Assembly (NCBI RefSeq): GCF_015291745.1
Contig: NZ_CP030059.1
Span: 62,001-126,000, forward strand
Source of the DNA: Bradyrhizobium sp. CCBAU 53351
GTDB taxonomy: Bacteria; Pseudomonadota; Alphaproteobacteria; Rhizobiales; Xanthobacteraceae
Reading direction: 5' to 3'
Length of the DNA: 64,000 nucleotides
A model generated the notes under the pieces. That model ran no database searches and was not told where the DNA came from. It was given only the letters and a program-made list of their open reading frames with translations. Positions 1-64,000 of the stretch are shown here, in pieces. How positions within the stretch are numbered: position 1 is the first letter of the stretch; every line of letters begins with the position of its first letter. Both the position numbers and the translations under genes were made by a program.

Positions 1-377
1 CCGGCCTCGGCGAGGCCAGCGACTTCCTGCTCGCCAACCTGCGCGCGCGCATCCGGCGCGAGATCGCGGACGGCTGGAGCCTGTTCGTTGCCGACGATCG
101 CGGCACGATCGCCGCCATGCTGGCGCTGCATGTGCCGAAGCGTTATCTCGACATGCTGTTCGTCGCGCCCGCCTATCAGGGCCAATCGCTCGGACGAAAG
201 TTGCTCGCCTTCACCCGCACGCAAATGCCGGATGAGATGCACCTGCGCTGCGTCCGCGAGAACGAAAAAGCCTGGCGCTGGTACGAGCGCGAAGGATTTG
301 TGTTCGAGAAGCAAGAGATCGAGCCGTCGAACGGCTTCATGATGAAGTACTATCGGTGGAAGCGGCCCATCGGGTAG
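1..377 (+). CDS. GNAT family N-acetyltransferase, 5' truncated
   Basis: The reading frame is open from base 3, so the N-terminus lies outside the window. The visible 124 or so residues form the C-terminal part of a GNAT fold. They include an acetyl-CoA pyrophosphate-loop-like segment (VAPAYQGQSLGRKLL) after a beta strand, then the typical ending LRCVRENEKAWRWYEREGF, in which the Asn and the aromatic residues lie near the acyl-CoA thiol. Such enzymes move an acetyl group from acetyl-CoA to an amine. The substrate cannot be told from this fragment. The next gene starts about 90 bases downstream on the same strand and looks unrelated. Confidence 0.85.
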   Translation, partial: GLGEASDFLLANLRARIRREIADGWSLFVADDRGTIAAMLALHVPKRYLDMLFVAPAYQGQSLGRKLLAFTRTQMPDEMHLRCVRENEKAWRWYEREGFVFEKQEIEPSNGFMMKYYRWKRPIG

Positions 378-470
378 GCACCGAACTCCGAGCGCAGCTT
401 GCGGTTGTCGCCTTGACAACCTAGTGTGACGCGTCCGCTGTCACGTTGCGTCTGATCCCACTTGGAATCC

Positions 471-1307
471 ATGTTTCGACCTGCTGTCCCAGTGCTCGTC
501 CTGCTGTCCCTTCTGGGTCCGGCAGAGGCACATACTACGCCTGCAACCAGTGCTCCCGCCGCTCAGTCCGCGCCACAGGCGAAGCCGGCTCCCAAGAAAG
601 CGGCCGCGAAGCCGAAGGCAGCAGCCAAGCCTGCGGACCCGGCGACGGCCGGTCCTTGCGGCGTCGGCGTGATTGCGGGGACCGGCGACATCTTCGTCGT
701 CCAGAAGATCGGCCTGACCGTGTTCGGCAACGACTATGCAGAAGTCCCGGTGTCCTGGGGCCTCGACGATCTCGTCTTTGCGCGGGCGCGGGCCGCGGCA
801 GGCAACACGCCGGTACGACGTATCAGCTACGCCAAGGGCGCGCTCGATTCCTACTATCACCCCAAATCCGGCCTGTTCCGTAATCAGCGCCAGGAGTTGT
901 CGAACCTGATCCGACAGGTCGCGGGCAATGCCGGTTGCGAGCGTTATCTCGTCATCATGCGCAGCGAAGGACAGCTCGACGGGACCAATCAGTCGCTCAG
1001 CGGCATCGGCATCTTCAGCCGGGGTGTCGGTCTCATCTCCTACGCCTACGTCTTCGCCTCTATCGGCGTGACATGGATCGACGGCCGCACCTTCGAAGTC
1101 ATGAAAGGTCCGGCCGTGACGTTCGAAGGTGTCATGAAGCATATGGCGGACAACTTCACGTCGAACGAACTGTTACAGAAGGTGGACAAGTCCATGTTTC
1201 CGGAGGCGGCCACGGACTCCGCCAGCAACACCGCCCTGCGCGACACCACGCGCGACTTTCTGACAAAGCGGCTCGACAAGATCTTGCCGCCGTATTTCGC
1301 GCAGTGA
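471..1307 (+). CDS. secreted protein of unknown function, first of a tandem paralogous pair
   Basis: The 278-residue product opens with a hydrophobic signal peptide (about residues 1-20, ending GPAEA) and no lipobox. An Ala/Pro/Lys-rich low-complexity stretch follows to about residue 60, then a globular domain starting at AGPCGVGVI. I chose ATG 471; a TTG nine bases upstream is possible. The globular domain is clearly related to that of the next gene. Shared blocks include GD-F-V-K-G, W-LDDLV--R-RAA, C-RYLV, DGRTFE, MFPE and the ending N--LR----L-K-LDK-LP. Two Cys positions (in AGPC and in CERYLV) are conserved between the copies and could form a disulfide. I recognise no family. An envelope location is inferred from the signal peptide. 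Confidence 0.75.
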   Translation: MFRPAVPVLVLLSLLGPAEAHTTPATSAPAAQSAPQAKPAPKKAAAKPKAAAKPADPATAGPCGVGVIAGTGDIFVVQKIGLTVFGNDYAEVPVSWGLDDLVFARARAAAGNTPVRRISYAKGALDSYYHPKSGLFRNQRQELSNLIRQVAGNAGCERYLVIMRSEGQLDGTNQSLSGIGIFSRGVGLISYAYVFASIGVTWIDGRTFEVMKGPAVTFEGVMKHMADNFTSNELLQKVDKSMFPEAATDSASNTALRDTTRDFLTKRLDKILPPYFAQ

Positions 1308-1319
1308 AGCGAGCACGAT

Positions 1320-2135
1320 GTGACCATCAATCTTCTCGCCGTTGTCGCAATGGTCTCATATGCGCTGGTGTCCCCAAGCGGCGGACAGGTGCAATCGGCG
1401 CCAAAGCCGGAGCCGGTAAGACCGGCTGCAAAGAAGCCGGCTGTCGCTCCACGTGCCACCGCAGAAGCGGGCCCGTGCCACGTCGGCGTGATCCCGATCG
1501 CAGGCGACCTGTTCATGGTCGAGAAATTCGGTCCTCTGAAGTTTCTCGACAAGTACACGCGCACGTCGGTCGCGGCGTGGGCGCTCGACGACCTCGTCGT
1601 CTCCCGCGTTCGTGCTGCTGCACTTGGCATTTCCGTACGCAGGGTTCCTTACACCCCCGAGGAGCTCAGGTCCGGGGGCCGACAAAAGCAGAATCCGTGG
1701 TTCTATCGGGCCGAAGCCGACGTGAAGGGCTTTGTTCAATTTCTAGCGCCAAAGATCCGCTGTGATCGTTACCTCGTCGTCCACCGGCACGGCGGAACGC
1801 AGCGCGAATACGGTATCGGCATCTCGCAATACCCCTATGGCGGACCCGTGCATCTCTTCGCCATGATGCTCATCCGAATCTACGACGGCCGGACTTTCGA
1901 GCTGATCAAGGAGGCGCCGGCCTTGATGACCGAGGACACCTATATCGAGCGCATGACGCATAATTTTCTCGGCGGGCCCTCGATGAAGCTGGATCCTGCG
2001 ATGTTTCCGGAAAAGCCTGCGGAAGTGGTCAACAATACTGTGCTGCGCGCCGGTGTGCGGACGATGCTGATAAAGAGCCTCGACAAGACGCTTCCGGCCC
2101 TGTTGCAACGTCCGACATCGCCTTCGTCGCGTTGA
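1320..2135 (+). CDS. secreted protein of unknown function, second of a tandem paralogous pair
   Basis: This 271-residue product starts at GTG 1320, only 12 bases after its paralogue stops, so the two are probably co-transcribed. It has a short hydrophobic N-terminus (about residues 1-18), a Pro/Lys/Ala-rich linker, then the same globular domain from AGPCHVGVI onward. The blocks WALDDLVVSRVRAAA, CDRYLVV, IYDGRTFEL, MFPEKP and SLDKTLP match the first copy in order and spacing. Overall divergence is high, so the duplication is old or the sequence evolves fast. No catalytic motif or known domain is visible. The function is unknown. Confidence 0.72.
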   Translation: MTINLLAVVAMVSYALVSPSGGQVQSAPKPEPVRPAAKKPAVAPRATAEAGPCHVGVIPIAGDLFMVEKFGPLKFLDKYTRTSVAAWALDDLVVSRVRAAALGISVRRVPYTPEELRSGGRQKQNPWFYRAEADVKGFVQFLAPKIRCDRYLVVHRHGGTQREYGIGISQYPYGGPVHLFAMMLIRIYDGRTFELIKEAPALMTEDTYIERMTHNFLGGPSMKLDPAMFPEKPAEVVNNTVLRAGVRTMLIKSLDKTLPALLQRPTSPSSR

Positions 2136-2251
2136 CCAAGATATCGCTCGCAAAACTCTCCTTGCCTCTAGGCGTAGTGCGTTGCGAATGCGCTGCAAAC
2201 GCGCCATGAATTGCGCGCCACCCGCCCCTTGCCGATGGAAGGTTCCGCGCC

Positions 2252-2848
2252 ATGATCAAGCTCTATTGGTCGCCCCGCTCGCGCTCGTTCACGACGCTTT
2301 GGCTGATGGAGGAGAGCGGCTTGCCCTATGAGCGCGTGCTGACCGACATCTCGACCGGCGCGCAGAAGGCGCCGGACTATCTGAAGATCAACCCAATGGG
2401 CAAGGTGCCGGCGCTGACCGACGGCGATGCCGCGCTCGGCGAAGCCGCCGCGATCTGCGCCTACATCGCCGACCGCTATCCCGAGACCAAGCTTGCGCCG
2501 GGGGTGACCGATCCACGCCGCGCGCGCTATCTGCAATGGCTGTTCTTTTCGCCGGGCTGCATCGAGCCCGCCATCATCCAGATCTTCACTAAGATCGAGA
2601 TTCCGACCTCGACCGCGGCCTGGGGCAGCGCCACGCAGGTGTTCGACGTGCTGGAAGCTGCGCTCGCCAAGGGACCGTGGATTCTCGGCGAGGATTTTTC
2701 GGCCGCCGACGTCACGATCGGCTCGGGCCTGAATTTCGCGGTGCGCCAGTTCAAGATGGTACCGACGCGTCCCGCCTTCGACGCCTATCTGGCGCGCTGC
2801 ACCGCGCGGCCGGCGTTCCAGCGCGCGGAGAAGATCGCGGCGGGGTGA
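2252..2848 (+). CDS. glutathione S-transferase family protein
   Basis: A 198-residue, two-domain GST. The N-terminal thioredoxin-like domain (about 1-78) contains LYWSPRSRSFTTLWLMEE at the active-site end, the cis-Pro segment NPMGKVPAL, and the gamma-glutamyl binding turn LGEAAAICAYI. An all-helical C-terminal domain follows, with the conserved N-capping segment FSAADVTIGSGL. Proteins like this conjugate glutathione to electrophiles or reduce peroxides in the cytoplasm. The substrate is not predictable. It stands alone between the secreted pair and the convergent autotransporter gene, whose stop lies 11 bases away. Confidence 0.9.
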   Translation: MIKLYWSPRSRSFTTLWLMEESGLPYERVLTDISTGAQKAPDYLKINPMGKVPALTDGDAALGEAAAICAYIADRYPETKLAPGVTDPRRARYLQWLFFSPGCIEPAIIQIFTKIEIPTSTAAWGSATQVFDVLEAALAKGPWILGEDFSAADVTIGSGLNFAVRQFKMVPTRPAFDAYLARCTARPAFQRAEKIAAG

Positions 2849-2858
2849 GACGGCGCGC

Positions 2859-4868
2859 TTACAATTTGATCTTGAGGACGGCGAGCCCGGACTGCTCCAG
2901 CAGTCCGGAGGACGTCATCGCAACACCGTAGCGGATGCCGAGATCGAACCCCTTGCCGTCCGCCGCGACGAGGCCCAGCGCGGTCGAGTAGATCCAGGGC
3001 GACAACGCAAGACCATTGGTAATGAAGCTCTCGCCACCGCCGGCAAACGCCGATTTGATCTGCAATCCCTGGTTCAACGTGTTGTAGCCGACGCCGACAT
3101 CGCCGGTGAGATAGACCTGCTTCGCGATCCGGTATGCGCTCTTCAGCCCCGCCGTCACTGTCAGCTCGCGATAGGTTTGTGAATCCACATGGAGACTGAA
3201 GCCGCCCGCGCCGCCTTCCTGATAGGCGGGCGAGCGCACGTGCCCATAGTCCAGCCGCAATGACGGGGCGATCGCAAGTCCGGGCTCGATCGGAATCAGC
3301 TTGCGAATGCCGGCGCCCGCATGACCGCTATAGGAGCGATAGCCGGCGCCAGCCATGCCGTTGATGAAAGTCAGCGAACGGCTCTCGCTGCTGTCATTCA
3401 GCGCGCCGTCGAGCTGGCCATCGAGTTGAATGCCATGGCCGAGGGCGTAGGCCCCGTAGAGACCCGCCTGATAGGAATCGATGGCGAGCCGGTTCGGGAC
3501 GGCATCGTCGCTGCCGGTGATGGCTTGATGCGAATAGGCGAGCACGCCGCCGAGCATCGCGCGCGGCGAGATCGTCGCGTCGGCACCGAGGGCCATGCCG
3601 CCGCCGGTCGCGTTATAACCGGGTACGCCGTCGACGCTTGCCTGCCGAATGCTGCCGCCGAGCGGCTTCATCCAAAGATTCCGTTCAGCCGCAACGCCCG
3701 TATTCAGCCCGAGCACATCGTCCAGTCGCCCCGTCATCGCCTGCTGGAACACGCGCTGCGTGGCGTAGGTCGCCTGCGATGCCGCGCCCGTTATAACCGG
3801 CAAGGTCTGGTTGACCGCGTTGACGAGACCGGATCCGTTGAGATTGTCGAGCGCAGTGAAGCCGGTTGCCATGCTGCCGCTCCAGCCGAGCGATGTCGCC
3901 GACAGGCGATACAGCATGCCGGCCGCACCCAATCCCGCGCGGCTATTCTGGGCCTGAAGCGTCTCGGCATAGGGGCGCACCAGGGAGAGATAGGCGTGGC
4001 CGCCGGTCGGATTGCCCGAGAGATCGTAGGTGCTGACGAGCATCTGCGCGCCCGAGGCGTCGCCGCTGGCGGAGCCATAGAGGCTGGCGAGCGTGCCGCG
4101 CGAGAGCGTGTTGAAGAGCACGTTGCCCTCCGGTGTCACGGATCCCAGCAGCGTGAAGTTGGCCGCATTGCTGCCCGCCGGCGCGACGCCCGCGCCCCAG
4201 AAATATCCGTTCTGGTAATTCGTGATGACGAAGCGGCCGGGCGCGGAGGTGCCGAACAACGAATTGCTGGTGATCCGCCATGGCGTGCCTGAGGTCCACG
4301 CCCATTGCGGGACCGAGTTGGCGGGAACGGGCTGCGAAGCCGGCGGCGTGAACGTCGCGGGATCGTAGGGCAGCATATAGGCCCAATGCGTCACCAGCAG
4401 GCTGTCGCCCGTGATCATCTGCATTTCCATCGCGGTCACGCCGTTGATGGTTCTCATATGACCGAGGCCGACCGTCACCGCGCCGCCCGATGTCGGCGTG
4501 AACTGCATCGTGATCTGGCCCGCGGTCGTGACGAAGCCCTGGATGGTCGAGGTGTCGGTCAGCAGCGCCGGCCCAAGCTTGAGCTGCGCCACGCTCGCTC
4601 CCGTGAACGAGCCGTTGGTCGCGGTCGCCAGCGACCACAGGGTCTGGTCGCCGATCGGAATCGGATTGGAGAAGCCGGTCTTGGGCGCGGCATAGGCCAG
4701 CAGCTGCGCCGTCGGGACGTACCAATTCGTGTTGGAGAGGGTCGTGTCCCAGATCGTGGATTGTGCCAGCGCGTGCGAGCCACCGCAAAGCAGCATCGCG
4801 CCGGCAACGGACGCCAGCGCGCTCGCGCGACACATCGCATGCAGCCTTATCGCATGCCGCCTTGGCAC
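2859..4868 (-). CDS. autotransporter with C-terminal outer-membrane beta-barrel
   Basis: I start this gene at GTG 4868 because GGGAGG (4876-4881) lies seven bases upstream and the start gives a normal signal peptide (about 35 residues, ending GGSHALAQ). The open frame itself extends to 4955. The 669-residue product has a passenger of about 370 residues rich in Ser, Thr, Gly and Asn. A barrel domain then starts near MTGRLDDVLGLN, with alternating beta strands such as GALAYSHQ and GLYGAYALGHG typical of type V secretion barrels. The final residue is Leu (VLKIKL) rather than the more usual Phe or Trp. The passenger contains no recognisable protease or adhesin motif. It is probably surface exposed; the role is unknown. 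Confidence 0.82.
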   Translation of the reverse strand: MPRRHAIRLHAMCRASALASVAGAMLLCGGSHALAQSTIWDTTLSNTNWYVPTAQLLAYAAPKTGFSNPIPIGDQTLWSLATATNGSFTGASVAQLKLGPALLTDTSTIQGFVTTAGQITMQFTPTSGGAVTVGLGHMRTINGVTAMEMQMITGDSLLVTHWAYMLPYDPATFTPPASQPVPANSVPQWAWTSGTPWRITSNSLFGTSAPGRFVITNYQNGYFWGAGVAPAGSNAANFTLLGSVTPEGNVLFNTLSRGTLASLYGSASGDASGAQMLVSTYDLSGNPTGGHAYLSLVRPYAETLQAQNSRAGLGAAGMLYRLSATSLGWSGSMATGFTALDNLNGSGLVNAVNQTLPVITGAASQATYATQRVFQQAMTGRLDDVLGLNTGVAAERNLWMKPLGGSIRQASVDGVPGYNATGGGMALGADATISPRAMLGGVLAYSHQAITGSDDAVPNRLAIDSYQAGLYGAYALGHGIQLDGQLDGALNDSSESRSLTFINGMAGAGYRSYSGHAGAGIRKLIPIEPGLAIAPSLRLDYGHVRSPAYQEGGAGGFSLHVDSQTYRELTVTAGLKSAYRIAKQVYLTGDVGVGYNTLNQGLQIKSAFAGGGESFITNGLALSPWIYSTALGLVAADGKGFDLGIRYGVAMTSSGLLEQSGLAVLKIKL

Positions 4869-4972
4869 GATCACCCCTCCCGAACCGCAGGGAAAACGAC
4901 CCTGAGGCGCCACCGGGGAGCAGCAAGCATAATTCTGTGGGCGAGTCAGCCCCATGATCGTGGGGCGCGAAG

Positions 4973-5773
4973 CTACTCCGGGGACTTCAAATCGTCCGGC
5001 CGCGGCATCAGCACGATGTTGTAGCCGGAATCGACATAGTGGATCTCGCCGGTGACGCCGCCGGAGAGATCCGACAAGAGATACAGCGCCGAACCGCCGA
5101 GCTCATCGAGCGTGACGCCGCGGCGGAGCGGCGAATGCTTCTGCATGAAGGCGAACATCGCGCGCGCCTCGCCGATGCCGGAGCCGGCGAGCGTACGGAT
5201 CGGACCTGCGGAGATCGCGTTGACGCGGATGCCGCGCGGTCCGAAATCCGAGGCGAGATAACGCACCGAGGCTTCCAGCGCAGCCTTGGCGACGCCCATC
5301 ACGTTGTAGTTCGGCATCGCTCGCTCCGAAGCGCCGAAGGTCAGCGTGATCATGCTGCCACCCTCATTCATCAGCTCGGCGGCGCGCTTTGCGACCTCCG
5401 TGAAGGAGAAGCAGGAGATCACCATGGTGCGCGAGAAATTCTCGCGGCTGGTGTCGGCGTAGCGGCCTTTCAGCTCGTTCTTGTCGGCGAAGCCGATCGC
5501 GTGGATGACGAAGTCGAGCTTGCCCCATTTTTCGCGAAGCGCCGCGAAGGTGGCATCGACGCTGGCGATGTCCTCGACGTCGCAAGGCAGCACCAGATCG
5601 ACACCAAGCTGCTCGGCCAGCGGCTTGACGCGCTTGCCGAGGGCCTCGCCCTGGAAGGTGAAGGCAAGCTCGGCACCGTGCGCATGCAACGTCTTCGCCA
5701 TGCCCCAGGCGATCGAATGATCATTGGCGATGCCCATGATCAGACCGCGCTTGCCCTTCATCAAACCTTCCAT
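4973..5773 (-). CDS. fabI: enoyl-[acyl-carrier-protein] reductase (NADH), FabI
   Basis: FabI performs the last reduction of each fatty-acid elongation cycle. The start is set at ATG 5773, giving 266 residues and placing the Tyr-x6-Lys catalytic pair at Y156 and K163, the E. coli numbering. The cofactor loop GIANDHSIAWGMAK is near residue 14. The residue matching the second E. coli active-site tyrosine (146) is Phe, in TFGASERAMPNYN. The gene follows fabB and fabA on the same strand, so the three form the fabA-fabB-fabI set, although a 138-base gap with a palindromic repeat separates fabB from fabI. The open frame could extend to 5821, but that part lies inside the repeat. Confidence 0.96.
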   Translation of the reverse strand: MEGLMKGKRGLIMGIANDHSIAWGMAKTLHAHGAELAFTFQGEALGKRVKPLAEQLGVDLVLPCDVEDIASVDATFAALREKWGKLDFVIHAIGFADKNELKGRYADTSRENFSRTMVISCFSFTEVAKRAAELMNEGGSMITLTFGASERAMPNYNVMGVAKAALEASVRYLASDFGPRGIRVNAISAGPIRTLAGSGIGEARAMFAFMQKHSPLRRGVTLDELGGSALYLLSDLSGGVTGEIHYVDSGYNIVLMPRPDDLKSPE

Positions 5774-5796
5774 CTCAAGACCACCTTCCGCTTTCG

Positions 5797-5880
5797 TCAT
5801 GCCCGGGCTTGTCCCGGCCATCCACGCCCTTCGGAGCCTGAGGCCAAGACGTGGATGGCCGGGACGAGCCCGGCCATTGA
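5797..5880. repeat. palindromic intergenic repeat between fabB and fabI
   Basis: Two arms of about 28 bases (5797-5826 and 5850-5880) are near-perfect inverted copies around the core GGCCGGGACGAGCCCGGCC. They could fold into a long hairpin in the fab transcript. A related shorter palindrome lies at 8601-8630. It may act as an attenuating hairpin or mRNA-stability element between fabB and fabI, but this is inference. Confidence 0.8.
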
Positions 5881-5911
5881 CGAGAAAATCAACGGTGCAC
5901 CAACAAGGACG

Positions 5912-7135
5912 TCACACATCCATCCGGCTGAACACCAGCGTGGCGTTGGTGCCGCCGAAGCCGAAGGAGTTCGACAGCACGGTGCCGATTTTGACGTTGT
6001 CGATGCGCTTGCGCACGATCGGCATGTCGGCGAACACAGGATCGAGCTCCTGGATATGGGCGCTCTCGCAGATGAAGCCGTTGTTCATCATCAGCAGCGA
6101 GTAGATCGCCTCCTGCACGCCGGTGGCCCCCAGCGAATGGCCGGTCAGCGCCTTGGTCGCCGAGATCGGCGGGCACTTCTCGCCGGCGCCGAACACCCGA
6201 CGCAGCGCGTCGATCTCCGGCGGATCGCCGGCCGGCGTCGAGGTCGCGTGCGGATTGATGTAGTCCACCTTGGTCTTCACCGTCGACATCGCCATGCGCA
6301 TGCAGCGCTCGGCGCCTTCACCCGATGGCGCGACCATGTCGTAGCCGTCCGAGGTTGCGCCATAGCCGACGATCTCGCCGTAAATGCGCGCGCCACGCGC
6401 CTTGGCATGCTCGAGCTCTTCCAGCACGAGGACTCCCGCGCCACCGGCGATGACGAAGCCGTCGCGGTTGACGTCGTAGGGACGCGAGGCCGTGGCAGGC
6501 GTGTCGTTGTATTTCGAGGACATCGCGCCCATGGCGTCGAACAGCACGGACAGCGACCAGTCCAGCTCCTCGCAGCCGCCGGCGAAGATGACGTCCTGCT
6601 TGCCGATCTGGATCGTCTCATAGGCATTGCCGACGCAATGGTTCGACGTCGCGCAGGCCGAGGAGATCGAGTAGTTCACGCCCTTGATCTTGAACCAGGT
6701 CGCGAGCGTCGCGGAGGCCGTGGACGACATCGCCTTCGGCACCGCAAACGGTCCGACGCGCTTCGGCCCCTTGGTGCGGGTGATGTCGGCGGATTCGACG
6801 ATGGTGCGGGCGGACGGACCGCCGGAGCCCATGATGATGCCGGTGCGGATGTTGGAGACTTCGTCAGGCGACAGACCGGAGTCCTGGATCGCCTGCTCCA
6901 TCGCGACGTGATTCCACGCCGCGCCCTGACCGAGGAAACGCATGGCGCGGCGGTCGACCACAGTCGCGGGATCGAGCGACGGCGCGCCTTGCACCTGCGA
7001 ACGAAAGCCGAGCTCGGCATATTTCTCAGCCCGAGAAATGCCCGACTTCGCCTCGTGAAGGCTCGCAAGCACTTCCTGGGTGTTGTTTCCGATCGACGAG
7101 ACGATGCCCATCCCGGTGACCACAACCCGCCTCAT
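5912..7135 (-). CDS. fabB: beta-ketoacyl-[acyl-carrier-protein] synthase I, FabB
   Basis: A 407-residue condensing enzyme of type II fatty-acid synthesis. The catalytic triad is visible: Cys161 in SSACATSN, His296 in [11 protein letters not shown] and His333 in [13 protein letters not shown], with Lys328. Length and spacing match FabB rather than FabH. The [19 protein letters not shown] block and the adjacent fabA gene favour FabB over FabF. In the classical pathway FabA makes the cis-3-decenoyl intermediate and FabB elongates it, so this pair marks the unsaturated fatty-acid branch. It lies 52 bases downstream of fabA on the same strand, probably in one transcript. Confidence 0.95.
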
Positions 7136-7187
7136 GACAGCCTCGCCCTGCTCGTTATCTTCTCGTTCTCTTCGTGGTGAATGCGCG

Positions 7188-7709
7188 TTAGCCCAGGCTC
7201 GTGCCCTGCTTGAACAGGCCGACCTTCAGGTCCTTGGCGCGATAAATAATCTGGTCGTCGACCGAAAGCCACCCGTCGGCAATACCGAGCACCAGCTTTG
7301 AACGCATCACGCGTTTGATATCGACGTTGTACACAACCTTGCGTGCCTCGGGCAGCACCTGGCCGCTGAACTTCAGCTCGTTCAGGCCGAGCGCGCGACC
7401 ACGACCTTCGCCCCCGGTCCAGCCCAGGTAGAAGCCGACCATCTGCCACAGCGCGTCGAGGCCGAGGCAGCCGGGCATCACCGGATCGTTCTTGAAATGG
7501 CAGCCGAAGAACCAGAGGTCGGGCTTCACGTCGAGCTCGGCGCGCACCAGCCCCTTGCCGAACTCGCCGCCATTGTCGTTGATCTCGGTGATGCGATCGA
7601 ACATCAGCATCGGCGGCAGCGGCAGCTGGGCATTGCCCGGACCGAACATCTCGCCGCGGGCACAGGCCAGCAGATCTTCGTATTCGTAACCGTTGCGCCT
7701 GTTCAGCAT
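7188..7709 (-). CDS. fabA: 3-hydroxydecanoyl-[acyl-carrier-protein] dehydratase/isomerase, FabA
   Basis: FabA dehydrates 3-hydroxydecanoyl-ACP and isomerises the trans-2 to the cis-3 product, starting unsaturated fatty-acid synthesis. The 173-residue length (start ATG 7709) and the active-site pair His71 ([14 protein letters not shown]) and Asp85 (CLGLDALWQ) fit the E. coli enzyme (His70/Asp84) almost exactly. The start is preceded by AGAGG. It is the first gene of fabA-fabB-fabI and is divergent from irr, with a shared 373-base control region. That suggests, but does not show, a link between lipid synthesis and the iron regulator. Confidence 0.96.
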
Positions 7710-8082
7710 GGACGAGCCTCTGTTTGAATTCCGGTTGAGCGGCGTTTTTTGGCGAAAATGGGCCCCGTCTCGGTCGGAGAGCAACGCCAATTGCCACCGT
7801 CAGGCGCAGCTCCCGCATGCCCCGGATGGACTGCCGGCCGGGCCTCCATGCCCGGCTGCGCCAAAATCGGCTAAGCGGAACCGCGGGCTCTCTAACACAG
7901 GCCATTTCCGGTGGCAAAGTGCATCCATGAAGGTAAAATGACGCGATGTCGGCCCGGTTCCAAGATTGATGAGAACCTTCAAGGCTGATTAGAACCTCTC
8001 TAGTTGCGAGAAACTTGCATCTGCATCTTTCTGTTCTTATATTGCAGAGAGATATTTGTTCACGCGTGCCCGAAATCTGGAA
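7710..8082. other. divergent fabA/irr intergenic region
   Basis: This 373-base gene-free stretch separates the start codons of fabA (minus) and irr (plus). The fabA half is GC-rich with no clear motif. The irr half, from about 7950, is much richer in A and T. It contains two direct copies of AGAACCT (7972-7978 and 7991-7997) and the hexamer repeats listed separately. Confidence 0.6.
7990..8027 (+). promoter_or_regulatory. putative Irr/Fur control region upstream of irr
   Basis: A short inverted repeat TAGA-N5-TCTA (7990-8002) is followed by three imperfect direct hexamers: TGCGAG (8005-8010), TGCATC (8016-8021) and TGCATC (8022-8027). From memory, the Fur site of the B. japonicum irr promoter is described as three imperfect direct hexamers of this kind, next to an iron-control element bound by Irr. 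The arrangement fits. The identification rests on resemblance only. Confidence 0.55.
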
Positions 8083-8574
8083 ATGAGCGAGAATACTGCG
8101 CCCCATCACGACGACGACGTCCACGCTGCGGCCCTCTTGTCCGGCCGTCAGCCGGCTTTGACCGGCTGTCCCTGGCACGACGTCAACGAAATGCTCCAGT
8201 CCGCCGGGCTCCGTCCGACGCGCCAGCGCATGGCGCTCGGCTGGTTATTGTTCGGCAAGGGTGCACGCCACCTGACGGCTGAAATGCTCTACGAGGAAGC
8301 GACCCTGGCTAAGGTCCCGGTGTCGCTGGCCACCGTCTATAACACGCTGAACCAGCTCACCGATGCCGGTCTGCTCCGGCAGGTCAGCGTCGACGGCACC
8401 AAGACCTATTTCGACACCAATGTCACCACCCACCACCACTACTACCTCGAGAACAGCCATGAGCTGGTCGACATCGAGGATCCGCATCTGGCGCTGTCCA
8501 AGATGCCGGAGGTGCCCGAGGGCTACGAGATCGCGCGCATCGACATGGTCGTGCGCCTGCGCAAGAAGCGCTGA
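8083..8574 (+). CDS. irr: iron response regulator Irr (Fur family)
   Basis: Irr is the rhizobial Fur-family regulator that senses iron indirectly through haem and controls haem synthesis, iron uptake and iron storage. Starting at ATG 8083 gives 163 residues, the B. japonicum length, and puts the haem-regulatory motif GCPWH at Cys29-Pro30. The second haem-responsive site, three consecutive His, falls at residues 117-119 (TTHHHYY). Both agree with the published protein, in which ferrihaem binding causes degradation. The winged-helix domain spans about residues 35-105 (LRPTRQRMALGWLLF, VPVSLATVYNTLNQL). An in-frame upstream start at 8056 is possible but would disturb this numbering. Confidence 0.96.
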   Translation: MSENTAPHHDDDVHAAALLSGRQPALTGCPWHDVNEMLQSAGLRPTRQRMALGWLLFGKGARHLTAEMLYEEATLAKVPVSLATVYNTLNQLTDAGLLRQVSVDGTKTYFDTNVTTHHHYYLENSHELVDIEDPHLALSKMPEVPEGYEIARIDMVVRLRKKR

Positions 8575-8600
8575 GATCGGTCCGAACTGCTGAATTCGTC

Positions 8601-8680
8601 GTCATGGCCGGGCTTGTCCCGGCCATCGCCGTTTTGCGCGGTCATTCCGGGACGGTGCGGAGTACCGACCCCGGAATGAC
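8601..8680. repeat. two adjacent palindromes between convergent irr and the SH3 gene
   Basis: The first palindrome has arms ATGGCCGGG (8604-8612) and CCCGGCCAT (8618-8626) around five bases. The second has arms TCATTCCGGG (8642-8651) and CCCGGAATGA (8670-8679). The first resembles the core of the fabB/fabI repeat. Between two convergent gene ends they may also end transcription from both sides, but neither has a strong T run. Confidence 0.75.
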
Positions 8681-8688
8681 GCTTCGCG

Positions 8689-9219
8689 TCAATTCACCTG
8701 CTCGTCCGAGTAGACGCCCCAGAGGCGCTCCTGCTGGATCCAGCCGTCGAAGCCGTTGCCGGTGACGCGGCACCAGTTTGCAGTGCACTTCTTCACCTGC
8801 GTGACGACGCCGGCCTGGAGCTTTGCTGCAACCGCGCTGTCGAGATCGGCGCGATCGTAGATCGGGGCGAGATCGTCCTTGTGCTTCATGGTGACCACCG
8901 CGGTGCGGCGGCCCGACAGCAGCGAATGATAGACCCAGCCCTCGGCGCCCTCGGAATCGCGCACCCGGCGCCAATTCTCGAACTCGGCGGTAATTTCGAC
9001 CGGCAGGCCGGCACGGGTGTAGACCCAGGCCACGTCATTGTCCTTGGTCGGACCGGCGCGAACATTGACGTGATCCGACTTGAGGCTGACGTAACGCGGC
9101 ACCGGCAGGCCGCTGGTGGTCTGCGGGGTATTATCCTTGGCCGAATGCGAGGGACCGACCGAGGCGCTCCACCAGGTGCAAACGAGCGCCATCACCGAAC
9201 AAAAACGCCCCAACGCCAT
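8689..9219 (-). CDS. exported SH3-domain protein
   Basis: The 176-residue product starts at ATG 9219, preceded by AGGAGACGGG. A signal peptide covers about the first 27 residues (FCSVMALVCTWW...SHS). Two bacterial SH3-like modules follow. The first contains VNVRAGPTKDNDVAWVYTRAGLPVEI and ends GWVYHSLLSGRRTAVV; the second ends with a CTANWCRVTGNGFDGWIQ block. Such modules usually bind cell-wall peptides or protein partners in the periplasm. Two cysteines six residues apart in the second module could form a disulfide. The partner is unknown. Confidence 0.85.
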   Translation of the reverse strand: MALGRFCSVMALVCTWWSASVGPSHSAKDNTPQTTSGLPVPRYVSLKSDHVNVRAGPTKDNDVAWVYTRAGLPVEITAEFENWRRVRDSEGAEGWVYHSLLSGRRTAVVTMKHKDDLAPIYDRADLDSAVAAKLQAGVVTQVKKCTANWCRVTGNGFDGWIQQERLWGVYSDEQVN

Positions 9220-9542
9220 CAACCCGTCTCCTGTCGAGGACCCGGCCTTGCCGGACCCCCACCCCAAATCCAAATCCTGCCGCGTCGATCCCGACCCGCC
9301 CCACGCGGGTGTTCCCCAAGCCTGGCCCGTGGTTCTTGTCTTGGCCCGGCCTTCTGCTAGAGAGGACGAGCACTTGAACAACCAGTTTGCCCCGATTTTC
9401 CGGGCCGGAAATCTCGGGAGAGCTTGAAGGAAACGCCGGAGACGGACACGGCAAGGGCAGTGTCGAACAACCGGGTTAATGAGGCCTCAACGACCAGCCT
9501 TTGGCGACAGGGGCGGCCTGCGACGCCTCATGAGAGCAGGAC
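9220..9542. other. divergent intergenic region, no recognised motif
   Basis: This 323-base region between the SH3 gene (minus) and the hydroxyacid dehydrogenase gene (plus) is GC-rich. It carries no long open frame with coding character, no strong palindrome and no promoter I can assign with confidence. It presumably holds both promoters. Confidence 0.5.
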
Positions 9543-10544
9543 ATGTCGGTGAAGAAAAAGCCCCTCGTCGTGGTGACGCGCAAGCTGCCGGATTCGATCG
9601 AGACGCGGATGCGCGAATTGTTCGACGCGCGGATCAATCTCGAGGACACGCCGATGTCCGCCGAACAGATCGCCGAAGCCGCGCGCACCGCCGACGTGCT
9701 GGTTCCGACGGTGACCGACCATATCAGCGCCGACATCGTCAACCAGCCCGACTGCAAGCTGCGGCTGATCGCCAATTTCGGCAACGGCGTCGACAATATC
9801 GACGTCGAGGCCGCCCACGCGCGCGGCATCACCGTCACCAACACGCCGAAAGTTCTCACCGAGGATACCGCCGACATGACCATGGCGCTGATCCTCGCCG
9901 TGCCCAGGCGAATGATCGAAGGCGCCTCGATCCTGACCGAGGGGAAGCCGTGGCCGGGCTGGTCGCCGACCTGGATGCTCGGCCACCGCATCGGCGGCAA
10001 GCGGCTCGGCATCATCGGCATGGGCCGCATCGGCCAGGCGGTGGCGCGCCGCGCCCGCGCCTTCGGCCTGCAGATCCACTATCACAACCGCCGTCCCGTC
10101 GCCCCGAAGATCGCCGAAGAACTCGGTGCGACCTATTGGGAAAGCCTCGACCAGATGCTGGCGCGGATGGACATCATCTCGGTGAACTGCCCGCACACGC
10201 CGGCGACCTATCATTTGCTCTCGGCGCGGCGGCTGAAGCTGATCCGCAAGGACGCCTACATCGTCAACACCGCGCGCGGCGAGGTCACCGACGAGGACAC
10301 GCTGATCAAGCTGATCGAAGGCGGCGAGATCGCCGGCGCCGGCCTCGACGTCTACGAGCACGAGCCCGCGGTCAACCCGAAGCTGGTGCGGCTCGCCAAG
10401 GCCGGCAAGGTGACGCTGATGCCGCATATGGGCTCGGCCACGATCGAGGGCCGCGTCGAGATGGGCGAGAAGGTGATCATCAACATCCGCACCTTCCTCG
10501 ACGCCCACAAACCGCCGGATCGCGTGCTGCCGAGCATGCTGTGA
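9543..10544 (+). CDS. D-2-hydroxyacid dehydrogenase (glyoxylate/hydroxypyruvate reductase type)
   Basis: This 333-residue NAD(P)-dependent enzyme interconverts 2-keto acids and D-2-hydroxy acids. The dinucleotide fold carries GMGRIG (residues 159-164). The catalytic residues are Arg245 (NTARGEVTDED), Glu274 (GLDVYEHEP) and His295 (LMPHMGSAT). The substrate loop NFGNGVDNID and the block PKVLTEDTADMTMAL are typical of the glyoxylate/hydroxypyruvate reductase branch. Its cofactor (NADH or NADPH) and exact substrate are not settled by sequence reading. The start ATG 9543 follows AGAGCAGGAC. The convergent LysR gene ends five bases beyond its stop. Confidence 0.9.
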   Translation: MSVKKKPLVVVTRKLPDSIETRMRELFDARINLEDTPMSAEQIAEAARTADVLVPTVTDHISADIVNQPDCKLRLIANFGNGVDNIDVEAAHARGITVTNTPKVLTEDTADMTMALILAVPRRMIEGASILTEGKPWPGWSPTWMLGHRIGGKRLGIIGMGRIGQAVARRARAFGLQIHYHNRRPVAPKIAEELGATYWESLDQMLARMDIISVNCPHTPATYHLLSARRLKLIRKDAYIVNTARGEVTDEDTLIKLIEGGEIAGAGLDVYEHEPAVNPKLVRLAKAGKVTLMPHMGSATIEGRVEMGEKVIINIRTFLDAHKPPDRVLPSML

Positions 10545-10548
10545 GAGC

Positions 10549-11460
10549 CTATTCGCCTCGCGCTTCGCACTTGCGCCAGTCGGCGACGAAATCGATGAAG
10601 GCGCGGAGCGCCGGCGGCGTTTGCCGCCGGCTCGGGTAATACAGGAACGGACCAGGGAACGGCTCGCACCAATCTTCCATCAAGCTGACCAGCGCGCCGG
10701 TTTTCAAGGCGTCGCCGACATAGCCGTCGATCGTTGCCCAGATGCCGACGCCGTCGAGCACCGCGCGCATCGCAAGGTTCATGTTGGTCGAGATCAGCTT
10801 TGCGGGCGGATCGACCTTCACGACCTGGCCGGCCTTCTCGAACTCCAGATCGTGCATGACGCCGCTCGAGTAGCGCGCGCGGATGCAATCATGCTCGAGC
10901 AGATCCTTCGGATGTTTCGGCCGGCCGCGCCGCGCAAGATATGCAGGCGATGCGACGACGACGTAGCTCTGCGGTCCGCTCAGCGGGATCGCAACCATGT
11001 CCTGCGCGAGATGCTCGCCATAGCGCACGCCGGCATCGTAGCCGGCACTGACGATGTCGACGAAGCCGCTCTCCGAGACGATGTCGAGATCGACCTGCGG
11101 ATAGGCGCTCAGAAACGGCCCGACCATCGGCCCCAGCACGAGATCGACGGCCGGTGGCGGCGCGTTGATGCGCAGGCGACCCGAGGCGACCTCGCGAAGG
11201 CCCCGGACCTGATCGAGCGCATCGCCGACATCGCGCAAGGCCGGCGCCACCCGCGACAGCAGCAACTCGCCCGCCTCGGTCAGGGCGACGCTGCGGGTGG
11301 TGCGGTTCATCAGGCGGACGCCAAGGCGCTCCTCGAGGTCCCGGAGCCGCTGGCTGAGGCTCGACACCGACACGCGCATTTCGACCGCCGCACGCCGGAA
11401 ATTGCGGGTGCGGGCGACCGCCACGAAGACATCGAGATCGCGCAGATCAGGCTCAGGCAT
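10549..11460 (-). CDS. LysR family transcriptional regulator
   Basis: The 303-residue length is standard for LysR regulators. An N-terminal winged helix-turn-helix covers about residues 1-65 (FVAVARTRNFRRAAVEMRVSVSSLSQRLRDLEERLGVRLMNR, given here in part: RAAVEMRVSVSSLSQRL). It is followed by a substrate-binding domain with two lobes. Within the domain, GVRYGEHLAQDMVAIPLS and LYYPSRRQTPPALRAFIDF are typical of the CrgA/DsdC-like group. It is divergent from the aldo/keto reductase gene, with 115 bases between the starts. By LysR convention it probably regulates that neighbour and itself. The inducer is unknown. Confidence 0.92.
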   Translation of the reverse strand: MPEPDLRDLDVFVAVARTRNFRRAAVEMRVSVSSLSQRLRDLEERLGVRLMNRTTRSVALTEAGELLLSRVAPALRDVGDALDQVRGLREVASGRLRINAPPPAVDLVLGPMVGPFLSAYPQVDLDIVSESGFVDIVSAGYDAGVRYGEHLAQDMVAIPLSGPQSYVVVASPAYLARRGRPKHPKDLLEHDCIRARYSSGVMHDLEFEKAGQVVKVDPPAKLISTNMNLAMRAVLDGVGIWATIDGYVGDALKTGALVSLMEDWCEPFPGPFLYYPSRRQTPPALRAFIDFVADWRKCEARGE

Positions 11461-11575
11461 TGTTCGCTAATGTGAACAAGCTATTCTTGATTGTCCAGCT
11501 TATCGGCGCAATCGAGCCGGCGCATATCTCCCTCGTCACGCGGCGCAATCAGCCGCATTTTAAGGGAGAACCATC

Positions 11576-12583
11576 ATGGAACAGCGCAAACTCGGTTCAG
11601 CCGGCCCCACCACCTCAGCCCTCGGCCTCGGCTGCATGGGCATGTCCGAGGTCTATGGCCCCGCCGACCGCGGCGAAGCCATTGCCACTGTGCATGCGGC
11701 GATCGACGCCGGCATCACACTGCTCGACACCGGCGATTTCTACGCGATGGGTCACAACGAAATGCTGGTGCGCGAGGCCCTGAAGGAGGTCGCCCGCGAC
11801 AAGGTGCAGATCAGCGTCAAGTACGGCGCGCTGCGCGGTCCGGCCGGTGAGTTCGCCGGCATGGACACGAGGCCGGGCGCGACCAGGAACTTCCTCGCCT
11901 ATTCACTGCAACGTCTCGGCACCGACTATCTCGACATCTACCGTCCGGCGCGGCTCGATCCCAACGTCCCCATCGAGGAGACCATCGGCGGCCTCGCCGA
12001 TCTCGTGAAGGCCGGATACATCAGGCATATCGGCCTGTCCGAGGTCGGCTCCGATACCATCCGCCGCGCGCATGCGGTGCATCCGATCGCAGACCTCCAG
12101 ATCGAATATTCACTGATCGAGCGCGGCATCGAACGCGATATCCTCAAGACCTGCCGCGAGCTCGGCATCGGCATCACCGCTTACGGCGTGCTGGCGCGCG
12201 GACTGATCAGCGGCCATTGGACCAAGGACAGCGGCAAAGTCGGCAGAGACTACCGGCTGATGACGCCGCGCTTTCAGGGCGCCAACCTCGATGCCAATCT
12301 TGCGCTGGTGGAATCCCTCCGTGCGATCGCCACCGAGATCGGCGCAACGCCGGCGCAAGTCGCGATTGCCTGGGTGGCGGCGCAGGGCAAGGAGATCGTG
12401 CCGCTGGTTGGCGCACGAACCCGCAACCGTCTCACCGAAGCGCTCGGCGCGACCCGGTTCACGCTGACACAGGCGCATCTTGCGGCGCTGGCAAAAGCCT
12501 TCCCGCCGGATGTCGCTTCCGGCACGCGCTACGCCGCCGAGCAGATGGCGCATCTCGACAGCGAGAAATTGGCCACGGCGTAA
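11576..12583 (+). CDS. aldo/keto reductase family protein with altered tetrad
   Basis: A 335-residue (beta/alpha)8 barrel protein of the YhdN/AKR13-like group. It starts at ATG 11576 after GGGAGAACCATC. Asp51 and Tyr56 (LLDTGDFYAMGHNE) and Lys82 (QISVKYG) of the catalytic tetrad are present. The usual His, which in relatives lies in the segment YYQHRVDP, is Ala125 here (IYRPARLDPNVPIEET). The C-terminal NADPH-binding region IVPLVGARTRNRLTEAL is intact. Loss of His would change the pH dependence or substrate choice, so it may not be a simple carbonyl reductase. It is divergent from a LysR gene. Confidence 0.88.
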   Translation: MEQRKLGSAGPTTSALGLGCMGMSEVYGPADRGEAIATVHAAIDAGITLLDTGDFYAMGHNEMLVREALKEVARDKVQISVKYGALRGPAGEFAGMDTRPGATRNFLAYSLQRLGTDYLDIYRPARLDPNVPIEETIGGLADLVKAGYIRHIGLSEVGSDTIRRAHAVHPIADLQIEYSLIERGIERDILKTCRELGIGITAYGVLARGLISGHWTKDSGKVGRDYRLMTPRFQGANLDANLALVESLRAIATEIGATPAQVAIAWVAAQGKEIVPLVGARTRNRLTEALGATRFTLTQAHLAALAKAFPPDVASGTRYAAEQMAHLDSEKLATA

Positions 12584-12591
12584 TCAGGCGA

Positions 12592-13395
12592 TCAGCTGCG
12601 GTGGGCGCTGAGGTCGGCGACCACGGGCCCATCGCCGTTGAGCGGGTTGGCCGGATCGCGTCCATAGCGCAGCGTTTCGAAGCGCATCGCGCGCGCATCG
12701 ATCATCAGGAGGCGGCCGACGAGGCCCTCGCCGAAACCGACGATCTCGCGGATCGCCTCCAGCGCCATCATCGAGCCGAGCACACCGGCGAGAGCCCCCA
12801 TGACGCCGGCTTCCGCGCAGGCCGGCACGGTGCCGGGCGGCGGCGCCTCCGGAAACAGGCAGCGATAGGTCGGATTGAATTCGCCCTGCTCGTTCCTCTC
12901 ATGCGCGCGGATGGTGGTGAGCGAGCCGTCAAAGGTGCCGAGCGCGGCAGTAATCAGCGGCCGCTTCGCGAAGAAGCACGCGTCCGAGACCAGATAGCGC
13001 GTCGAAAAATTGTCGGAGCCGTCGAGCACGAGATCGTAGTCGCCGATCAGGCTGAGCGCGTTGTCGGCATTCAGCCAGGTGGCATGGCCGACGAAGCGGA
13101 CATGCGGATTGAGCGCCGCGATCCGCTCGGCGGCGCTCTCGACCTTGTGCCGGCCGATGTCGGGCGTGGTGTGGATGACCTGGCGCTGCAGATTGGACAG
13201 CGACACCACGTCGTCGTCGACCACGCCGAGCGTGCCCACGCCGGCCGCGGCCAGATACATCAGAACGGGCGCGCCGAGGCCGCCGGCGCCGACGACCAGC
13301 ACGGAGGCCTTTTTCAGCGCGGCCTGGCCTGGGCCGCCGACGTCGCGCAGCACGATATGGCGGGCATAGCGTTCGAGTTCGTCCGGGCTCAGCAT
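12592..13395 (-). CDS. moeB: MoeB/ThiF/HesA family adenylyltransferase
   Basis: This 267-residue E1-like enzyme adenylates the C-terminal Gly of a small sulfur carrier such as MoaD or ThiS. It starts at ATG 13395, though the open frame reaches 13413. The ATP-binding loop is VLVVGAGGLGAPVLMYLA (residues 32-49), with DDDVVSLSNLQRQ following. SDNFSTRYLVSDAC and a Cys at about 193 (VPACAEAGVMG) are also typical. Only one Cys remains where E. coli MoeB has its first zinc CxxC pair (YRCLFPEAPP), so the zinc site appears lost. No moaD or thiS gene is in the window. ThiF is the main alternative name. Confidence 0.85.
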   Translation of the reverse strand: MLSPDELERYARHIVLRDVGGPGQAALKKASVLVVGAGGLGAPVLMYLAAAGVGTLGVVDDDVVSLSNLQRQVIHTTPDIGRHKVESAAERIAALNPHVRFVGHATWLNADNALSLIGDYDLVLDGSDNFSTRYLVSDACFFAKRPLITAALGTFDGSLTTIRAHERNEQGEFNPTYRCLFPEAPPPGTVPACAEAGVMGALAGVLGSMMALEAIREIVGFGEGLVGRLLMIDARAMRFETLRYGRDPANPLNGDGPVVADLSAHRS

Positions 13396-13412
13396 CGCTT
13401 TCGTTCCTCTCA

Positions 13413-13524
13413 CCCCTCATGGTGAGGAGGCGCGAAGCGCCATCTCGAACCATGCAGGCCCTGCTGCGGCAGCTCGGCCTTCATGCTTCGAGACGCCGCT
13501 TCCGCGGCTCCTCAGGATGAGGGT
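13413..13524. repeat. long imperfect palindromic repeat upstream of the protease-like gene
   Basis: The outer arms (13414-13430 and 13508-13524) are inverted copies ending in CTCATGGTGAGGAG and CTCCTCAGGATGAG. The inner arms (around 13431-13460 and 13476-13507) are also inverted, containing CGCGAAGCGCCATCTCGAAC and its diverged complement. The whole unit of about 112 bases could form a cruciform or long hairpin. The start of moeB borders it. It resembles mobile-element-like intergenic repeats known in Bradyrhizobium genomes (from memory). Confidence 0.75.
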
Positions 13525-13610
13525 CAACAGCCTGAACCACCCCAACATTGTTCGCGACCAACGAGATGTGCTTCAATGGCATTGCGTTCAATGGGCTGGT
13601 TGGATTTGTC

Positions 13611-14969
13611 ATGAGATCGATGCTTGCGGCAACCTTGATGTTTGCGGCTGCCACCGGCGCGCAGGCCCAGATGACGACGCCGCAGATCCCCGGCACCAAG
13701 CCGAAGACGGTGCAGACCGTGCCGATCCAGCCTCCGGCCATGCAGACGCCGGCGGCGACGGCGGATGCCATGGCGAAGGCCGAGCGGCTGGCGCTGCAAT
13801 CCGACCTCGCCTGGGTCGGCCAGTACAACGGCGCCATCACCGGCGACGTCAGTGAGCGCTTGGTCAACGCCATCAAGGAATACCAGAAGGCCAAGGGCGG
13901 CAAGCCGACCGGCGTGCTCAATCCGCAGGAGCGCGCCGCGCTCGCCGAGACGGCGCGAAAGAAGCAGGACGGCGTCGGCTGGAAGATCGTGACGGAGCCG
14001 ACCAGCGGCGCCCGGCTCGGCATCCCCTCGAAACTGGTGCCACAGCAGGCAAGCGACGCCAACGGCTCGAAATGGACCTCGCCGACCGGAACCGTGCAGG
14101 TGCTGCTCAGCCGCCGCAAGGAGGCGAACCCGACCGCGGCAAAACTCGCGGAGCTGGAGAAGGAGCCGTCCGGACGCAAGGTCGATTACACCGTGGTGAA
14201 GCCCGACTTCTTCGTGCTGTCGGGCTTGCAGGGCCTGAAGAAGTTCTACGTGCGGGGCGCCTTCAAAGGAGACGAGGTCCGCACCATGACGATCCTCTAC
14301 GACCAGGCGATGGAGAACACGGTCGAGCCGGTCGTGATCGCGATGTCGAGTGCGTTCAACGCGTTCCCGTCGGGACCGCAGGCCGGGCCGCCGCCGCGCA
14401 AGACCGTCGAATACGGCACCGGCATCGTCGTCAGCGACGACGGCGCGATCGTCGCTGACCGCCTCGTCACCGACAGCTGTCTCGCGATCACGATCGCCGG
14501 CCATGGCAGTGCCGACCGTCTGGCCGAAGACAAGGAGCGCAGCCTCGCGCTCCTGCACATCTACGGCGCCCGCGGACTGAAGCCGTTGAGCCTTACTGGC
14601 GGCGCAGCAAAGACCAATGTGGATGTCGTCGGCATCGCCGATCCGCAGAGCCAGGGCGGCGCCGGCGGCGTGTCGATCGTCAGGGCTGCGCTGGCGCCGG
14701 TCCCGAGCAGCGAGTCCATGCTGTCCCCGCCGCCGGCGGTCGGGTTTTCCGGTGCTCCGTTGATCGATAGCGACGGCAAGTTCGCCGGTATTGCGCTGTT
14801 GAAGCCGGCCATGGTGGCGGGACCTGCGACATCGGTTCCGGCCTCGCAGGCCGTGATGGTGTCCGCGGACGCCGTGCGCGATTTCCTGAAGGCGAACAAT
14901 GTCGCAGCCAACGGCACCTCGACGGACGCAAAGGCCGCCGTCGTGCGCGTGATCTGCGTCAGGAAATAG
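13611..14969 (+). CDS. exported protein with peptidoglycan-binding-like and degenerate trypsin-like domains
   Basis: The 452-residue product (start ATG 13611; an in-frame ATG at 13566 is possible) has a signal peptide ending GAQAQ. A helical peptidoglycan-binding-like module follows at about residues 58-105 (QSDLAWVGQYNGAITGDVSERLVNAI...). The C-terminal part, about 260-440, resembles a trypsin/Deg-type fold, with GTGIVVSDDGAIVADRLV and VGFSGAPLIDSDGKFAGIALL. The usual catalytic His and Asp are not seen at the expected places (VADRLVTDSC, SLALLHI); only the Ser of GFSGAPL remains. I read it as a probable inactive protease acting as a periplasmic binding protein. This is inference. Confidence 0.7.
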   Translation: MRSMLAATLMFAAATGAQAQMTTPQIPGTKPKTVQTVPIQPPAMQTPAATADAMAKAERLALQSDLAWVGQYNGAITGDVSERLVNAIKEYQKAKGGKPTGVLNPQERAALAETARKKQDGVGWKIVTEPTSGARLGIPSKLVPQQASDANGSKWTSPTGTVQVLLSRRKEANPTAAKLAELEKEPSGRKVDYTVVKPDFFVLSGLQGLKKFYVRGAFKGDEVRTMTILYDQAMENTVEPVVIAMSSAFNAFPSGPQAGPPPRKTVEYGTGIVVSDDGAIVADRLVTDSCLAITIAGHGSADRLAEDKERSLALLHIYGARGLKPLSLTGGAAKTNVDVVGIADPQSQGGAGGVSIVRAALAPVPSSESMLSPPPAVGFSGAPLIDSDGKFAGIALLKPAMVAGPATSVPASQAVMVSADAVRDFLKANNVAANGTSTDAKAAVVRVICVRK

Positions 14970-15050
14970 AGCGAGAGATCATCATGCTCTCTCGTCTCCG
15001 ATGCGGTGCGGCACGTGATGCGCTCCGCTCGGCCACGCCCATGCAGAGTC

Positions 15051-16148
15051 TCACGTGATATTCTGCGAAGTCCCGAGATTCTTAAGGGGCGCCGTCAGAC
15101 GACATTTGAGCCCGGCCGAGCCGTAGGAAACATCGACGGAACCGCTGAAATCGTCTTTCAGCACGCGCGAAATAAGCCTGGACCCGAAACCTGCGCCGAC
15201 GGGCTCCGACACAAGCGGGCCGTCAATCTCCTCCCAGACAAAAACGAATTTGGACTCGCCATCCTCAGTCTCGACCGTCCATGTGATGGATACACAGCCT
15301 CCCGCCACGGTCAGAGCGCCGTACTTCAAAGCGTTGGTCGCAAGTTCATGAAGCGCCAGGGACAGAGCAAGCGCTTGGCGAGACTTCACGACGAGTGGAG
15401 GACCCGACACCGTGAAGCGGCCTTCACCTGTCCGATAGGGTGCTAGAGCCGTGCGGATCACATCGTGGAGCGGCGCGGCCGCCCAGTTTGACGCGGTCAG
15501 CAGGTCCTGCGCGCGTCCAAAGGCGCCCAGCCGCGCCTGGTACTTTTCGAGGCTCGCTTTGCTCGTGGGATCGCGAAATGTCTGCGCAGCGACCGCGCTC
15601 AACACTGCAAGCGTATTCTTGACGCGGTGCTTCAGCTCCTCGTTGATGAGGTTGAGCGCTTCCCTTGCAATATGCTCGGACGTGACATCCCTGCAGACGA
15701 CAAGCACGCCGCCAACCTCGCCTTCAAGATCGATAGGGCCGAAGCTATAGGTCCACCAAACGTCCTCGCGACGTCCGTGACGCGTGACCGGCACCAATTG
15801 GTCCTCATTCCAGGTCGCTCCCTTGCCGGACATGACGTACTCGATCTGAGGACCAATGATGTCCCAGATCTCAGCCCAGCACTCGCGGCCGCAGCTCCCC
15901 AAAGCGCTTGGGTGCCTTTCCGGCCCCATCGTCTCCCGGTATGCATCGTTGTAGAATTGGATGAGCTCCGGCCCCCACCAGATGAACATGGGGTGCCGCG
16001 AGGTCAGAACGAGCCGCACCGTGACCCTAAGACTTTGGGGCCAGCTTTCTGGAGCGCCCAGGGATGTGCTCGACCAGTCAAACGCTCGCGTCAAAGCGCC
16101 CAACTCGCCTCCGCCAGCCAAGAAGTCGCCGCCGATATCCCTGCCCAT
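15051..16148 (-). CDS. HWE-family sensor histidine kinase with PAS domain
   Basis: This 365-residue soluble kinase has an N-terminal PAS domain at about residues 20-165 (LTSRHPMFIWWGPELIQFYNDAY ... VVCRDVTSEHIAREAL). The kinase core bears the HWE signatures: the phospho-acceptor His in NEELKHRVKNTLAVLSAVA, the N-box Asn in LALHELATNALKYGAL, and the Trp-Glu pair in FVWEE. HWE kinases often signal light or general stress in rhizobia. I took ATG 16148 as start because it leaves a compact PAS N-terminus; the frame runs to 16205. No response-regulator gene is adjacent, so it is an orphan. There is no membrane segment, so it is probably cytoplasmic. Confidence 0.9.
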   Translation of the reverse strand: MGRDIGGDFLAGGGELGALTRAFDWSSTSLGAPESWPQSLRVTVRLVLTSRHPMFIWWGPELIQFYNDAYRETMGPERHPSALGSCGRECWAEIWDIIGPQIEYVMSGKGATWNEDQLVPVTRHGRREDVWWTYSFGPIDLEGEVGGVLVVCRDVTSEHIAREALNLINEELKHRVKNTLAVLSAVAAQTFRDPTSKASLEKYQARLGAFGRAQDLLTASNWAAAPLHDVIRTALAPYRTGEGRFTVSGPPLVVKSRQALALSLALHELATNALKYGALTVAGGCVSITWTVETEDGESKFVFVWEEIDGPLVSEPVGAGFGSRLISRVLKDDFSGSVDVSYGSAGLKCRLTAPLKNLGTSQNIT

Positions 16149-16405
16149 ACGCACAGCCTTACTGAGACGTTGACAGACGCGCCTGCCGCCAGCCAGCCCC
16201 AGCATATACTGCCGGGCTCACGCCGTCATCCGCAGGGGATCGGGTCCGAGGTGACGTCGATGTGCACCGGCAAAGGCCATTGTTCGAATAATGCCGCGGC
16301 AATCCGAGAACTGCCAAGCGCGGAACGAAGGCGATGCCGTCCGCAGGCGATTGGACGAGTTCAGTGGCCTCGACGGGCGAGCGAACCGGTCTTGTAATTT
16401 CCCGG

Positions 16406-18085
16406 TCAGCCCAACCTGAATCTGATGCCACTCCGCGCGAGACCACCCGATATCCCGACCGGCGTGCCGTCAGCACGCCAGCAGGCGGCCCCGGTCATGG
16501 TGCCGTCGTCGTCGAAAGCGATGCCGTTCATGCCGCCTGCGACCGTCGCAACGGGCTGCACTGTGTGGCCGAGGCTTTCGAGCTTGGTGCGCACGGTCTC
16601 CGGCACCGTCTGCTCGACCTCGAGCGCGTTGCCCTCGGTCCAGACCCTGGGCGCCTCGACGGCCTCCTGCAGGCTCATGCCGTGGTCGATCAGATTGACC
16701 AGGGCCTGCATCGCACTCGGAAAGATGCGCTTGCCGCCGGGCAATCCGAGCGCATAGCGCAGCTTACCACCCTTCAGCGCCATCATCGGCGACATCGAGG
16801 TGGTGACACGCTTGCCCGGCGCCAGCGAGAGCGCGTGGCCCGGTCGCGGATCGAACAGGTTCATGTAGTTGTTGGCAATGGCCCCTAAGCCCGGGATCAT
16901 GATCTTGGCGCCGAACAGATTGTTGATGGTCTGCGTCGTCGCGACCACGTTTCCGAAAGCGTCCGCCGAAGTCATGTGCGTGGTGTGGGCACCTTCGAGC
17001 TGCGACACGCCGGCGCCCCAATTCTGCGCCCGCACGGAGTCGATGGCGCGCCGGCGCTCTTCGGCATAGGCTTTGGAGGTCAGTTTCTCCACGGGGACGC
17101 CGACATAATCAGGATCGCCGCTGGCCGCAGCGCGGTCGGCAAAGGCGATCTTCAGCACCTCGGCAAGATAGTGGATCGTCTCTGACGTGCCGAAGCCGAG
17201 GGCGCCGATGTCATAGCCCTCCAGGATGTTGAGCATCTGGGCAATGTGCACGCCGGACGCGGCGGGCGGCGGAGGTCCAAGGATGGTCCAGCCGCGATAA
17301 TCGGCGCGGACCGGCTGCCGCTCGACGGTCTTGTAAGCCGTGAGGTCATTGCGACGAATGAAGCCGCCGTTCTTCTCTATGTAGTTGGCGAGGATATCGC
17401 CGAGCGGCCCTTCGTAGAGAGCTTTTTCGCCATGATCGGCGATATAGCGCAAGGTCTCGGCATATTCGGCTTGCACCACGCGCTCGCCGACCTTCAGCGG
17501 CTCGCCATCGGGCAGATAGATCGCCGCGATCGGCTTGTCCTTGCGCATCTCGACGGCGCTCTCGCTGATGCATTCATGCAGGTAGGGCGTCGCCGCATAG
17601 CCGCGGGCCGCATGCTTGATCGCGGGCTGAATCACGTCGGCGAGGCTCATGGTGCCAAACCGATGCAGGGTCTCGCACCAGGCCTTGAGCGAGCCCGGCA
17701 CCGCGACGGCCTTCGCCCCGTTGAGGTTCTCGTTGCCGACGGTGTCGAACACGTCGTGGGCCGAGCCCGGCGCGGACGTATAGGTCGTGTCGCGAACGGC
17801 CGACGGGACGGTGCTCTGGCCATCGATGAAGCGGTGGCTACCGTCGGCCAGCCGGATGTGTGCCATGCCGCCGCCGATGATGCCCACCATCATCGGCTCG
17901 ACCACGGTCAGCGTGAACAGGGTCGCGATCGCGGCATCGATGGCGTTGCCGCCGGCGGCCAGCATCTCGGCGCCAGCGCTGGAGGCCAGGGGATGGTTGC
18001 TGACCACCATGCCGCGGCTCGAGACCGCCGGCATCTTCTGGCAGTCAAAGGTGGTTGTTGTCCGGTCGCGCCAGTTACCGCTCAT
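16406..18085 (-). CDS. ggt: gamma-glutamyltransferase family protein
   Basis: The 559-residue proenzyme belongs to the Ntn-hydrolase GGT family, which cleaves or transfers gamma-glutamyl groups such as that of glutathione. The autoprocessing site is the Thr pair in LEGAHTTHMTSADAFGN (near residue 366), giving a large and a small subunit. The substrate-binding segments VATTQTINNLFGAKI and PGKRVTTSMSPMMAL follow. N-terminal blocks NHPLASSAGAEMLAAGGNAIDAAIA and GIIGGGMAHIRL are standard. No signal peptide is seen at the chosen start, so this copy may be cytoplasmic, unlike E. coli GGT. It stands alone, divergent from parA. Confidence 0.9.
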   Translation of the reverse strand: MSGNWRDRTTTTFDCQKMPAVSSRGMVVSNHPLASSAGAEMLAAGGNAIDAAIATLFTLTVVEPMMVGIIGGGMAHIRLADGSHRFIDGQSTVPSAVRDTTYTSAPGSAHDVFDTVGNENLNGAKAVAVPGSLKAWCETLHRFGTMSLADVIQPAIKHAARGYAATPYLHECISESAVEMRKDKPIAAIYLPDGEPLKVGERVVQAEYAETLRYIADHGEKALYEGPLGDILANYIEKNGGFIRRNDLTAYKTVERQPVRADYRGWTILGPPPPAASGVHIAQMLNILEGYDIGALGFGTSETIHYLAEVLKIAFADRAAASGDPDYVGVPVEKLTSKAYAEERRRAIDSVRAQNWGAGVSQLEGAHTTHMTSADAFGNVVATTQTINNLFGAKIMIPGLGAIANNYMNLFDPRPGHALSLAPGKRVTTSMSPMMALKGGKLRYALGLPGGKRIFPSAMQALVNLIDHGMSLQEAVEAPRVWTEGNALEVEQTVPETVRTKLESLGHTVQPVATVAGGMNGIAFDDDGTMTGAACWRADGTPVGISGGLARSGIRFRLG

Positions 18086-18321
18086 CGCCTGCCCTTTCCA
18101 TCACGGCAGCGAGCACATCACACGTACGAGTACTGGTCCAGTAATGGTACGGATTAGCTGGCATTCCCTATTCCGCCATCATCATGACTGCTGATTCGGA
18201 CCTCCGCGATCCCCTTTGGATCGGGCCGGCACGTCCTGAGCGAGAAGAGCTCAGCATCGCGATTGATGCACGTTCGCGTGGCGTATTCCTGACCCAAGCA
18301 CTCCAAAGGATTGACCTTCAA

Positions 18322-19065
18322 ATGCACACGATCGTACTGGCCACCCAAAAGGGTGGCAGCGGCAAGAGCACGCTCGCCATCGGTCTCGCGCTCGCAGCCA
18401 AGCAGGCCGGCTTTACCGTCCGCCTGATCGAGACCGACCCGCAGGGCACCCTGTCCAACTGGCAGCGTCGCCGCACCGCCGACGATCTCGTCGTCGAGCC
18501 GATCTACCACGCCGCCGACATCGAGCCGCGCCTGAAGATGCTGGCTGACAGCGGCCTGCAGCTCGCGATCGTCGACACCGCCGCCGGTCTTTCCGCCGCC
18601 ACCACCGCTGCGATCCGTCATTCCGACCTCTGTCTGATCCCGGCCCGCCCGAGCGTCGCCGACATCGAGGCGACCGTCTCCACCCTCAGCGTTGCCCGCG
18701 CCTGGAAGCGGCCCTACAGCTTCGTGCTCAACCAGACCCCGATCCGCGGCCAGCGCATCGACAACGCCGCCAACACGCTCGCCGAGGAAGCCGCACTCGA
18801 TCTCGCTGACGTGCTGGCACGCCCACTGATCGTGATGCGCAATGATCACCAGGACTCGCTCGCGAGCGGCCTTGCGGTGAGCGAATTCGCGCCGAACGGC
18901 AAGTCCGCGGACGAGATCCGCGGCCTCTGGCGCTGGATCGAGACCCGGCTCGAGCTCGAAGCCACGACCAATGTCCTGATCGACCAGGTGATGTCGGCCG
19001 CAGACGGCATGCTGCACATCGCTGCCGAGCTCGCGTCGGACGAGACCACGACTCTGGCGTCCTGA
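18322..19065 (+). CDS. ParA/MinD-type ATPase, orphan
   Basis: A 247-residue P-loop ATPase with the deviant Walker A motif KGGSGKST (residues 10-17) and the Walker A-prime/B elements IETDPQG and LAIVDTAAG. The start ATG 18322 follows AAAGGATTGACC; the open frame extends upstream to 18184 without clear coding character. Family members position plasmids, chromosomes or large protein complexes by ATP-dependent dimerisation. No parB-like gene or parS-like repeat is adjacent, and the real chromosomal parAB pair would sit near gidAB. It may position another cargo. It ends at a strong terminator. Confidence 0.88.
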   Translation: MHTIVLATQKGGSGKSTLAIGLALAAKQAGFTVRLIETDPQGTLSNWQRRRTADDLVVEPIYHAADIEPRLKMLADSGLQLAIVDTAAGLSAATTAAIRHSDLCLIPARPSVADIEATVSTLSVARAWKRPYSFVLNQTPIRGQRIDNAANTLAEEAALDLADVLARPLIVMRNDHQDSLASGLAVSEFAPNGKSADEIRGLWRWIETRLELEATTNVLIDQVMSAADGMLHIAAELASDETTTLAS

Positions 19066-19122
19066 GCGGGGCGATCGCTCAGACGACCGTCGGCCCTTCG
19101 CCATCCGGAAGGGCCGAAGCGA

Positions 19123-19172
19123 CGAAGCAATCCGGCCACCAGCCCGGCCGGATTGCTTCGCTTCGCGTTTTT
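19123..19172 (+). terminator. intrinsic terminator after parA
   Basis: A perfect 15-base-pair stem (arms CGAAGCAATCCGGCC at 19123-19137 and its complement at 19146-19160) closes an eight-base loop. It is followed by CTTCGCGTTTTT. A smaller hairpin (CGGCCCTT/AAGGGCCG) lies just upstream at 19091-19116. It may also serve the convergent mutM transcript. Confidence 0.85.
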
Positions 19173-19197
19173 GGGAAGACGCCTTCGTGCCCGATCA

Positions 19198-20097
19198 TCA
19201 CTTCTGACATTTCGGACACCAGAAGGTCGACCGGCCATTCTGGGTGAAACGCTTGATCGTGCCGCCGCAGCGCGGCGTGGTGCATTTCTCGCCCTCGCGG
19301 TCGTAGACTTTGAACGAATGCTGGAAATAGCCGAGCTCGCCGGAGGTCTGGCGATGATCGCGCAGTGACGAACCGCCGGCTTTGATGGCGTCGTTCAGCA
19401 CGGTGTGGATCGCACCGACCAGCCGCTTCGCATGATCGGTCGGCTCGCCCGCGCCGACGCCCTTGCGACCCTTGGTCGCGAGCGTCGCGGCGATCCGGCG
19501 TGGCGACAGATGCGAGCGATGCAGGGCTTCGCAGACATAGATGTTGCCGAGGCCTGCGACCACGCGCTGGTCGAGCAGTGCCGCCTTCAGGCTCGTGAGC
19601 TTGCCTGCGCAGGCCCCCGCCAGCATCGCGGCATCGAATTCGTTGCCGAGCGGCTCGGGGCCGAGCCCACGCAACAACGGCTCCTCGTCGAGCGCACTGC
19701 GCGCGATCACTTTCATGTAACCGAAGCGGCGCGGATCGTTGAAGACGATATCCGCGCCGGAGGACATCCGAAACAGCACGTGGTCGTGCGCCGAATCCTT
19801 GCCCTTCGGATAGTGAAACTCGCCCGGAGCGGCGTCGTTGTCCGGCTTGATGACGCGGAACGAGCCCGACATGCCCAGATGCATCAGAAGCACGTCACCG
19901 GAGGCAAGATCGGCCATGAGATATTTTGCGCGGCGGCCCAGTCCTGTGACGACCTGGCCCTGGAGCCGGGCCACGAAGTCCGGCTGGAACGGAAAGCGCA
20001 GGTCCGGCCGGCGAGCCTCCGCCTTGAGGATTTTCGCACCCTCCATGGCGGGCTGAAGGCCGCGGCGGACGGTCTCGACTTCGGGCAATTCAGGCAT
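19198..20097 (-). CDS. mutM: formamidopyrimidine-DNA glycosylase (Fpg/MutM)
   Basis: MutM removes oxidised purines such as 8-oxoguanine and nicks the abasic site. After Met removal the product begins [13 protein letters not shown], with Pro1 as the Schiff-base nucleophile and Glu2 as the acid. The helix-two-turn-helix block contains [20 protein letters not shown]. The C-terminal zinc finger has all four Cys ([15 protein letters not shown]... CPKC), with the DNA-contacting Arg in NGRSTFWC. The 299-residue length is slightly longer than in E. coli, because of a Gly/Lys-rich insertion near residue 215 ([12 protein letters not shown]). It is divergent from ubiE. Confidence 0.96.
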
Positions 20098-20178
20098 GGT
20101 CAGGCATTCACCTTATGAGGGCGGTGTGATAGCGCCATTGCGGCGGGCGCGCTATGGTCCGCCCAGTGGAGTAGAGTA

Positions 20179-20940
20179 ATGGATCGGCCGGGCGAAACCA
20201 CGCATTTTGGCTTCAGGGACGTGCCCCTCGGGGACAAGCAGACGCTGGTGAACGACGTGTTTCACAGCGTGGCGTCGCGCTATGATTTGATGAACGATTT
20301 GATGTCCGGCGGCCTGCACCGGGTCTGGAAGGACATCATGATCACGGCGCTGGATCCGCCCAGGAGCGATCGGCCGTTCGCCTTGCTCGACGTGGCCGGC
20401 GGCACCGGCGACATCTCGTTCCGCGCCGCCAAGGCCGCAGGTGCGGGCTTCCATGCCACCGTCTGCGACATCAACACCGACATGCTGGCGGTAGGCCGCG
20501 AGCGCGCGGCCAAGCGGCATCTCGAAGCCAAAGTCGATTTCGTCGAAGGCAATGCCGAAGCGCTCGGCTTCGCGGACCGCAGCTTCGACGCCTATACGAT
20601 CGCGTTCGGCATTCGCAACGTGCCCCGGATCGATCTGGCGCTGCACGAAGCCTATCGCGTGCTGAGGCCCGGCAGCCGCTTCCTCTGCCTTGAATTCTCC
20701 AGCGTCGAGATGCCCGGGCTCGATCGGCTTTATGACCTGTTCTCGTTCAAGGTGATCCCGCCGCTCGGCCGCATGATCACGGGCGATGCCGAGTCCTACC
20801 AATATCTCGTTGAATCGATCCGCAAGTTTCCGAAGCCGAACGCCTTCGCCGACATGATCCGCGAAGCCGGCTTTTCCCGCGTCAGCTGGCAGACATTGTC
20901 CGGCGGCATCGTCGCACTGCATTCGGGCTGGCGTTTGTGA
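20179..20940 (+). CDS. ubiE: demethylmenaquinone/2-octaprenyl-6-methoxy-benzoquinol methylase UbiE
   Basis: UbiE is the SAM-dependent C-methyltransferase of ubiquinone (and menaquinone) synthesis. The 253-residue product carries the SAM loop [16 protein letters not shown] (near residue 74), the acidic turn VCDINTDML, and the family signatures [17 protein letters not shown] and [20 protein letters not shown]. The start ATG 20179 follows GGAGTAGAGTA. Its stop overlaps the GTG start of ubiB by four bases, showing translational coupling within a ubiquinone operon. Confidence 0.95.
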
Positions 20941-22511
20941 TCTCTGCCTTCAACCACATTTCGCGCCTGATCCGCGCCGCGTTCGTCTTCGCGCGCGAGG
21001 GCGTGTTCGGCTCGGTCGATCCGAGCCTGGTGCCCCCGCCGGGACAGCTCGCGCTGAAGCTCGCACGCCTGGTCGAACGCCGCGGCACCAAGCACGGTCC
21101 CCGGATCGCTCGCGCGCTGACACGGATGGGCCCCGCCTATCTCAAGCTCGGACAGTTCCTGGCGACGCGCCCCGACGTCGTCGGCGTCATCATGGCCCGC
21201 GACCTCGAAAGCCTGCAGGATCGCCTGCCGCCGTTTCCGCAGGACGAAGCCGAGGCCGCGATCGCGACGTCGCTGGAGCGCCCGCTGAAGGACGTGTTCG
21301 TGAGCTTCGGGCCGGCCGTCGCAGCCGCCTCGATCGCGCAGGTGCATCGCGGCGAAGTCCTGCACGACCGGATCCGCAAATCGGTCGCGGTCAAGGTGCT
21401 CCGGCCGAACGTCGCCGCGCGTTTCCGCCGCGATCTCTCCGACTTCTTCTTCGTCGCACACAAGGCCGAGACCTACTCGGCGGAAGCGCGGCGGCTGCGC
21501 CTCATCGAAGTCATCAACACCATGTCGCGCTCGGTCGCCATGGAGATGGACCTGCGTCTCGAGGCAGCTGCGCTGTCGGAGATGGCGGAGAACACCCGCG
21601 ACGACCCCGATTTCCGCGTGCCTGCAGTCGACTGGGACCGCACCACGCACAACGTGCTGACGATGGAGTGGATCGACGGCATCGCGCTGAACGATCACAA
21701 GCGCCTGGAAGAGGCGCAGGTCGATTTGCCCGACCTTGGCCGCAAGGTGATCCAGAGCTTCCTGCGCCACGCGCTGCGCGACGGCTTCTTCCATGCCGAC
21801 ATGCATCCGGGCAATCTGTTCCTCGACGACGCCGGCCGTCTCGTCGCGGTCGATTTCGGCATCATGGGCCGGCTCGGCATGAAGGAGCGGCGCTTCCTCG
21901 CCGAAATCCTGCTCGGCTTCATCACCCGCGACTATCGCCGCGTCGCCGAGGTGCATTTCGAGGCGGGCTACGTGCCCGCGCATCACTCGGTCGAGAATTT
22001 CGCGCAAGCCATCCGCGCCATCGGCGAGCCGATCCACAATCGCACGGCGGAAGAGATCTCGATGGCGCGGCTCTTGACGCTGCTGCTCGAGGTCACCGGC
22101 CTGTTCGACATGACGACGCGGCCCGAGCTGATCCTGCTGCAGAAGACCATGGTCGTGGTCGAAGGCGTGGCGCGCGGCTTCGACCCCCGGCTCGACATCT
22201 GGAAGGTCGCCGACCCCGTGGTGCGCGAATGGATCGAGCGCAATCTCGGTCCGATCGGCCGGGTGCAGGGCGCGCTCGCCGGAACCGGCGACATCGCGCG
22301 GGTGCTGATGCGGCTGCCAGAGATCGCCGAGCGGTCGGTGAAGGTGCTCGAGCAACTCGAAACCATGACGCGGGAGGGCATCAGGCTGTCGCCGGAGAGC
22401 ATCGCCGCGATGGGACGGAGCGAAGGCCGCAAGAACCGCTGGCGCACCGTCGCGCTCTGGATCATCGCCGCGACCTTCATCGGAATCCTGATCGCCGTCC
22501 GGAATTTCTGA
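20937..22511 (+). CDS. ubiB: ubiquinone biosynthesis atypical kinase UbiB
   Basis: UbiB is an ADCK/ABC1-type atypical kinase/ATPase required for ubiquinone synthesis. The 524-residue product has the family KxGQ motif ([14 protein letters not shown]), the Ala-rich loop that replaces the kinase P-loop ([12 protein letters not shown]), the ion-binding sites [10 protein letters not shown] and VAVDFGIMG, and a C-terminal membrane helix ([17 protein letters not shown]). The start is GTG 20937, inside the ubiE stop. It supports lipid-bound ubiquinone intermediates at the membrane rather than being the hydroxylase of its old name. It ends 56 bases before coaBC. Confidence 0.95.
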
Positions 22512-22528
22512 TTGCACTGCAATCATGC

Positions 22529-22551
22529 GAATGATAGCATCGCTATCATTC
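22529..22551 (+). promoter_or_regulatory. perfect inverted repeat, putative FitA-like operator before coaBC
   Basis: Arms GAATGATAGC (22529-22538) and its exact complement (22542-22551) flank ATC. The site lies in the 56-base ubiB-coaBC gap, six bases before the ribosome-binding site GGAGG (22558-22562) of coaBC. It is AT-rich in a GC-rich region. The half-sites TGATAGCA and (C/T)GCTATCA resemble, from memory, the half-sites bound by the FitA antitoxin of Neisseria, though in the opposite order and closer together. Because the downstream protein starts with a FitA-like domain, self-binding is likely but not shown. An RNA hairpin is the alternative. Confidence 0.7.
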
Positions 22552-22567
22552 CGTGCTGGAGGGCGCC

Positions 22568-24019
22568 GTGGCAAGCCTCACCATCCGCAAGCTCGACGAA
22601 CACGTCAAAACCTATCTGCGGCTGCGCTCGGCCAAGAACCACAGGTCGGTCGAGGAAGAGGTCCGGGTCATCCTGCGGGAGCTGATCGAGGGCCGCGAGG
22701 AGCCGCTGACGCCGTTTTCGGCGCCGCCCGCCGCATCCACCGCCCCGACGCCGCAGCGCACCGGCGCGGTCGCAGAGGCCAGCGTCACCCTGATCATCGG
22801 CGGCGGCATCGCGGCCTACAAATCGCTCGACCTGATCCGCAGGCTGAAGGAGCGCCGCATCGAGGTTCGCTGCGTGCTGACCAAGGCGGCCCAGCAATTC
22901 GTCACGCCGCTGGCGGTGAGCGCGCTGTCGCATGAGCGCGTCTACACCGACCTGTTCGATCCCCAGAGCGAGTTCGACGCCGGGCATATCCGCCTCGCGC
23001 GCGACTGCGACCTCATCGTGGTGGCGCCGGCCACCGCCGATCTGATGGCGAAGATGGCGAACGGCCATGCCGACGATCTCGCCAGTGCCATCCTGCTCGC
23101 AACCAACCGCAAGGTGCTGCTGGCACCGGCGATGAATCCGCTGATGTGGAGCAATGCGGCGACACGCCGCAACGTCACGCAGCTTCAGCGCGACGGCGTC
23201 GTGCTGTGTGGACCGAATTCCGGCGAGATGGCGGAGGCGGGCGAGGCGGGTGTCGGCCGCATGTCGGAGGCGATCGAGATCGCCAATGCCGCCGAGCGCC
23301 TGCTGCGGCCTCCGATGCCAAAGCCGCTCGCCGGCAAGCGCGTGCTGATCACCGCAGGCCCCACGCACGAGCCAATCGATCCGGTGCGCTACATCGCCAA
23401 CCGCTCCTCCGGCAAGCAGGGCTTTGCCATTGCCGCGGCCGCTCAGGCCGCCGGTGCCGAGGTGATCCTGGTGAGCGGTCCGGTCGATCTCAGCGATCCC
23501 CCGGGCGTGACGGTAAAGCATGTCGAATCGGCCCGGCAGATGCTGGAGCAGGTGCAGGCCGCGCTGCCCGCCGACATCGCGATCTTCGCTGCCGCCGTCG
23601 CCGATTGGCGCGTCGCCAATGAAGGCGAGCAGAAGCTGAAGAAGACGTCCGCCGGCATGCCGCCGCTGCAGCTGGTCGAGAATCCCGACATCCTCGCCAC
23701 GATTTCAAAACTGACCGACAAGCGCCCGCCGCTGGTGATCGGCTTTGCCGCCGAGACCGAGCACCTCATCGACAACGCCAAGTCCAAGCTGGAGCGCAAG
23801 GGCTGCGACTGGATCGTCGCCAACGACGTCTCCCCCGCCACCGGCGTGATGGGCGGCGACCGCAACACCGTGCATCTGATCAGCCGCAAGAATGGCGAGA
23901 AGAACGGCGAGATTGCAGTTGATTCCTGGCCGGTGATGACCAAGGAACAGGTCGCCATCGAACTGGTCGCGCACATCGCAAAGAGCGCGACCGACACATC
24001 CCTGGAGTCGGCGCCTTGA
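22568..24019 (+). CDS. coaBC: CoaBC (phosphopantothenoylcysteine synthase/decarboxylase) with N-terminal FitA-like RHH domain
   Basis: CoaBC joins phosphopantothenate to cysteine (CoaB) and decarboxylates the product (CoaC) in coenzyme A synthesis. I start at GTG 22568, five bases after GGAGG, giving 483 residues. Residues 1-45 form a ribbon-helix-helix domain of FitA/VapB type ([28 protein letters not shown]). A Pro/Ala/Thr linker (46-71) leads to CoaC (72-250), with His140 in GHIRLAR and the PxMNxxMW motif at 187-194. The usual ACGE-type substrate-clamp Cys is absent: the segment reads [14 protein letters not shown]. CoaB (about 256-483) has [21 protein letters not shown]. The fusion is in one frame with no stop. 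No PIN toxin is present. Confidence 0.92.
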
Positions 24020-24474
24020 GCACGAAAGTCACTGTCGAACTGCAGCAACTGGCGCATGCCGACGGCCTGCCATTGCCGGCCTATCAGACCAGTGAGGCCG
24101 CCGGGCTCGATTTGATGGCCGCGGTTGCGGACAGCGAGCCGCTGACGCTCGCGCCCGGCCAATATGTGCTGGTGCCGACCGGGCTTGCGATCGCCTTGCC
24201 GCCCGGCTTTGAGGCCCAGGTGCGGCCGCGCTCGGGACTCGCGGCCAAGCACGGCGTCACCGTGCTGAACTCGCCGGGCACGATCGACGCCGACTATCGC
24301 GGCGAGATCAAGGTGATCCTGATCAATCACGGCACGGCCCCGTTCGTGATCAAGCGCGGCGAACGCATCGCCCAGATGGTGATCGCGCCCGTGGTGCAGG
24401 CGGCGCTGGTTCCAGTGGCGACGTTGTCGACGACCGATCGCGGCGCCGGCGGCTTCGGCTCGACCGGGCGCTAA
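24016..24474 (+). CDS. dut: deoxyuridine 5'-triphosphate nucleotidohydrolase (dUTPase)
   Basis: Dut hydrolyses dUTP to dUMP, keeping uracil out of DNA and feeding thymidylate synthesis. The 152-residue trimeric dUTPase shows its five motifs: [39 protein letters not shown] and the C-terminal P-loop-like [12 protein letters not shown]. It starts at TTG 24016, overlapping the coaBC stop by four bases, so it is translationally coupled to coaBC; the coaBC-dut order is common in bacteria. Confidence 0.95.
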
Positions 24475-24528
24475 CGTACGGCAGATCAAGCCGAATCATC
24501 CCGAAGAACTACGTGAGCTGGAACACCG

Positions 24529-24550
24529 GGCCCCGCATTTTTTTGGGGCC
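24529..24550. terminator. possible hairpin terminator between dut and divL
   Basis: Arms GGCCCC (24529-24534) and GGGGCC (24545-24550) flank a ten-base loop that itself contains seven T. The T run is in the loop rather than after the stem on the plus strand, so termination efficiency is uncertain. It lies 55 bases after the dut stop. Confidence 0.4.
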
Positions 24551-24665
24551 GCCTTTGCGTTCACGATCTGGACTCTTACCGGCGGAGTCACGGTGAGGGT
24601 ATTGTCTTTTGATTCGCGCGCGACGGGGGTCGCCGCGCGTAGATTCGTGCGGTCTTGGGGCAACT

Positions 24666-27170
24666 ATGTCAGGCGTGATCGTGTCGATGCGTCGGACGCT
24701 GCTGTCGTGCACATCACTTGCGCGCAACGGCTTGTTGGGAGGCGCTCTTGCAGCGCTGCTGCCGGCTGCGCCGGCCGAGGCCGCCGACCTCATCGACACC
24801 CTCTCCATCATGCTGGATTTCAACCGGCAGGAACTCGCGGTGCTCGCCACCGCGCTGGCCCTGCTCGGCTTCTCGGTGATGGCCGCGATCCTGTTGATGC
24901 GCACGCGCGTGCGGACGGCGAAGAGCGAGGCGCGGCTGCGCGCCCGGATCGGGGAACTCCAGCTGCAGGCCGACCGCTTCGGCGCGCTGCTGTTCGCCGA
25001 GCCGCAGATCCTGATCTCCTGGCCCGCCGGCGACAATCGCGCGCAGATCTCCGGCGACATCTCCTTGGTGTTGCCGCGCGACTCCTCGCCGCAGCGCGTG
25101 CTCGCCTTCGGAACCTGGTTGCCGCCGGAACCCGCGCTGCAGATGGACCATGCGGTCGACGCCCTGCGTGACCGCGGCGACGGGTTCCAGCTGACGCTGG
25201 GCACCGCACATGGCCATACGCTGGAAGCGATCGGCCGCGCCATCGGCGGCCAGGCCATCGTCCGGATTCGCGAACTCTCGGGCCTGCGCCGCGAGCTGGC
25301 CGAGACCCATCTGCGCTACAACGCGCTCTCCGACGAGACCGAGATGCTGCGCGGCTTTGCCGCCGCCGCACCCTGGCCGATCTGGGCCAAGAGCGAGAAC
25401 GGCGCGCTGACCTACGCCAACCCGGCCTATGTCCGCGCGACCGAAGCGAACAGCGTCACCGACGCGCAGGAACGCAAGCTCGAGCTGCTCGACAGTGCCG
25501 ATCGCACCGCGCTGGAGCGGGGCCTGAAGGACGCGGCCAGTTTCAACGCGCGGCTGCCGATCGTGATCGGCGGCGAGCGCCGCATCTACGACGTGCGCGC
25601 GGTCAATGTCGGCAGCGGCAGCGTCGGCGTCGCCATCGATGCCAGCGAGGCCGATGGCCTCAGCTCGGCGCTGGTGCGCATGGCCGAGGCGCATCGCCGC
25701 ACCCTCGACCAGCTCTCCTCCGGCGTTGCCGTGTTCGACGGCCAGCGCCGCCTCGCCTTCTACAACGATTCCTACCGCCGGCTGTGGGACCTCGACCGCA
25801 GCTTCCTCGACGCCCATCCCGACGATTCCAGCGTGCTCGACCAGCTCCGCGCCGCGCGCAAGCTGCCGGAACAGCCCGATTTCCGCGCCTGGAAAGCGAA
25901 ACTGCACGAGGCCTACCGCGCGGTCGAGGCTGCGAAGGACACGTGGTATCTGCCCGACGGCCGTGCGCTCTCCGTCGTCACCACGCCGAACCCGGAAGGC
26001 GGCGTCACCTATCTGTTCGACGACGTCACCGAGAGCCTCGAGCTCGCCCGCCGCTTCGACGGCATGATCCGGGTCCAGCGCGAGACGCTGGACAGCCTCG
26101 CCGAGGGCGTCGCGGTGTTCGGCAGCAACGGCAAGGCGCAGCTGTTCAACCCGGCCTTCGTCCGGATGTGGAAGCTGTCGAGCGATGCCATGCGCGACGA
26201 GCCGCACATCCAGACGGTGGAAGGCTGGTGCCACCAGCTGTTCGACGACCCCGCGGTCTGGCGCCAGATCCGCGAGGCAGTCACCTCGATCGAGAGCCGC
26301 GCCGACGTGCCGCTGAAGCTGGAGCGCAAGGACGGCAGCGTGCTCGACGGCATGATCCGCCCGCTGCATGACGGCGCAACCATGCTCACGTTCCAGGACA
26401 TCACCGACACCGAGAATGTCGAGCGCGCGCTGCGCGAGCGCAACGAGGCGCTGGAGACAGCCGACCAGATGAAGGTGGATTTCGTCCACCACGTCTCCTA
26501 CGAGCTGCGCTCGCCGCTCACCACCATCATCGGCTTCGCGCATTTCCTCAGCGATCCCTCGACCGGGCCGCTGACCCCGAAACAGGCCGAATATCTCGAC
26601 TACGTCACCAAATCGACCAACGCGCTGCTGGCGCTGACCAACAACATCCTCGATCTCGCCACCATCGATGCCGGCGCGATGAAGCTGGAACTCGGGCCGG
26701 TCGACGTCAGCAAGACCATCGAACTCGCCGCCGAGGGCATCCAGGACCGCCTCGCCACCGACCGCATCCGCCTCAAGGTCGAGATCGCGCCCGATGTCGG
26801 CAGCTTCGTCGGCGACGAGAAGCGCGTGGTGCAGGTGCTCTATAACCTCCTCGCCAACGCCGTCGGGTTTTCTCCACAGGATTCCACCGTCGGCATCAGC
26901 GCGCGGCGTACCGAGCGCAGCGTGGTCTTCACCGTGACAGATTCCGGGCCTGGAATACCTGCCGACATGAAGGACAAGGTGTTCAACTGGTTCGAAAGCC
27001 GCTCGCAGGGCTCGCGTCACCGCGGCGCCGGGCTCGGCCTGTCGCTGGTGCGCTCCTTCGTCGAGCTGCATGGCGGCAAGGTGCGGGTGGATTCGATCGT
27101 CGGCCGCGGCACGGTCGTGATCTGCGATTTCCCGACCGACCAAGCGGCGCATCGCGACGCCGCCGAATGA
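24666..27170 (+). CDS. divL: DivL-type histidine-kinase-like cell-cycle protein
   Basis: The 834-residue product starts at ATG 24666. It has an N-terminal signal-anchor, a second membrane helix near residues 55-75 (LAVLATALALLGFSVMAAILL), then several PAS-like domains (for example around ALTYANPAYVRATE, VFDGQRRLAFYND and VFGSNGKAQLFNPAFV). The HisKA segment reads DFVHHVSYELRSPLTTIIGF. The canonical phospho-acceptor His is therefore Tyr612, the hallmark of DivL. The HATPase domain has NLLANAVGFSP, DSGPGIP and GAGLGLSLVRSFV. In Caulobacter, DivL is a membrane-bound co-regulator of the CckA-CtrA pathway, linked to phospho-DivK. Here it precedes tsaE, overlapping its start by four bases. Confidence 0.85.
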   Translation: MSGVIVSMRRTLLSCTSLARNGLLGGALAALLPAAPAEAADLIDTLSIMLDFNRQELAVLATALALLGFSVMAAILLMRTRVRTAKSEARLRARIGELQLQADRFGALLFAEPQILISWPAGDNRAQISGDISLVLPRDSSPQRVLAFGTWLPPEPALQMDHAVDALRDRGDGFQLTLGTAHGHTLEAIGRAIGGQAIVRIRELSGLRRELAETHLRYNALSDETEMLRGFAAAAPWPIWAKSENGALTYANPAYVRATEANSVTDAQERKLELLDSADRTALERGLKDAASFNARLPIVIGGERRIYDVRAVNVGSGSVGVAIDASEADGLSSALVRMAEAHRRTLDQLSSGVAVFDGQRRLAFYNDSYRRLWDLDRSFLDAHPDDSSVLDQLRAARKLPEQPDFRAWKAKLHEAYRAVEAAKDTWYLPDGRALSVVTTPNPEGGVTYLFDDVTESLELARRFDGMIRVQRETLDSLAEGVAVFGSNGKAQLFNPAFVRMWKLSSDAMRDEPHIQTVEGWCHQLFDDPAVWRQIREAVTSIESRADVPLKLERKDGSVLDGMIRPLHDGATMLTFQDITDTENVERALRERNEALETADQMKVDFVHHVSYELRSPLTTIIGFAHFLSDPSTGPLTPKQAEYLDYVTKSTNALLALTNNILDLATIDAGAMKLELGPVDVSKTIELAAEGIQDRLATDRIRLKVEIAPDVGSFVGDEKRVVQVLYNLLANAVGFSPQDSTVGISARRTERSVVFTVTDSGPGIPADMKDKVFNWFESRSQGSRHRGAGLGLSLVRSFVELHGGKVRVDSIVGRGTVVICDFPTDQAAHRDAAE

Positions 27171-28687
27171 CAGAACCCACGAAACTCTCCGTCGCGCTTC
27201 ACAACGAGACGGCCACCGCGCAATTGATGGCCGACCTCGCGCTGCTGGTCGGCCCTGGCGACGTCATCACCCTGACCGGCGATCTCGGCGCCGGCAAGAC
27301 CGCAGCAGCGCGCAGCCTGATCCGCTATCTCGCCAGCGACGAGGAGCTGGAGGTGCCCAGCCCGACCTTCACGCTGGTGCAGGGCTACGAGCTGCCGCCC
27401 TTCCCGGTGCTGCATGCCGATCTCTACCGCGTCGAGGACGAGAGCGAGCTCGAGGAGATCGGGCTGTCGCCACTGCCCGATGCCACGCTCGTCCTGATCG
27501 AATGGCCGGAGCGCGCGCCGTCGGCAGTGCCGCAGGACCGCATCGACATCGCGCTGACGCATCGCCCGGCGCTGGGGTCGAATGCACGCGCAGCGGACAT
27601 CGCCGGGTATGGCAAGGGTGCCGCGACTGTGGCGCGATTGCAGGCGCTGCGCGAATTTCTCGATGCCTCCGGATACATCGACGCGACGCGCAAGCGGATG
27701 GCCGGCGATGCCTCGACACGATCCTACGCGCGCCTGATCCGCGACGACGAGGTCGTCATCCTCATGAACTCGCCGCAGCGGCCGGACGGCGCGGCGCTCT
27801 ACAACGGCAAGTCCTACAGCGCCGCGGTACATCTCGCGGAAAACATCAAGCCGTTCGTTGCCCTCGACGAAGGCCTGTGCGAGGCAGGAATCTCCGCGCC
27901 GAAGATCCACCATTTCGATCTCGACCACGGTTTCCTGATCTCCGAGGATTTCGGCAGCGCAGGCGTGATCGAAGGCGATCCGCCGCGCCCGATCGCCGAG
28001 CGCTACGAGGCCGCAACCGATCTATTGGCCGCGCTGCACGGCAAGACGCTGCCGGAAACGTTGCCGCTGGACGGGCAGACCTATGCCATTCCCGTCTTCG
28101 ACATCGAGGCGATGCTGATCGAAATCGGCTTGATGCCGGAATGGTATCTGCCCGACCGCAACGCGCCGCTGAGCGAGGCAGCGCGCGCAGAATTCTTCGC
28201 GATGTGGCGGGAGCTCTTGAAGAAGCCGCTGGCGGCACCGCGGACGTGGATCATCCGCGACTACCACTCGCCGAACTTGATCTGGCTCGCTGACCGCGAC
28301 GGCATCCAACGCGTCGGCGTGATCGATTTCCAGGACACCGTGCTCGGTCCGCACTCCTACGACGTGGTGTCGCTGCTGCAGGACGCCCGCATCGACGTGC
28401 CCGAAAACATCGAGCTGACGCTGCTGTCGCGCTACATCAAGGCGCGGCGCGCGGCCGATGCCGGCTTCGAGGCGGCCGGCTTCGCCGAGCTCTACGCGAT
28501 CATGTCGGCGCAGCGGAACACGCGGCTGCTCGGCACCTTCGCCCGCCTCAACCGCCGCGACGGCAAGCCGCATTATTTGCGTCACCAGCCGCGGATCTGG
28601 ACCTATCTGCAGCGCTCGCTGGCCCATCCCGCGCTGAGTGCCTTGCGCGACTGGTATCTCGCCAACGTCCCGCCTCCTCAGGCCTGA
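27167..28687 (+). CDS. tsaE: TsaE-AmgK fusion (t6A tRNA-modification ATPase plus cell-wall sugar kinase)
   Basis: The 506-residue protein joins two domains. Residues 1-150 are TsaE, the ATPase of bacterial t6A tRNA modification, with Walker A GDLGAGKT (38-45), PSPTFTLVQGYE and HADLYRVEDESELEEIGL. Residues 160-506 are an aminoglycoside-phosphotransferase-like kinase with RMAGDASTRSYARLI, IRDYHSPNLIWL (catalytic Asp and Asn) and GVIDFQDTVLGPHSYDVVSLLQD. It matches the anomeric N-acetylmuramate/N-acetylglucosamine kinase AmgK of cell-wall recycling. murU, the next enzyme in that route, lies downstream, which supports the assignment. Start ATG 27167 overlaps the divL stop by four bases. Confidence 0.88.
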   Translation: MTEPTKLSVALHNETATAQLMADLALLVGPGDVITLTGDLGAGKTAAARSLIRYLASDEELEVPSPTFTLVQGYELPPFPVLHADLYRVEDESELEEIGLSPLPDATLVLIEWPERAPSAVPQDRIDIALTHRPALGSNARAADIAGYGKGAATVARLQALREFLDASGYIDATRKRMAGDASTRSYARLIRDDEVVILMNSPQRPDGAALYNGKSYSAAVHLAENIKPFVALDEGLCEAGISAPKIHHFDLDHGFLISEDFGSAGVIEGDPPRPIAERYEAATDLLAALHGKTLPETLPLDGQTYAIPVFDIEAMLIEIGLMPEWYLPDRNAPLSEAARAEFFAMWRELLKKPLAAPRTWIIRDYHSPNLIWLADRDGIQRVGVIDFQDTVLGPHSYDVVSLLQDARIDVPENIELTLLSRYIKARRAADAGFEAAGFAELYAIMSAQRNTRLLGTFARLNRRDGKPHYLRHQPRIWTYLQRSLAHPALSALRDWYLANVPPPQA

Positions 28688-28775
28688 TTAACGACCCGAT
28701 TTACCGGCCGTTAGCCAAGATGTCGCTATTCTGACGGCGAGGGAGCCGGATGATTACGGGGCTGGAGCAGGGCAG

Positions 28776-29093
28776 ATGGCGGCGAAAGCGGATCAGCGCG
28801 GAAATAGCAGGGTCGTTTTCGAGCGTGGGATTCCGGCCCAGATGATGGGTATCGACGGGACATGGCGGCGCGAATGCACCATGGAGGATGTCTCCGATAG
28901 CGGCGCCAAGCTGACCATCGACGGCTCGGTCGAAGGCCTGCACCTGAAAGAGTTCTTTCTGCTGCTGTCGTCCACCGGACTGGCCTACCGGCGCTGCGAG
29001 CTTGCCTGGGTCAATGGCGACCAGATCGGCGTCAATTTCCTCAAAGTGGGCGACAAGAAGAAAAAGGTGCGTTCCACAGCCGTCGGGGCATGA
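28776..29093 (+). CDS. PilZ domain protein
   Basis: The 105-residue product is a single PilZ domain, a cyclic-di-GMP receptor fold. The RxxxR motif is RGNSR (residues 8-12) and the D/NxSxxG motif is DVSDSGAKL. Both parts of the ligand-binding signature are thus present. The C-terminal beta strands include LAWVNGDQIGVNFL. Small stand-alone PilZ proteins usually signal to motility or exopolysaccharide machinery by protein contact; the partner is unknown. It starts at ATG 28776 with GGAGCAGGG upstream and sits between tsaE-amgK and murU. Confidence 0.85.
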   Translation: MAAKADQRGNSRVVFERGIPAQMMGIDGTWRRECTMEDVSDSGAKLTIDGSVEGLHLKEFFLLLSSTGLAYRRCELAWVNGDQIGVNFLKVGDKKKKVRSTAVGA

Positions 29094-29217
29094 CGGCAAC
29101 ACCCGTCGTACAACCGTCACGGCGGGTGGCTAAGGCGGTTGAGATGCGGTGCGGCCAGTCCTGGCTCATGCTAGGATTGCCGCGAAAGCGAAATCAAGGA
29201 ATCTGAGAAAGCGAAGG

Positions 29218-29940
29218 ATGTCCGTCAAGCCGACCAAAGCCATGGTGCTCGCCGCAGGGTTCGGCCTGCGCATGCGTCCGCTGACGGACAAGATGCCGAA
29301 GCCGATGGTGCCGGTCGCCGGCCAGCCGTTACTCGATCACGTACTCGACAAGCTCGGCCAGGCCGGCGTGAGCGAGGCCGTGGTCAACGTGCATTACCTG
29401 CCGGATCAGATCATCGATCACACGGCCTCGCGCCAGCATCCGCGCGTCACCATCTCCGACGAACGCGACCAGGTGCTGGGCACCGGAGGCGGCGTGGTCA
29501 AGGCGCTGCCGCTGCTCGGTGATGCGCCATTCTATCATGTCAATTCCGACACGCTCTGGATCGACGGCGTGCGCTCCAATCTGACGCGGCTCGCTGAAAA
29601 TTTCGACCCCGCGCGCATGGACATCCTGCTGCTGATGGCGCCGACCGCAACCAGCATCGGCTATAGCGGCCGCGGCGATTACGGCATGCTGCCCGACGGC
29701 GCCCTGCGCAAGCGCAAGGAAAAAGAGGTCGTCCCATTCGTCTATGCCGGCGCGGCGATCCTGTCGCCCGCGATCTTCGCAGGCGCGCCGCAGGGTGAGT
29801 TCTCGCTGACCAAGATGTTCGACCGCGCCAACGAGCAGGAGCGGCTGTTCGGCCTCCGCCTCGACGGCGTCTGGATGCATGTCGGCACGCCCGATGCAGT
29901 CCATGCCGCGGAAGAAGCGTTCCTGGAGAGCGTGGCGTAA
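29218..29940 (+). CDS. murU: nucleotidyltransferase, probably N-acetylmuramate 1-phosphate uridylyltransferase MurU
   Basis: The 240-residue product has the nucleotidyltransferase signature KAMVLAAGFGLRMRPLTDKMPKPMVPVAG at its N-terminus (residues 6-34, here MVLAAGFGLRMRPL to KPMVPVAG), and the metal-binding Asp in HVNSDTLW. It resembles MurU, which makes UDP-MurNAc from MurNAc 1-phosphate and UTP in a fosfomycin-bypass recycling pathway. The AmgK domain two genes upstream would supply the phosphorylated sugar. A sugar-1-phosphate nucleotidyltransferase of the HddC type is the main alternative. ATG 29218 follows GCGAAGG. It ends before a repeat-containing gap. Confidence 0.82.
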   Translation: MSVKPTKAMVLAAGFGLRMRPLTDKMPKPMVPVAGQPLLDHVLDKLGQAGVSEAVVNVHYLPDQIIDHTASRQHPRVTISDERDQVLGTGGGVVKALPLLGDAPFYHVNSDTLWIDGVRSNLTRLAENFDPARMDILLLMAPTATSIGYSGRGDYGMLPDGALRKRKEKEVVPFVYAGAAILSPAIFAGAPQGEFSLTKMFDRANEQERLFGLRLDGVWMHVGTPDAVHAAEEAFLESVA

Positions 29941-30062
29941 GCGCTTCCGTGTCCTGGACGCGGTGCGACGCCATAAGCGCGTTTACGCGCGTCTTCGACA
30001 CGCTATGGTGCCGCGCCGCAGAGCCGGCACCCACTCGATCCTCCCTCACGGAACGAAGCAGC

Positions 30063-30118
30063 GTGGGCCCCGGCTCAGCAGCGCATCACTGCGTGCTGCG
30101 CAGCGTCCGGGGCACGAG
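30063..30118. repeat. copy of a palindromic intergenic repeat
   Basis: This 56-base stretch is a reverse-complement copy, at about nine identities in ten, of 39245-39300. Both contain the blocks GGCTCAGCAGCGCA and GCGTCCGGGGCACGAG or their complement. It lies in the 278-base gap between murU and addB. Related units at 38420-38482 and 59544-59680 share the GTGCCCCGGACGCAGCGC end. Confidence 0.8.
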
Positions 30119-30218
30119 CGGTGGCTCGCACGAACAACGGGGACTATCTACCCTCCACCCATGACCATTTGACCCCGCCTCCTTATATTGGCGCCTGATC
30201 CACCGAATCAGGCAGCTC

Positions 30219-33200
30219 ATGCGCGTCTTCAGCGTTCCCCTCTCAGTTCCGTTCCTGCGCACGGTCGTCACGGCCCTGCTCGAGGGGCGGCTGGTCGAGG
30301 GATTCGAGGCGCGCAAGGAACCGGCGCGCCTGGCGGACGCCACGCTGTATTTACCGACCCGGCGCGCCATGCGCGTCGTGCGCGAGATCTTCCTCGACGA
30401 GATGAAGGCGGATGCGGTGGTGCTGCCGCGCATCGTCGCGCTCGGTGACATCGACGAGGACGAGCTCGCTTTCGCTGACGAGGGCGAGCAATTCTCCGGC
30501 ACGACGCCCCTCGAGATTCCGCCGCGGCTCGGCGAGCTCGAACGGCGGCTGACGCTGGCGCAGCTCGTCGCGGCCTGGGCCAAGGGCCCGGTGCTGGCGC
30601 CGTTGGTGGTCGGTGGACCCGCCTCGACGCTCGCGCTCGCCGGCGATCTCGCGCGCCTCATCGACGACATGGTCACGCGCGGCGTCGACTGGAGCGCGCT
30701 CGACGGCCTCGTGCCTGACAACCTCGATCGCTATTGGCAGCACTCGCTCGAATTCTTGCGCATCGCGCGCATCGCCTGGCCCGCTCATCTCGCCGAGATC
30801 AACCGGATCGAGCCCGCGGCGCGGCGCGATCTCCTGATCGCGGCGGAAGCCAAACGGCTGACCGCGCATCCAAGCGGGCCGGTGATCGCGGCGGGATCGA
30901 CCGGCTCGATGCCGGCCACCGCGAAATTCCTGCACGCGGTCGCGCAACTAGCCCATGGCGCCGTGGTGCTGCCGGGCCTCGACACCGATCTCGACGAGGA
31001 CGCCTGGCGGACCATCGGTGGCGTGCGCGATGCGCTCGGCAAATTCGTGGAGCATCCGGCCTCGAACCATCCGCAATATGCCATGCACGCGCTGTTGCAG
31101 CGCTTCGGCATCAAGCGCACCGACGTCGAGATCCTTCAGCCGCCGACTGAGGGCGGCCGCGACCTGCTCGCATCGGAATCGATGCGCCCGTCGGCCAAGA
31201 CGGAAGTCTGGCACGACCGGCTGAAGCAGCCTGATGTCGCAGCGAAGATCTCAGGCGGCATGAACAATCTTGCGGTCGTCGAGGCTCCCAATCCTGAAAT
31301 GGAAGCGCTCGCCATCGCCATTGCGATGCGTGAGGCGCGACATCTCGACAAATCCGCCGCGCTGGTGACGCCCGACCGCGCGCTGGCGCGACGGGTGATG
31401 GCGGCGCTGACCCGGTGGGGGCTCAGTTTCGACGATTCCGGCGGCGATGTGCTGATGGAAACCTCGGCCGGAATCTTCGCGCGCCTTGCGGCAGAGGCGG
31501 CGACGAAGGGGTTGGAGCCACCGACGCTGCTGGCGCTGCTGAAGCATCCGCTGTGCCGGCTCGGACGCGCGGGCGGCGCATGGAAGGCGACGATCGAAGA
31601 CCTCGAACTCGCGGTCTTGCGTGGCACGCGTCCGCCTGCCGGCACCGCCGGCCTGCTGCGCGAATTCAACCGCTTTCGCGAGGAGCTTGCAAAACTGGGG
31701 CGCCGTGAGGTTTCCGCACTTCATAAATCCGAGCCCCGCGCGCGTCTCAAGGCCGAGGATCTCGATGGCATCCAGGCGCTGATCGGCGTTTTGCAGAAGG
31801 TGCTGGCGCCGATCGAGAGCCTGGCCTCAGCGAAACCATATGACTTTGCCGAACTGGCACACCGGCACCGTGAGATCATGATCGAGCTGTCGCGCGACGA
31901 GCAGGGCATCCCACTCGCTTTCGAGGACCGCGAGGGCCTCGCGCTCGCCAGCGCCCTCGACGATCTCCTGCGCGGCGGCACGACCAGCGGATTGATGGTG
32001 CAGCTGCCCGACTATCCCGACGTCTTCCAGACCGCCTTCGGCGATCGCGCGGTGCGACGGCGCGACAAGCCCGGCGCGAGGCTGCAGATCTACGGCCCCC
32101 TGGAATCGCGCTTGATGCAGGCCGACCGCATCATCGTCGGCGGCCTGATCGAGGGCGTCTGGCCGCCGGCGCCTCGCATCGATCCCTGGCTGAGCCGGCC
32201 GATGCGGCACGAGCTCGGCCTCGATCTGCCGGAGCGCCGCATCGGCCTCTCCGCCCATGACTTCGCGCAACTGCTGGGCGGCGTCGAGGTCATCCTCACC
32301 CATTCCGCCAAGGCGGGCGGCGCGCCCGCGGTGGCCTCGCGCTTCCTGCACCGGCTCGAGGCGGTCGCGGGCGACGAGCTCTGGAAGGCCGCCATTCGCG
32401 CCGGTGAGACGTATGTGCGATTTGCAAACAGGCTGGATCAGCCCGACAAGGTCGAGCCGATCAAGCAGCCCGAGCCGCGGCCGCCGCGCGCGACGCGGCC
32501 GCTGAGAATGTCGGTCACCGCGATCGAGGACTGGCTGCGCGATCCCTACACGATCTACGCAAAACACATCTTGCGGCTGGATGCGCTCGATCCCGTCGAC
32601 ATGCCCTTGTCGGCCGCCGACCGTGGCTCTGCGATCCACGAAGCGCTTGGTGAGTTCACCAAGTCCTATGCTTCGTCTCTGCCCGACGATCCCGCCCGTG
32701 TGCTGCGCGAGATCGGCGAAAAGCACTTCGCACCTTTGATGGAACGTCCCGAGGCGCGAGCGCTGTGGTGGCCGCGCTTCCAGCGCATCGCGCGCTGGTT
32801 CGGTGAATGGGAGACCGCGCGCCGCGAGGCGATCGAGGCGGTCACCGCAGAAACCCGCGGCGAGATCTCGATCCCACTCGACAATGCGCGCACGTTCTAT
32901 CTCTCCGCGCGCGCCGACCGCATCGAGCGGCGCCAGGGCGGCAGCTACGCCATCCTCGACTACAAGACCGGGCAGCCACCGACCGGCAAGCAGGTGCGCA
33001 TGGGCCTGTCGCCGCAGCTGACGCTGGAGGCCGCGATCCTGCGCGAAGGCGGCTTCGCTGATATCGACGCGGGCTCGTCAGTGAGCCAGCTCGTCTATGT
33101 GCGCGTGAGCGGCAACAACCCGCCGGGCGAGGAGCGCATTCTCGAGCTCAGATATCGGCAGAGCGACGCACAGCAGCCGCCTGACACGGCGGCCGCGGAA

Positions 33201-33365
33201 GCACGCGCCAAGCTGGAGGCGCTGATCCGCGCCTTCGAGGACGAGAACCAGCCCTACACCTCGCTGAACCTGCCGATGTGGACGAACCGCTACGGCGCCT
33301 ATGACGACCTCGCCCGGATCAAGGAATGGTCGGCCGCGGGCGGATTGGGGATCGAGGAATGGTGA
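30219..33365 (+). CDS. addB: double-strand break repair protein AddB
   Basis: AddB partners AddA in the alphaproteobacterial version of the RecBCD/AddAB helicase-nuclease that resects DNA ends for recombination. The 1048-residue product has a helicase-like N-terminal region and a C-terminal RecB-type nuclease domain. SVTAIEDWLRDPYTIYAKHIL precedes the nuclease active-site block YAILDYKTGQPPTGKQV (Asp and Lys near residue 911). Rhizobial AddB proteins are known to be divergent from the Gram-positive ones. Start ATG 30219 is supported by alignment of the first residues (MRVFSVPLSVPFL). It overlaps addA by seven bases. Confidence 0.94.
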   Translation: MRVFSVPLSVPFLRTVVTALLEGRLVEGFEARKEPARLADATLYLPTRRAMRVVREIFLDEMKADAVVLPRIVALGDIDEDELAFADEGEQFSGTTPLEIPPRLGELERRLTLAQLVAAWAKGPVLAPLVVGGPASTLALAGDLARLIDDMVTRGVDWSALDGLVPDNLDRYWQHSLEFLRIARIAWPAHLAEINRIEPAARRDLLIAAEAKRLTAHPSGPVIAAGSTGSMPATAKFLHAVAQLAHGAVVLPGLDTDLDEDAWRTIGGVRDALGKFVEHPASNHPQYAMHALLQRFGIKRTDVEILQPPTEGGRDLLASESMRPSAKTEVWHDRLKQPDVAAKISGGMNNLAVVEAPNPEMEALAIAIAMREARHLDKSAALVTPDRALARRVMAALTRWGLSFDDSGGDVLMETSAGIFARLAAEAATKGLEPPTLLALLKHPLCRLGRAGGAWKATIEDLELAVLRGTRPPAGTAGLLREFNRFREELAKLGRREVSALHKSEPRARLKAEDLDGIQALIGVLQKVLAPIESLASAKPYDFAELAHRHREIMIELSRDEQGIPLAFEDREGLALASALDDLLRGGTTSGLMVQLPDYPDVFQTAFGDRAVRRRDKPGARLQIYGPLESRLMQADRIIVGGLIEGVWPPAPRIDPWLSRPMRHELGLDLPERRIGLSAHDFAQLLGGVEVILTHSAKAGGAPAVASRFLHRLEAVAGDELWKAAIRAGETYVRFANRLDQPDKVEPIKQPEPRPPRATRPLRMSVTAIEDWLRDPYTIYAKHILRLDALDPVDMPLSAADRGSAIHEALGEFTKSYASSLPDDPARVLREIGEKHFAPLMERPEARALWWPRFQRIARWFGEWETARREAIEAVTAETRGEISIPLDNARTFYLSARADRIERRQGGSYAILDYKTGQPPTGKQVRMGLSPQLTLEAAILREGGFADIDAGSSVSQLVYVRVSGNNPPGEERILELRYRQSDAQQPPDTAAAEARAKLEALIRAFEDENQPYTSLNLPMWTNRYGAYDDLARIKEWSAAGGLGIEEW

Positions 33366-36300
33366 AGGCACCGCGCCCCATCCCCGACGAGGTGCGTGCG
33401 CGGCAGGCGCGCGCGTCGGATCCGACCGCCTCGGCCTTCGTGTCGGCCAATGCCGGCTCGGGCAAGACCCATGTGCTGGTGCAGCGCGTGATCCGCCTCT
33501 TGCTGTCGGGCGTGCCGCCGGAAAAGATCCTCTGCATCACCTTCACCAAGGCCGCCGCCGCCAACATGGCCGAGCGCGTGTTCACCACGCTCGGGCATTG
33601 GGTGACGCTGGATGACCCCGCGCTCGACGCGGCGATCCGCGCGGTCGGCATCCCGCATCCCAATGCAAAGCTGCGCCGTGACGCGCGAAAGCTGTTTGCT
33701 TGCGCGCTGGAGACGCCGGGCGGCTTGAAGGTGCAGACCATCCACGCGCTGTGCACGCGCCTGCTGCAGCAATTCCCGTTCGAGGCCAACGTGCCTGCGC
33801 GCTTCTCCGTCATCGACGAGCGCGACCAGAACGACATGATGGAGCGCGCCAATCTGAAGGTACTGCTGGAGGCCGCGCGCGATCCCGAGAGCGTCACCGG
33901 CCGCGCCTTGCTGACCGCGATGGCGAGCGCCGCCGACGTCACCTTCAAGGAGGTCGTGCGCGAGGCCTGTCTCAGCCGCGATCATTTCATGGCCTGGACA
34001 GACGGGGCCGGCAACGCGGAAGCTGCTGCCGCGCAGATGGCGGCGGCGCTGGGCGTCGATGCCGGGGACCGGATCGAGGACGTCGAGACGGAGATTCTCG
34101 ATGGGCCCTATTTGCCGCGCTCGCGCTGGGACGACATCGCCTTTTCGCTGGAGGACGGCAGCAAGTCCGACAATGACCAGGCTGGCCGGCTCCGCGAAGC
34201 CAAGATATTTTCCGGCAGCGCGCAGGTTGACGCCTATCTCGGGGTCTTCCTCACCGACGAAAAGCTGCCGCGCAAGACGCTGCTGACCAAGAAATTTTGT
34301 GATCATAATCCCTCCGTCGCCCGCCTGTTCGAGGCGGAGGCGCAGCGCGTGAGCGGATTGGTCGAGAAGCGCCGCGCCGTGACCATGCGCGACCGCACCG
34401 CAGCCTTGCTGCATATCGCGACCGCGGCCGCCGCAAACTATCGCCGCGAAAAGCAGGAGCGCGGCCTGCTCGACTACGACGATCTCATCGACAAGACGCT
34501 GGCGATGCTCGACCGCATCTCCTCGGGCTGGGTGCATTACAAGCTCGATCGCGGTGTCGACCACGTCCTGATCGACGAGGCCCAGGACACCAGCCCGCGG
34601 CAATGGGACATCGTCGCCCACATCATCTCCGAGTTCACCGCCGGCGAAGGCGCGCGCGAGGGATTGAACCGCACCATCTTCGCGGTCGGCGACGAAAAAC
34701 AGTCGATCTTCTCGTTCCAGGGCGCCGCGCCGCACGAATTCGACGCGCGCCGGCGCGAGCTGCACCGCAAATTCACCGCCGCCGGGCTGAAATTCGACCC
34801 CGTTGCTTTCACCTATTCGTTCCGCTCGGGCGCCACCATCCTGCACTCGGTCGACCACGTCTTCCGCGATCCCCAGATCTACAAGAGCATCCATTCGGTC
34901 GAGATCGGCCACCCCCTGCACAATGCACTCGCTGACGCCGGCCCCAGCGTGATCGAGCTGTGGGATCTTGCCGAGGCCGACGACCGGCAGGAGATCGAGG
35001 GCTGGCGCGCGCCGTTCGACGGCGTTGCCGCCACGAGCCCCGAGGTCAAGCTGGCGCGCCGCATCCAGGCCGAGATCAAGCGGCTGGTTGAGAGCGGCAC
35101 GCTGACGGGACACGAAGGCGAGCGCCGGCCTCTGCGTTACGGCGACATGCTGATCCTGGTTCGCCGGCGCGGCAATGCGTTCGACGCGGTGATCCAGGCG
35201 CTGAAGCACGCGGGCGTGCCCGTCGCCGGCGCCGACCGGCTCAAACTCACCGAGCATATCGCGATCATCGATTTGATGAACCTCGCGGACGCTCTGCTGC
35301 TGCCGCAGGACGATCTCGCGCTCGCGGTGGCGCTGAAGAGCCCGCTGTTCGGACTCGACGACGACGACCTGTTCCAGCTGGCCCATGACCGCAAGGGGTC
35401 GCTGCGCCGCGCGCTCGGCGAGCACGCCGTCGGCAACGAGAAGTTCGCGACCGCGCTGCGTCGCCTGGAAGCCTGCGAGATGTGGGCGCGCGAGGAGACG
35501 CCGTTCGCCTTCTACGCCTGGCTGCTCGGCGGCGACGGTGGCCGCGCCCGCATGCTGCGCCGGCTCGGTCACGAAGCCAACGACGCGCTCGACGAGTTCC
35601 TGGAGCTGGCGCTGAACTACGAGCGCAAGGCGCCGGCCTCGCTGCAGGGCTTCATGGCGTGGCTGCGCTCGGCCGACACCGAGGTGAAGCGCGACATGGA
35701 GATCTCGCGCGACGAGGTGCGGGTGATGACCGTGCACGGCGCCAAGGGTCTCGAAGCCTCCGTCGTGTTCATGGTCGACACCACGTCGTCGCCCGCGGAC
35801 TCGCAGCGGGTCCGGCTGATCCACGTGCCGCGCGGCAATGGCGGCGAGGTCGTGGTCTGGGCCGGCCGCAAGGCCGACGATCCCAAGCCGGTCGCGGACG
35901 CACGCAAGGCGATGATCGACGAGACCGAGGACGAATATCGCCGCCTGCTCTATGTCGCGATGACGCGCGCGGCAGACCGGCTGATTGTCGGCGGCTGCAT
36001 GCCCGGCAACATGAAGACGGTCCGCAAGCTCAGCTGGTACGATTTGGTCGACACCGGGCTCGCCGGCTCCGGTCTGGACAAGCAGGTGATCGAGACGCCG
36101 CTCGGCAAGGTGACCCGATTCGCCCGGCCGGAGGATGTGGCGGCGCTGGGCACGCCGGCGGCATCCGTGGACCAGACCGTTGCCCTCCCCGATTGGCTAC
36201 GGGAGGCGGCGCCACGCGAGACCACCGACGATGACATGGTGCGCCCGTCGGGTCAGCCGGCCGACGAAGGCCGCAGCGTGCGATCCGGCGAATCGGTGCA

Positions 36301-36868
36301 GTCCCGCGCGCTCGCATTGCAACGCGGCACGCTGGTGCATCGGCTGCTGCAATCCCTCCCCGACATCGCCGTCGAGCGGCGTCGCGAGGCGGCCCTCGGC
36401 TTCATGGCGCGCAATGCCGCGGACTGGACCGACGCCGATCGCACCGCACTGGCCGACAAGGTGCTCGCTTTGATCACTGAACCGCGCTTTGCGCCGGTCT
36501 TTGCCGCCGGCAGCCGGGCGGAAGTCGCCATCGCCGGCCGGCTGGAGCGGCCGGGCCGCCCGCCGGCCTTGGTGTCGGGGCAGATCGATCGGCTGGTCGT
36601 GCGTTCGGATGAGGTTTTGATCGTCGATTTCAAGACCAATCAGGCGGCGCCTGCGAGCGCGGCTCAGGCGCCCGTCGCCTATGTCCGGCAACTTGCGCTG
36701 TACCGGGCGGTGCTGGCGCGGCTTTATCCCCAAAAGCCCATCCGGGCCGTTCTGCTCTGGACCGAGGCCCTTGAATATATGGAGATTTCAGCCCCCGCGC
36801 TGGACGCGGCGCTGGCATCCCTTCATCTCGGTGTGAGCGTCCTTGACCCGGCAAGAAGCCGTTCATAG
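33359..36868 (+). CDS. addA: double-strand break repair helicase AddA
   Basis: AddA is the UvrD-like helicase with a nuclease domain. The 1169-residue product (start ATG 33359, inside the addB stop) begins the helicase core with SANAGSGKTHVLVQRV (Walker A near residue 32), followed by CITFTKAAAANMAERV. VLIDEAQDTSPRQWDIV is the Walker B helicase motif, GDEKQSIFSFQGA motif III, VMTVHGAKGLEASVVF motif V, and RRLLYVAMTRAADRLIV motif VI. The C-terminal nuclease has VLIVDFKTNQAAP. The addB-addA-trxA order here is the common alphaproteobacterial one. It acts with AddB on broken DNA ends. Confidence 0.95.
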   Translation: MVKAPRPIPDEVRARQARASDPTASAFVSANAGSGKTHVLVQRVIRLLLSGVPPEKILCITFTKAAAANMAERVFTTLGHWVTLDDPALDAAIRAVGIPHPNAKLRRDARKLFACALETPGGLKVQTIHALCTRLLQQFPFEANVPARFSVIDERDQNDMMERANLKVLLEAARDPESVTGRALLTAMASAADVTFKEVVREACLSRDHFMAWTDGAGNAEAAAAQMAAALGVDAGDRIEDVETEILDGPYLPRSRWDDIAFSLEDGSKSDNDQAGRLREAKIFSGSAQVDAYLGVFLTDEKLPRKTLLTKKFCDHNPSVARLFEAEAQRVSGLVEKRRAVTMRDRTAALLHIATAAAANYRREKQERGLLDYDDLIDKTLAMLDRISSGWVHYKLDRGVDHVLIDEAQDTSPRQWDIVAHIISEFTAGEGAREGLNRTIFAVGDEKQSIFSFQGAAPHEFDARRRELHRKFTAAGLKFDPVAFTYSFRSGATILHSVDHVFRDPQIYKSIHSVEIGHPLHNALADAGPSVIELWDLAEADDRQEIEGWRAPFDGVAATSPEVKLARRIQAEIKRLVESGTLTGHEGERRPLRYGDMLILVRRRGNAFDAVIQALKHAGVPVAGADRLKLTEHIAIIDLMNLADALLLPQDDLALAVALKSPLFGLDDDDLFQLAHDRKGSLRRALGEHAVGNEKFATALRRLEACEMWAREETPFAFYAWLLGGDGGRARMLRRLGHEANDALDEFLELALNYERKAPASLQGFMAWLRSADTEVKRDMEISRDEVRVMTVHGAKGLEASVVFMVDTTSSPADSQRVRLIHVPRGNGGEVVVWAGRKADDPKPVADARKAMIDETEDEYRRLLYVAMTRAADRLIVGGCMPGNMKTVRKLSWYDLVDTGLAGSGLDKQVIETPLGKVTRFARPEDVAALGTPAASVDQTVALPDWLREAAPRETTDDDMVRPSGQPADEGRSVRSGESVQSRALALQRGTLVHRLLQSLPDIAVERRREAALGFMARNAADWTDADRTALADKVLALITEPRFAPVFAAGSRAEVAIAGRLERPGRPPALVSGQIDRLVVRSDEVLIVDFKTNQAAPASAAQAPVAYVRQLALYRAVLARLYPQKPIRAVLLWTEALEYMEISAPALDAALASLHLGVSVLDPARSRS

Positions 36869-36937
36869 GTTCACCCCATGATCCCGGGCGCGATTCCAGG
36901 TCGCGCCGATTCTTTCAACCCGTGTGAGGTACTCCCA

Positions 36938-37258
36938 ATGGCCGTTAGCAAGGTTTCCGACGCCGATTTCGAAGCCGAAGTGCTCAAGGCGAACGGCCCC
37001 GTGGTCGTCGATTTCTGGGCGGAGTGGTGCGGCCCGTGCCGCATGATCGCACCCGCGCTCGACGAGATCGCCGGCGCGATGGGCGACAAGGTCAAGATCG
37101 TGAAGCTCAACGTCGACGAGAGCCCGAAGACCGCCTCGAAGTACGGCGTGATGTCGATCCCCACCCTGATGATCTTCAAGGGCGGCGAGATGGCCTCCCG
37201 CCAGGTCGGCGCCGCGCCGAAGGCGAAGCTGCAGCAGTGGATCACCTCCGCGGTCTGA
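36938..37258 (+). CDS. trxA: thioredoxin TrxA
   Basis: A 106-residue classical thioredoxin. The redox motif WCGPC is at Trp30-Cys31-Gly-Pro-Cys34. The cis-Pro loop [11 protein letters not shown] and the buried Asp of VVVDFWAEW are intact. It is a general cytoplasmic disulfide reductase, supplying electrons to ribonucleotide reductase and peroxiredoxins. ATG 36938 is the start, since upstream residues have no family match, and GTGAGG lies upstream. The gene follows addA and ends at a hairpin. Confidence 0.96.
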
Positions 37259-37285
37259 TCCGTTTCGCGCAAGATTATTTTCGAC

Positions 37286-37315
37286 AACGGCCGGCGAAAG
37301 CCGGCCGTTCTGCGT
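37286..37315 (+). terminator. hairpin terminator after trxA
   Basis: Perfect ten-base arms AACGGCCGGC (37286-37295) and its complement (37300-37309) close a GAAA tetraloop, 27 bases after the trxA stop. The following bases (CTGCGTTG) contain few T, so termination may need other factors. Confidence 0.65.
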
Positions 37316-37351
37316 TGACGGGACGTGTTCAGCGTATGACGAGTCCCGTCC

Positions 37352-38410
37352 TTGCCAGCCCCTCCCCGAAAGCGCGCCCGAAGATCGACCTCGCTCGTTG
37401 CGATGGAGGCGCGCTCGGTCGACGAGATCCCGCGCGGCAAGGAGTGGCAGTACGAGCCGAAATGGGACGGCTTTCGCTGTCTCCTCTCGCGCGACGGCAG
37501 CCGGGTCGATCTGCGCTCGAAGTCAGGTGAGGACCTCGCGCGCTATTTTCCGGAAGTGGTGGCCGCTGCCCTGAAGCTCAAAGCGGATCGTTTCACGCTC
37601 GACGGCGAGCTCGTCGTGCCGCACGGCAAGGGTTTTTCCTTCGACGCGCTGCTGCAACGGATCCATCCCGCCGCAAGCCGCGTGAAGAAGCTCTCGGAAG
37701 AAACCCCGGCGCTCTATCTCGCCTTCGATCTGCTCGCGACCGCCAGAGACGAGCAGCTTGCCAAAAAGTTGCTGAGCGAACGGCGGCCGGTGCTGGAAGC
37801 ATTTGCGAAAGCCAATCTGAAAGGCGGCATCTTTCGTCTCTCGCCGTCCACGACCAGCTATGCCACGGCCAAAAAGTGGCTGGCGCAATCCGGCGGCGGC
37901 TCGGACGGCGTCATCGCCAAGCGGATCGACCTGCCGTATCAGGCCGGAAATCGCGACGGCATGCAGAAGATCAAGAAATTCCGCAGCGCCGATTGCGTGG
38001 TCGGCGGCTTCCGCTATGCCACCAACAAGATCGCCGGCCGCAAGGTGGTGGGATCGCTGCTGCTCGGGCTCTATGACACGAAGGGACTGTTGCACCATGT
38101 CGGCTTCACCTCGGCGATCAAGGCGGGCGAGAAGCCCGAACTGACCGACCGGCTGGAGGCGCTGATTGGCGAGCCCGGCTTTACCGGCAACGCGCCGGGC
38201 GGACCGAGCCGCTGGTCGACCGAGCGCTCAGCAAAGTGGTGCCCGCTGAAGCCGAAGCTGGTGATCGAAGTTTGCTACGACCATTTCAGCGGCGAGCGCT
38301 TTCGCCATGGCACCTCGATCCTGCGCTGGCGCCCGGACAAGGCCCCGCGGCAATGCAGCTTCGATCAGTTGAAGCAGAAGGCGGCCCATCCGATGAAGCT
38401 GCTGAAGTAG
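37352..38410 (+). CDS. ATP-dependent DNA ligase (LigC-like, catalytic core only)
   Basis: The product has about 340 residues: an adenylation domain and an OB-fold domain, without nuclease or primase domains. The nucleophile motif I is the Lys in YEPKWDGFRCLL (near residue 37). Motif III-IV are LYLAFDLLA and GSDGVIAKRIDLPYQAG, and motif V is MQKIKKFRS. The C-terminal part includes KLVIEVCYDHFSGERFRHGTSILRW. It could seal nicks in repair. No ku gene is near. The start is unclear: TTG 37352 or ATG 37403 are in frame, while ATG 37336 with a plausible leader is in another frame. Confidence 0.88.
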   Translation: MPAPPRKRARRSTSLVAMEARSVDEIPRGKEWQYEPKWDGFRCLLSRDGSRVDLRSKSGEDLARYFPEVVAAALKLKADRFTLDGELVVPHGKGFSFDALLQRIHPAASRVKKLSEETPALYLAFDLLATARDEQLAKKLLSERRPVLEAFAKANLKGGIFRLSPSTTSYATAKKWLAQSGGGSDGVIAKRIDLPYQAGNRDGMQKIKKFRSADCVVGGFRYATNKIAGRKVVGSLLLGLYDTKGLLHHVGFTSAIKAGEKPELTDRLEALIGEPGFTGNAPGGPSRWSTERSAKWCPLKPKLVIEVCYDHFSGERFRHGTSILRWRPDKAPRQCSFDQLKQKAAHPMKLLK

Positions 38411-38419
38411 CACGGTCTG

Positions 38420-38482
38420 GTGCCCCGGACGCAGCGCGAAGCGCTGCAGAGCTTTGTGCTGCACCGCGCCCGGGACACGAGC
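38420..38482. repeat. palindromic intergenic repeat copy
   Basis: This gap sequence starts GTGCCCCGGACGCAGCGCG and ends CGCGCCCGGGACACGAGC, so its ends are complementary. It lies between the convergent ligase and phosphoesterase genes and matches the ends of the 59544-59680 element. Confidence 0.75.
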
Positions 38483-38486
38483 GTGG

Positions 38487-39227
38487 TTACCCGATCCATC
38501 CCGTCGCGAGCGCGTTCGCGAGCTCAGGCTGCCCGTTGCGACGTGCGAGCACCGCCATAGCCTCGTGATCATACGCGACGTTTCGGAACGTCACCTGCCA
38601 GGCACCATCAAACAATTCGAGGATCGCATAGCGCGCGTGCGGCGTGCCGGCTTCGACGACATGCGGATACGGATGCTTGTCGCGAAAACCGGGGCAACCG
38701 ACGCTGCCGGGATTGACGATCAGCCGGCCGTCACGCAACCGCACGGCACGGGCGAGATGGGTGTGGGCGCAGAGGATCAGCGGTTGCGTGACGCCATGCG
38801 CGAATTGCTCGATCCGGTCCAGCGGCGACAGCGCCACCGCGCCGTCGGGATGCACAATGTCGAGCCAATAGATCTCGTCATTGCCGGGGGTCGCATGACA
38901 GAGAAACACCTGATCGCGAAATACAAGCGTCATCGGCTGCGCACGCAGCCAGTCGAGTTGCGCGGCATTCAGTGCGTCATGGGCGGGACGGTCCCACGAG
39001 CCCATCTTCTCCGGCGGACGGTCGAGCAGATAGCGGTCGTGATTGCCGAGCACGTGCACGGCGTCGAGCGGCATCAGCATTTCCATCGTGCGGCGGGCAT
39101 CGAGCGGGCCGCTCAGCATGTCGCCGAGATTGACGATGTCGGTGATGCCAAGCGCGCGGATGTCGGCGAGCACCGCCTCCAGCGCAAGGTAGTTTCCGTG
39201 GACGTCGGCGATGGCCGCAAAGCGCAT
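38487..39227 (-). CDS. metallophosphoesterase family protein
   Basis: The 246-residue calcineurin-like phosphoesterase has the metal-binding motifs in order: AIADVHGNYLALEAVLADI (Asp and His near residues 7-9), VNLGDMLSGPLDA, VLGNHDRYLL and CAHTHLARAV. It is of the YfcE/ApaH-like small single-domain type with no transmembrane segment. Phosphodiesters are the probable substrates; the physiological one is unknown. Palindromic repeats flank it on both sides, and no operon partner is adjacent. Confidence 0.9.
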   Translation of the reverse strand: MRFAAIADVHGNYLALEAVLADIRALGITDIVNLGDMLSGPLDARRTMEMLMPLDAVHVLGNHDRYLLDRPPEKMGSWDRPAHDALNAAQLDWLRAQPMTLVFRDQVFLCHATPGNDEIYWLDIVHPDGAVALSPLDRIEQFAHGVTQPLILCAHTHLARAVRLRDGRLIVNPGSVGCPGFRDKHPYPHVVEAGTPHARYAILELFDGAWQVTFRNVAYDHEAMAVLARRNGQPELANALATGWIG

Positions 39228-39244
39228 TGTCGTGATCCCCTAAT

Positions 39245-39350
39245 CTCGTGCCCCGGACGCGGCGCATCACGCAGTGGTGCGCTGCTGAGCCGGAGCCCAT
39301 GGTGCGGCATTCCGGGTCCCGGCTCGCGCTTCGCGCGTCCGCGACACGCA
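39245..39350. repeat. palindromic intergenic repeat copy
   Basis: This repeat unit opens CTCGTGCCCCGGACGCGG and closes with TCCGGGTCCCGGCTCGC and CGCGTCCGCGACACG. Its first half is the reverse complement of 30063-30118. It fills most of the gap between folC and the phosphoesterase gene. Confidence 0.78.
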
Positions 39351-39353
39351 ACC

Positions 39354-40697
39354 TCATGCAGGAGGCGTGCCGTTGATCGCCAGCACGTGACCGGCCAGAT
39401 ACAGCGAGCCCGTGATCAGGATGCGCGGCGGCACCTCATAAGCGAGCTTCGACAGGGCCCGCAGCGCGGCTTCGACGTCGGGCGCGGGCTCGACGCGCAT
39501 GCCGAGGCTGCGCGCGGCGTCGGCGAGGCGGTCGGCCGGCATTGCGTTCTCGGTGTCGGGGATCGGCACCGCGATGATGTGGCGGGTGAGGCCGGCGAAA
39601 TTGGCCAGGAAGCCTTGCGCATCCTTGTTGGCCATCATGCCTGCGATGACGACCAGCGGCCGCGACACCCGCTCTTCGAGGTCGCCCAGCGCCGCGGCCG
39701 CGACACGCCCGCCTTCGACATTGTGCCCGCCATCGAGCCAGATCTCCGAGCCCTGCGGACCCCAGGACAGCAGCTCGCCCGAGGTGATGCGCTGCATCCG
39801 CGCCGGCCATTCGGCGCCCACGATGCCGGCCTCGAAGGCGGCCTGATTGATCTTGAAATCCGGAACCGCGCGCAGCGTCGCGATCGCGAGCCCGGCATTG
39901 TCGAACTGATGGCGGCCGAACAGGCGCGGTGCCGGCAGATCCATCAGGCCACGATCGTCGGAATAGACCAGACGTCCGCGCTCGACATTGACGTGCCAGT
40001 TCTCGTTCGCGGCAAACAGCGGCGCACGCATGCGCCTCGCCTGCGCCTCGATCACCGCCATGGCGTCCGGCGATTGCTCCGCAGAGATCACGGGCACGCC
40101 GCGCTTGATGATCGCCGCCTTCTCGCCGGCAATCGATGTCAGGGTATCCCCGAGGAAGTCCATGTGGTCCATGCTGACGGGGGTGATCACGCAGGCCGCA
40201 GGAGTGTCGATCACATTGGTCGAGTCGAGCCGGCCGCCGAGGCCGACTTCGAGCAACACGACGTCAGCCGGATTCTGCGCGAACAGATGAAAGGCGGCTG
40301 CCGTCTTCAGCTCGAACAAGGTCGCGACCTCGCCGGCATTGACGCGCTCGACCTCTTCCAGCGCCGCGCGTAGTTCATCGTCACCGACCAGCACGCCGCC
40401 GCCGGCGCGGCCGAGCCGGAAGCATTCGTTGATGCGGACGAGGTAGGGCGAGGTATAGGCGTGGACGCGCAAGCCCGCAGCCTCCAGCGTCGCGCGCAGA
40501 TAAGCCAGCGTCGAGCCCTTGCCGTTGGTGCCGGCGATGTGGATCACCGGCGGCAGCTTGCGTTCGGGATGGCCGAGCCGCGCGAGCAGGCGGTGCATCC
40601 GCTCGAGGCCGAGATCGATGCGCTTCTGATGCAGGGCCGACAGCCGCCCGATCAATTCGCCGAGCGGCGTCTTCGTGCTGTCAGGGGACGCGTTCAC
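39354..40697 (-). CDS. folC: bifunctional folylpolyglutamate synthase/dihydrofolate synthase FolC
   Basis: FolC adds glutamate to dihydropteroate and to folates. The 447-residue product has the Mur-ligase-type P-loop [17 protein letters not shown] (near residue 55), the metal-binding segments [13 protein letters not shown] and [14 protein letters not shown], and [23 protein letters not shown]. The C-terminal domain has [10 protein letters not shown]. Its ATG at 40697 overlaps the accD stop by four bases, so it is translationally coupled as the last gene of trpF-trpB-trpA-accD-folC. Confidence 0.95.
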
Positions 40698-41635
40698 GCG
40701 TGGGGCGCAGCCGGCGCCGTCTCAGCGGCCGATACGATCTGTGCCGGGCTCGTCACGGCCTGGGTCGGCTTCGATACGCCCTCCTGCGCCGGCGCCTTGG
40801 TCAGCAGGCGGCAGAGCCGCGCCAGGGTCGGGCGCAACTCATGACGATGCACGACCATGTCGACCATGCCGTGCTCCTTGAGATACTCGGCGCGCTGGAA
40901 GCCTTCGGGCAGCTTCTCGCGGATGGTCTGCTCGATCACGCGCGCGCCGGCAAAACCGATCAGCGCGCCGGGCTCGGCGATCTGCACGTCGCCCAGCATC
41001 GCGTAGGACGCAGTGACGCCGCCGGTGGTCGGATTGGTCAGCACGACGATGTAGGGCAGCTTGGCCTCGCGCAGCATCTGCACTGCGACCGTGGTCCGCG
41101 GCATCTGCATCAGCGACAGGATGCCTTCCTGCATGCGCGCACCGCCGGATGCGGCGAACACGATGAACGGAGACTTCTTCTCGACCGCGAGCTCGAGCCC
41201 GCGCACGATGGCTTCGCCTGCGGCCATGCCGAGCGAGCCGCCCATGAAGTCGAAATCCTGCACGGCGACGACGACGGCGGCGCCTTCGAGCTTGCCGTAG
41301 CCGACCTTGATCGCGTCATTGAGGTTGGTTCGCGCGCGGGCATCCTTGATGCGGTCGACGTATTTCTTCTCGTCGCGGAACTTGAGCGGGTCGGGCGTCA
41401 CGTCGGGCAGCGCCACGTCGTACCAGGTCTCGTTGTCGAAGATCGACTTCAAGCGCGCCACCGCGCCCATGCGCATGTGGTAGTTCGAGCCGGGGATGAC
41501 GAACTGGTTGGCCTCGACGTCCTTGTAGAACACGAGCTGTCCGGAATCCGGGCACTTGATCCACAGATTCTCCGGCGTTTCCCGCCGCAGCATGTTGCGG
41601 ATCTTCGGCCGGACCACATTGGTAAGCCAGTTCAT
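40694..41635 (-). CDS. accD: acetyl-CoA carboxylase carboxyltransferase subunit beta AccD
   Basis: AccD is the beta subunit of carboxyltransferase, making malonyl-CoA for fatty-acid synthesis. The 313-residue product starts at ATG 41635, six bases after CGGAG. The carboxylase fold shows [46 protein letters not shown] and [17 protein letters not shown] (each an AccD block). The N-terminal zinc ribbon of E. coli AccD (four Cys) is degenerate: only one Cys is left in [15 protein letters not shown], and the second pair is missing in [10 protein letters not shown]. This loss is, to my knowledge, typical of Rhizobiales. It lies between trpA and folC. Confidence 0.95.
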
Positions 41636-41725
41636 GGTTTGCTCCGATGTGCGAGCCCCCGCTGGGGTTCGCCTGAAGGGATATATGGCCGCCGGACCTA
41701 GCCCCGGCAAGCCGTCGTCTCGGGC

Positions 41726-42558
41726 CTATTCGGCCGCCTGTTGCGCGCCCTTGACGCCCTGGGCCAGGGCTGCGGTCAGCTCGGCGACGGCATTGACGGT
41801 CTTGGCCGTCGCGCGCCCTTCCGCATCGAGGCTGTTCTTGAGCGCATCGACCAGCGCAGTGCCGACCACCGAGCCATCGGCCTTCTCGGCAATGGCACGT
41901 GCCGCCTCCGGCGTGCGGATGCCGAAACCGACGCATATCGGCAGCTTGGTGTGCCGCTTGATGCGCGCGACAGCGTCGCCGACGACATTCGCGTCCGCCG
42001 CCGCTGCACCGGTGATGCCGGCGATCGAGACGTAATAGACAAAGCCAGAGGTGTTCGCGAGCACCGCGGGCAGGCGCTTGTCGTCGGTGGTCGGAGTCGC
42101 CAGGCGAATGAAGTTCAGGCCGGCCTTCAGCGCGGGAATGCAGAGCTCGTCGTCTTCCTCCGGCGGCAGATCGACGATGATCAGGCCGTCGACACCGACC
42201 GTCTTGGCATCGGTCAGGAACTTGTCGACGCCGTAAATGTAGATCGGATTGTAATAACCCATCAGCACCAGCGGCGTGACATTGTCGTCCTTGCGGAAGT
42301 CGCGCACCAATTCCAGCGTCTTCTTCAAGGTCATGCCGACCTTGAGCGCGCGCAGACCTGCAGCCTGAATCGAGGGACCATCCGCCATCGGATCGGTGAA
42401 GGGGATGCCGAGTTCGATGACGTCGGCGCCTGATTTCGAGAGCGCCTTGACGATCTCGAGCGACGTCGCCGGATCAGGATCGCCGGCCATCACATAGGTG
42501 ACGAAGGCCGCGCGGCCCTGCTTCTTCAGCTCGGCAAAACGGGTGTCGATACGCGTGG

Positions 42559-42562
<4 letters not shown>
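41726..42562 (-). CDS. trpA: tryptophan synthase alpha subunit TrpA
   Basis: TrpA splits indole-3-glycerol phosphate into indole and glyceraldehyde 3-phosphate. The 278-residue TIM barrel begins [29 protein letters not shown]. The catalytic Glu and Asp lie in [16 protein letters not shown]. The phosphate-binding end is seen in [16 protein letters not shown]. The chaining segment [15 protein letters not shown] is intact. Its ATG overlaps the trpB stop by four bases, and it is part of the trpF-trpB-trpA-accD-folC chain. Confidence 0.96.
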
Positions 42563-43769
<1,207 letters not shown>

Positions 43770-43773
<4 letters not shown>

Positions 43774-44429
43774 CGAACACTCAACTCTTGGCTGGCGCGC
43801 GCGGCGCGAATGAAGGCTTTGATCATCTCCGGGTCCTTCACGCCGGGAGCGCTCTCGACACCGGAGGAAACATCGACGCCGCCAGCGCGAGTGACGCGCA
43901 GGGCTTCGGCGACGTTCCCCGCATGCAGACCGCCCGAAACCATATACGGCAGCTTGAGCTCAAGGTTTCCGAGCAGGCGCCAGTCGAAGGGCGTACCGAG
44001 GCCGCCGGGCCGCGTCGCGTCTTTCGGTGCTCGCGCGTCGAACAGGATGCGGTCGGCAACCGCCGCGTAGCCAGGCAGCACGGCAAGATCCGCAGCCACC
44101 TCGACCGGCACCACTTTCATCACCGGGCGGCCGAACCGCTGCTTGATGTCGCGCAGCCGCGCGACGCTTTCCTTGCCGTGGAGCTGGAAGATGTCCGGCG
44201 ACAGCGCGTCCATGATGTTGTCGAACGTGGCATCATCGGCATCGACGGTGAGCGCCACCTTGAGCGCGCGCCCCCTCACCTGGCGACCGAGGTCGCGGCC
44301 GAGCTCCAGGGACAGGTGCCGCGGCGACGGCGGAAAGAACACGAACCCCACCATATCCGCACCCGCCTCAAGCGCCGTTTGAAGCGTCTCGGGCGTGGAC
44401 AGGCCGCAGATCTTGACGAGCAGGGACAT
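43770..44429 (-). CDS. trpF: phosphoribosylanthranilate isomerase TrpF
   Basis: TrpF performs an Amadori rearrangement in tryptophan synthesis. The 219-residue barrel starts [36 protein letters not shown], with the catalytic Cys of KICGL. The catalytic Asp lies in ILFDARA, and the phosphate-binding C-terminus is [13 protein letters not shown] and [17 protein letters not shown]. Its stop overlaps the trpB ATG by four bases. It is the first trp gene of the cluster, 66 bases after lapA; I see no leader peptide or attenuator. Confidence 0.95.
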
Positions 44430-44495
44430 GGTCTCAATGCAAATGGAGGCCGCAGGTCCGCGGCCGGAAAACGGGGCTTTCGGTTGCGGCCGCTT

Positions 44496-44888
44496 CTACA
44501 ACGTCGCGCGCTGCTTGTCTCGCCCGATGGGCCCGTAAAGCCCGACCCCGGAGGGAACGGGAAGGCGCTGGGACTGTGGCCTTGCTGCAGCCGCCTGGGC
44601 CCGCAGATCGGCCAGTTCGCCCTTGGCGGCCCGGGCATCCGCCTCATGCCGGCGCGCGGAGCGCCGCCAGTGCCGCTGGCCGAACCAGACGGCGCAGCCG
44701 CCGGCGAAGACGCCGATAGCCGCCACCAGGATCAGCAGCAGGAACAGCGGCAAGGTGACCGACAAGGACGGGTCGTTCGCAATGAAGGGATCGAACGAGA
44801 CCGTGACGAAATGCCGGTTGGCGACGGCGAAGGTCACCAGGATCAGGCCCAGCGGAAGCACGATCAGCGCGGTCAGGAACTTTCGCAT
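44496..44888 (-). CDS. lapA: LapA/YciM-type two-helix inner-membrane protein
   Basis: The 130-residue protein starts at ATG 44888. It has two transmembrane helices (about residues 2-22, KFLTALIVLPLGLILVTFAVAN, and 45-66, LPLFLLLILVAAIGVFAGGCAV) joined by a short periplasmic loop. A basic, Ala-rich cytoplasmic helix follows. This is the LapA (DUF1049) layout. In E. coli LapA works with LapB to regulate LPS synthesis by LpxC turnover. The ihfB-lapA-trpF order is common in rhizobia. The tail is likely disordered. The E. coli role is only an analogy. Confidence 0.8.
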   Translation of the reverse strand: MRKFLTALIVLPLGLILVTFAVANRHFVTVSFDPFIANDPSLSVTLPLFLLLILVAAIGVFAGGCAVWFGQRHWRRSARRHEADARAAKGELADLRAQAAAARPQSQRLPVPSGVGLYGPIGRDKQRATL

Positions 44889-44957
44889 CTCGCTTTGCTC
44901 GCCTTGAATCAAGCTTGCGGCCGCATGCACGACCGCAAGACAAATCCCCATGCCAGC

Positions 44958-45263
44958 TCAGTCTGGGGCGCCCGGATCCGGATGATCGCGGTTCAGCCGC
45001 TCGCGCATTTCCTTGCCGGTCTTGAAGAACGGAACGCTCTTCTGATCGACGGGCACATGCGCGCCAGTCCGCGGATTGCGCCCGGCGCGTGCAGGGCGAT
45101 GCTTGACCGAGAAGGCACCGAAGCCGCGCAGCTCGACGCGGTCACCGCGTGCGAGGGCCGCTACGATCTCTTCGAGAATCGCATTCACAATGTTCTCGAC
45201 ATCCCGCTGGTACAGATGCGGGTTGTGCTCGGCGATACGCTGAACAAGTTCGGATTTGATCAT
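44958..45263 (-). CDS. ihfB: integration host factor subunit beta IhfB
   Basis: The 101-residue DNA-bending protein has the HU/IHF fold. It starts [17 protein letters not shown]. The arm region is [22 protein letters not shown], with the DNA-intercalating Pro of [11 protein letters not shown]. The [16 protein letters not shown] end is typical of the beta subunit. With IhfA it makes the heterodimer needed for sigma-54 promoters, whose sigma factor (rpoN) is at the right edge of this window. It lies between sppA and lapA on the same strand. Confidence 0.94.
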
Positions 45264-45433
45264 CGAGAGATAGGACCCGGAAGCGTGCGGATGACCATTT
45301 CCGTGAAAATACCTTGATCTGTCAAGACGCTAAATGAAGGCTGAGCGTCGTGAAAATGCGTGACAAATGCCGAAAAAGCGGGCTGTCCCGATGCCCGTCA
45401 GACGGGAAAACCTTGGGAAGCTCGCCCGGCCCC

Positions 45434-46414
45434 TCAGTTTGAGGCGGCCGGTTGCCACAGAGCCAGCATTCCATCCATTCCAAACCGATCGACCGCCTGC
45501 GCGACGCCGGTTTGCCCGATTTGATGCGCAATCGAGCCTAAACCAAGCGCTTCCAGCGTGACGGCGGCCGCCGTCTTGAGGAACGGCAGATCGCCAAATC
45601 GCGGCTCGAGCTTGTAGTTGCGTACCGGCAGACCCTTCTTGACGCTCTTGTTCTCGACCAGCCAGGTCACCGCCGTCTTCTCGTCGCCGATCTGGTCGAT
45701 CAGCTTGAGATCGATCGCCTGGCGTCCGGTGAAGACGCGGCCGTCGGCCACTTTCTCGAGCTGCGTGTCATCCATGCCACGCCGTTCCTTCACCAGTCCC
45801 CTGAACCAGGCGTAGGAATCCTTCACCAGCGCGTCGAGGGCGGCGCGCGCCTCGGGACTGGTCGGCTCGAAACCATTGGGTGCGGCCTTCAGAGGCGACG
45901 ACTTCACCTCCTCGACCTTGACGCCGATCGTCTTCAAGAGCTCGGAGACGTTGGGATATTGGAACAGCACGCCGATCGAGCCGACCAGCGAGCTCTGCTG
46001 GGCGATGATGTGATCGCTGGCGATCGCCGTGATGTAGCCGCCGGAGGCCGCCAGGCCCTCGACCACAACCACCAGCGGCTTCTTCGCTTTCAGCCGGACC
46101 AGCGAATCGTAGAGCTGCTCGGAGCCGGCGGTGGTGCCGCCCGGCGAATTGATGTGGACGATGACGGCGGCGGCCTGCGAATTCTCGAGCCGCTCCAGCG
46201 CCTGCGTGCGATCGGAATCGCTGCGGATCAATCCCTCGATCTGGACCCGCGCGATCGAGCCGGCGGATACGAAGGACCCCCGCGCACCCGGCGTCGCAAT
46301 CAACGCGACGCTTGCGATCGCCGCGATCGCGATCAGCGCGGCCATGACGCGCCAGAACGTCAGCTTGCGACGGATCCGCCGACGGTCGACGATGATGTCC
46401 GAATCGAGCGACAT
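45434..46414 (-). CDS. sppA: signal peptide peptidase SppA (S49 family)
   Basis: The 326-residue product is the short type of SppA. A single N-terminal membrane anchor (residues 21-41, WRVMAALIAIAAIASVALIA) precedes the Ser/Lys dyad: Ser124 in AASGGYIT and Lys176 in SSPLKAAP. INSPGGTTAGSEQLYDSL and SLVGSIGVLFQYPN are conserved family blocks. The protease degrades leftover signal peptides in the membrane. It lies downstream of rpsA and upstream of ihfB on one strand. Confidence 0.94.
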   Translation of the reverse strand: MSLDSDIIVDRRRIRRKLTFWRVMAALIAIAAIASVALIATPGARGSFVSAGSIARVQIEGLIRSDSDRTQALERLENSQAAAVIVHINSPGGTTAGSEQLYDSLVRLKAKKPLVVVVEGLAASGGYITAIASDHIIAQQSSLVGSIGVLFQYPNVSELLKTIGVKVEEVKSSPLKAAPNGFEPTSPEARAALDALVKDSYAWFRGLVKERRGMDDTQLEKVADGRVFTGRQAIDLKLIDQIGDEKTAVTWLVENKSVKKGLPVRNYKLEPRFGDLPFLKTAAAVTLEALGLGSIAHQIGQTGVAQAVDRFGMDGMLALWQPAASN

Positions 46415-46533
46415 CGGAATATCTCCAAATGAAAGACTGGACGCGTTGTGCCGTCACGAGATGACCGACGGCTTATCTCGATACATCAATTGCGGCGCAA
46501 TTTGAAGAAAACAAGGCTGTAAGCGGTAGCTGC

Positions 46534-46620
46534 GTAGCCCGGATGGAGCGCAAGCGTAATCCGGGGCCGTCACCGCGCCGAAAGACCTTCCCGGATTACG
46601 CTTTGCTCCATCCGGGCTAC
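46534..46620. repeat. long palindromic repeat downstream of rpsA
   Basis: Two inverted arms of about 31 bases (46534-46564 and 46590-46620) start with GTAGCCCGGATGGAGC and end with its complement, GCTCCATCCGGGCTAC. They flank a 25-base loop. The outer bases form a perfect hairpin; the inner bases differ at a few places. It lies between sppA and rpsA. Confidence 0.85.
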
Positions 46621-46633
46621 GGGCAACAAGGCC

Positions 46634-46664
46634 AACAAAAAAGCCCCGGCTTGCGCCGGGGCTT
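46634..46664 (-). terminator. intrinsic terminator of rpsA
   Basis: On the minus strand the stem AAGCCCCGGC/GCCGGGGCTT (arms 46655-46664 and 46641-46650, loop TTGC or its complement) is followed by six T. It lies 27 bases after the rpsA stop. Confidence 0.92.
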
Positions 46665-46690
46665 CGATGTCAGCGAAAGCTGCGTTTCGC

Positions 46691-48397
46691 TTACTTGCTG
46701 TCGCGGTTCTTGAGCGCGGTGCCCAGGATGTCGCCGAGCGTCGCACCCGAATCCGAGGAGCCGTACTGCGCGATGGCTTCCTTCTCTTCGGCGACTTCGA
46801 GCGCTTTGATCGACACCTGGACCTTGCGGGCCTTCTTGTCGAACTGGATGACGCGGGCATCGACTTTCTCGCCGACGGCGAAGCGTTCGGCGCGCTGATC
46901 GTTGCGGTCACGGGCAAGCTCGGAGCGCTTGATGAAGGTCGAGAAGTCGGTCCCGGTGATCTTCACCTCGATACCGCTTTCCTTCACTTCGAGCACTTCG
47001 CAGGTCACGACCGCGCCCTTCTTGACATCGCCCGGCTCGGCGAAGGGGTCGCCTTCGAGCTGCTTGATGCCGAGCGAGATGCGCTCCTTCTCGACGTCCA
47101 CGTCGAGCACCACGGCCTTCACCATGTCGCCCTTCTTGTAGTTGTCGATCACCTGCTCGCCCGGAAGCTTCCAGTCGAGGTCGGAGAGATGGACCATGCC
47201 GTCGACGTCGCCCTCGAGGCCCAGGAACAGACCGAACTCGGTCTTGTTCTTGACTTCGCCCTCGACCACCGAACCGGTCGGGTGACCTTCGACGAAGACC
47301 TCCCACGGATTGCGCATGGTCTGCTTGAGGCCGAGCGAGATGCGGCGCTTGACGGAATCGACTTCCAGCACCTGCACTTCGACTTCCTGCGAGGTCGAAA
47401 CGATCTTGCCGGGGTGCATGTTCTTCTTGGTCCACGACATCTCGGAGACGTGGATCAGGCCTTCGATGCCCGGCTCGAGCTCGACGAACGCACCGTAGTC
47501 GGTGATGTTGGTGACGCGGCCAGTGAAGCGGGCCTGCAGCGGGTACTTCGCCTCGATGCCCTGCCACGGATCGTCCAGCAGCTGCTTCATGCCCAGCGAG
47601 ATGCGGTGCGTCTCGTGGTTGATCTTGATGATCTTGACCTTCACGGTCTGGCCGATCGAGAGCACCTCGGTCGGGTGGTTGACGCGGCGCCACGCGATGT
47701 CGGTGACGTGCAGCAGGCCGTCGATGCCGCCGAGGTCAACGAACGCACCGTAATCGGTGATGTTCTTGACCACGCCGTCGATGACCTGACCCTCTTCGAG
47801 GTTCTGCACCAGCTCCTGGCGCTGCTCGGCGCGGGTCTCTTCGAGAACCGTGCGGCGGGACACCACGATGTTGCCGCGGCGGCGGTCCATCTTGAGGATC
47901 TGGAACGGCTGCGAGTTGTTCATCAGCGGCGCAACGTCGCGGATCGGACGGATGTCGACCTGCGAGCGCGGCAGGAAGGCCACGGCACCGTCGAGGTCGA
48001 CGGTGAAGCCGCCCTTGACCTGGTTGAAGATGACGCCGTTGACCTTTTCGTTGTTCTGGAACGCCTTCTCGAGCTTGCCCCAGCTCTCTTCGCGGCGCGC
48101 CTTGTCGCGCGACAGCACGGCTTCGCCGAGGGCGTTCTCGATGCGGTCGAGGAACACTTCAACCTCGTCGCCGACCTTCAGTTCACTGTCACGGCCGGGG
48201 CCGGAAAATTCGCGCAGGGCGACGCGGCCCTCGGTCTTCAGGCCGACGTCGATGACGGCCATGTCCTTTTCAATTGCAACCACCTTGCCCTTGACGACGG
48301 AGCTTTCCTGCAGGTTGCCGCCTGCGAAGGACTCGTCGAGCATCGCGGCGAAATCGTCGCGCGACGGGCTATAGGTATCAGCAGAAGTCGAAGCCAT
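46691..48397 (-). CDS. rpsA: 30S ribosomal protein S1
   Basis: S1 binds mRNA leaders on the 30S subunit. The 568-residue product starts at ATG 48397 after CTGGAGAACAA and begins MASTSADTYSPSRDDF. Six S1 repeats follow, each with blocks such as VVKNITDYGAFVDLGGIDGLLHVTDIAW and RVTNITDYGAFVELEPGIEGLIHVSEMSW (quoted in part). The middle repeats also carry the G-x-I-S-L-G-x-K motif. The open frame extends upstream to 48625, but that part lacks S1 features. cmk lies upstream; aroA-cmk-rpsA is the usual order. Confidence 0.97.
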   Translation of the reverse strand: MASTSADTYSPSRDDFAAMLDESFAGGNLQESSVVKGKVVAIEKDMAVIDVGLKTEGRVALREFSGPGRDSELKVGDEVEVFLDRIENALGEAVLSRDKARREESWGKLEKAFQNNEKVNGVIFNQVKGGFTVDLDGAVAFLPRSQVDIRPIRDVAPLMNNSQPFQILKMDRRRGNIVVSRRTVLEETRAEQRQELVQNLEEGQVIDGVVKNITDYGAFVDLGGIDGLLHVTDIAWRRVNHPTEVLSIGQTVKVKIIKINHETHRISLGMKQLLDDPWQGIEAKYPLQARFTGRVTNITDYGAFVELEPGIEGLIHVSEMSWTKKNMHPGKIVSTSQEVEVQVLEVDSVKRRISLGLKQTMRNPWEVFVEGHPTGSVVEGEVKNKTEFGLFLGLEGDVDGMVHLSDLDWKLPGEQVIDNYKKGDMVKAVVLDVDVEKERISLGIKQLEGDPFAEPGDVKKGAVVTCEVLEVKESGIEVKITGTDFSTFIKRSELARDRNDQRAERFAVGEKVDARVIQFDKKARKVQVSIKALEVAEEKEAIAQYGSSDSGATLGDILGTALKNRDSK

Positions 48398-48664
48398 TTG
48401 TTCTCCAGTTGCGGATGTCGTGCCGGCCGTTGGGTTCATGGGCGCATCGCACACGCAGTGTCGGAAGGTCCGCAGAACCTTCGAGCGACCGCTCGCAGCC
48501 CCGGCTTGACACCGGAACGGCGGAAGCGGGCCGGCTGAGGCCCGCGCGTTCGATACGTGGAAATCTTGTGTCCGGAGCCTGGATCGCGCCGGTCCCGAAA
48601 CAGGGACCTGACGTATCGACCTCAAAGAGCGGGAGCGGGCACTTCCTCCAATGACGGCGGCGGC

Positions 48665-49303
48665 TTAACCCCGCGACCGGCCCGCTCGGACGGCCTCGAT
48701 AATGTCGATGGCGGCCCGGACGCCGCTCTCTATATCCAGTTGGGAGTTATCTAGCAAGTAAGCATCCGGGGCGGGCTTTAAAGGCGCAATCGGCCGGTTC
48801 TTGTCGCGTTCGTCGCGCTGGATGATATCGGCGAGCACGGCGGCTTCGTCGGCCTCCTCGCCCCTGGCCTTGGCTTCCATGGTCCGGCGGCGGGCGCGGA
48901 CCTTGGGGTCGGCGACGACGAAGATCTTCACGTCGGCATCGGGGCAGATCACGGTTCCAATGTCCCGGCCATCAAGCACGGCGCCGGGCGGATCGGCGGC
49001 GAATTGCCGCTGGAAATTGACCAGGACCTCGCGAACCCTGGGGATCGCCGAGACGATCGAGGCGCCCTCGCCGGCCTTCTGGGTCTTCAGGGCGGGATTG
49101 CCGAACTTTTCGGGATCGAGCTCCAGGGCGGCCTGCACCGCGGCGGCCTCGTCGCGGAGATCATGACCTGATTGCATCAGGGCATAGGCCACCGCGCGGT
49201 AGATCACGCCGGTATCGAGATGACGATAGCCGTAATGGTGCGCAAGACGCTTGCCGAGCGTCCCCTTGCCCGAGGCCGCGGGCCCGTCGATGGCGATGAT
49301 CAT
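48665..49303 (-). CDS. cmk: cytidylate kinase Cmk
   Basis: Cmk phosphorylates CMP and dCMP. The 212-residue product begins [21 protein letters not shown] with its P-loop (residues 7-15). The NMP-binding and LID blocks are [37 protein letters not shown] and [19 protein letters not shown]. Its ATG 49303 overlaps the aroA stop by four bases, so aroA-cmk are translationally coupled. The frame continues beyond 49303 without family match. Confidence 0.96.
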
Positions 49304-50637
49304 GAAAACTCGGCCCCTAAAGAACGCATCATCGGAATGAAGTCCGGGAAACTCGTGGCGATAAAGGCGGTGTCGTCGACGGTCACGGGCTGATCGGAGG
49401 CGCAACCCATCACCAGCGCCGACATCGCGATGCGATGGTCCATGTGGGTGGCGACGGTGCCGCCGCCGGGAACGTGGCCGCGTCCCTCGACGATGAGATC
49501 GTCGCCGGAAATGGTGACCGTCACGCCGTTGACGCGCAGCATGGCGGCGGTGGCCTCCAGCCGGTCGGATTCCTTGACGCGCAGCTCCTGGAGGCCGCGC
49601 ATGATCGTCGTGCCTTCGGCGAAGGACGCCGCCACGGCCAGCACCAGATATTCGTCGATCATCGATGGCGCGCGTTCGGACGGCACCTCGACCCCGCGCA
49701 GTTTCGAGGCGCGCACGCGCAATTGCGCCATCGGCTCGCCGGCGTCACGACGGACCTCGCTTTCCTCGATCGAAGCGCCCATCTCGCGCAGCGTCGTGAA
49801 AAGACCGGTGCGCAGCGGGTTGGTCATGACATCGGACAGGACGACATCCGAGCCCTCGACGATCAGCGCTGCGACGACCGGAAAGGCCGCCGAGGACGGA
49901 TCGGCGGGCACCACGACGGTGGCACCATGCAGTTCGGGCTGGCCCTTGAGCGTGATGCGGCGGCCGTGCTGGCCTTCCTGCGCCGAGGTGATGTCGGCGC
50001 CAAAATGCTTGAGCATCAACTCGGTGTGGTCGCGGCTGGCCTCGCTCTCGATCACGGTCGTGGTGCCCGGTGCGGCAAGGCCGGCCAGCAGCACCGCCGA
50101 CTTGATCTGGGCCGAGGCGACCGGGGTCGTGTAGGTGATCGGCAGCGGATCGCGCGCGCCCTGAAGGGTCAGGGGCAGGCGGCCGCCCTCGCCGCCGGAA
50201 ATGACCTTCGCGCCCATCTTTTCCAGGGGATCGAGGATCCGGCGCATGGGGCGGCTGCGCAGCGAGGCATCGCCGTCGAAAACCGCCGAGATCGGGCAGC
50301 CGGCGACGGCGCCCATGACCAGCCGGCAACCGGTGCCGGAGTTGCCGAAATCCAGAGGGGTCTTGGGCGTGGCGAAGCCCGCAACGCCCACGCCGTTGAC
50401 CTTCCAGGCAAAATCCCCGGTGCGCTCGACCCTGGCGCCCAGCGCCTGCATGGATTTGGCGGTGTTGAGGACGTCCTCACCCTCGAGCAGGCCCGATATC
50501 CTGGTCTCGCCGACCGCGAGCGCGCCCAGGATCAGCGCGCGGTGGGAGATCGACTTGTCGCCGGGCACCCGTACTTTCCCGGTCAGGGGACCGCTGGCGC
50601 GAGACTGAAGCGGCCTCGGTTGGTCGGAATGAGTCAA
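49300..50637 (-). CDS. aroA: 3-phosphoshikimate 1-carboxyvinyltransferase (EPSP synthase) AroA
   Basis: AroA makes EPSP from shikimate 3-phosphate and PEP in the aromatic pathway. I start at TTG 50637, after AAGGACACAATC, giving 445 residues; the frame is open to 50685 (ATG). Key blocks are [33 protein letters not shown] and [17 protein letters not shown], then [15 protein letters not shown] and [13 protein letters not shown]. The NSGTGCR variant, in place of the E. coli NAGTAMR, resembles class II enzymes. The product chorismate feeds the trp genes further along. Confidence 0.95.
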
Positions 50638-50800
50638 GATTGTGTCCTTGGATGAGCCCTGAGGGGACTGCGGCGCAGGTACCACATGGTCCGCGCCCCG
50701 TCACGGGCATGTCGTTCTCCCGTAATGCGCTATTGACAGCGGGCCGCCAACTAGCCAAGTGAAACACCGCTTTTCAGACATTCCCAGGATTCCTGCCGTG

Positions 50801-51205
50801 GCCAAGTCCGAACTCGGAACCAAACGTATTTGCCCGACCACGGGCAAGAAGTTCTATGACCTCAACAAGAATCCGGTGATCTCGCCCTATACCGGCGAAG
50901 TCGTGCCGATTGCCCCGGTGGCGCCGGCGCGTATGCCCCGTGGCGCCGAAGCCCGGCACGCGGCGACAGCGGATGCTGCGCCCGAGCCGGCAGAGGTCGA
51001 AGAGGTCTCGCTCGAGGAGGCCGACGCCGAGGAGAACACCGGCAAGGTCAAGGCCGTGGTGCCCGAATCCGAGGACGATATCGAGGTCGACGAGACCCTC
51101 GACGACGACGATGACGATGATTCGACCTTCATTGCCGATGAAGAAGAGGGCGATGAGGACGTTACCGACATCATTGGTGATGTCGGAGGTGATGAAGAGA
51201 CTTGA
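50801..51205 (+). CDS. FYDLN acid-domain protein (TIGR02300 type)
   Basis: The 134-residue product (GTG 50801; the frame opens at 50759) begins AKSELGTKRICPTTGKKFYDLNKNPVISPYTG, quoted here in part as KRICPTTGKKFYDLN. The FYDLN motif and the C-terminal strongly acidic tail (runs of Asp and Glu, residues 75-134) identify the TIGR02300 family. The function is unknown. The Cys plus Gly/Pro-rich loop resembles half a metal-binding knuckle. It is divergent from aroA with a gap of about 160 bases between the chosen starts. Confidence 0.82.
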   Translation, partial: AKSELGTKRICPTTGKKFYDLNKNPVISPYTGEVVPIAPVAPARMPRGAEARHAATADAAPEPAEVEEVSLEEADAEENTGKVKAVVPESEDDIEVDETLDDDDDDDSTFIADEEEGDEDVTDIIGDVGGDEET

Positions 51206-51300
51206 GATCAGTCCTGATCTGTGAAAAAGGGTGCACCGCGCGAGTCGCCAGGACTCGCCGGTTGGGGTGATCCACCAGATTTCACCCCGTTAAGGACTAA

Positions 51301-51376
<76 letters not shown>

Positions 51377-51418
51377 GCCTTCGCCCGCTTCGAAGGCAAA
51401 GCCGGCTCTGGCGAAACG

Positions 51419-51880
51419 CTACTCCCCGATCACCGCATTCAGCCGATCCCTGAGCGCCACGATCTCGTCCTTCATCGCCACCAACTCCGACACCGAGCAA
51501 TCCGACGCCGCCAGGATCGATTGCGGCACGGCACGCGCCTTCTCCTTCAGGGCATGGCCTTGCGCCGTCAGCGCGATCAGGACCTGGCGCTCGTCCTCGC
51601 TGGAGCGGGTGCGCTTCACGAGATGCGCCGCTTCCAGCCGTTTCAGCAGCGGGGTCAGGGTGCCCGAATCCAGGAACAGCCGCTCGCCGATGTCCTTGAC
51701 CGGCACGTCGTCGCGCTCCCATAGCACCAGCATCACCAGATATTGCGGATAGGTCAGGCCGAGCCGGTCCAGCAGCGGCTTGTAGACGCGGTTGAAGGCA
51801 TGCGCGGCCGAATAGACCGCGAAGCAGATCTGGTTGTCGAGCCGCAGCGGCGCGTCCGCTGCCGATGATTTTCGGGGCAT
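51419..51880 (-). CDS. ohrR: organic peroxide sensor OhrR (MarR family)
   Basis: OhrR represses ohr until organic peroxides oxidise it. The 153-residue product (ATG 51880; frame open to 51943) has the sensing Cys19 in NQICFAVYSAAH and a second Cys128 in AASDCSVS, the two-Cys arrangement seen in Xanthomonas OhrR. The winged helix contains TYPQYLVMLVLWE, LFLDSGTLTPLLKRLEAAHLVKR and SSEDERQVLIALT. It is divergent from ohr, with operator-like repeats between. Confidence 0.94.
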   Translation of the reverse strand: MPRKSSAADAPLRLDNQICFAVYSAAHAFNRVYKPLLDRLGLTYPQYLVMLVLWERDDVPVKDIGERLFLDSGTLTPLLKRLEAAHLVKRTRSSEDERQVLIALTAQGHALKEKARAVPQSILAASDCSVSELVAMKDEIVALRDRLNAVIGE

Positions 51881-51928
51881 GGGAATCTCTTTGGGACTTG
51901 TCTCATTCTGGCGCCGCGCGCCGGCACA

Positions 51929-51987
51929 TTCAATTGCGAACAATTAAATGTGAGACGGCGAAGTTTCAATTGCGCACAATCTAATTG
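51929..51987. promoter_or_regulatory. two putative OhrR operators in the ohrR-ohr gap
   Basis: Two copies of TTCAATTGCG start at 51929 and 51965, 36 bases apart. Each is followed by AACAATT or CACAAT, giving imperfect AATTG-N-CAATT palindromes: copy one 51929-51947, copy two 51965-51987. OhrR operators are typically such AT-rich palindromes. Two sites could repress both divergent genes. Confidence 0.7.
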
Positions 51988-52035
51988 TCTGCGATATAGA
52001 TCGCACCCCCACCCCAAGACCCCAGGGAGACGACA

Positions 52036-52461
52036 ATGTCCGTGAACGTCCTCTACAAGACCAGCGCCAAGGCCACCGGCGGCCGCGACGGCCATGCTGC
52101 GACCCTCGACGGCGCCCTCGACGTCAAGCTCACCACGCCGAAGGAGCTCGGCGGCGGCGGCGGCGCCGGCAACAATCCCGAGCAGCTGTTTGCGGCCGGC
52201 TATGCCGCCTGCTTCATCGGCGCGATGAAGTTCGTGGCCTCGCAGGGCGGCCCGAAGGTTCCCGCCGACGCCTCCGTCACCTCGACCGTCGGTATCGGCC
52301 CGCGCTCCGAGGGCGGCTTCGGCCTCGATATCGACCTCGCGGTCTCGCTGCCGGGCCTCGCCCGCGCGGAGGCCGAAGCACTGGTCGAAAAGGCCCACCA
52401 GGTGTGCCCCTATTCCAACGCCACGCGCGGCAATGTCGACGTTCGCCTGACGGTCGTCTGA
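52036..52461 (+). CDS. ohr: organic hydroperoxide resistance protein Ohr
   Basis: Ohr reduces organic hydroperoxides with a Cys pair. The 141-residue product has the peroxidatic Cys59 ([14 protein letters not shown]) and the resolving Cys124 ([13 protein letters not shown]), both conserved. It begins [20 protein letters not shown] and starts at ATG 52036 after CAGGGAGACGACA. It is divergent from ohrR, so derepression by organic peroxides is expected. Confidence 0.96.
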
Positions 52462-52638
52462 TCGGAACGGCGGATTGGCCGGCCCGAGATCCCCCTCGGG
52501 CCGGCCACTTGCGTTGATTTGCCACGCCGCGGGACTGACGCTCGGCGGCGCATATGGCCCTACGCGAGGGCCCATTGCTGGCGCAAACAAACCTCGCTAG
52601 GCCTGTGACCAAAGATCGACACAGGGGAAGCGAAGGCA

Positions 52639-53844
52639 ATGAGTTCTGAAGCCGCCACAGGTGCCATGAGCGGACTGCGCGTCATCGATCTCACGCGCGT
52701 GCTCGGCGGTCCCTACTGCACCCAGATCCTCGCCGACCACGGCGCCGACGTGATCAAGGTCGAGCCGCCCGCCGGCGACGAGGTGCGCGAATGGGGTCCT
52801 CCCTTCCACGAGGAGGACGCGGCTTATTTCGTCGGCATCAACCGCAACAAGCGCTCGATCGGCCTCGACCTCGCCTCCGAGGGCGGCCGCATCGTGCTGC
52901 TCAAGATGCTGGAGACAGCCGACGTCCTGATCGAGAATTTCAAGCCGGGCACGCTGGAGAAATGGGGCATCGGCAACGACGTCCTCAGTAGGAAATTCCC
53001 GCGTCTCGTGCATTGCCGGATCTGCGGCTTCGGCGCCGACGGTCCGCGTGGCGGCAATCCCGGCTATGACGCCATCATCCAGGCCATGACCGGCATGATC
53101 GCCGCGACCGGCTCGCCCGAGAGCGGGCCGATGCGGATCGGCGTGCCCTTGGTCGACATCACCACCGGCCTTTATGCGGCGATCGGCATCCTGATGGCGC
53201 TGTCGGAGCGGCAGCGTTCGGGCCAGGGCCAATTCCTCGAGACCACGCTGTACGAGACCGGCCTTGCCATCATGCATCCGCACACCGCGAATTATTTCAT
53301 GCATGGCAAGCCGCCCTCGCTCACCGGCAACGAGCACCCGAACCTCGTGCCTTACGCGATCTTCCCGACGAAAACCGACAACATCTTCATCGGCGTCGGC
53401 AATGACGGCACCTTCCGCAAGCTCGCCAAGGAGATCGGCAAGCCCGAGCTCGGCACCGATCCGCGCTTTGCCCGCAACAAGGACCGCATCGCCAACCGCG
53501 AGGCGCTGCGCGCCGAGCTTGCCGCCGTGTTCAGCCAGCACGAGGCCGAGCCGCTGTGCAATCGCCTGCTCGCCGCGGGCCTGCCCGCAGGGCCCGTGCA
53601 GAAGATCGACCAGGCGCTGACCAATCCGCACACGATCGCGCGCGGCGATATCATCGAGAAGGACTGGTACAAGGGCGTCGCCTCCCCGATCCGGCTCGAC
53701 CGCAGCAAGCCGAGCCTGCGCCGGCTGCCGCCGAAATTCAGCCAGCACGCAGCCGAGGTGCTGGGCGAGTTCGGCTACTCCAGGGCCGAGATCGACGCGA
53801 TGGTCGAAAAGGGCACGGTCTGCGGCCCCGAGCGCAAGCGGTAG
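52639..53844 (+). CDS. CaiB/BaiF (family III) CoA-transferase
   Basis: This 401-residue enzyme moves CoA between carboxylic acids. The family features are LRVIDLTRVLGGPYCTQILADHGADVIKVEPP, the nucleophile Asp in GVPLVDITTGLYAAIG, and the ADGPRGGNPGYD and LLAAGLPAGPV blocks. The substrate pair is unknown; relatives include formyl-CoA and succinyl-CoA:mesaconate transferases. It starts at ATG 52639 and stands alone between ohr and the ugp operon. Confidence 0.9.
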   Translation: MSSEAATGAMSGLRVIDLTRVLGGPYCTQILADHGADVIKVEPPAGDEVREWGPPFHEEDAAYFVGINRNKRSIGLDLASEGGRIVLLKMLETADVLIENFKPGTLEKWGIGNDVLSRKFPRLVHCRICGFGADGPRGGNPGYDAIIQAMTGMIAATGSPESGPMRIGVPLVDITTGLYAAIGILMALSERQRSGQGQFLETTLYETGLAIMHPHTANYFMHGKPPSLTGNEHPNLVPYAIFPTKTDNIFIGVGNDGTFRKLAKEIGKPELGTDPRFARNKDRIANREALRAELAAVFSQHEAEPLCNRLLAAGLPAGPVQKIDQALTNPHTIARGDIIEKDWYKGVASPIRLDRSKPSLRRLPPKFSQHAAEVLGEFGYSRAEIDAMVEKGTVCGPERKR

Positions 53845-53990
53845 AGGCCACCTCCGTCCAACGAATGATGCCGCAGTGCGGCGCGGGCACGATAGTGCAC
53901 CGCGAACGGAGGAGGCTGGCTGTGGCCTCTTCGCCTATTTGACGACTTCCCATTTAGCAGCGCTTGCTGCTTTCGTTTCTCCCGCTTACA

Positions 53991-54008
53991 CAGTCATGTG
54001 AACGTCAT
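53991..54008 (+). promoter_or_regulatory. putative Pho box upstream of ugpB
   Basis: The site reads CAGTCAT-GTGA-ACGTCAT: two direct 7-base units spaced by four bases. They match the CTGTCAT-N4-CTGTCAT PhoB consensus at six and five of seven positions. It lies 54 bases before ugpB. PhoB control of ugp under phosphate starvation is established in E. coli and rhizobia, so the match makes biological sense. Confidence 0.7.
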
Positions 54009-54062
54009 ATGGCACTGCTAGCGCAAGCGCTTCTTTAGTGACGGGCAAGGGAGGTTTTCTTG

Positions 54063-55379
54063 ATGGCTCTTCGACATTTTGGCACGGCTGCTGCTGTTGC
54101 ACTCACGGTTGGTCTCGGCGCCTCGCCGGCATTGGCCGTGACCGAGATCCAGTGGTGGCACGCGATGACCGGCGCCAACAACGACGTCATCGTCAAGCTC
54201 GCCAACGACTTCAACGCGTCGCAGAGCGATTACAAGGTGATCCCGACCTACAAGGGCAACTACGCCGATACGATGAATGCCGGCATCGCGGCGTTCCGCG
54301 CCGGCAACGCGCCGCACATCATGCAGGTGTTCGAGGTCGGCACCGCCACCATGATGGCCGCGACCGGCGCCGTGAAGCCCGTCTACAAGCTGATGGCCGA
54401 GGCCGGCGAAAAGTTCGATCCCAAGATCTACCTGCCCGCCATCACCGGCTACTACTCCACCTCGAAGGGCGAGATGCTCTCGTTCCCCTTCAACTCGTCG
54501 TCGACCGTCATGTGGGTCAATCTCGACGAGCTGAAGAAGGCCAATGTCGCGATCCCAAAGACCTGGCCCGAAACGTTTGAGGCCGCCAAGAAGCTCCATG
54601 ACAACGGTCATGCGACCTGCGGGTTCTCCAATTCCTGGGTCACCTGGGTCAATCTCGAGCAGCTCTCCGCCTGGCACAACGTGCCGCTGTCGAGCAAGGC
54701 CAACGGCCTCGACGGCTTCGACACCAAGCTCGAGTTCAATGGTCCGCTCCAGGTCAAGCATCTCGAGAAGCTGGTCGAGCTGCAGAAGGACAAGACCTAC
54801 GATTATGCCGGCCGCACCAACACCGGCGAGGGCCGCTTCACCTCGGGCGAATGTCCGCTCTATCTGACCTCGTCGGCATTCTTCGGCAACGTCAAGGCGC
54901 AGGCCAAGTTCGCCTTCACCGCGGTGCCGATGCCCTATTACCCCGACGCGAAGGGCGCGCCGCAGAACTCCATCATCGGCGGCGCTTCGCTCTGGGTCAT
55001 GGGCGGCAAGCCGGCCGAGGAGTACAAGGGCGTTGCAAAATTCCTGACGTTCCTCTCGGACACCGATCGCCAGGTCTATATTCACAAGGCCTCGGGCTAC
55101 CTGCCGATCACCAAGGCGGCTTACGAGAAGGCCAAGGCGGAAGGGTTCTACAAGGACCAGCCCTATCTCGAGACCCCGCTGCTCGAGCTGACCAACAAGG
55201 AGCCGACCGAGAACTCCCGCGGCCTTCGCCTCGGCAACATGGTTCAGCTGCGTGACGTCTGGGCGGAAGAGATCGAGCAGGCGCTCGCCGGCAAGAAGAC
55301 CGCCAAGCAGGCGCTGGACGCGGCCGTCGAGCGCGGCAACACCATGCTGCGTCAGTTCGAAAAGACCGCCGTCAAGTAA
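54063..55379 (+). CDS. ugpB: sn-glycerol-3-phosphate ABC transporter substrate-binding protein UgpB
   Basis: UgpB captures glycerol 3-phosphate in the periplasm. The 438-residue product has a signal peptide ending ASPALA, then [18 protein letters not shown], the typical UgpB opening. Other family blocks are [38 protein letters not shown] and [11 protein letters not shown]. The start ATG 54063 lies eight bases after GGGAGG. It is the first gene of ugpB-ugpA-ugpE-ugpC, behind a Pho-box-like site. Other phosphodiesters such as glycerophosphocholine are possible ligands. Confidence 0.95.
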
Positions 55380-55429
55380 GGTCACGGATGGCAGGCCGGG
55401 CAACCCGGCCTGCCACTCCTGCGGACATC

Positions 55430-56311
55430 ATGCAAAAGCAAGCCATTTTCCAATCAAAGCTGTTGCCGTATGCGCTCGTTGCGCCGCAGCTCGCGATCGT
55501 CCTGATTTTCTTCTACTGGCCGGCCCTGCAGGCCGTGATCCAGTCCTTCCTGCAGCAGGACGCCTTCGGCCTGTCGACCACCTTCGTCTGGTTCGAAAAT
55601 TACGTCGAGCTGTTCGGGGATTCCGCCTATTTCGAATCGATCCTCCGCACCTTCTTCTTCTCGTTCGCCATCGCGGTCTCGTCGCTGTCGTTCGCGCTGC
55701 TGCTCGCGGTCATGGCCGACAAGCCGCTGCGCGGCTCGATGCTCTATCGCACGCTGCTGATCTGGCCCTATGCCGTGGCGCCGCCGGTCGTCGGCGTGCT
55801 CTGGATCTTCATGCTGCATCCCTCGCTCGGCGTGATCGCGCGTTATCTGCGCGCCCTGGGCATCGACTGGAATCCGCTGCTCGACGGCGACCAGGCCGCA
55901 ACGCTGATCATCCTCGCCGCCGCCTGGAAGCAGATCTCCTACAATTTCCTGTTCTTCCTCGCCGGCCTGCAGAGCATCCCGCGCAGCGTGCTCGAAGCCG
56001 CCGCGATCGACGGTGCCCGCCCGATGCGAAGGTTCTGGACCGTGACCTTCCCGCTGCTGTCGCCGACCATCTTCTTCCTCTTGGTCGTCAACATCGTCTA
56101 CGCCTTCTTCGACACCTTCGGCATCATCGACACCATGACCCGCGGCGGCCCCGGCAAGTCGACGGAAACGCTGGTCTACAAGGTCTATTCCGACGGCCTG
56201 CTCGGCGGCAATCTCGGCAGCTCCGCGGCGCAATCGGTGGTCCTGATGATCATGGTCATCGTGCTCACCGGCATCCAGTTCCGCTTCGTCGAACGCAAGG
56301 TGACGTACTGA
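55430..56311 (+). CDS. ugpA: glycerol-3-phosphate ABC transporter permease UgpA
   Basis: One of the two membrane subunits. The 293-residue product has six membrane helices beginning [23 protein letters not shown] and the EAA motif [24 protein letters not shown] (quoted here in part as [15 protein letters not shown]). [18 protein letters not shown] is typical of MalF/UgpA types. ATG 55430 fits the family start, though an in-frame ATG at 55388 exists. Its TGA overlaps the ugpE ATG by one base. Confidence 0.94.
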
Positions 56312-57159
56312 TGGTCGAGGAAGAGGGCTTTCGGCGCTATGTCGCCCACGTCATCCTCTGGATCGGGATCGCGATCGTCGCGTTCCCGGTCTACATCGCG
56401 ATCATCGCCTCGACGCAGGAGAACGCGCTGATCGCGAACGGGCAGATGTCGCTGCTGCCCGGCGGTCATTTCTTCGAGACCTACTACCAGACCATCTTCG
56501 TCGGCACGAGCGGCTCGACCCGCGAGCCGGTCGGCCACATGATGCTGAACTCGCTGGTGATGGCGCTGATGATTGCGGTCGGCAAGATCGCGATCTCGAT
56601 CATCTCGGCCTATGCGATCGTGTATTTCCGCTTTCCGCTCCGCATGCCGATCTTCTGGCTGATCTTCATCACCCTGATGCTGCCGGTCGAGGTGCGCATC
56701 TATCCGACCTACAAGATCGTCGCCGACCTGCACATGCTCGACAGCTATGCGGGCCTCGCGCTGCCGCTGATCGCCTCGGCCACGGCGACGCTGCTGTTCC
56801 GCCAGTTCTTCATGACCGTGCCGGACGAACTCCTGGAGGCCTCGCGCATCGACGGCGCCGGCCCTTTGCGCTTCTTCTGGGATACGCTGCTGCCGCTGTC
56901 GCGCACCAACATGGCGGCGCTGTTCGTGATCCTGTTCATCCTCGGCTGGAATCAATATCTCTGGCCGCTGCTCATCACCACCCGCGACGACATGCAGACC
57001 ATCCAGGTCGGCATCCGCAAGATGATCACCACCACCGACGCGCTGACCGAATGGCCGATCGTGATGGCGACCGCCGTGCTGGCCATGCTGCCGCCGGTGT
57101 TCGTCGTCGTCGTGATGCAAAAATTGTTCGTGCGCGGGCTGGTCGAGACGGAAAAGTAA
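56311..57159 (+). CDS. ugpE: glycerol-3-phosphate ABC transporter permease UgpE
   Basis: The second permease subunit, 282 residues, starting at ATG 56311 in the TGATG overlap with ugpA. Six helices are visible. The EAA motif is in [24 protein letters not shown], the region that docks on UgpC. The helix pairs [16 protein letters not shown] and [21 protein letters not shown] mark the ends. It pairs with UgpA as the channel. Confidence 0.94.
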
Positions 57160-57172
57160 GAAGCGAGTTTTC

Positions 57173-58261
57173 ATGGCTAACGTCACCCTGCGCAACGTCC
57201 GCAAGACCTATCCCGGCGGCTTCGAGGCCATCAAGGGCGTCAACGTCGATGTCGGCGACGGACAGTTCTGCGTGCTGGTCGGACCAAGCGGCTGCGGCAA
57301 GTCGACCTTGCTGCGCATGGTCGCAGGCCTGGAGACCGTCACCGGCGGCGAGATCGACATCGGCGGCAAGGTCGTCAACCAGGTCGAGCCCGCCGATCGC
57401 GACATCGCGATGGTGTTCCAGAACTACGCGCTCTATCCGCATATGAGCGTCTACAACAACATGGCCTACGGCCTGCGCAACCGCGGCATGGCGGAGGCCG
57501 AGATCAAGACCCGCGTCGAGGAAGCCGCGCGCGTGCTCGAGCTGTCGCCGATGCTGGAGCGCAAGCCGCGCCAGCTCTCCGGTGGCCAGCGTCAGCGCGT
57601 CGCCATGGGCCGCGCCATCGTGCGCCAGCCGAAGGTATTCCTGTTCGACGAGCCGCTGTCGAATCTCGACGCAAAACTGCGCATCGCGATGCGTGTCGAG
57701 ATCCGCAAATTGCAGCGCCGGCTCAACACGACGTCGATCTACGTCACCCACGACCAGCTGGAGGCGATGACGCTCGCCGACATTCTCGTCGTGATGAATG
57801 GCGGCCAGGTCGAGCAGGTCGGCAATCCCCTGGCGATCTACGAGAAGCCGGCGACCACCTTCGTCGCCTCCTTCATCGGCGCGCCGCCGATGAATCTGAT
57901 GTCGACGCGGCCCGAGGAAATCCGCGCGCAGCTCGCCGGCAGCAGTGCTGCCGATGCCGGCATTCTCGGCATCCGACCGGAAGACTTCGTCATCACCGAC
58001 CAGACCCCGGCGGGCGGCGTCGCCTTGCCGCTGACCGTGGAAGCGATCGAGCGCGTCGGCGCAGAAACTTTCGTCTATGGCTCGCGCGAGCAGGAAGAGC
58101 AGCACCTCGCCGCCACGCCCGGAGAGCTGCCGCCCGGCGAGATCATCGTCCGCATTCCCGGAACCGATGCCCCCGCCATCGGCGCGAAAATCCGAGTCGC
58201 TGCGGTGCGCAGCAAGCTGCATTTGTTCAGCGGCGACGGCCGGACGCGGCTCGAGGCCTGA
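57173..58261 (+). CDS. ugpC: glycerol-3-phosphate ABC transporter ATP-binding protein UgpC
   Basis: The ATPase subunit, 362 residues. Walker A is GPSGCGKST (near residues 38-46), the signature is [16 protein letters not shown], and Walker B is [12 protein letters not shown]. The H-loop is [16 protein letters not shown]-terminal MalK-type regulatory OB domain begins near IGAPPMNLM. It closes the operon, 13 bases after ugpE, and ends 29 bases before a strong hairpin. Confidence 0.95.
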
Positions 58262-58290
58262 GGGTTCCGAGGCCTCCCAAACCAAAATTA

Positions 58291-58331
58291 CGAAAACAAC
58301 CCCATGCACAGTAGAGGGGGCTTTGTTTTCG
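58291..58331. terminator. bidirectional-type hairpin after ugpC
   Basis: Arms CGAAAACAA (58291-58299) and TTGTTTTCG (58323-58331) extend through paired CCC/GGG bases and enclose the loop. On the plus strand the GC part is followed by a T-rich descending arm. It is a probable terminator of the ugp transcript. Confidence 0.75.
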
Positions 58332-58496
58332 TTGGGAAAAAACCGCGACGGAAAGCCATCACGCCCGGGCTTGTCGGCTCAGCCCGTACGACATCACTGA
58401 GAGGCGTTCGGAGACATGGCTGACACATGGGTGACAGCAGAATGGACGGGCGGCCGACATGCCCCCATCCACAGCATCCAGCATCCCGGCTACCTG

Positions 58497-58525
58497 CTTG
58501 AACCAACACGGGAACGTGCCCATAT
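58497..58525 (+). promoter_or_regulatory. putative sigma-32 (RpoH) promoter of the small heat-shock operon
   Basis: The -35-like CTTGAA (58497-58502) is spaced 16 bases from the -10-like CCCATAT (58519-58525), matching the CTTGAA/CCCATnT RpoH consensus. The start of transcription would be near 58532, giving a leader of about 60 bases to the hsp20 ATG. Confidence 0.7.
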
Positions 58526-58535
58526 TGCGTCTCAA

Positions 58536-58593
58536 GGGGCGCCTCTATGGGCCCCGACACACCAAAGTCGCTTCCGCGAGGACTTTGTAAACT
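58536..58593 (+). promoter_or_regulatory. ROSE-like RNA thermometer in the hsp20 leader
   Basis: Two hairpins are visible in the leader. One is formed by GGGGC (58536-58540) and GCCCC (58551-58555). The 3' one, 58567-58583, pairs GTC-(G)-CT with AGGAC, leaving a single unpaired G. The anti-Shine-Dalgarno stretch TCGCT pairs with the ribosome-binding AGGA (58579-58582). The UYGCU signature opposite AGGA with a bulged G defines ROSE elements, which melt on heat. The leader is shorter than the classical B. japonicum ROSE. The sequence match is direct; the activity is inferred. Confidence 0.75.
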
Positions 58594-59019
58594 ATGTCTC
58601 GTGTTCCCACGTTATCCAGTCCGTTCCTTCTGGGCTTCGACGAGATTGAGCGCGTGCTCGATCGCGTCGTCAAAGGCGCCGACGGCTACCCTCCCTACAA
58701 TATCGAGAGGTGCGGCGGCGCGGACGGTCAGCCCGAGCGGTTACGCATCACGCTGGCGGTCGCCGGATTCACCCGCGACCAACTCGATGTAACCATTGAG
58801 GAAAACCAGCTCGTGATCCGCGGGCGCCAGCAGGACGACAAGACCCGGCAATACATCCATCGCGGCATCGCCGCGCGCCACTTCCAGCGCACCTTCGTGC
58901 TGGCGGAGGGGATGCTGGTGCTGGGTGCGGATCTGAAGAACGGGCTGTTGTCGATCGATCTGGCCCGGCCTGAACCGGAGAGGATCGTTAAGACAATCGC
59001 TATCAATGAGCACGAATAA
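58594..59019 (+). CDS. small heat-shock protein Hsp20
   Basis: This 141-residue ATP-independent chaperone holds unfolding proteins. The N-terminus SRVPTLSSPFLLGFDEIERVLDRV is typical of IbpA-type class A rhizobial proteins. The alpha-crystallin domain (about 35-125) contains YNIERCGG, LRITLAVAGFTRDQLDVTIEENQLVIRG (quoted in part) and the NGLLSIDLARPEPERI end. It starts at ATG 58594, 11 bases after AGGA within a ROSE-like hairpin, and behind a sigma-32-like promoter. It is followed by a DUF1150 gene. Confidence 0.94.
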   Translation: MSRVPTLSSPFLLGFDEIERVLDRVVKGADGYPPYNIERCGGADGQPERLRITLAVAGFTRDQLDVTIEENQLVIRGRQQDDKTRQYIHRGIAARHFQRTFVLAEGMLVLGADLKNGLLSIDLARPEPERIVKTIAINEHE

Positions 59020-59069
59020 TGGAACGAGTAGCGGACTCGACCGCTTAGTGTTCCAGAGGAGTCGAGACC

Positions 59070-59342
59070 ATGAGTGAAGGTCACGTTGCGTTCGAATACG
59101 AAGCCAAGAACGTCTCGCCCGAGACGCTGGCAACCCTCGGCGAAGGCCATATCGCCTATGTGAAGCAGATCCGCTCGGAAGACGTGCCGGGCCTGTTTCC
59201 CGAAGCGCCGAAAATCGCGCCGGGCCTCAAGCTCTTCGCGCTCCACGCCGCCGACGGCACGCCGATCATGCTGACCGACAGCCGCGAAGCCGCGGTCGCC
59301 AACGCCTGGAGCAACGAGCTGCAAGCGGTGAGCGTGCACTGA
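59070..59342 (+). CDS. DUF1150 family small protein
   Basis: The 90-residue product (starting SEGHVAFEYEAKNVSPETLATLGEGHIAYVKQIRSEDV, quoted in part as VSPETLATLGEGHIAYVK) matches the DUF1150 family, which is habitually found right after hsp20 in alphaproteobacteria. It starts at ATG 59070 and lies 50 bases after hsp20, so it is probably in the same heat-shock transcript. The function is unknown; a partner role for the chaperone is inference from linkage. Confidence 0.9.
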   Translation: MSEGHVAFEYEAKNVSPETLATLGEGHIAYVKQIRSEDVPGLFPEAPKIAPGLKLFALHAADGTPIMLTDSREAAVANAWSNELQAVSVH

Positions 59343-59437
59343 GCGCGCGAGCGTCGCACGAAGATTAGGATTTTGAGCGGGCATGCCTTCGCAGGAAGGC
59401 GTGCCCGTTTTCATTTGTGTGATGACGTCTCGGCTTT

Positions 59438-59513
59438 GTCATTGCGAGCGCAGCGAAGCAATTCAGAATCCCTCCGCGGAAAGACTCTGGATTGCTTCTG
59501 CGCTCGCAATGAC
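59438..59513. repeat. palindromic repeat with GCGAGCGCAGCG arms
   Basis: Arms CATTGCGAGCGCAGCGAAGC (from 59440) and TTGCTTCTGCGCTCGCAATG (to 59511) are near-perfect complements enclosing a loop of about 30 bases. It is one of several GC-rich palindromic units in this window. Confidence 0.8.
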
Positions 59514-59543
59514 GGCGTATAAGGCTATCGCACGCTCAGCTCT

Positions 59544-59680
59544 CGTGCCCCGGACGCAGCGCAGCGTCCCTTCGACGGTGCGCTGCAGAGCCGGGGCCCA
59601 TGCGGCTGACCGCAATCCGTGAGGCGCTGGGTCCCGGCTCTGCGCAGCAACGCTTAAGCGTTGCTGCTGTCCGGGACACG
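59544..59680. repeat. long composite palindromic repeat
   Basis: The unit begins CGTGCCCCGGACGCAGCGC and ends GTCCGGGACACG, with internal inverted blocks around GCAGAGCCGGGGCCCATG and GGGTCCCGGCTCTGC. Related units lie at 30063-30118, 38420-38482 and 39245-39350. It may be a mobile palindromic element of the BIME/REP kind; this is inference. Confidence 0.8.
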
Positions 59681-59692
59681 CGCCACTCTCAT

Positions 59693-60805
59693 TCACTTCA
59701 GAAAGCCAAGCCCTTCGCGCGCGGTGTCGACCGCCCATTTGTCGTTCGGCGGCAGCGCGAGCACGTTGTTGAAATCGGCGCGCGCGTGCTTTGGATCCGA
59801 CATCATCATGTAGAGGAGGCCGCGATTGGCCAGCGCGACCTGGTTCTTCGGATCGAGCCGGACTGCGTCGTTGTAGTCGGCGAGCGCACGCGTGTGCTCT
59901 CCCATGTCGCGAAGCAAGGCGGCACGGTTATTGTAGGCCGCCGAATTTGCCGGCTCCAATCGAACCGCTTCGTCGCAATCGGCGAGGGCGCGCTTGTCGT
60001 CACCCTTCCTGTGCCAGGCGAGGGCACGAGCGAGATGGGCTCTCGCGAAAGCCGGGGTCATCCGCGTGACCTCGTCAAACTCCCGGATGGCCCCGTCGGC
60101 ATCGTCCTTTTTCAGGAGGATGACCGCCCGGCAATAATGGCCGCCGGCTTTGCCCGGCTCGAGGCGAACGGCGCTGTTGCAATCGTCGAGCGCCGCGTCG
60201 ATTTCGCCGTTCCCGACATGGATCGTGCTGCGCAGCTCGTAGGGCCAAGCGGCGGCGGGGTTACGCCGCATCGCCTCGTTGTAATCGGCGACGGCGCGGT
60301 CGGTGTCGCCCTTCGCGGCGTAGGCTTCACCTCTCATGACGGTGGCAAAATAGACCTGCTTGGGATTGCGTTCGATCGCCTCGGTGAAGCCGACGATCGC
60401 GCCCTCGAAGTCGCGCTTGTTGAAATATTCCTGGGCACGCGAGGTGTAGGATGGCCCATAGCCGGGATCGAGACGAATGGCTTCGTTGTAGTCGGCCATG
60501 GCGTGATCGCGATCGCCTTTGGCGGAATAAGCGCGGCCGCGGCAATTATAGGCCCGGCCGAAATTCGGATCGATCCGGATCGCGGCACTGCAATCCTCGA
60601 AAGCGCGATTCCAGTCGTGCTTGAGGTAGTAGGCTTCGCCACGCAGTTCGTAGGCGACCGCGTTCGTCGGGTCGGCCGCGATGATCTCGGACTTCTCCGC
60701 GATGACGCGGTCGTTGGAGGCCTCGTCAGCATGCGCTGCGGCCGTGGTGATCACGGACACGGAGCAAAGCAGACCAAAAACCCGGCCGATCGAACCGCAC
60801 ATCAT
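59693..60805 (-). CDS. exported tetratricopeptide-repeat protein
   Basis: The 370-residue product (start ATG 60805) has a signal peptide (about residues 1-25, ending TTAAAHA), then about ten TPR units. Typical ones are RGEAYYLKHDWNRAFEDCSAAIRIDP and YNEAIRLDPGYGPSYTSRA (in part). The repeats cover almost the entire mature protein, so it is a periplasmic scaffold. Partner unknown. It faces the hsp20 unit across the repeats, and its upstream neighbour on the same strand is ptsN. Confidence 0.85.
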   Translation of the reverse strand: MMCGSIGRVFGLLCSVSVITTAAAHADEASNDRVIAEKSEIIAADPTNAVAYELRGEAYYLKHDWNRAFEDCSAAIRIDPNFGRAYNCRGRAYSAKGDRDHAMADYNEAIRLDPGYGPSYTSRAQEYFNKRDFEGAIVGFTEAIERNPKQVYFATVMRGEAYAAKGDTDRAVADYNEAMRRNPAAAWPYELRSTIHVGNGEIDAALDDCNSAVRLEPGKAGGHYCRAVILLKKDDADGAIREFDEVTRMTPAFARAHLARALAWHRKGDDKRALADCDEAVRLEPANSAAYNNRAALLRDMGEHTRALADYNDAVRLDPKNQVALANRGLLYMMMSDPKHARADFNNVLALPPNDKWAVDTAREGLGFLK

Positions 60806-60931
60806 CTCTGAAAATTCCCGCGCCAAATCGGCGCCGGGACGCACAACGATCAGAGCTGACGGAGACATGTCATGGCGCCCGGCCTCGACATTAGGTCGCA
60901 GCCGGCGCGGCTCGGGTTCGAACCGGAAGAC

Positions 60932-61393
60932 TTACGCCGCGGTCGCCGGCGGCAGGGCCAGCACCGAATAGATCGCCTGCGCATCGCGCGAGGCGCGGAG
61001 CTTCTTGGCGATGTCCTGGTCGCGCAGGAGGCGGGCGATGCGGGCGAGGGCCTTGAGGTGATCGGCGCCGGCGCCTTCGGGGGCGAGCAGCAGGAAGACC
61101 AGATCGACCGGCTGGCCGTCCATGGCCTCGAAATCGATCGGGCGGTCGAGCCGCGCGAACAGGCCAAAGATCTTTTCGAGCTTGGGCAGCTTGCCGTGCG
61201 GGATGGCGACGCCATAGCCGACCGCGGTGGTGCCGAGCTTCTCACGCTGCAGCAGCACCTCGAACACCGAGCGCTCGTTCTGCCCGGTCAGCTCGGCGGC
61301 CTTGGCCGCGAGCTCCTGCAAGGCCTGCTTCTTGCTGTTGACCTTCAATGCCGGGAGAATCGCCTCGGGTGCGACCAGATCGGTAATCGGCAT
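60932..61393 (-). CDS. ptsN: nitrogen-regulatory phosphotransferase EIIA(Ntr), PtsN
   Basis: PtsN is the terminal phosphocarrier of the nitrogen PTS, adjusting potassium and nitrogen metabolism. The 153-residue EIIA domain carries the phospho-His66 in GVAIPHGKLPKL. FGLFARLDRPIDFEAMDGQPVDLVFLLLAPE is family-typical (quoted here in part as IDFEAMDGQPVDLVFLLLAP). It lies downstream of hpf and rpoN on the same strand; the rpoN-hpf-ptsN order is widespread in proteobacteria. Confidence 0.95.
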   Translation of the reverse strand: MPITDLVAPEAILPALKVNSKKQALQELAAKAAELTGQNERSVFEVLLQREKLGTTAVGYGVAIPHGKLPKLEKIFGLFARLDRPIDFEAMDGQPVDLVFLLLAPEGAGADHLKALARIARLLRDQDIAKKLRASRDAQAIYSVLALPPATAA

Positions 61394-61619
61394 GGAGGCT
61401 TTCCGAGGTGAATTAAACCGTCAGGTTCCGAATTGGCCAGCTTGATAGACCAAGCCGAGCCAGCGTCAATAACGTGAAGCAGGAAGGGGACTTAGCCCAA
61501 AGTCCTGCCAAGTCCAGATGTGGGGGGCTTCTACTCCAACGCAATCCCGGTGCCAACTCCCGCGTGCGGCTTTGCCACGGTCATTGTTAAGGGCCGGGAT
61601 CGTACGGAGCCCGCCCCGC

Positions 61620-62237
61620 CTAACCGCCCGCCTTGCCATCGACCTTGTCGTCCACCTTGGCCCCCGGCGGATCGATCCAGCCGACATTGCCATCCGCCCG
61701 GCGGTAAATGATGTTCACCCGGCCCGAAGAGCCATGCTGGAAGACCAGGCACGGGGCTCCGCTGAGGTCGAGTTCCATGACCGCCTCGCTGACCGAGAGC
61801 TGCTTCAACGAGGTGGTCTGCTCGGCGATGATCACGGGGCTGTAGCCGGTGACGTCCTCTTCGCCCTCGCCGGGCGCCTCCAGCACGTAGGCTGTCGCGT
61901 CGAGCGCAGCCATGGCCTCGGAGGCGACATGGGCCTTGCGGGCGGAGCGGTCCTTGAGCCGGTTCTTGTAGCGGCGCAGCCGCTTCTCGATCATCAGCAG
62001 CGCCTGGTCGGCGCTGGCATAGGCATCCGGCGCGTTCGAATCGGCCTCGAGCGTGATCCCCGAATCGAGGTGCAGGGCGCAATCGGTGCGGAAGCCGAAG
62101 CCGTCCTTGCTGAGCGTGATGTGGCCGGAATAATTGCCGTCGAAATATTTGCGCAGCACCTCGTCGGTGCGGTCGGCGACGCGGCCGCGCAGGGCCTCGC
62201 CGACGCTGATGCTCTTGCCCGAAATCCGAAGAGTCAT
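61620..62237 (-). CDS. hpf: ribosome hibernation-promoting factor, long form (Hpf)
   Basis: Long HPF dimerises 70S ribosomes to 100S in stationary phase. The 205-residue product has an N-terminal S30AE/YfiA domain (MTLRISGKSISVGEALR to RLRRYKNRLKD) and a C-terminal dimerisation domain (YSPVIIAEQTTSLKQLSVSEAVMELDLSGAPCLVFQHG in part, ending VNIIYRRADGNVGWIDP). It lies between rpoN and ptsN on one strand, the usual order. The 198 bases upstream, to rpoN, show no gene. Confidence 0.94.
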   Translation of the reverse strand: MTLRISGKSISVGEALRGRVADRTDEVLRKYFDGNYSGHITLSKDGFGFRTDCALHLDSGITLEADSNAPDAYASADQALLMIEKRLRRYKNRLKDRSARKAHVASEAMAALDATAYVLEAPGEGEEDVTGYSPVIIAEQTTSLKQLSVSEAVMELDLSGAPCLVFQHGSSGRVNIIYRRADGNVGWIDPPGAKVDDKVDGKAGG

Positions 62238-62435
62238 GGGATGCCTCGCTTGATTTGCTCATCAGCCGCGACGACGCGTCACCGCAGCTGAAGTCGTTCC
62301 CTGCGCATGATCTCCCCACGAACCCGTTCCGCGTTGGTCGCGAGAGGAGACCGCTGTGCACTTTTTCGAATCATGCGCGTGCTTGGATGGGTTGCAAAGG
62401 GGAGCCGAGAGTAGCGCGATTTCGCGCCAGTGCAA

Positions 62436-64000
62436 TCAGGCCGGTTCGGGATTGCGCGAGCGATCGGACAAGGCGGTGGAGAGGACGTTACCAAGGGCGC
62501 TCTGCTTGTCGCGGCGGCGTTGCACCGAGGAAGGAATGCGCATGGCTTCGCGGTACTTCGCGACCGTGCGGCGGGCAATATCAATGCCCGAAGCGCGCAA
62601 GCGTTCCACGATGGTGTCGTCCGACAGGATCGCGCTCGGCTCCTCCGAATCGATCAGCTGCTTGATGTGATGGCGCACCGCTTCGGCGGAATGCGCCTCG
62701 CCGCCGTCGGCCGAGGCGATCGAGGCCGTGAAGAAATATTTCAGCTCGAACGTGCCGCGGTTGGTGGCCATGTATTTATTGGCGGTGACGCGGGACACCG
62801 TGGATTCGTGCATCTGGATGGCGTCGGCGACGGCCTTCAGATTGAGCGGCCGCAGATGCGCCACGCCATGGGTGAAGAAGCCGTCCTGCTGGCGCACGAT
62901 CTCGGTTGCGACTTTCAGGATGGTGCGGGCGCGCTGGTCGAGCGCGCGCACCAGCCAGGTCGCGTTCTGCAGCGCGTCGGTGAAATAGGACTTGTCGCCG
63001 TCCTTGCCGATCTTCTTCGAGAGCTGCGAATAGTAGGTCTGGTTGACCAGCACGCGCGGCAAGGTGTCGCTGTTGAGCTCGACATGCCAGCCTCCGTCGG
63101 GACCCGGGCGGACATAGACGTCGGGCACCATGGTCTGCAGGCGCGCCGAACCGAACTTCATGCCGGGCTTGGGATTGAGGCGGCGGATCTCGCCGATCAT
63201 GTCGGCGATGTCCTCGTCGTCGACGCCGCAGAGCTTGCGTAAGGCGGCGATGTCGCGTTTGGCGAGGAGATCGAGATGCTCGACCAGGGCCTGCATCGCG
63301 GGGTCGTAGCGGTCGAGCTCGCGGAGCTGGATCGCCAGGCATTCGCTCAAATTGCGCGCACAGACGCCGGGCGGATCGAACTTTTGCAGCACGGCAAGGA
63401 CGCCCTCGACGTCGGCTTGCGATGCGCCGAGGCGCTCCGCGGCCTGGCCGAGATCGGGCGGCAGATAGCCGGCCTCGTCGACGAGGTCGATCAGGTACTG
63501 GCCGATCATGCGCTGCGCGGGCGCGGTGAAAGCCACCGAGAGCTGCTCGGCGAGGTGGTCGCCGAGTGTCATCTCGGCGGCGACGAAAGCTTCGAGATTG
63601 TAGTCTTCGTCACCGGAGGCGCCGCCGCCCCATTCGGTGTAGGTGGTCGGCGCGGCGTCCTGGGCGTTGCGTGCCGCGGCCTCGGCCGGCTCCTCGGAGA
63701 AGACGTTGTCCAGGCCCGTGTCCAGGGTCTGCTCGATCTCGGCGCGGGTGCCGAGATCCTTGCTCATCCATTCTTCCTGGCCCGGCTCGAACGCCTCGCC
63801 GGGACCGCCGCCGGGCTCATCGGCGTTGCCGCCGCCGAAATCGTCGCTGTCGCTGAACTGGCCCGCATCCGTGGGGGTCTCACCCGCGGGGGCCTCGTCA
63901 CTGGCCCGTTCCAGCAGGGGGTTACGCTCGAGTTCCTCTTCCACGAAGGTCGTGAGATCGAGATTGGACAATTGCAGCAGCTTGATCGCCTGCATCAGCT
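62436..64000 (-). CDS. rpoN: RNA polymerase sigma-54 factor RpoN, 5' part outside the window
   Basis: RpoN directs enhancer-dependent promoters, such as those of nif and nitrogen-control genes. The frame is open to the right edge, so the N-terminus is missing. From MQAIKLLQLSNLDLTTFVEEELERNPLLE (in part) it runs through an acidic region, the core-binding domain and a helix-turn-helix. The C-terminal RpoN box is ARRTVAKYREAMRIP. B. japonicum has two copies; synteny with irr, from memory, suggests rpoN2. IHF, made by the ihfB neighbourhood, assists such promoters. Confidence 0.95.
   Translation of the reverse strand, partial: LMQAIKLLQLSNLDLTTFVEEELERNPLLERASDEAPAGETPTDAGQFSDSDDFGGGNADEPGGGPGEAFEPGQEEWMSKDLGTRAEIEQTLDTGLDNVFSEEPAEAAARNAQDAAPTTYTEWGGGASGDEDYNLEAFVAAEMTLGDHLAEQLSVAFTAPAQRMIGQYLIDLVDEAGYLPPDLGQAAERLGASQADVEGVLAVLQKFDPPGVCARNLSECLAIQLRELDRYDPAMQALVEHLDLLAKRDIAALRKLCGVDDEDIADMIGEIRRLNPKPGMKFGSARLQTMVPDVYVRPGPDGGWHVELNSDTLPRVLVNQTYYSQLSKKIGKDGDKSYFTDALQNATWLVRALDQRARTILKVATEIVRQQDGFFTHGVAHLRPLNLKAVADAIQMHESTVSRVTANKYMATNRGTFELKYFFTASIASADGGEAHSAEAVRHHIKQLIDSEEPSAILSDDTIVERLRASGIDIARRTVAKYREAMRIPSSVQRRRDKQSALGNVLSTALSDRSRNPEPA

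Follow-up and report, generated by a model that had tools for sequence, protein, structure and literature searches.

The CoaBC protein of Bradyrhizobium sp. CCBAU 53351, like that of other Bradyrhizobium and of relatives with the same fusion, is most probably both an enzyme and the repressor of its own gene, with a ribbon-helix-helix (RHH) domain that stems from a FitA/VapB-type antitoxin and an operator retained from the same source. Autorepression is strongly implied by comparison of sequences, namely by the N-terminal domain of the protein, by an array of short sites upstream of coaBC and by the co-occurrence of both among relatives. The DNA analysed was a stretch of 64,000 nucleotides (contig NZ_CP030059.1, positions 62,001 to 126,000), hereafter the window, and the features of the locus are given below in window positions.

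20937 to 22511, plus strand: ubiB, the gene upstream of coaBC, taken from the ORF list; its TGA stop (22509 to 22511) provides the first three bases of palindrome 1
22509 to 22525, no strand: operator palindrome 1, TGATTGCA-C-TGCAATCA, two octamers (arms 22509 to 22516 and 22518 to 22525, complementary at 8 of 8 positions)
22512 to 22540, plus strand: possible core promoter TTGCAC-N17-TAGCAT, inside the operator, predicted from a weak consensus match
22526 to 22531, no strand: inter-palindrome gap of 6 bp, free in sequence and nearly fixed in length
22532 to 22548, no strand: operator palindrome 2, TGATAGCA-T-CGCTATCA, the 17 bp core of a larger repeat at 22529 to 22551
22558 to 22563, plus strand: ribosome-binding site GGAGGG, read from the sequence
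22568 to 24019, plus strand: coaBC, 483 aa, with a GTG start and a TGA stop at 24017 to 24019
22571 to 22681, plus strand: FitA-type RHH domain of CoaBC, residues 2-38, PF22513
22697 to 22777, plus strand: Pro/Ala/Thr-rich linker of CoaBC, residues 44-70, at the position of the toxin-binding tail in an antitoxin
22784 to 23269, plus strand: CoaC domain (flavoprotein decarboxylase), residues 73-234, PF02441
23327 to 23881, plus strand: CoaB domain (ligase), residues 254-438, PF04127
24016 to 24474, plus strand: dut, an ordinary neighbour that overlaps the coaBC stop by TTGA

To begin with the protein, CoaC and CoaB were found in one chain, as TIGR00521 (CoaBC family) matched residues 72-470 with 391 bits (cut-off 219.7), and PF22513 (FitA-like RHH) matched residues 2-38 of the same single ORF with an E-value of 3.4e-14 and 52.9 bits (gathering cut-off 27), in agreement with the in-frame fusion described in the initial annotation. 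The solved FitA chains 2h1o and 2bsq were weak matches in a single-sequence search (E-values of 0.44 and 0.52). With a profile built from 29 fused N-termini, the same two chains ranked first in the Protein Data Bank, at 3.6e-8 and 4.3e-8, ahead of the Mnt repressor (0.0023). Furthermore, dN/dS values in 87 Bradyrhizobium-type sequences were 0.17 for the RHH domain, 0.43 for the linker, 0.079 for CoaC and 0.077 for CoaB; the RHH codons are thus under purifying selection, weaker than that on the catalytic domains. The initial annotation had also presented the overlapping dut gene as part of a special regulatory coupling, a reading that did not hold, since dut lies downstream of 163 of 168 fused and of most unfused coaBC genes (48 of 61) and its linkage is therefore ordinary.

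A fused domain that still acts as an antitoxin, neutralising a PIN toxin coded elsewhere, is hardly credible. The genome does hold five PIN-domain matches, one of them with internal stops, but all lie away from coaBC, so that the absence of an adjacent PIN toxin gene noted at the outset was borne out. Moreover, the C-terminal tail of intact FitA proteins (as in L189, L192 and L215) is replaced in CoaBC, by eye on the sequence, by the fast-evolving, low-complexity linker, and no toxin-neutralising tail of the antitoxin type was recognized there by the same inspection.

Upstream of the gene, the initial annotation had reported a single perfect 10-base inverted repeat. The repeat itself, GAATGATAGC-ATC-GCTATCATTC (22529-22551), is real, with arms (22529-22538 and 22542-22551) complementary at 10 of 10 positions, but there are two palindromes and not one, the second being that at 22509-22525. 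Each of them can be read as a pair of octamers one base apart, giving four TGMTWKCA-like octamers upstream of coaBC. Three bases of palindrome 1 are constrained for another reason too, because they form the ubiB stop codon. For comparison between loci, an octamer-pair score was defined as the best match to TGMTWKCANTGMTWKCA within 150 nt upstream of the start, with a threshold of 13/16.

These sites are closely kept among near relatives. In a search of named genomes, the best 80 of 185 loci were used, 78 of them titled Bradyrhizobium; together with the locus of the window, all 81 had an octamer pair matching at 15 or 16 of 16 positions within 150 nt of the start. Six more loci of the genus were added to give the Bradyrhizobium-type set of 87, in which the gap between the palindromes measured 6 bp in 81 loci and 5 bp in the other six. 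For the 81 rows in the 6 bp register, the information content was 1.83 bits per column in palindrome 1 and 1.82 in palindrome 2 (1.75-1.97 across the octamers), as opposed to 0.62 in the gap; the flanks gave 0.91 over 30 bases on the left and 1.23 over 17 bases on the right. The palindrome arms are therefore conserved while the sequence of the gap drifts. One locus of the set, titled Frankia sp. RB7 (L037), is Bradyrhizobium-like, with 91% identity and a position inside that genus on the tree, and probably comes from a mislabelled or mixed assembly.

Throughout the 8.34 Mb of the genome, TGMTWGCANTGCNATCA with at most one mismatch was met only at these two palindromes. The looser octamer-pair pattern, also with at most one mismatch, was found at five places (four forward and four reverse strand matches), while its reversed control gave four and five strand matches, so no genome-wide enrichment of the bare pattern was detected against this control. 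The weight is consequently carried by conservation, as the bare pattern stands at control level. A wider regulon of octamer sites was rejected for the same five places, three of which lie outside coaBC. One of these three, a 15/16 octamer pair (L095 1501-1517, G000:C1:7093176) at chance level genome-wide, is located about 65 nt before a gene for a protein with helix-turn-helix and shikimate-kinase-like parts, which we take to be BoxR-like.

The co-occurrence of fusion and sites was evaluated in a total of 229 coaBC loci, 168 fused and 61 unfused (one further locus, L181, gave no match). In the family sample, 147 of 149 genomes had a match, and 83 fused genes were found in the stretches read (L001 and L099-L180); in G020, G055 and G147 the RHH part appeared on a broken or separate piece. 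The set includes 46 of the unfused family loci (L182-L227). Among 297 genomes of the order there are at least five further fusions (G401, G251, G370, G281 and G351), and these five were included along with 15 chosen unfused loci. An octamer pair of at least 13/16 within 150 nt was present in 163 of the 168 fused loci and in none of the 61 unfused, whether without (0/53) or with (0/8) a toxin-antitoxin-type gene before coaBC, and control stretches 450-600 nt upstream scored 12 at most. The association of RHH fusion and palindrome among relatives, which the initial annotation had proposed to look for, was thereby found. Of the five fused exceptions (L127, L133, L136, L143 and L162), four carry a site further upstream, at -156 to -291, and L136 reached 12/16 at best. 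In L133, L143 and L182, the upstream region is separated from the start codon by a palindromic repeat of the form GTGGATGGCCGGGACAAGCCCGGCCATGAC, which is probably an interspersed element; in L133 the operator is upstream of this repeat.

Since the octamer motif was chosen after inspection of the data, a matrix was trained on the 87 Bradyrhizobium-type loci and tested on the rest, where 77 of 81 other fusions scored above all 61 unfused loci and 81 control stretches, which meets the objection in part. Moreover, the above counts include many related genomes, as the supported branches of the tree yield four independent fused/unfused pairs. Across these, the site followed the fusion in an average of 3.9 pairs and ran against it in 0.0, with a sign-test P-value of 0.125, the best attainable with just four pairs.

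Regarding the arrangement of the sites, start-to-start spacings of octamers in the 81 fusions outside the Bradyrhizobium-type set had their main peak at 9 (116 pairs) and lesser ones at 18, 22-23, 13-14 (37 pairs) and 31-32, while the 61 unfused loci had two octamer pairs in all. The best pair in the 80 of these 81 fusions with a site was direct in 19, inverted in 18 and contained a self-palindromic or unclassed octamer in 43. Direct and inverted pairs being about equal, there is no conserved stem, which argues for protein sites rather than an RNA stem. The operator stretch does fold into two hairpins (-26.4 kcal/mol), as would a ubiB terminator or a leader structure of coaBC, but 17 of 200 shuffled sequences folded as well (z-score -1.37), no terminator-like site was found in the scan of this stretch of the window, and the pair is missing from every unfused locus although 43 of the 61 have ubiB upstream. 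The reading of the inverted repeat as an RNA hairpin or terminator is accordingly very unlikely and was rejected.

A protein bound at the sites would meet the putative promoter. The best sigma-70-like promoter overlapped the site in 62 of 76 fusions outside the Bradyrhizobium-type set (26 expected, and at most 35, under random placement) and in 83 of 87 loci within it, an overlap that may partly reflect the T- and A-rich octamers. A stricter scan of the plus strand of the operator stretch reported no promoter, TTGCAC-N17-TAGCAT included. The RpoD motifs of B. japonicum given in the available part of PMC4842269 (TTG-N16-18-TATA and GCTATA) fit several fused relatives, by eye, better than the promoter of the window itself. 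The main text of that start-site study contains no mention of coaBC, dfp or ubiB.

The octamers also occur beyond coaBC. Stand-alone FitA-type genes were sought in 16 chosen genomes, yielding 34 matches, 30 of them fetched; 11 were coaBC loci, one (L278) was missed by the profile and 18 were scored. Within 150 nt upstream, a score of 13/16 or more was reached by seven of the 18 and one of 12/16 or more by 11, three of the four scoring 12 being near-copies of one another; one gene of the set (L277) is below the Pfam cut-off. This links the octamer motif with the family of RHH proteins rather than with coaBC. In the genome of the window, the only FitA-type RHH match, with 150 of 224 first-look candidates scored, is CoaBC itself, which leaves one such protein and one operator region as a dedicated pair; if the sites are read by a FitA-type RHH protein, that protein is most likely CoaBC.

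Alternatively, the RHH domain could now only assemble the enzyme, as a dimer or dodecamer contact, with the palindromes being leftovers of an antitoxin operator or bound by something else. The RHH is a dimer fold and drives dimerisation of PutA, as stated in the available part of PMC5293562. However, leftover sites would drift, and these octamers have been kept far above the gap between them; ubiB was found upstream in 157 of the 168 fused loci, and the other 11 still score at least 13/16; and no other FitA-type RHH match exists among the scored candidates to use the sites. In addition, the RHH strand residues A2, L4, T5, I6 and R7 are invariant in 87 of 87 Bradyrhizobium-type sequences, and such residues face DNA in RHH proteins, as described for CcdA in the part of PMC3920265 available. 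A role limited to assembly thus appears quite improbable, and repression through the domain is the preferred reading.

The origin of the domain is suggested by what lies between ubiB and coaBC in unfused relatives. A FitA-type RHH ORF precedes coaBC in seven of the 61 unfused loci (L189, L192, L215, L218, L225, L239 and L240), and a FitB-type PIN ORF matching nearly the whole profile in six (L189, L215, L218, L225, L239 and L247), five of which have the RHH antitoxin. Three of these six ORFs had themselves gone into the PIN profile. The PIN assignments draw on this profile of our own, on NCBIfam matches below cut-off and, for the toxins of L189, L239, L215 and L240, on Pfam, which agrees. The octamer pair before fitA reached 15 in L225 and, at two places, in L189, as well as 14 in L240 and 13 in L239, whereas 12/16 in L192, L215 and L218 is near chance for a long stretch. 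In L189, as in fusions, a TATAGT box comes after the pair, and in L189 and L239 the stop of the toxin gene overlaps the coaBC start, so that in these two loci coaBC is probably in the operon of the antitoxin. The captured antitoxin domain put forward in the initial annotation thus gains support from relatives with a fitA-type gene, mostly accompanied by a PIN toxin gene, at this very place.

Three unfused loci showed other states. In L192 (G009), only the first and last residues of a PIN gene are left behind the FitA-type antitoxin gene, apparently a decay stage. In L247 (G433), the antitoxin, next to a full-length PIN ORF, gives no RHH match and has, by eye, the same kind of tail as other FitA neighbours; no octamer sites were found upstream, and in this one case loss of the reader accompanies loss of the site. 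Finally, in L240 (G216), coaBC is preceded by two FitA-type antitoxin ORFs in tandem, together with a PIN toxin that belongs to another class. Such modules seem to have landed repeatedly in the gap between ubiB and coaBC.

On the tree of the CoaBC core (159 rows, omitting 70 near-copies of named loci), the fused state changes eight times, four of which are forced by supported branches, and a single clade of fused rows was rejected (p-AU 1.3e-53, quick tree). Family f24, which seems to include Mesorhizobium if one goes by the names of close proteins (P0125 and P0154), has fused and module-bearing genomes side by side. In particular, the RHH of the L237 fusion shares 68% identity with the antitoxin of L240, a near relative, as against 45-50% with its fused neighbours in the clade, and its linker resembles a VapB tail by eye. 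Given this likeness and the scatter of the fused rows, at least two captures are likely, and the remaining changes between states may partly be losses. A fusion ancestral in the order and lost many times, with the FitAB modules as independent insertions into a hot spot, would agree with the eight changes, as the four forced ones could be losses. It is less easily reconciled with L237, whose RHH and linker resemble an antitoxin more than the other fusions of its clade, or with the class sample, where 85 of 115 genomes had some match (that of the window included) and, among the 84 others, several with partial matches, no CoaBC match reached the RHH part; some of these genomes match only by a separate RHH gene. 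We regard an ancestral fusion as rather unlikely, and it concerns the history and not the mechanism. From the comparison, the fusion probably arose, and likely more than once, out of FitAB-type modules located at this junction.

Taken together, a fitA-fitB-type module with its operator would have stood between ubiB and coaBC, in the order seen in living relatives, the direction of change being our reading, and coaBC would probably have been transcribed from the promoter that the antitoxin controlled. Both the toxin gene and the antitoxin tail would then have been lost and the RHH joined to coaBC, with the operator kept, as comparison of the loci suggests. In the resulting protein, RHH dimers brought together by the oligomeric enzyme would bind the TGMTWKCA octamer array, which overlaps the predicted promoter and is spaced mostly at 9 or 13-14 bp, and plentiful CoaBC would keep RNA polymerase off its own promoter. 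According to the available part of PMC7794376, CoaBC of mycobacteria assembles as a dodecamer and is under the control of CoA thioesters; a fused enzyme of this form would carry twelve RHH domains, so several octamers could be occupied at once. The product level could in principle tune octamer occupancy, and binding by RHH-CoaBC might respond to CoA, acyl-CoA, substrate or flavin state, a CoA-linked signal being a guess. On balance, we lean towards the broadest form of this account, in which toxin-antitoxin modules at a single chromosomal junction would on two or more occasions have become devices for metabolic feedback, by landing of a FitAB-type module, promoter takeover, toxin loss and RHH fusion, with RHH dimers reading the octamer array and coaBC set by the level of the enzyme, perhaps in its CoA-bound state.

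As coaBC is essential in bacteria, the loci would offer a visible path, with living intermediates, from a toxin-antitoxin module to the regulator of a housekeeping gene. They also lead to the prediction that bacteria of soil and root nodules autoregulate CoA synthesis at the level of transcription, and RHH-CoaBC with its octamer array is a directly testable protein-operator pair.

Among known systems, CoaBC of M. smegmatis (6TGV) has the CoaC and CoaB domains in common (E-value of 5.2e-74) but is without the N-terminal RHH, its match starting at residue 73 of the window protein. Enzyme and transcriptional repressor are combined in one chain for a cofactor pathway in BirA and NadR, as proposed here for CoaBC; however, these use a helix-turn-helix instead of an RHH and are not antitoxin-derived. 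What FitAB and VapBC modules share with RHH-CoaBC is a PF22513-type RHH and, immediately upstream of the gene, an octamer-pair site, FitA being bound to its operator through the RHH fold (available part of PMC3920265). A repeated-octamer operator is found at coaBC, while a PIN gene adjoins the gene only in some relatives. In contrast to those modules, CoaBC has neither a toxin nor a toxin-binding tail, its RHH sits in a biosynthetic enzyme, and the octamers of the fusions are mostly 9 or 13-14 bp apart.

The closest likeness is to the trifunctional PutA of E. coli and Salmonella, in which an N-terminal RHH is likewise fused to a flavoenzyme; it represses its own regulon, and its RHH part can be grafted onto a PutA lacking one (PMC5293562, in the part available), while FMN is bound in CoaC (PMC7794376, likewise in part). 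An operator at the gene's own promoter, as in PutA, is indicated for CoaBC by sequence and co-occurrence, the promoter overlap being the weaker element. The two differ in pathway and catalytic domains, the RHH of CoaBC belongs to the FitA antitoxin family, relatives of CoaBC still show the antitoxin-toxin operon, and the membrane switching of PutA has no known counterpart in CoaBC. In the open-access literature searched, a scope outside which most subscription papers fall, no paper on RHH-CoaBC was found, the two that came up looking unrelated. Nevertheless, the domain order is visible in databases: 1687 protein clusters in this length range match the N-terminal 70 residues (E-value 1e-3), and all of the best 120 of these 1687 have PF22513 together with PF02441. 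The kind of enzyme that represses its own gene through an RHH is known. By its sequence, CoaBC would be placed as a PutA-like enzyme-repressor with an antitoxin-derived DNA-binding part, and what is new, as far as found, is the enzyme concerned, the antitoxin as source and the intermediates that can still be seen.
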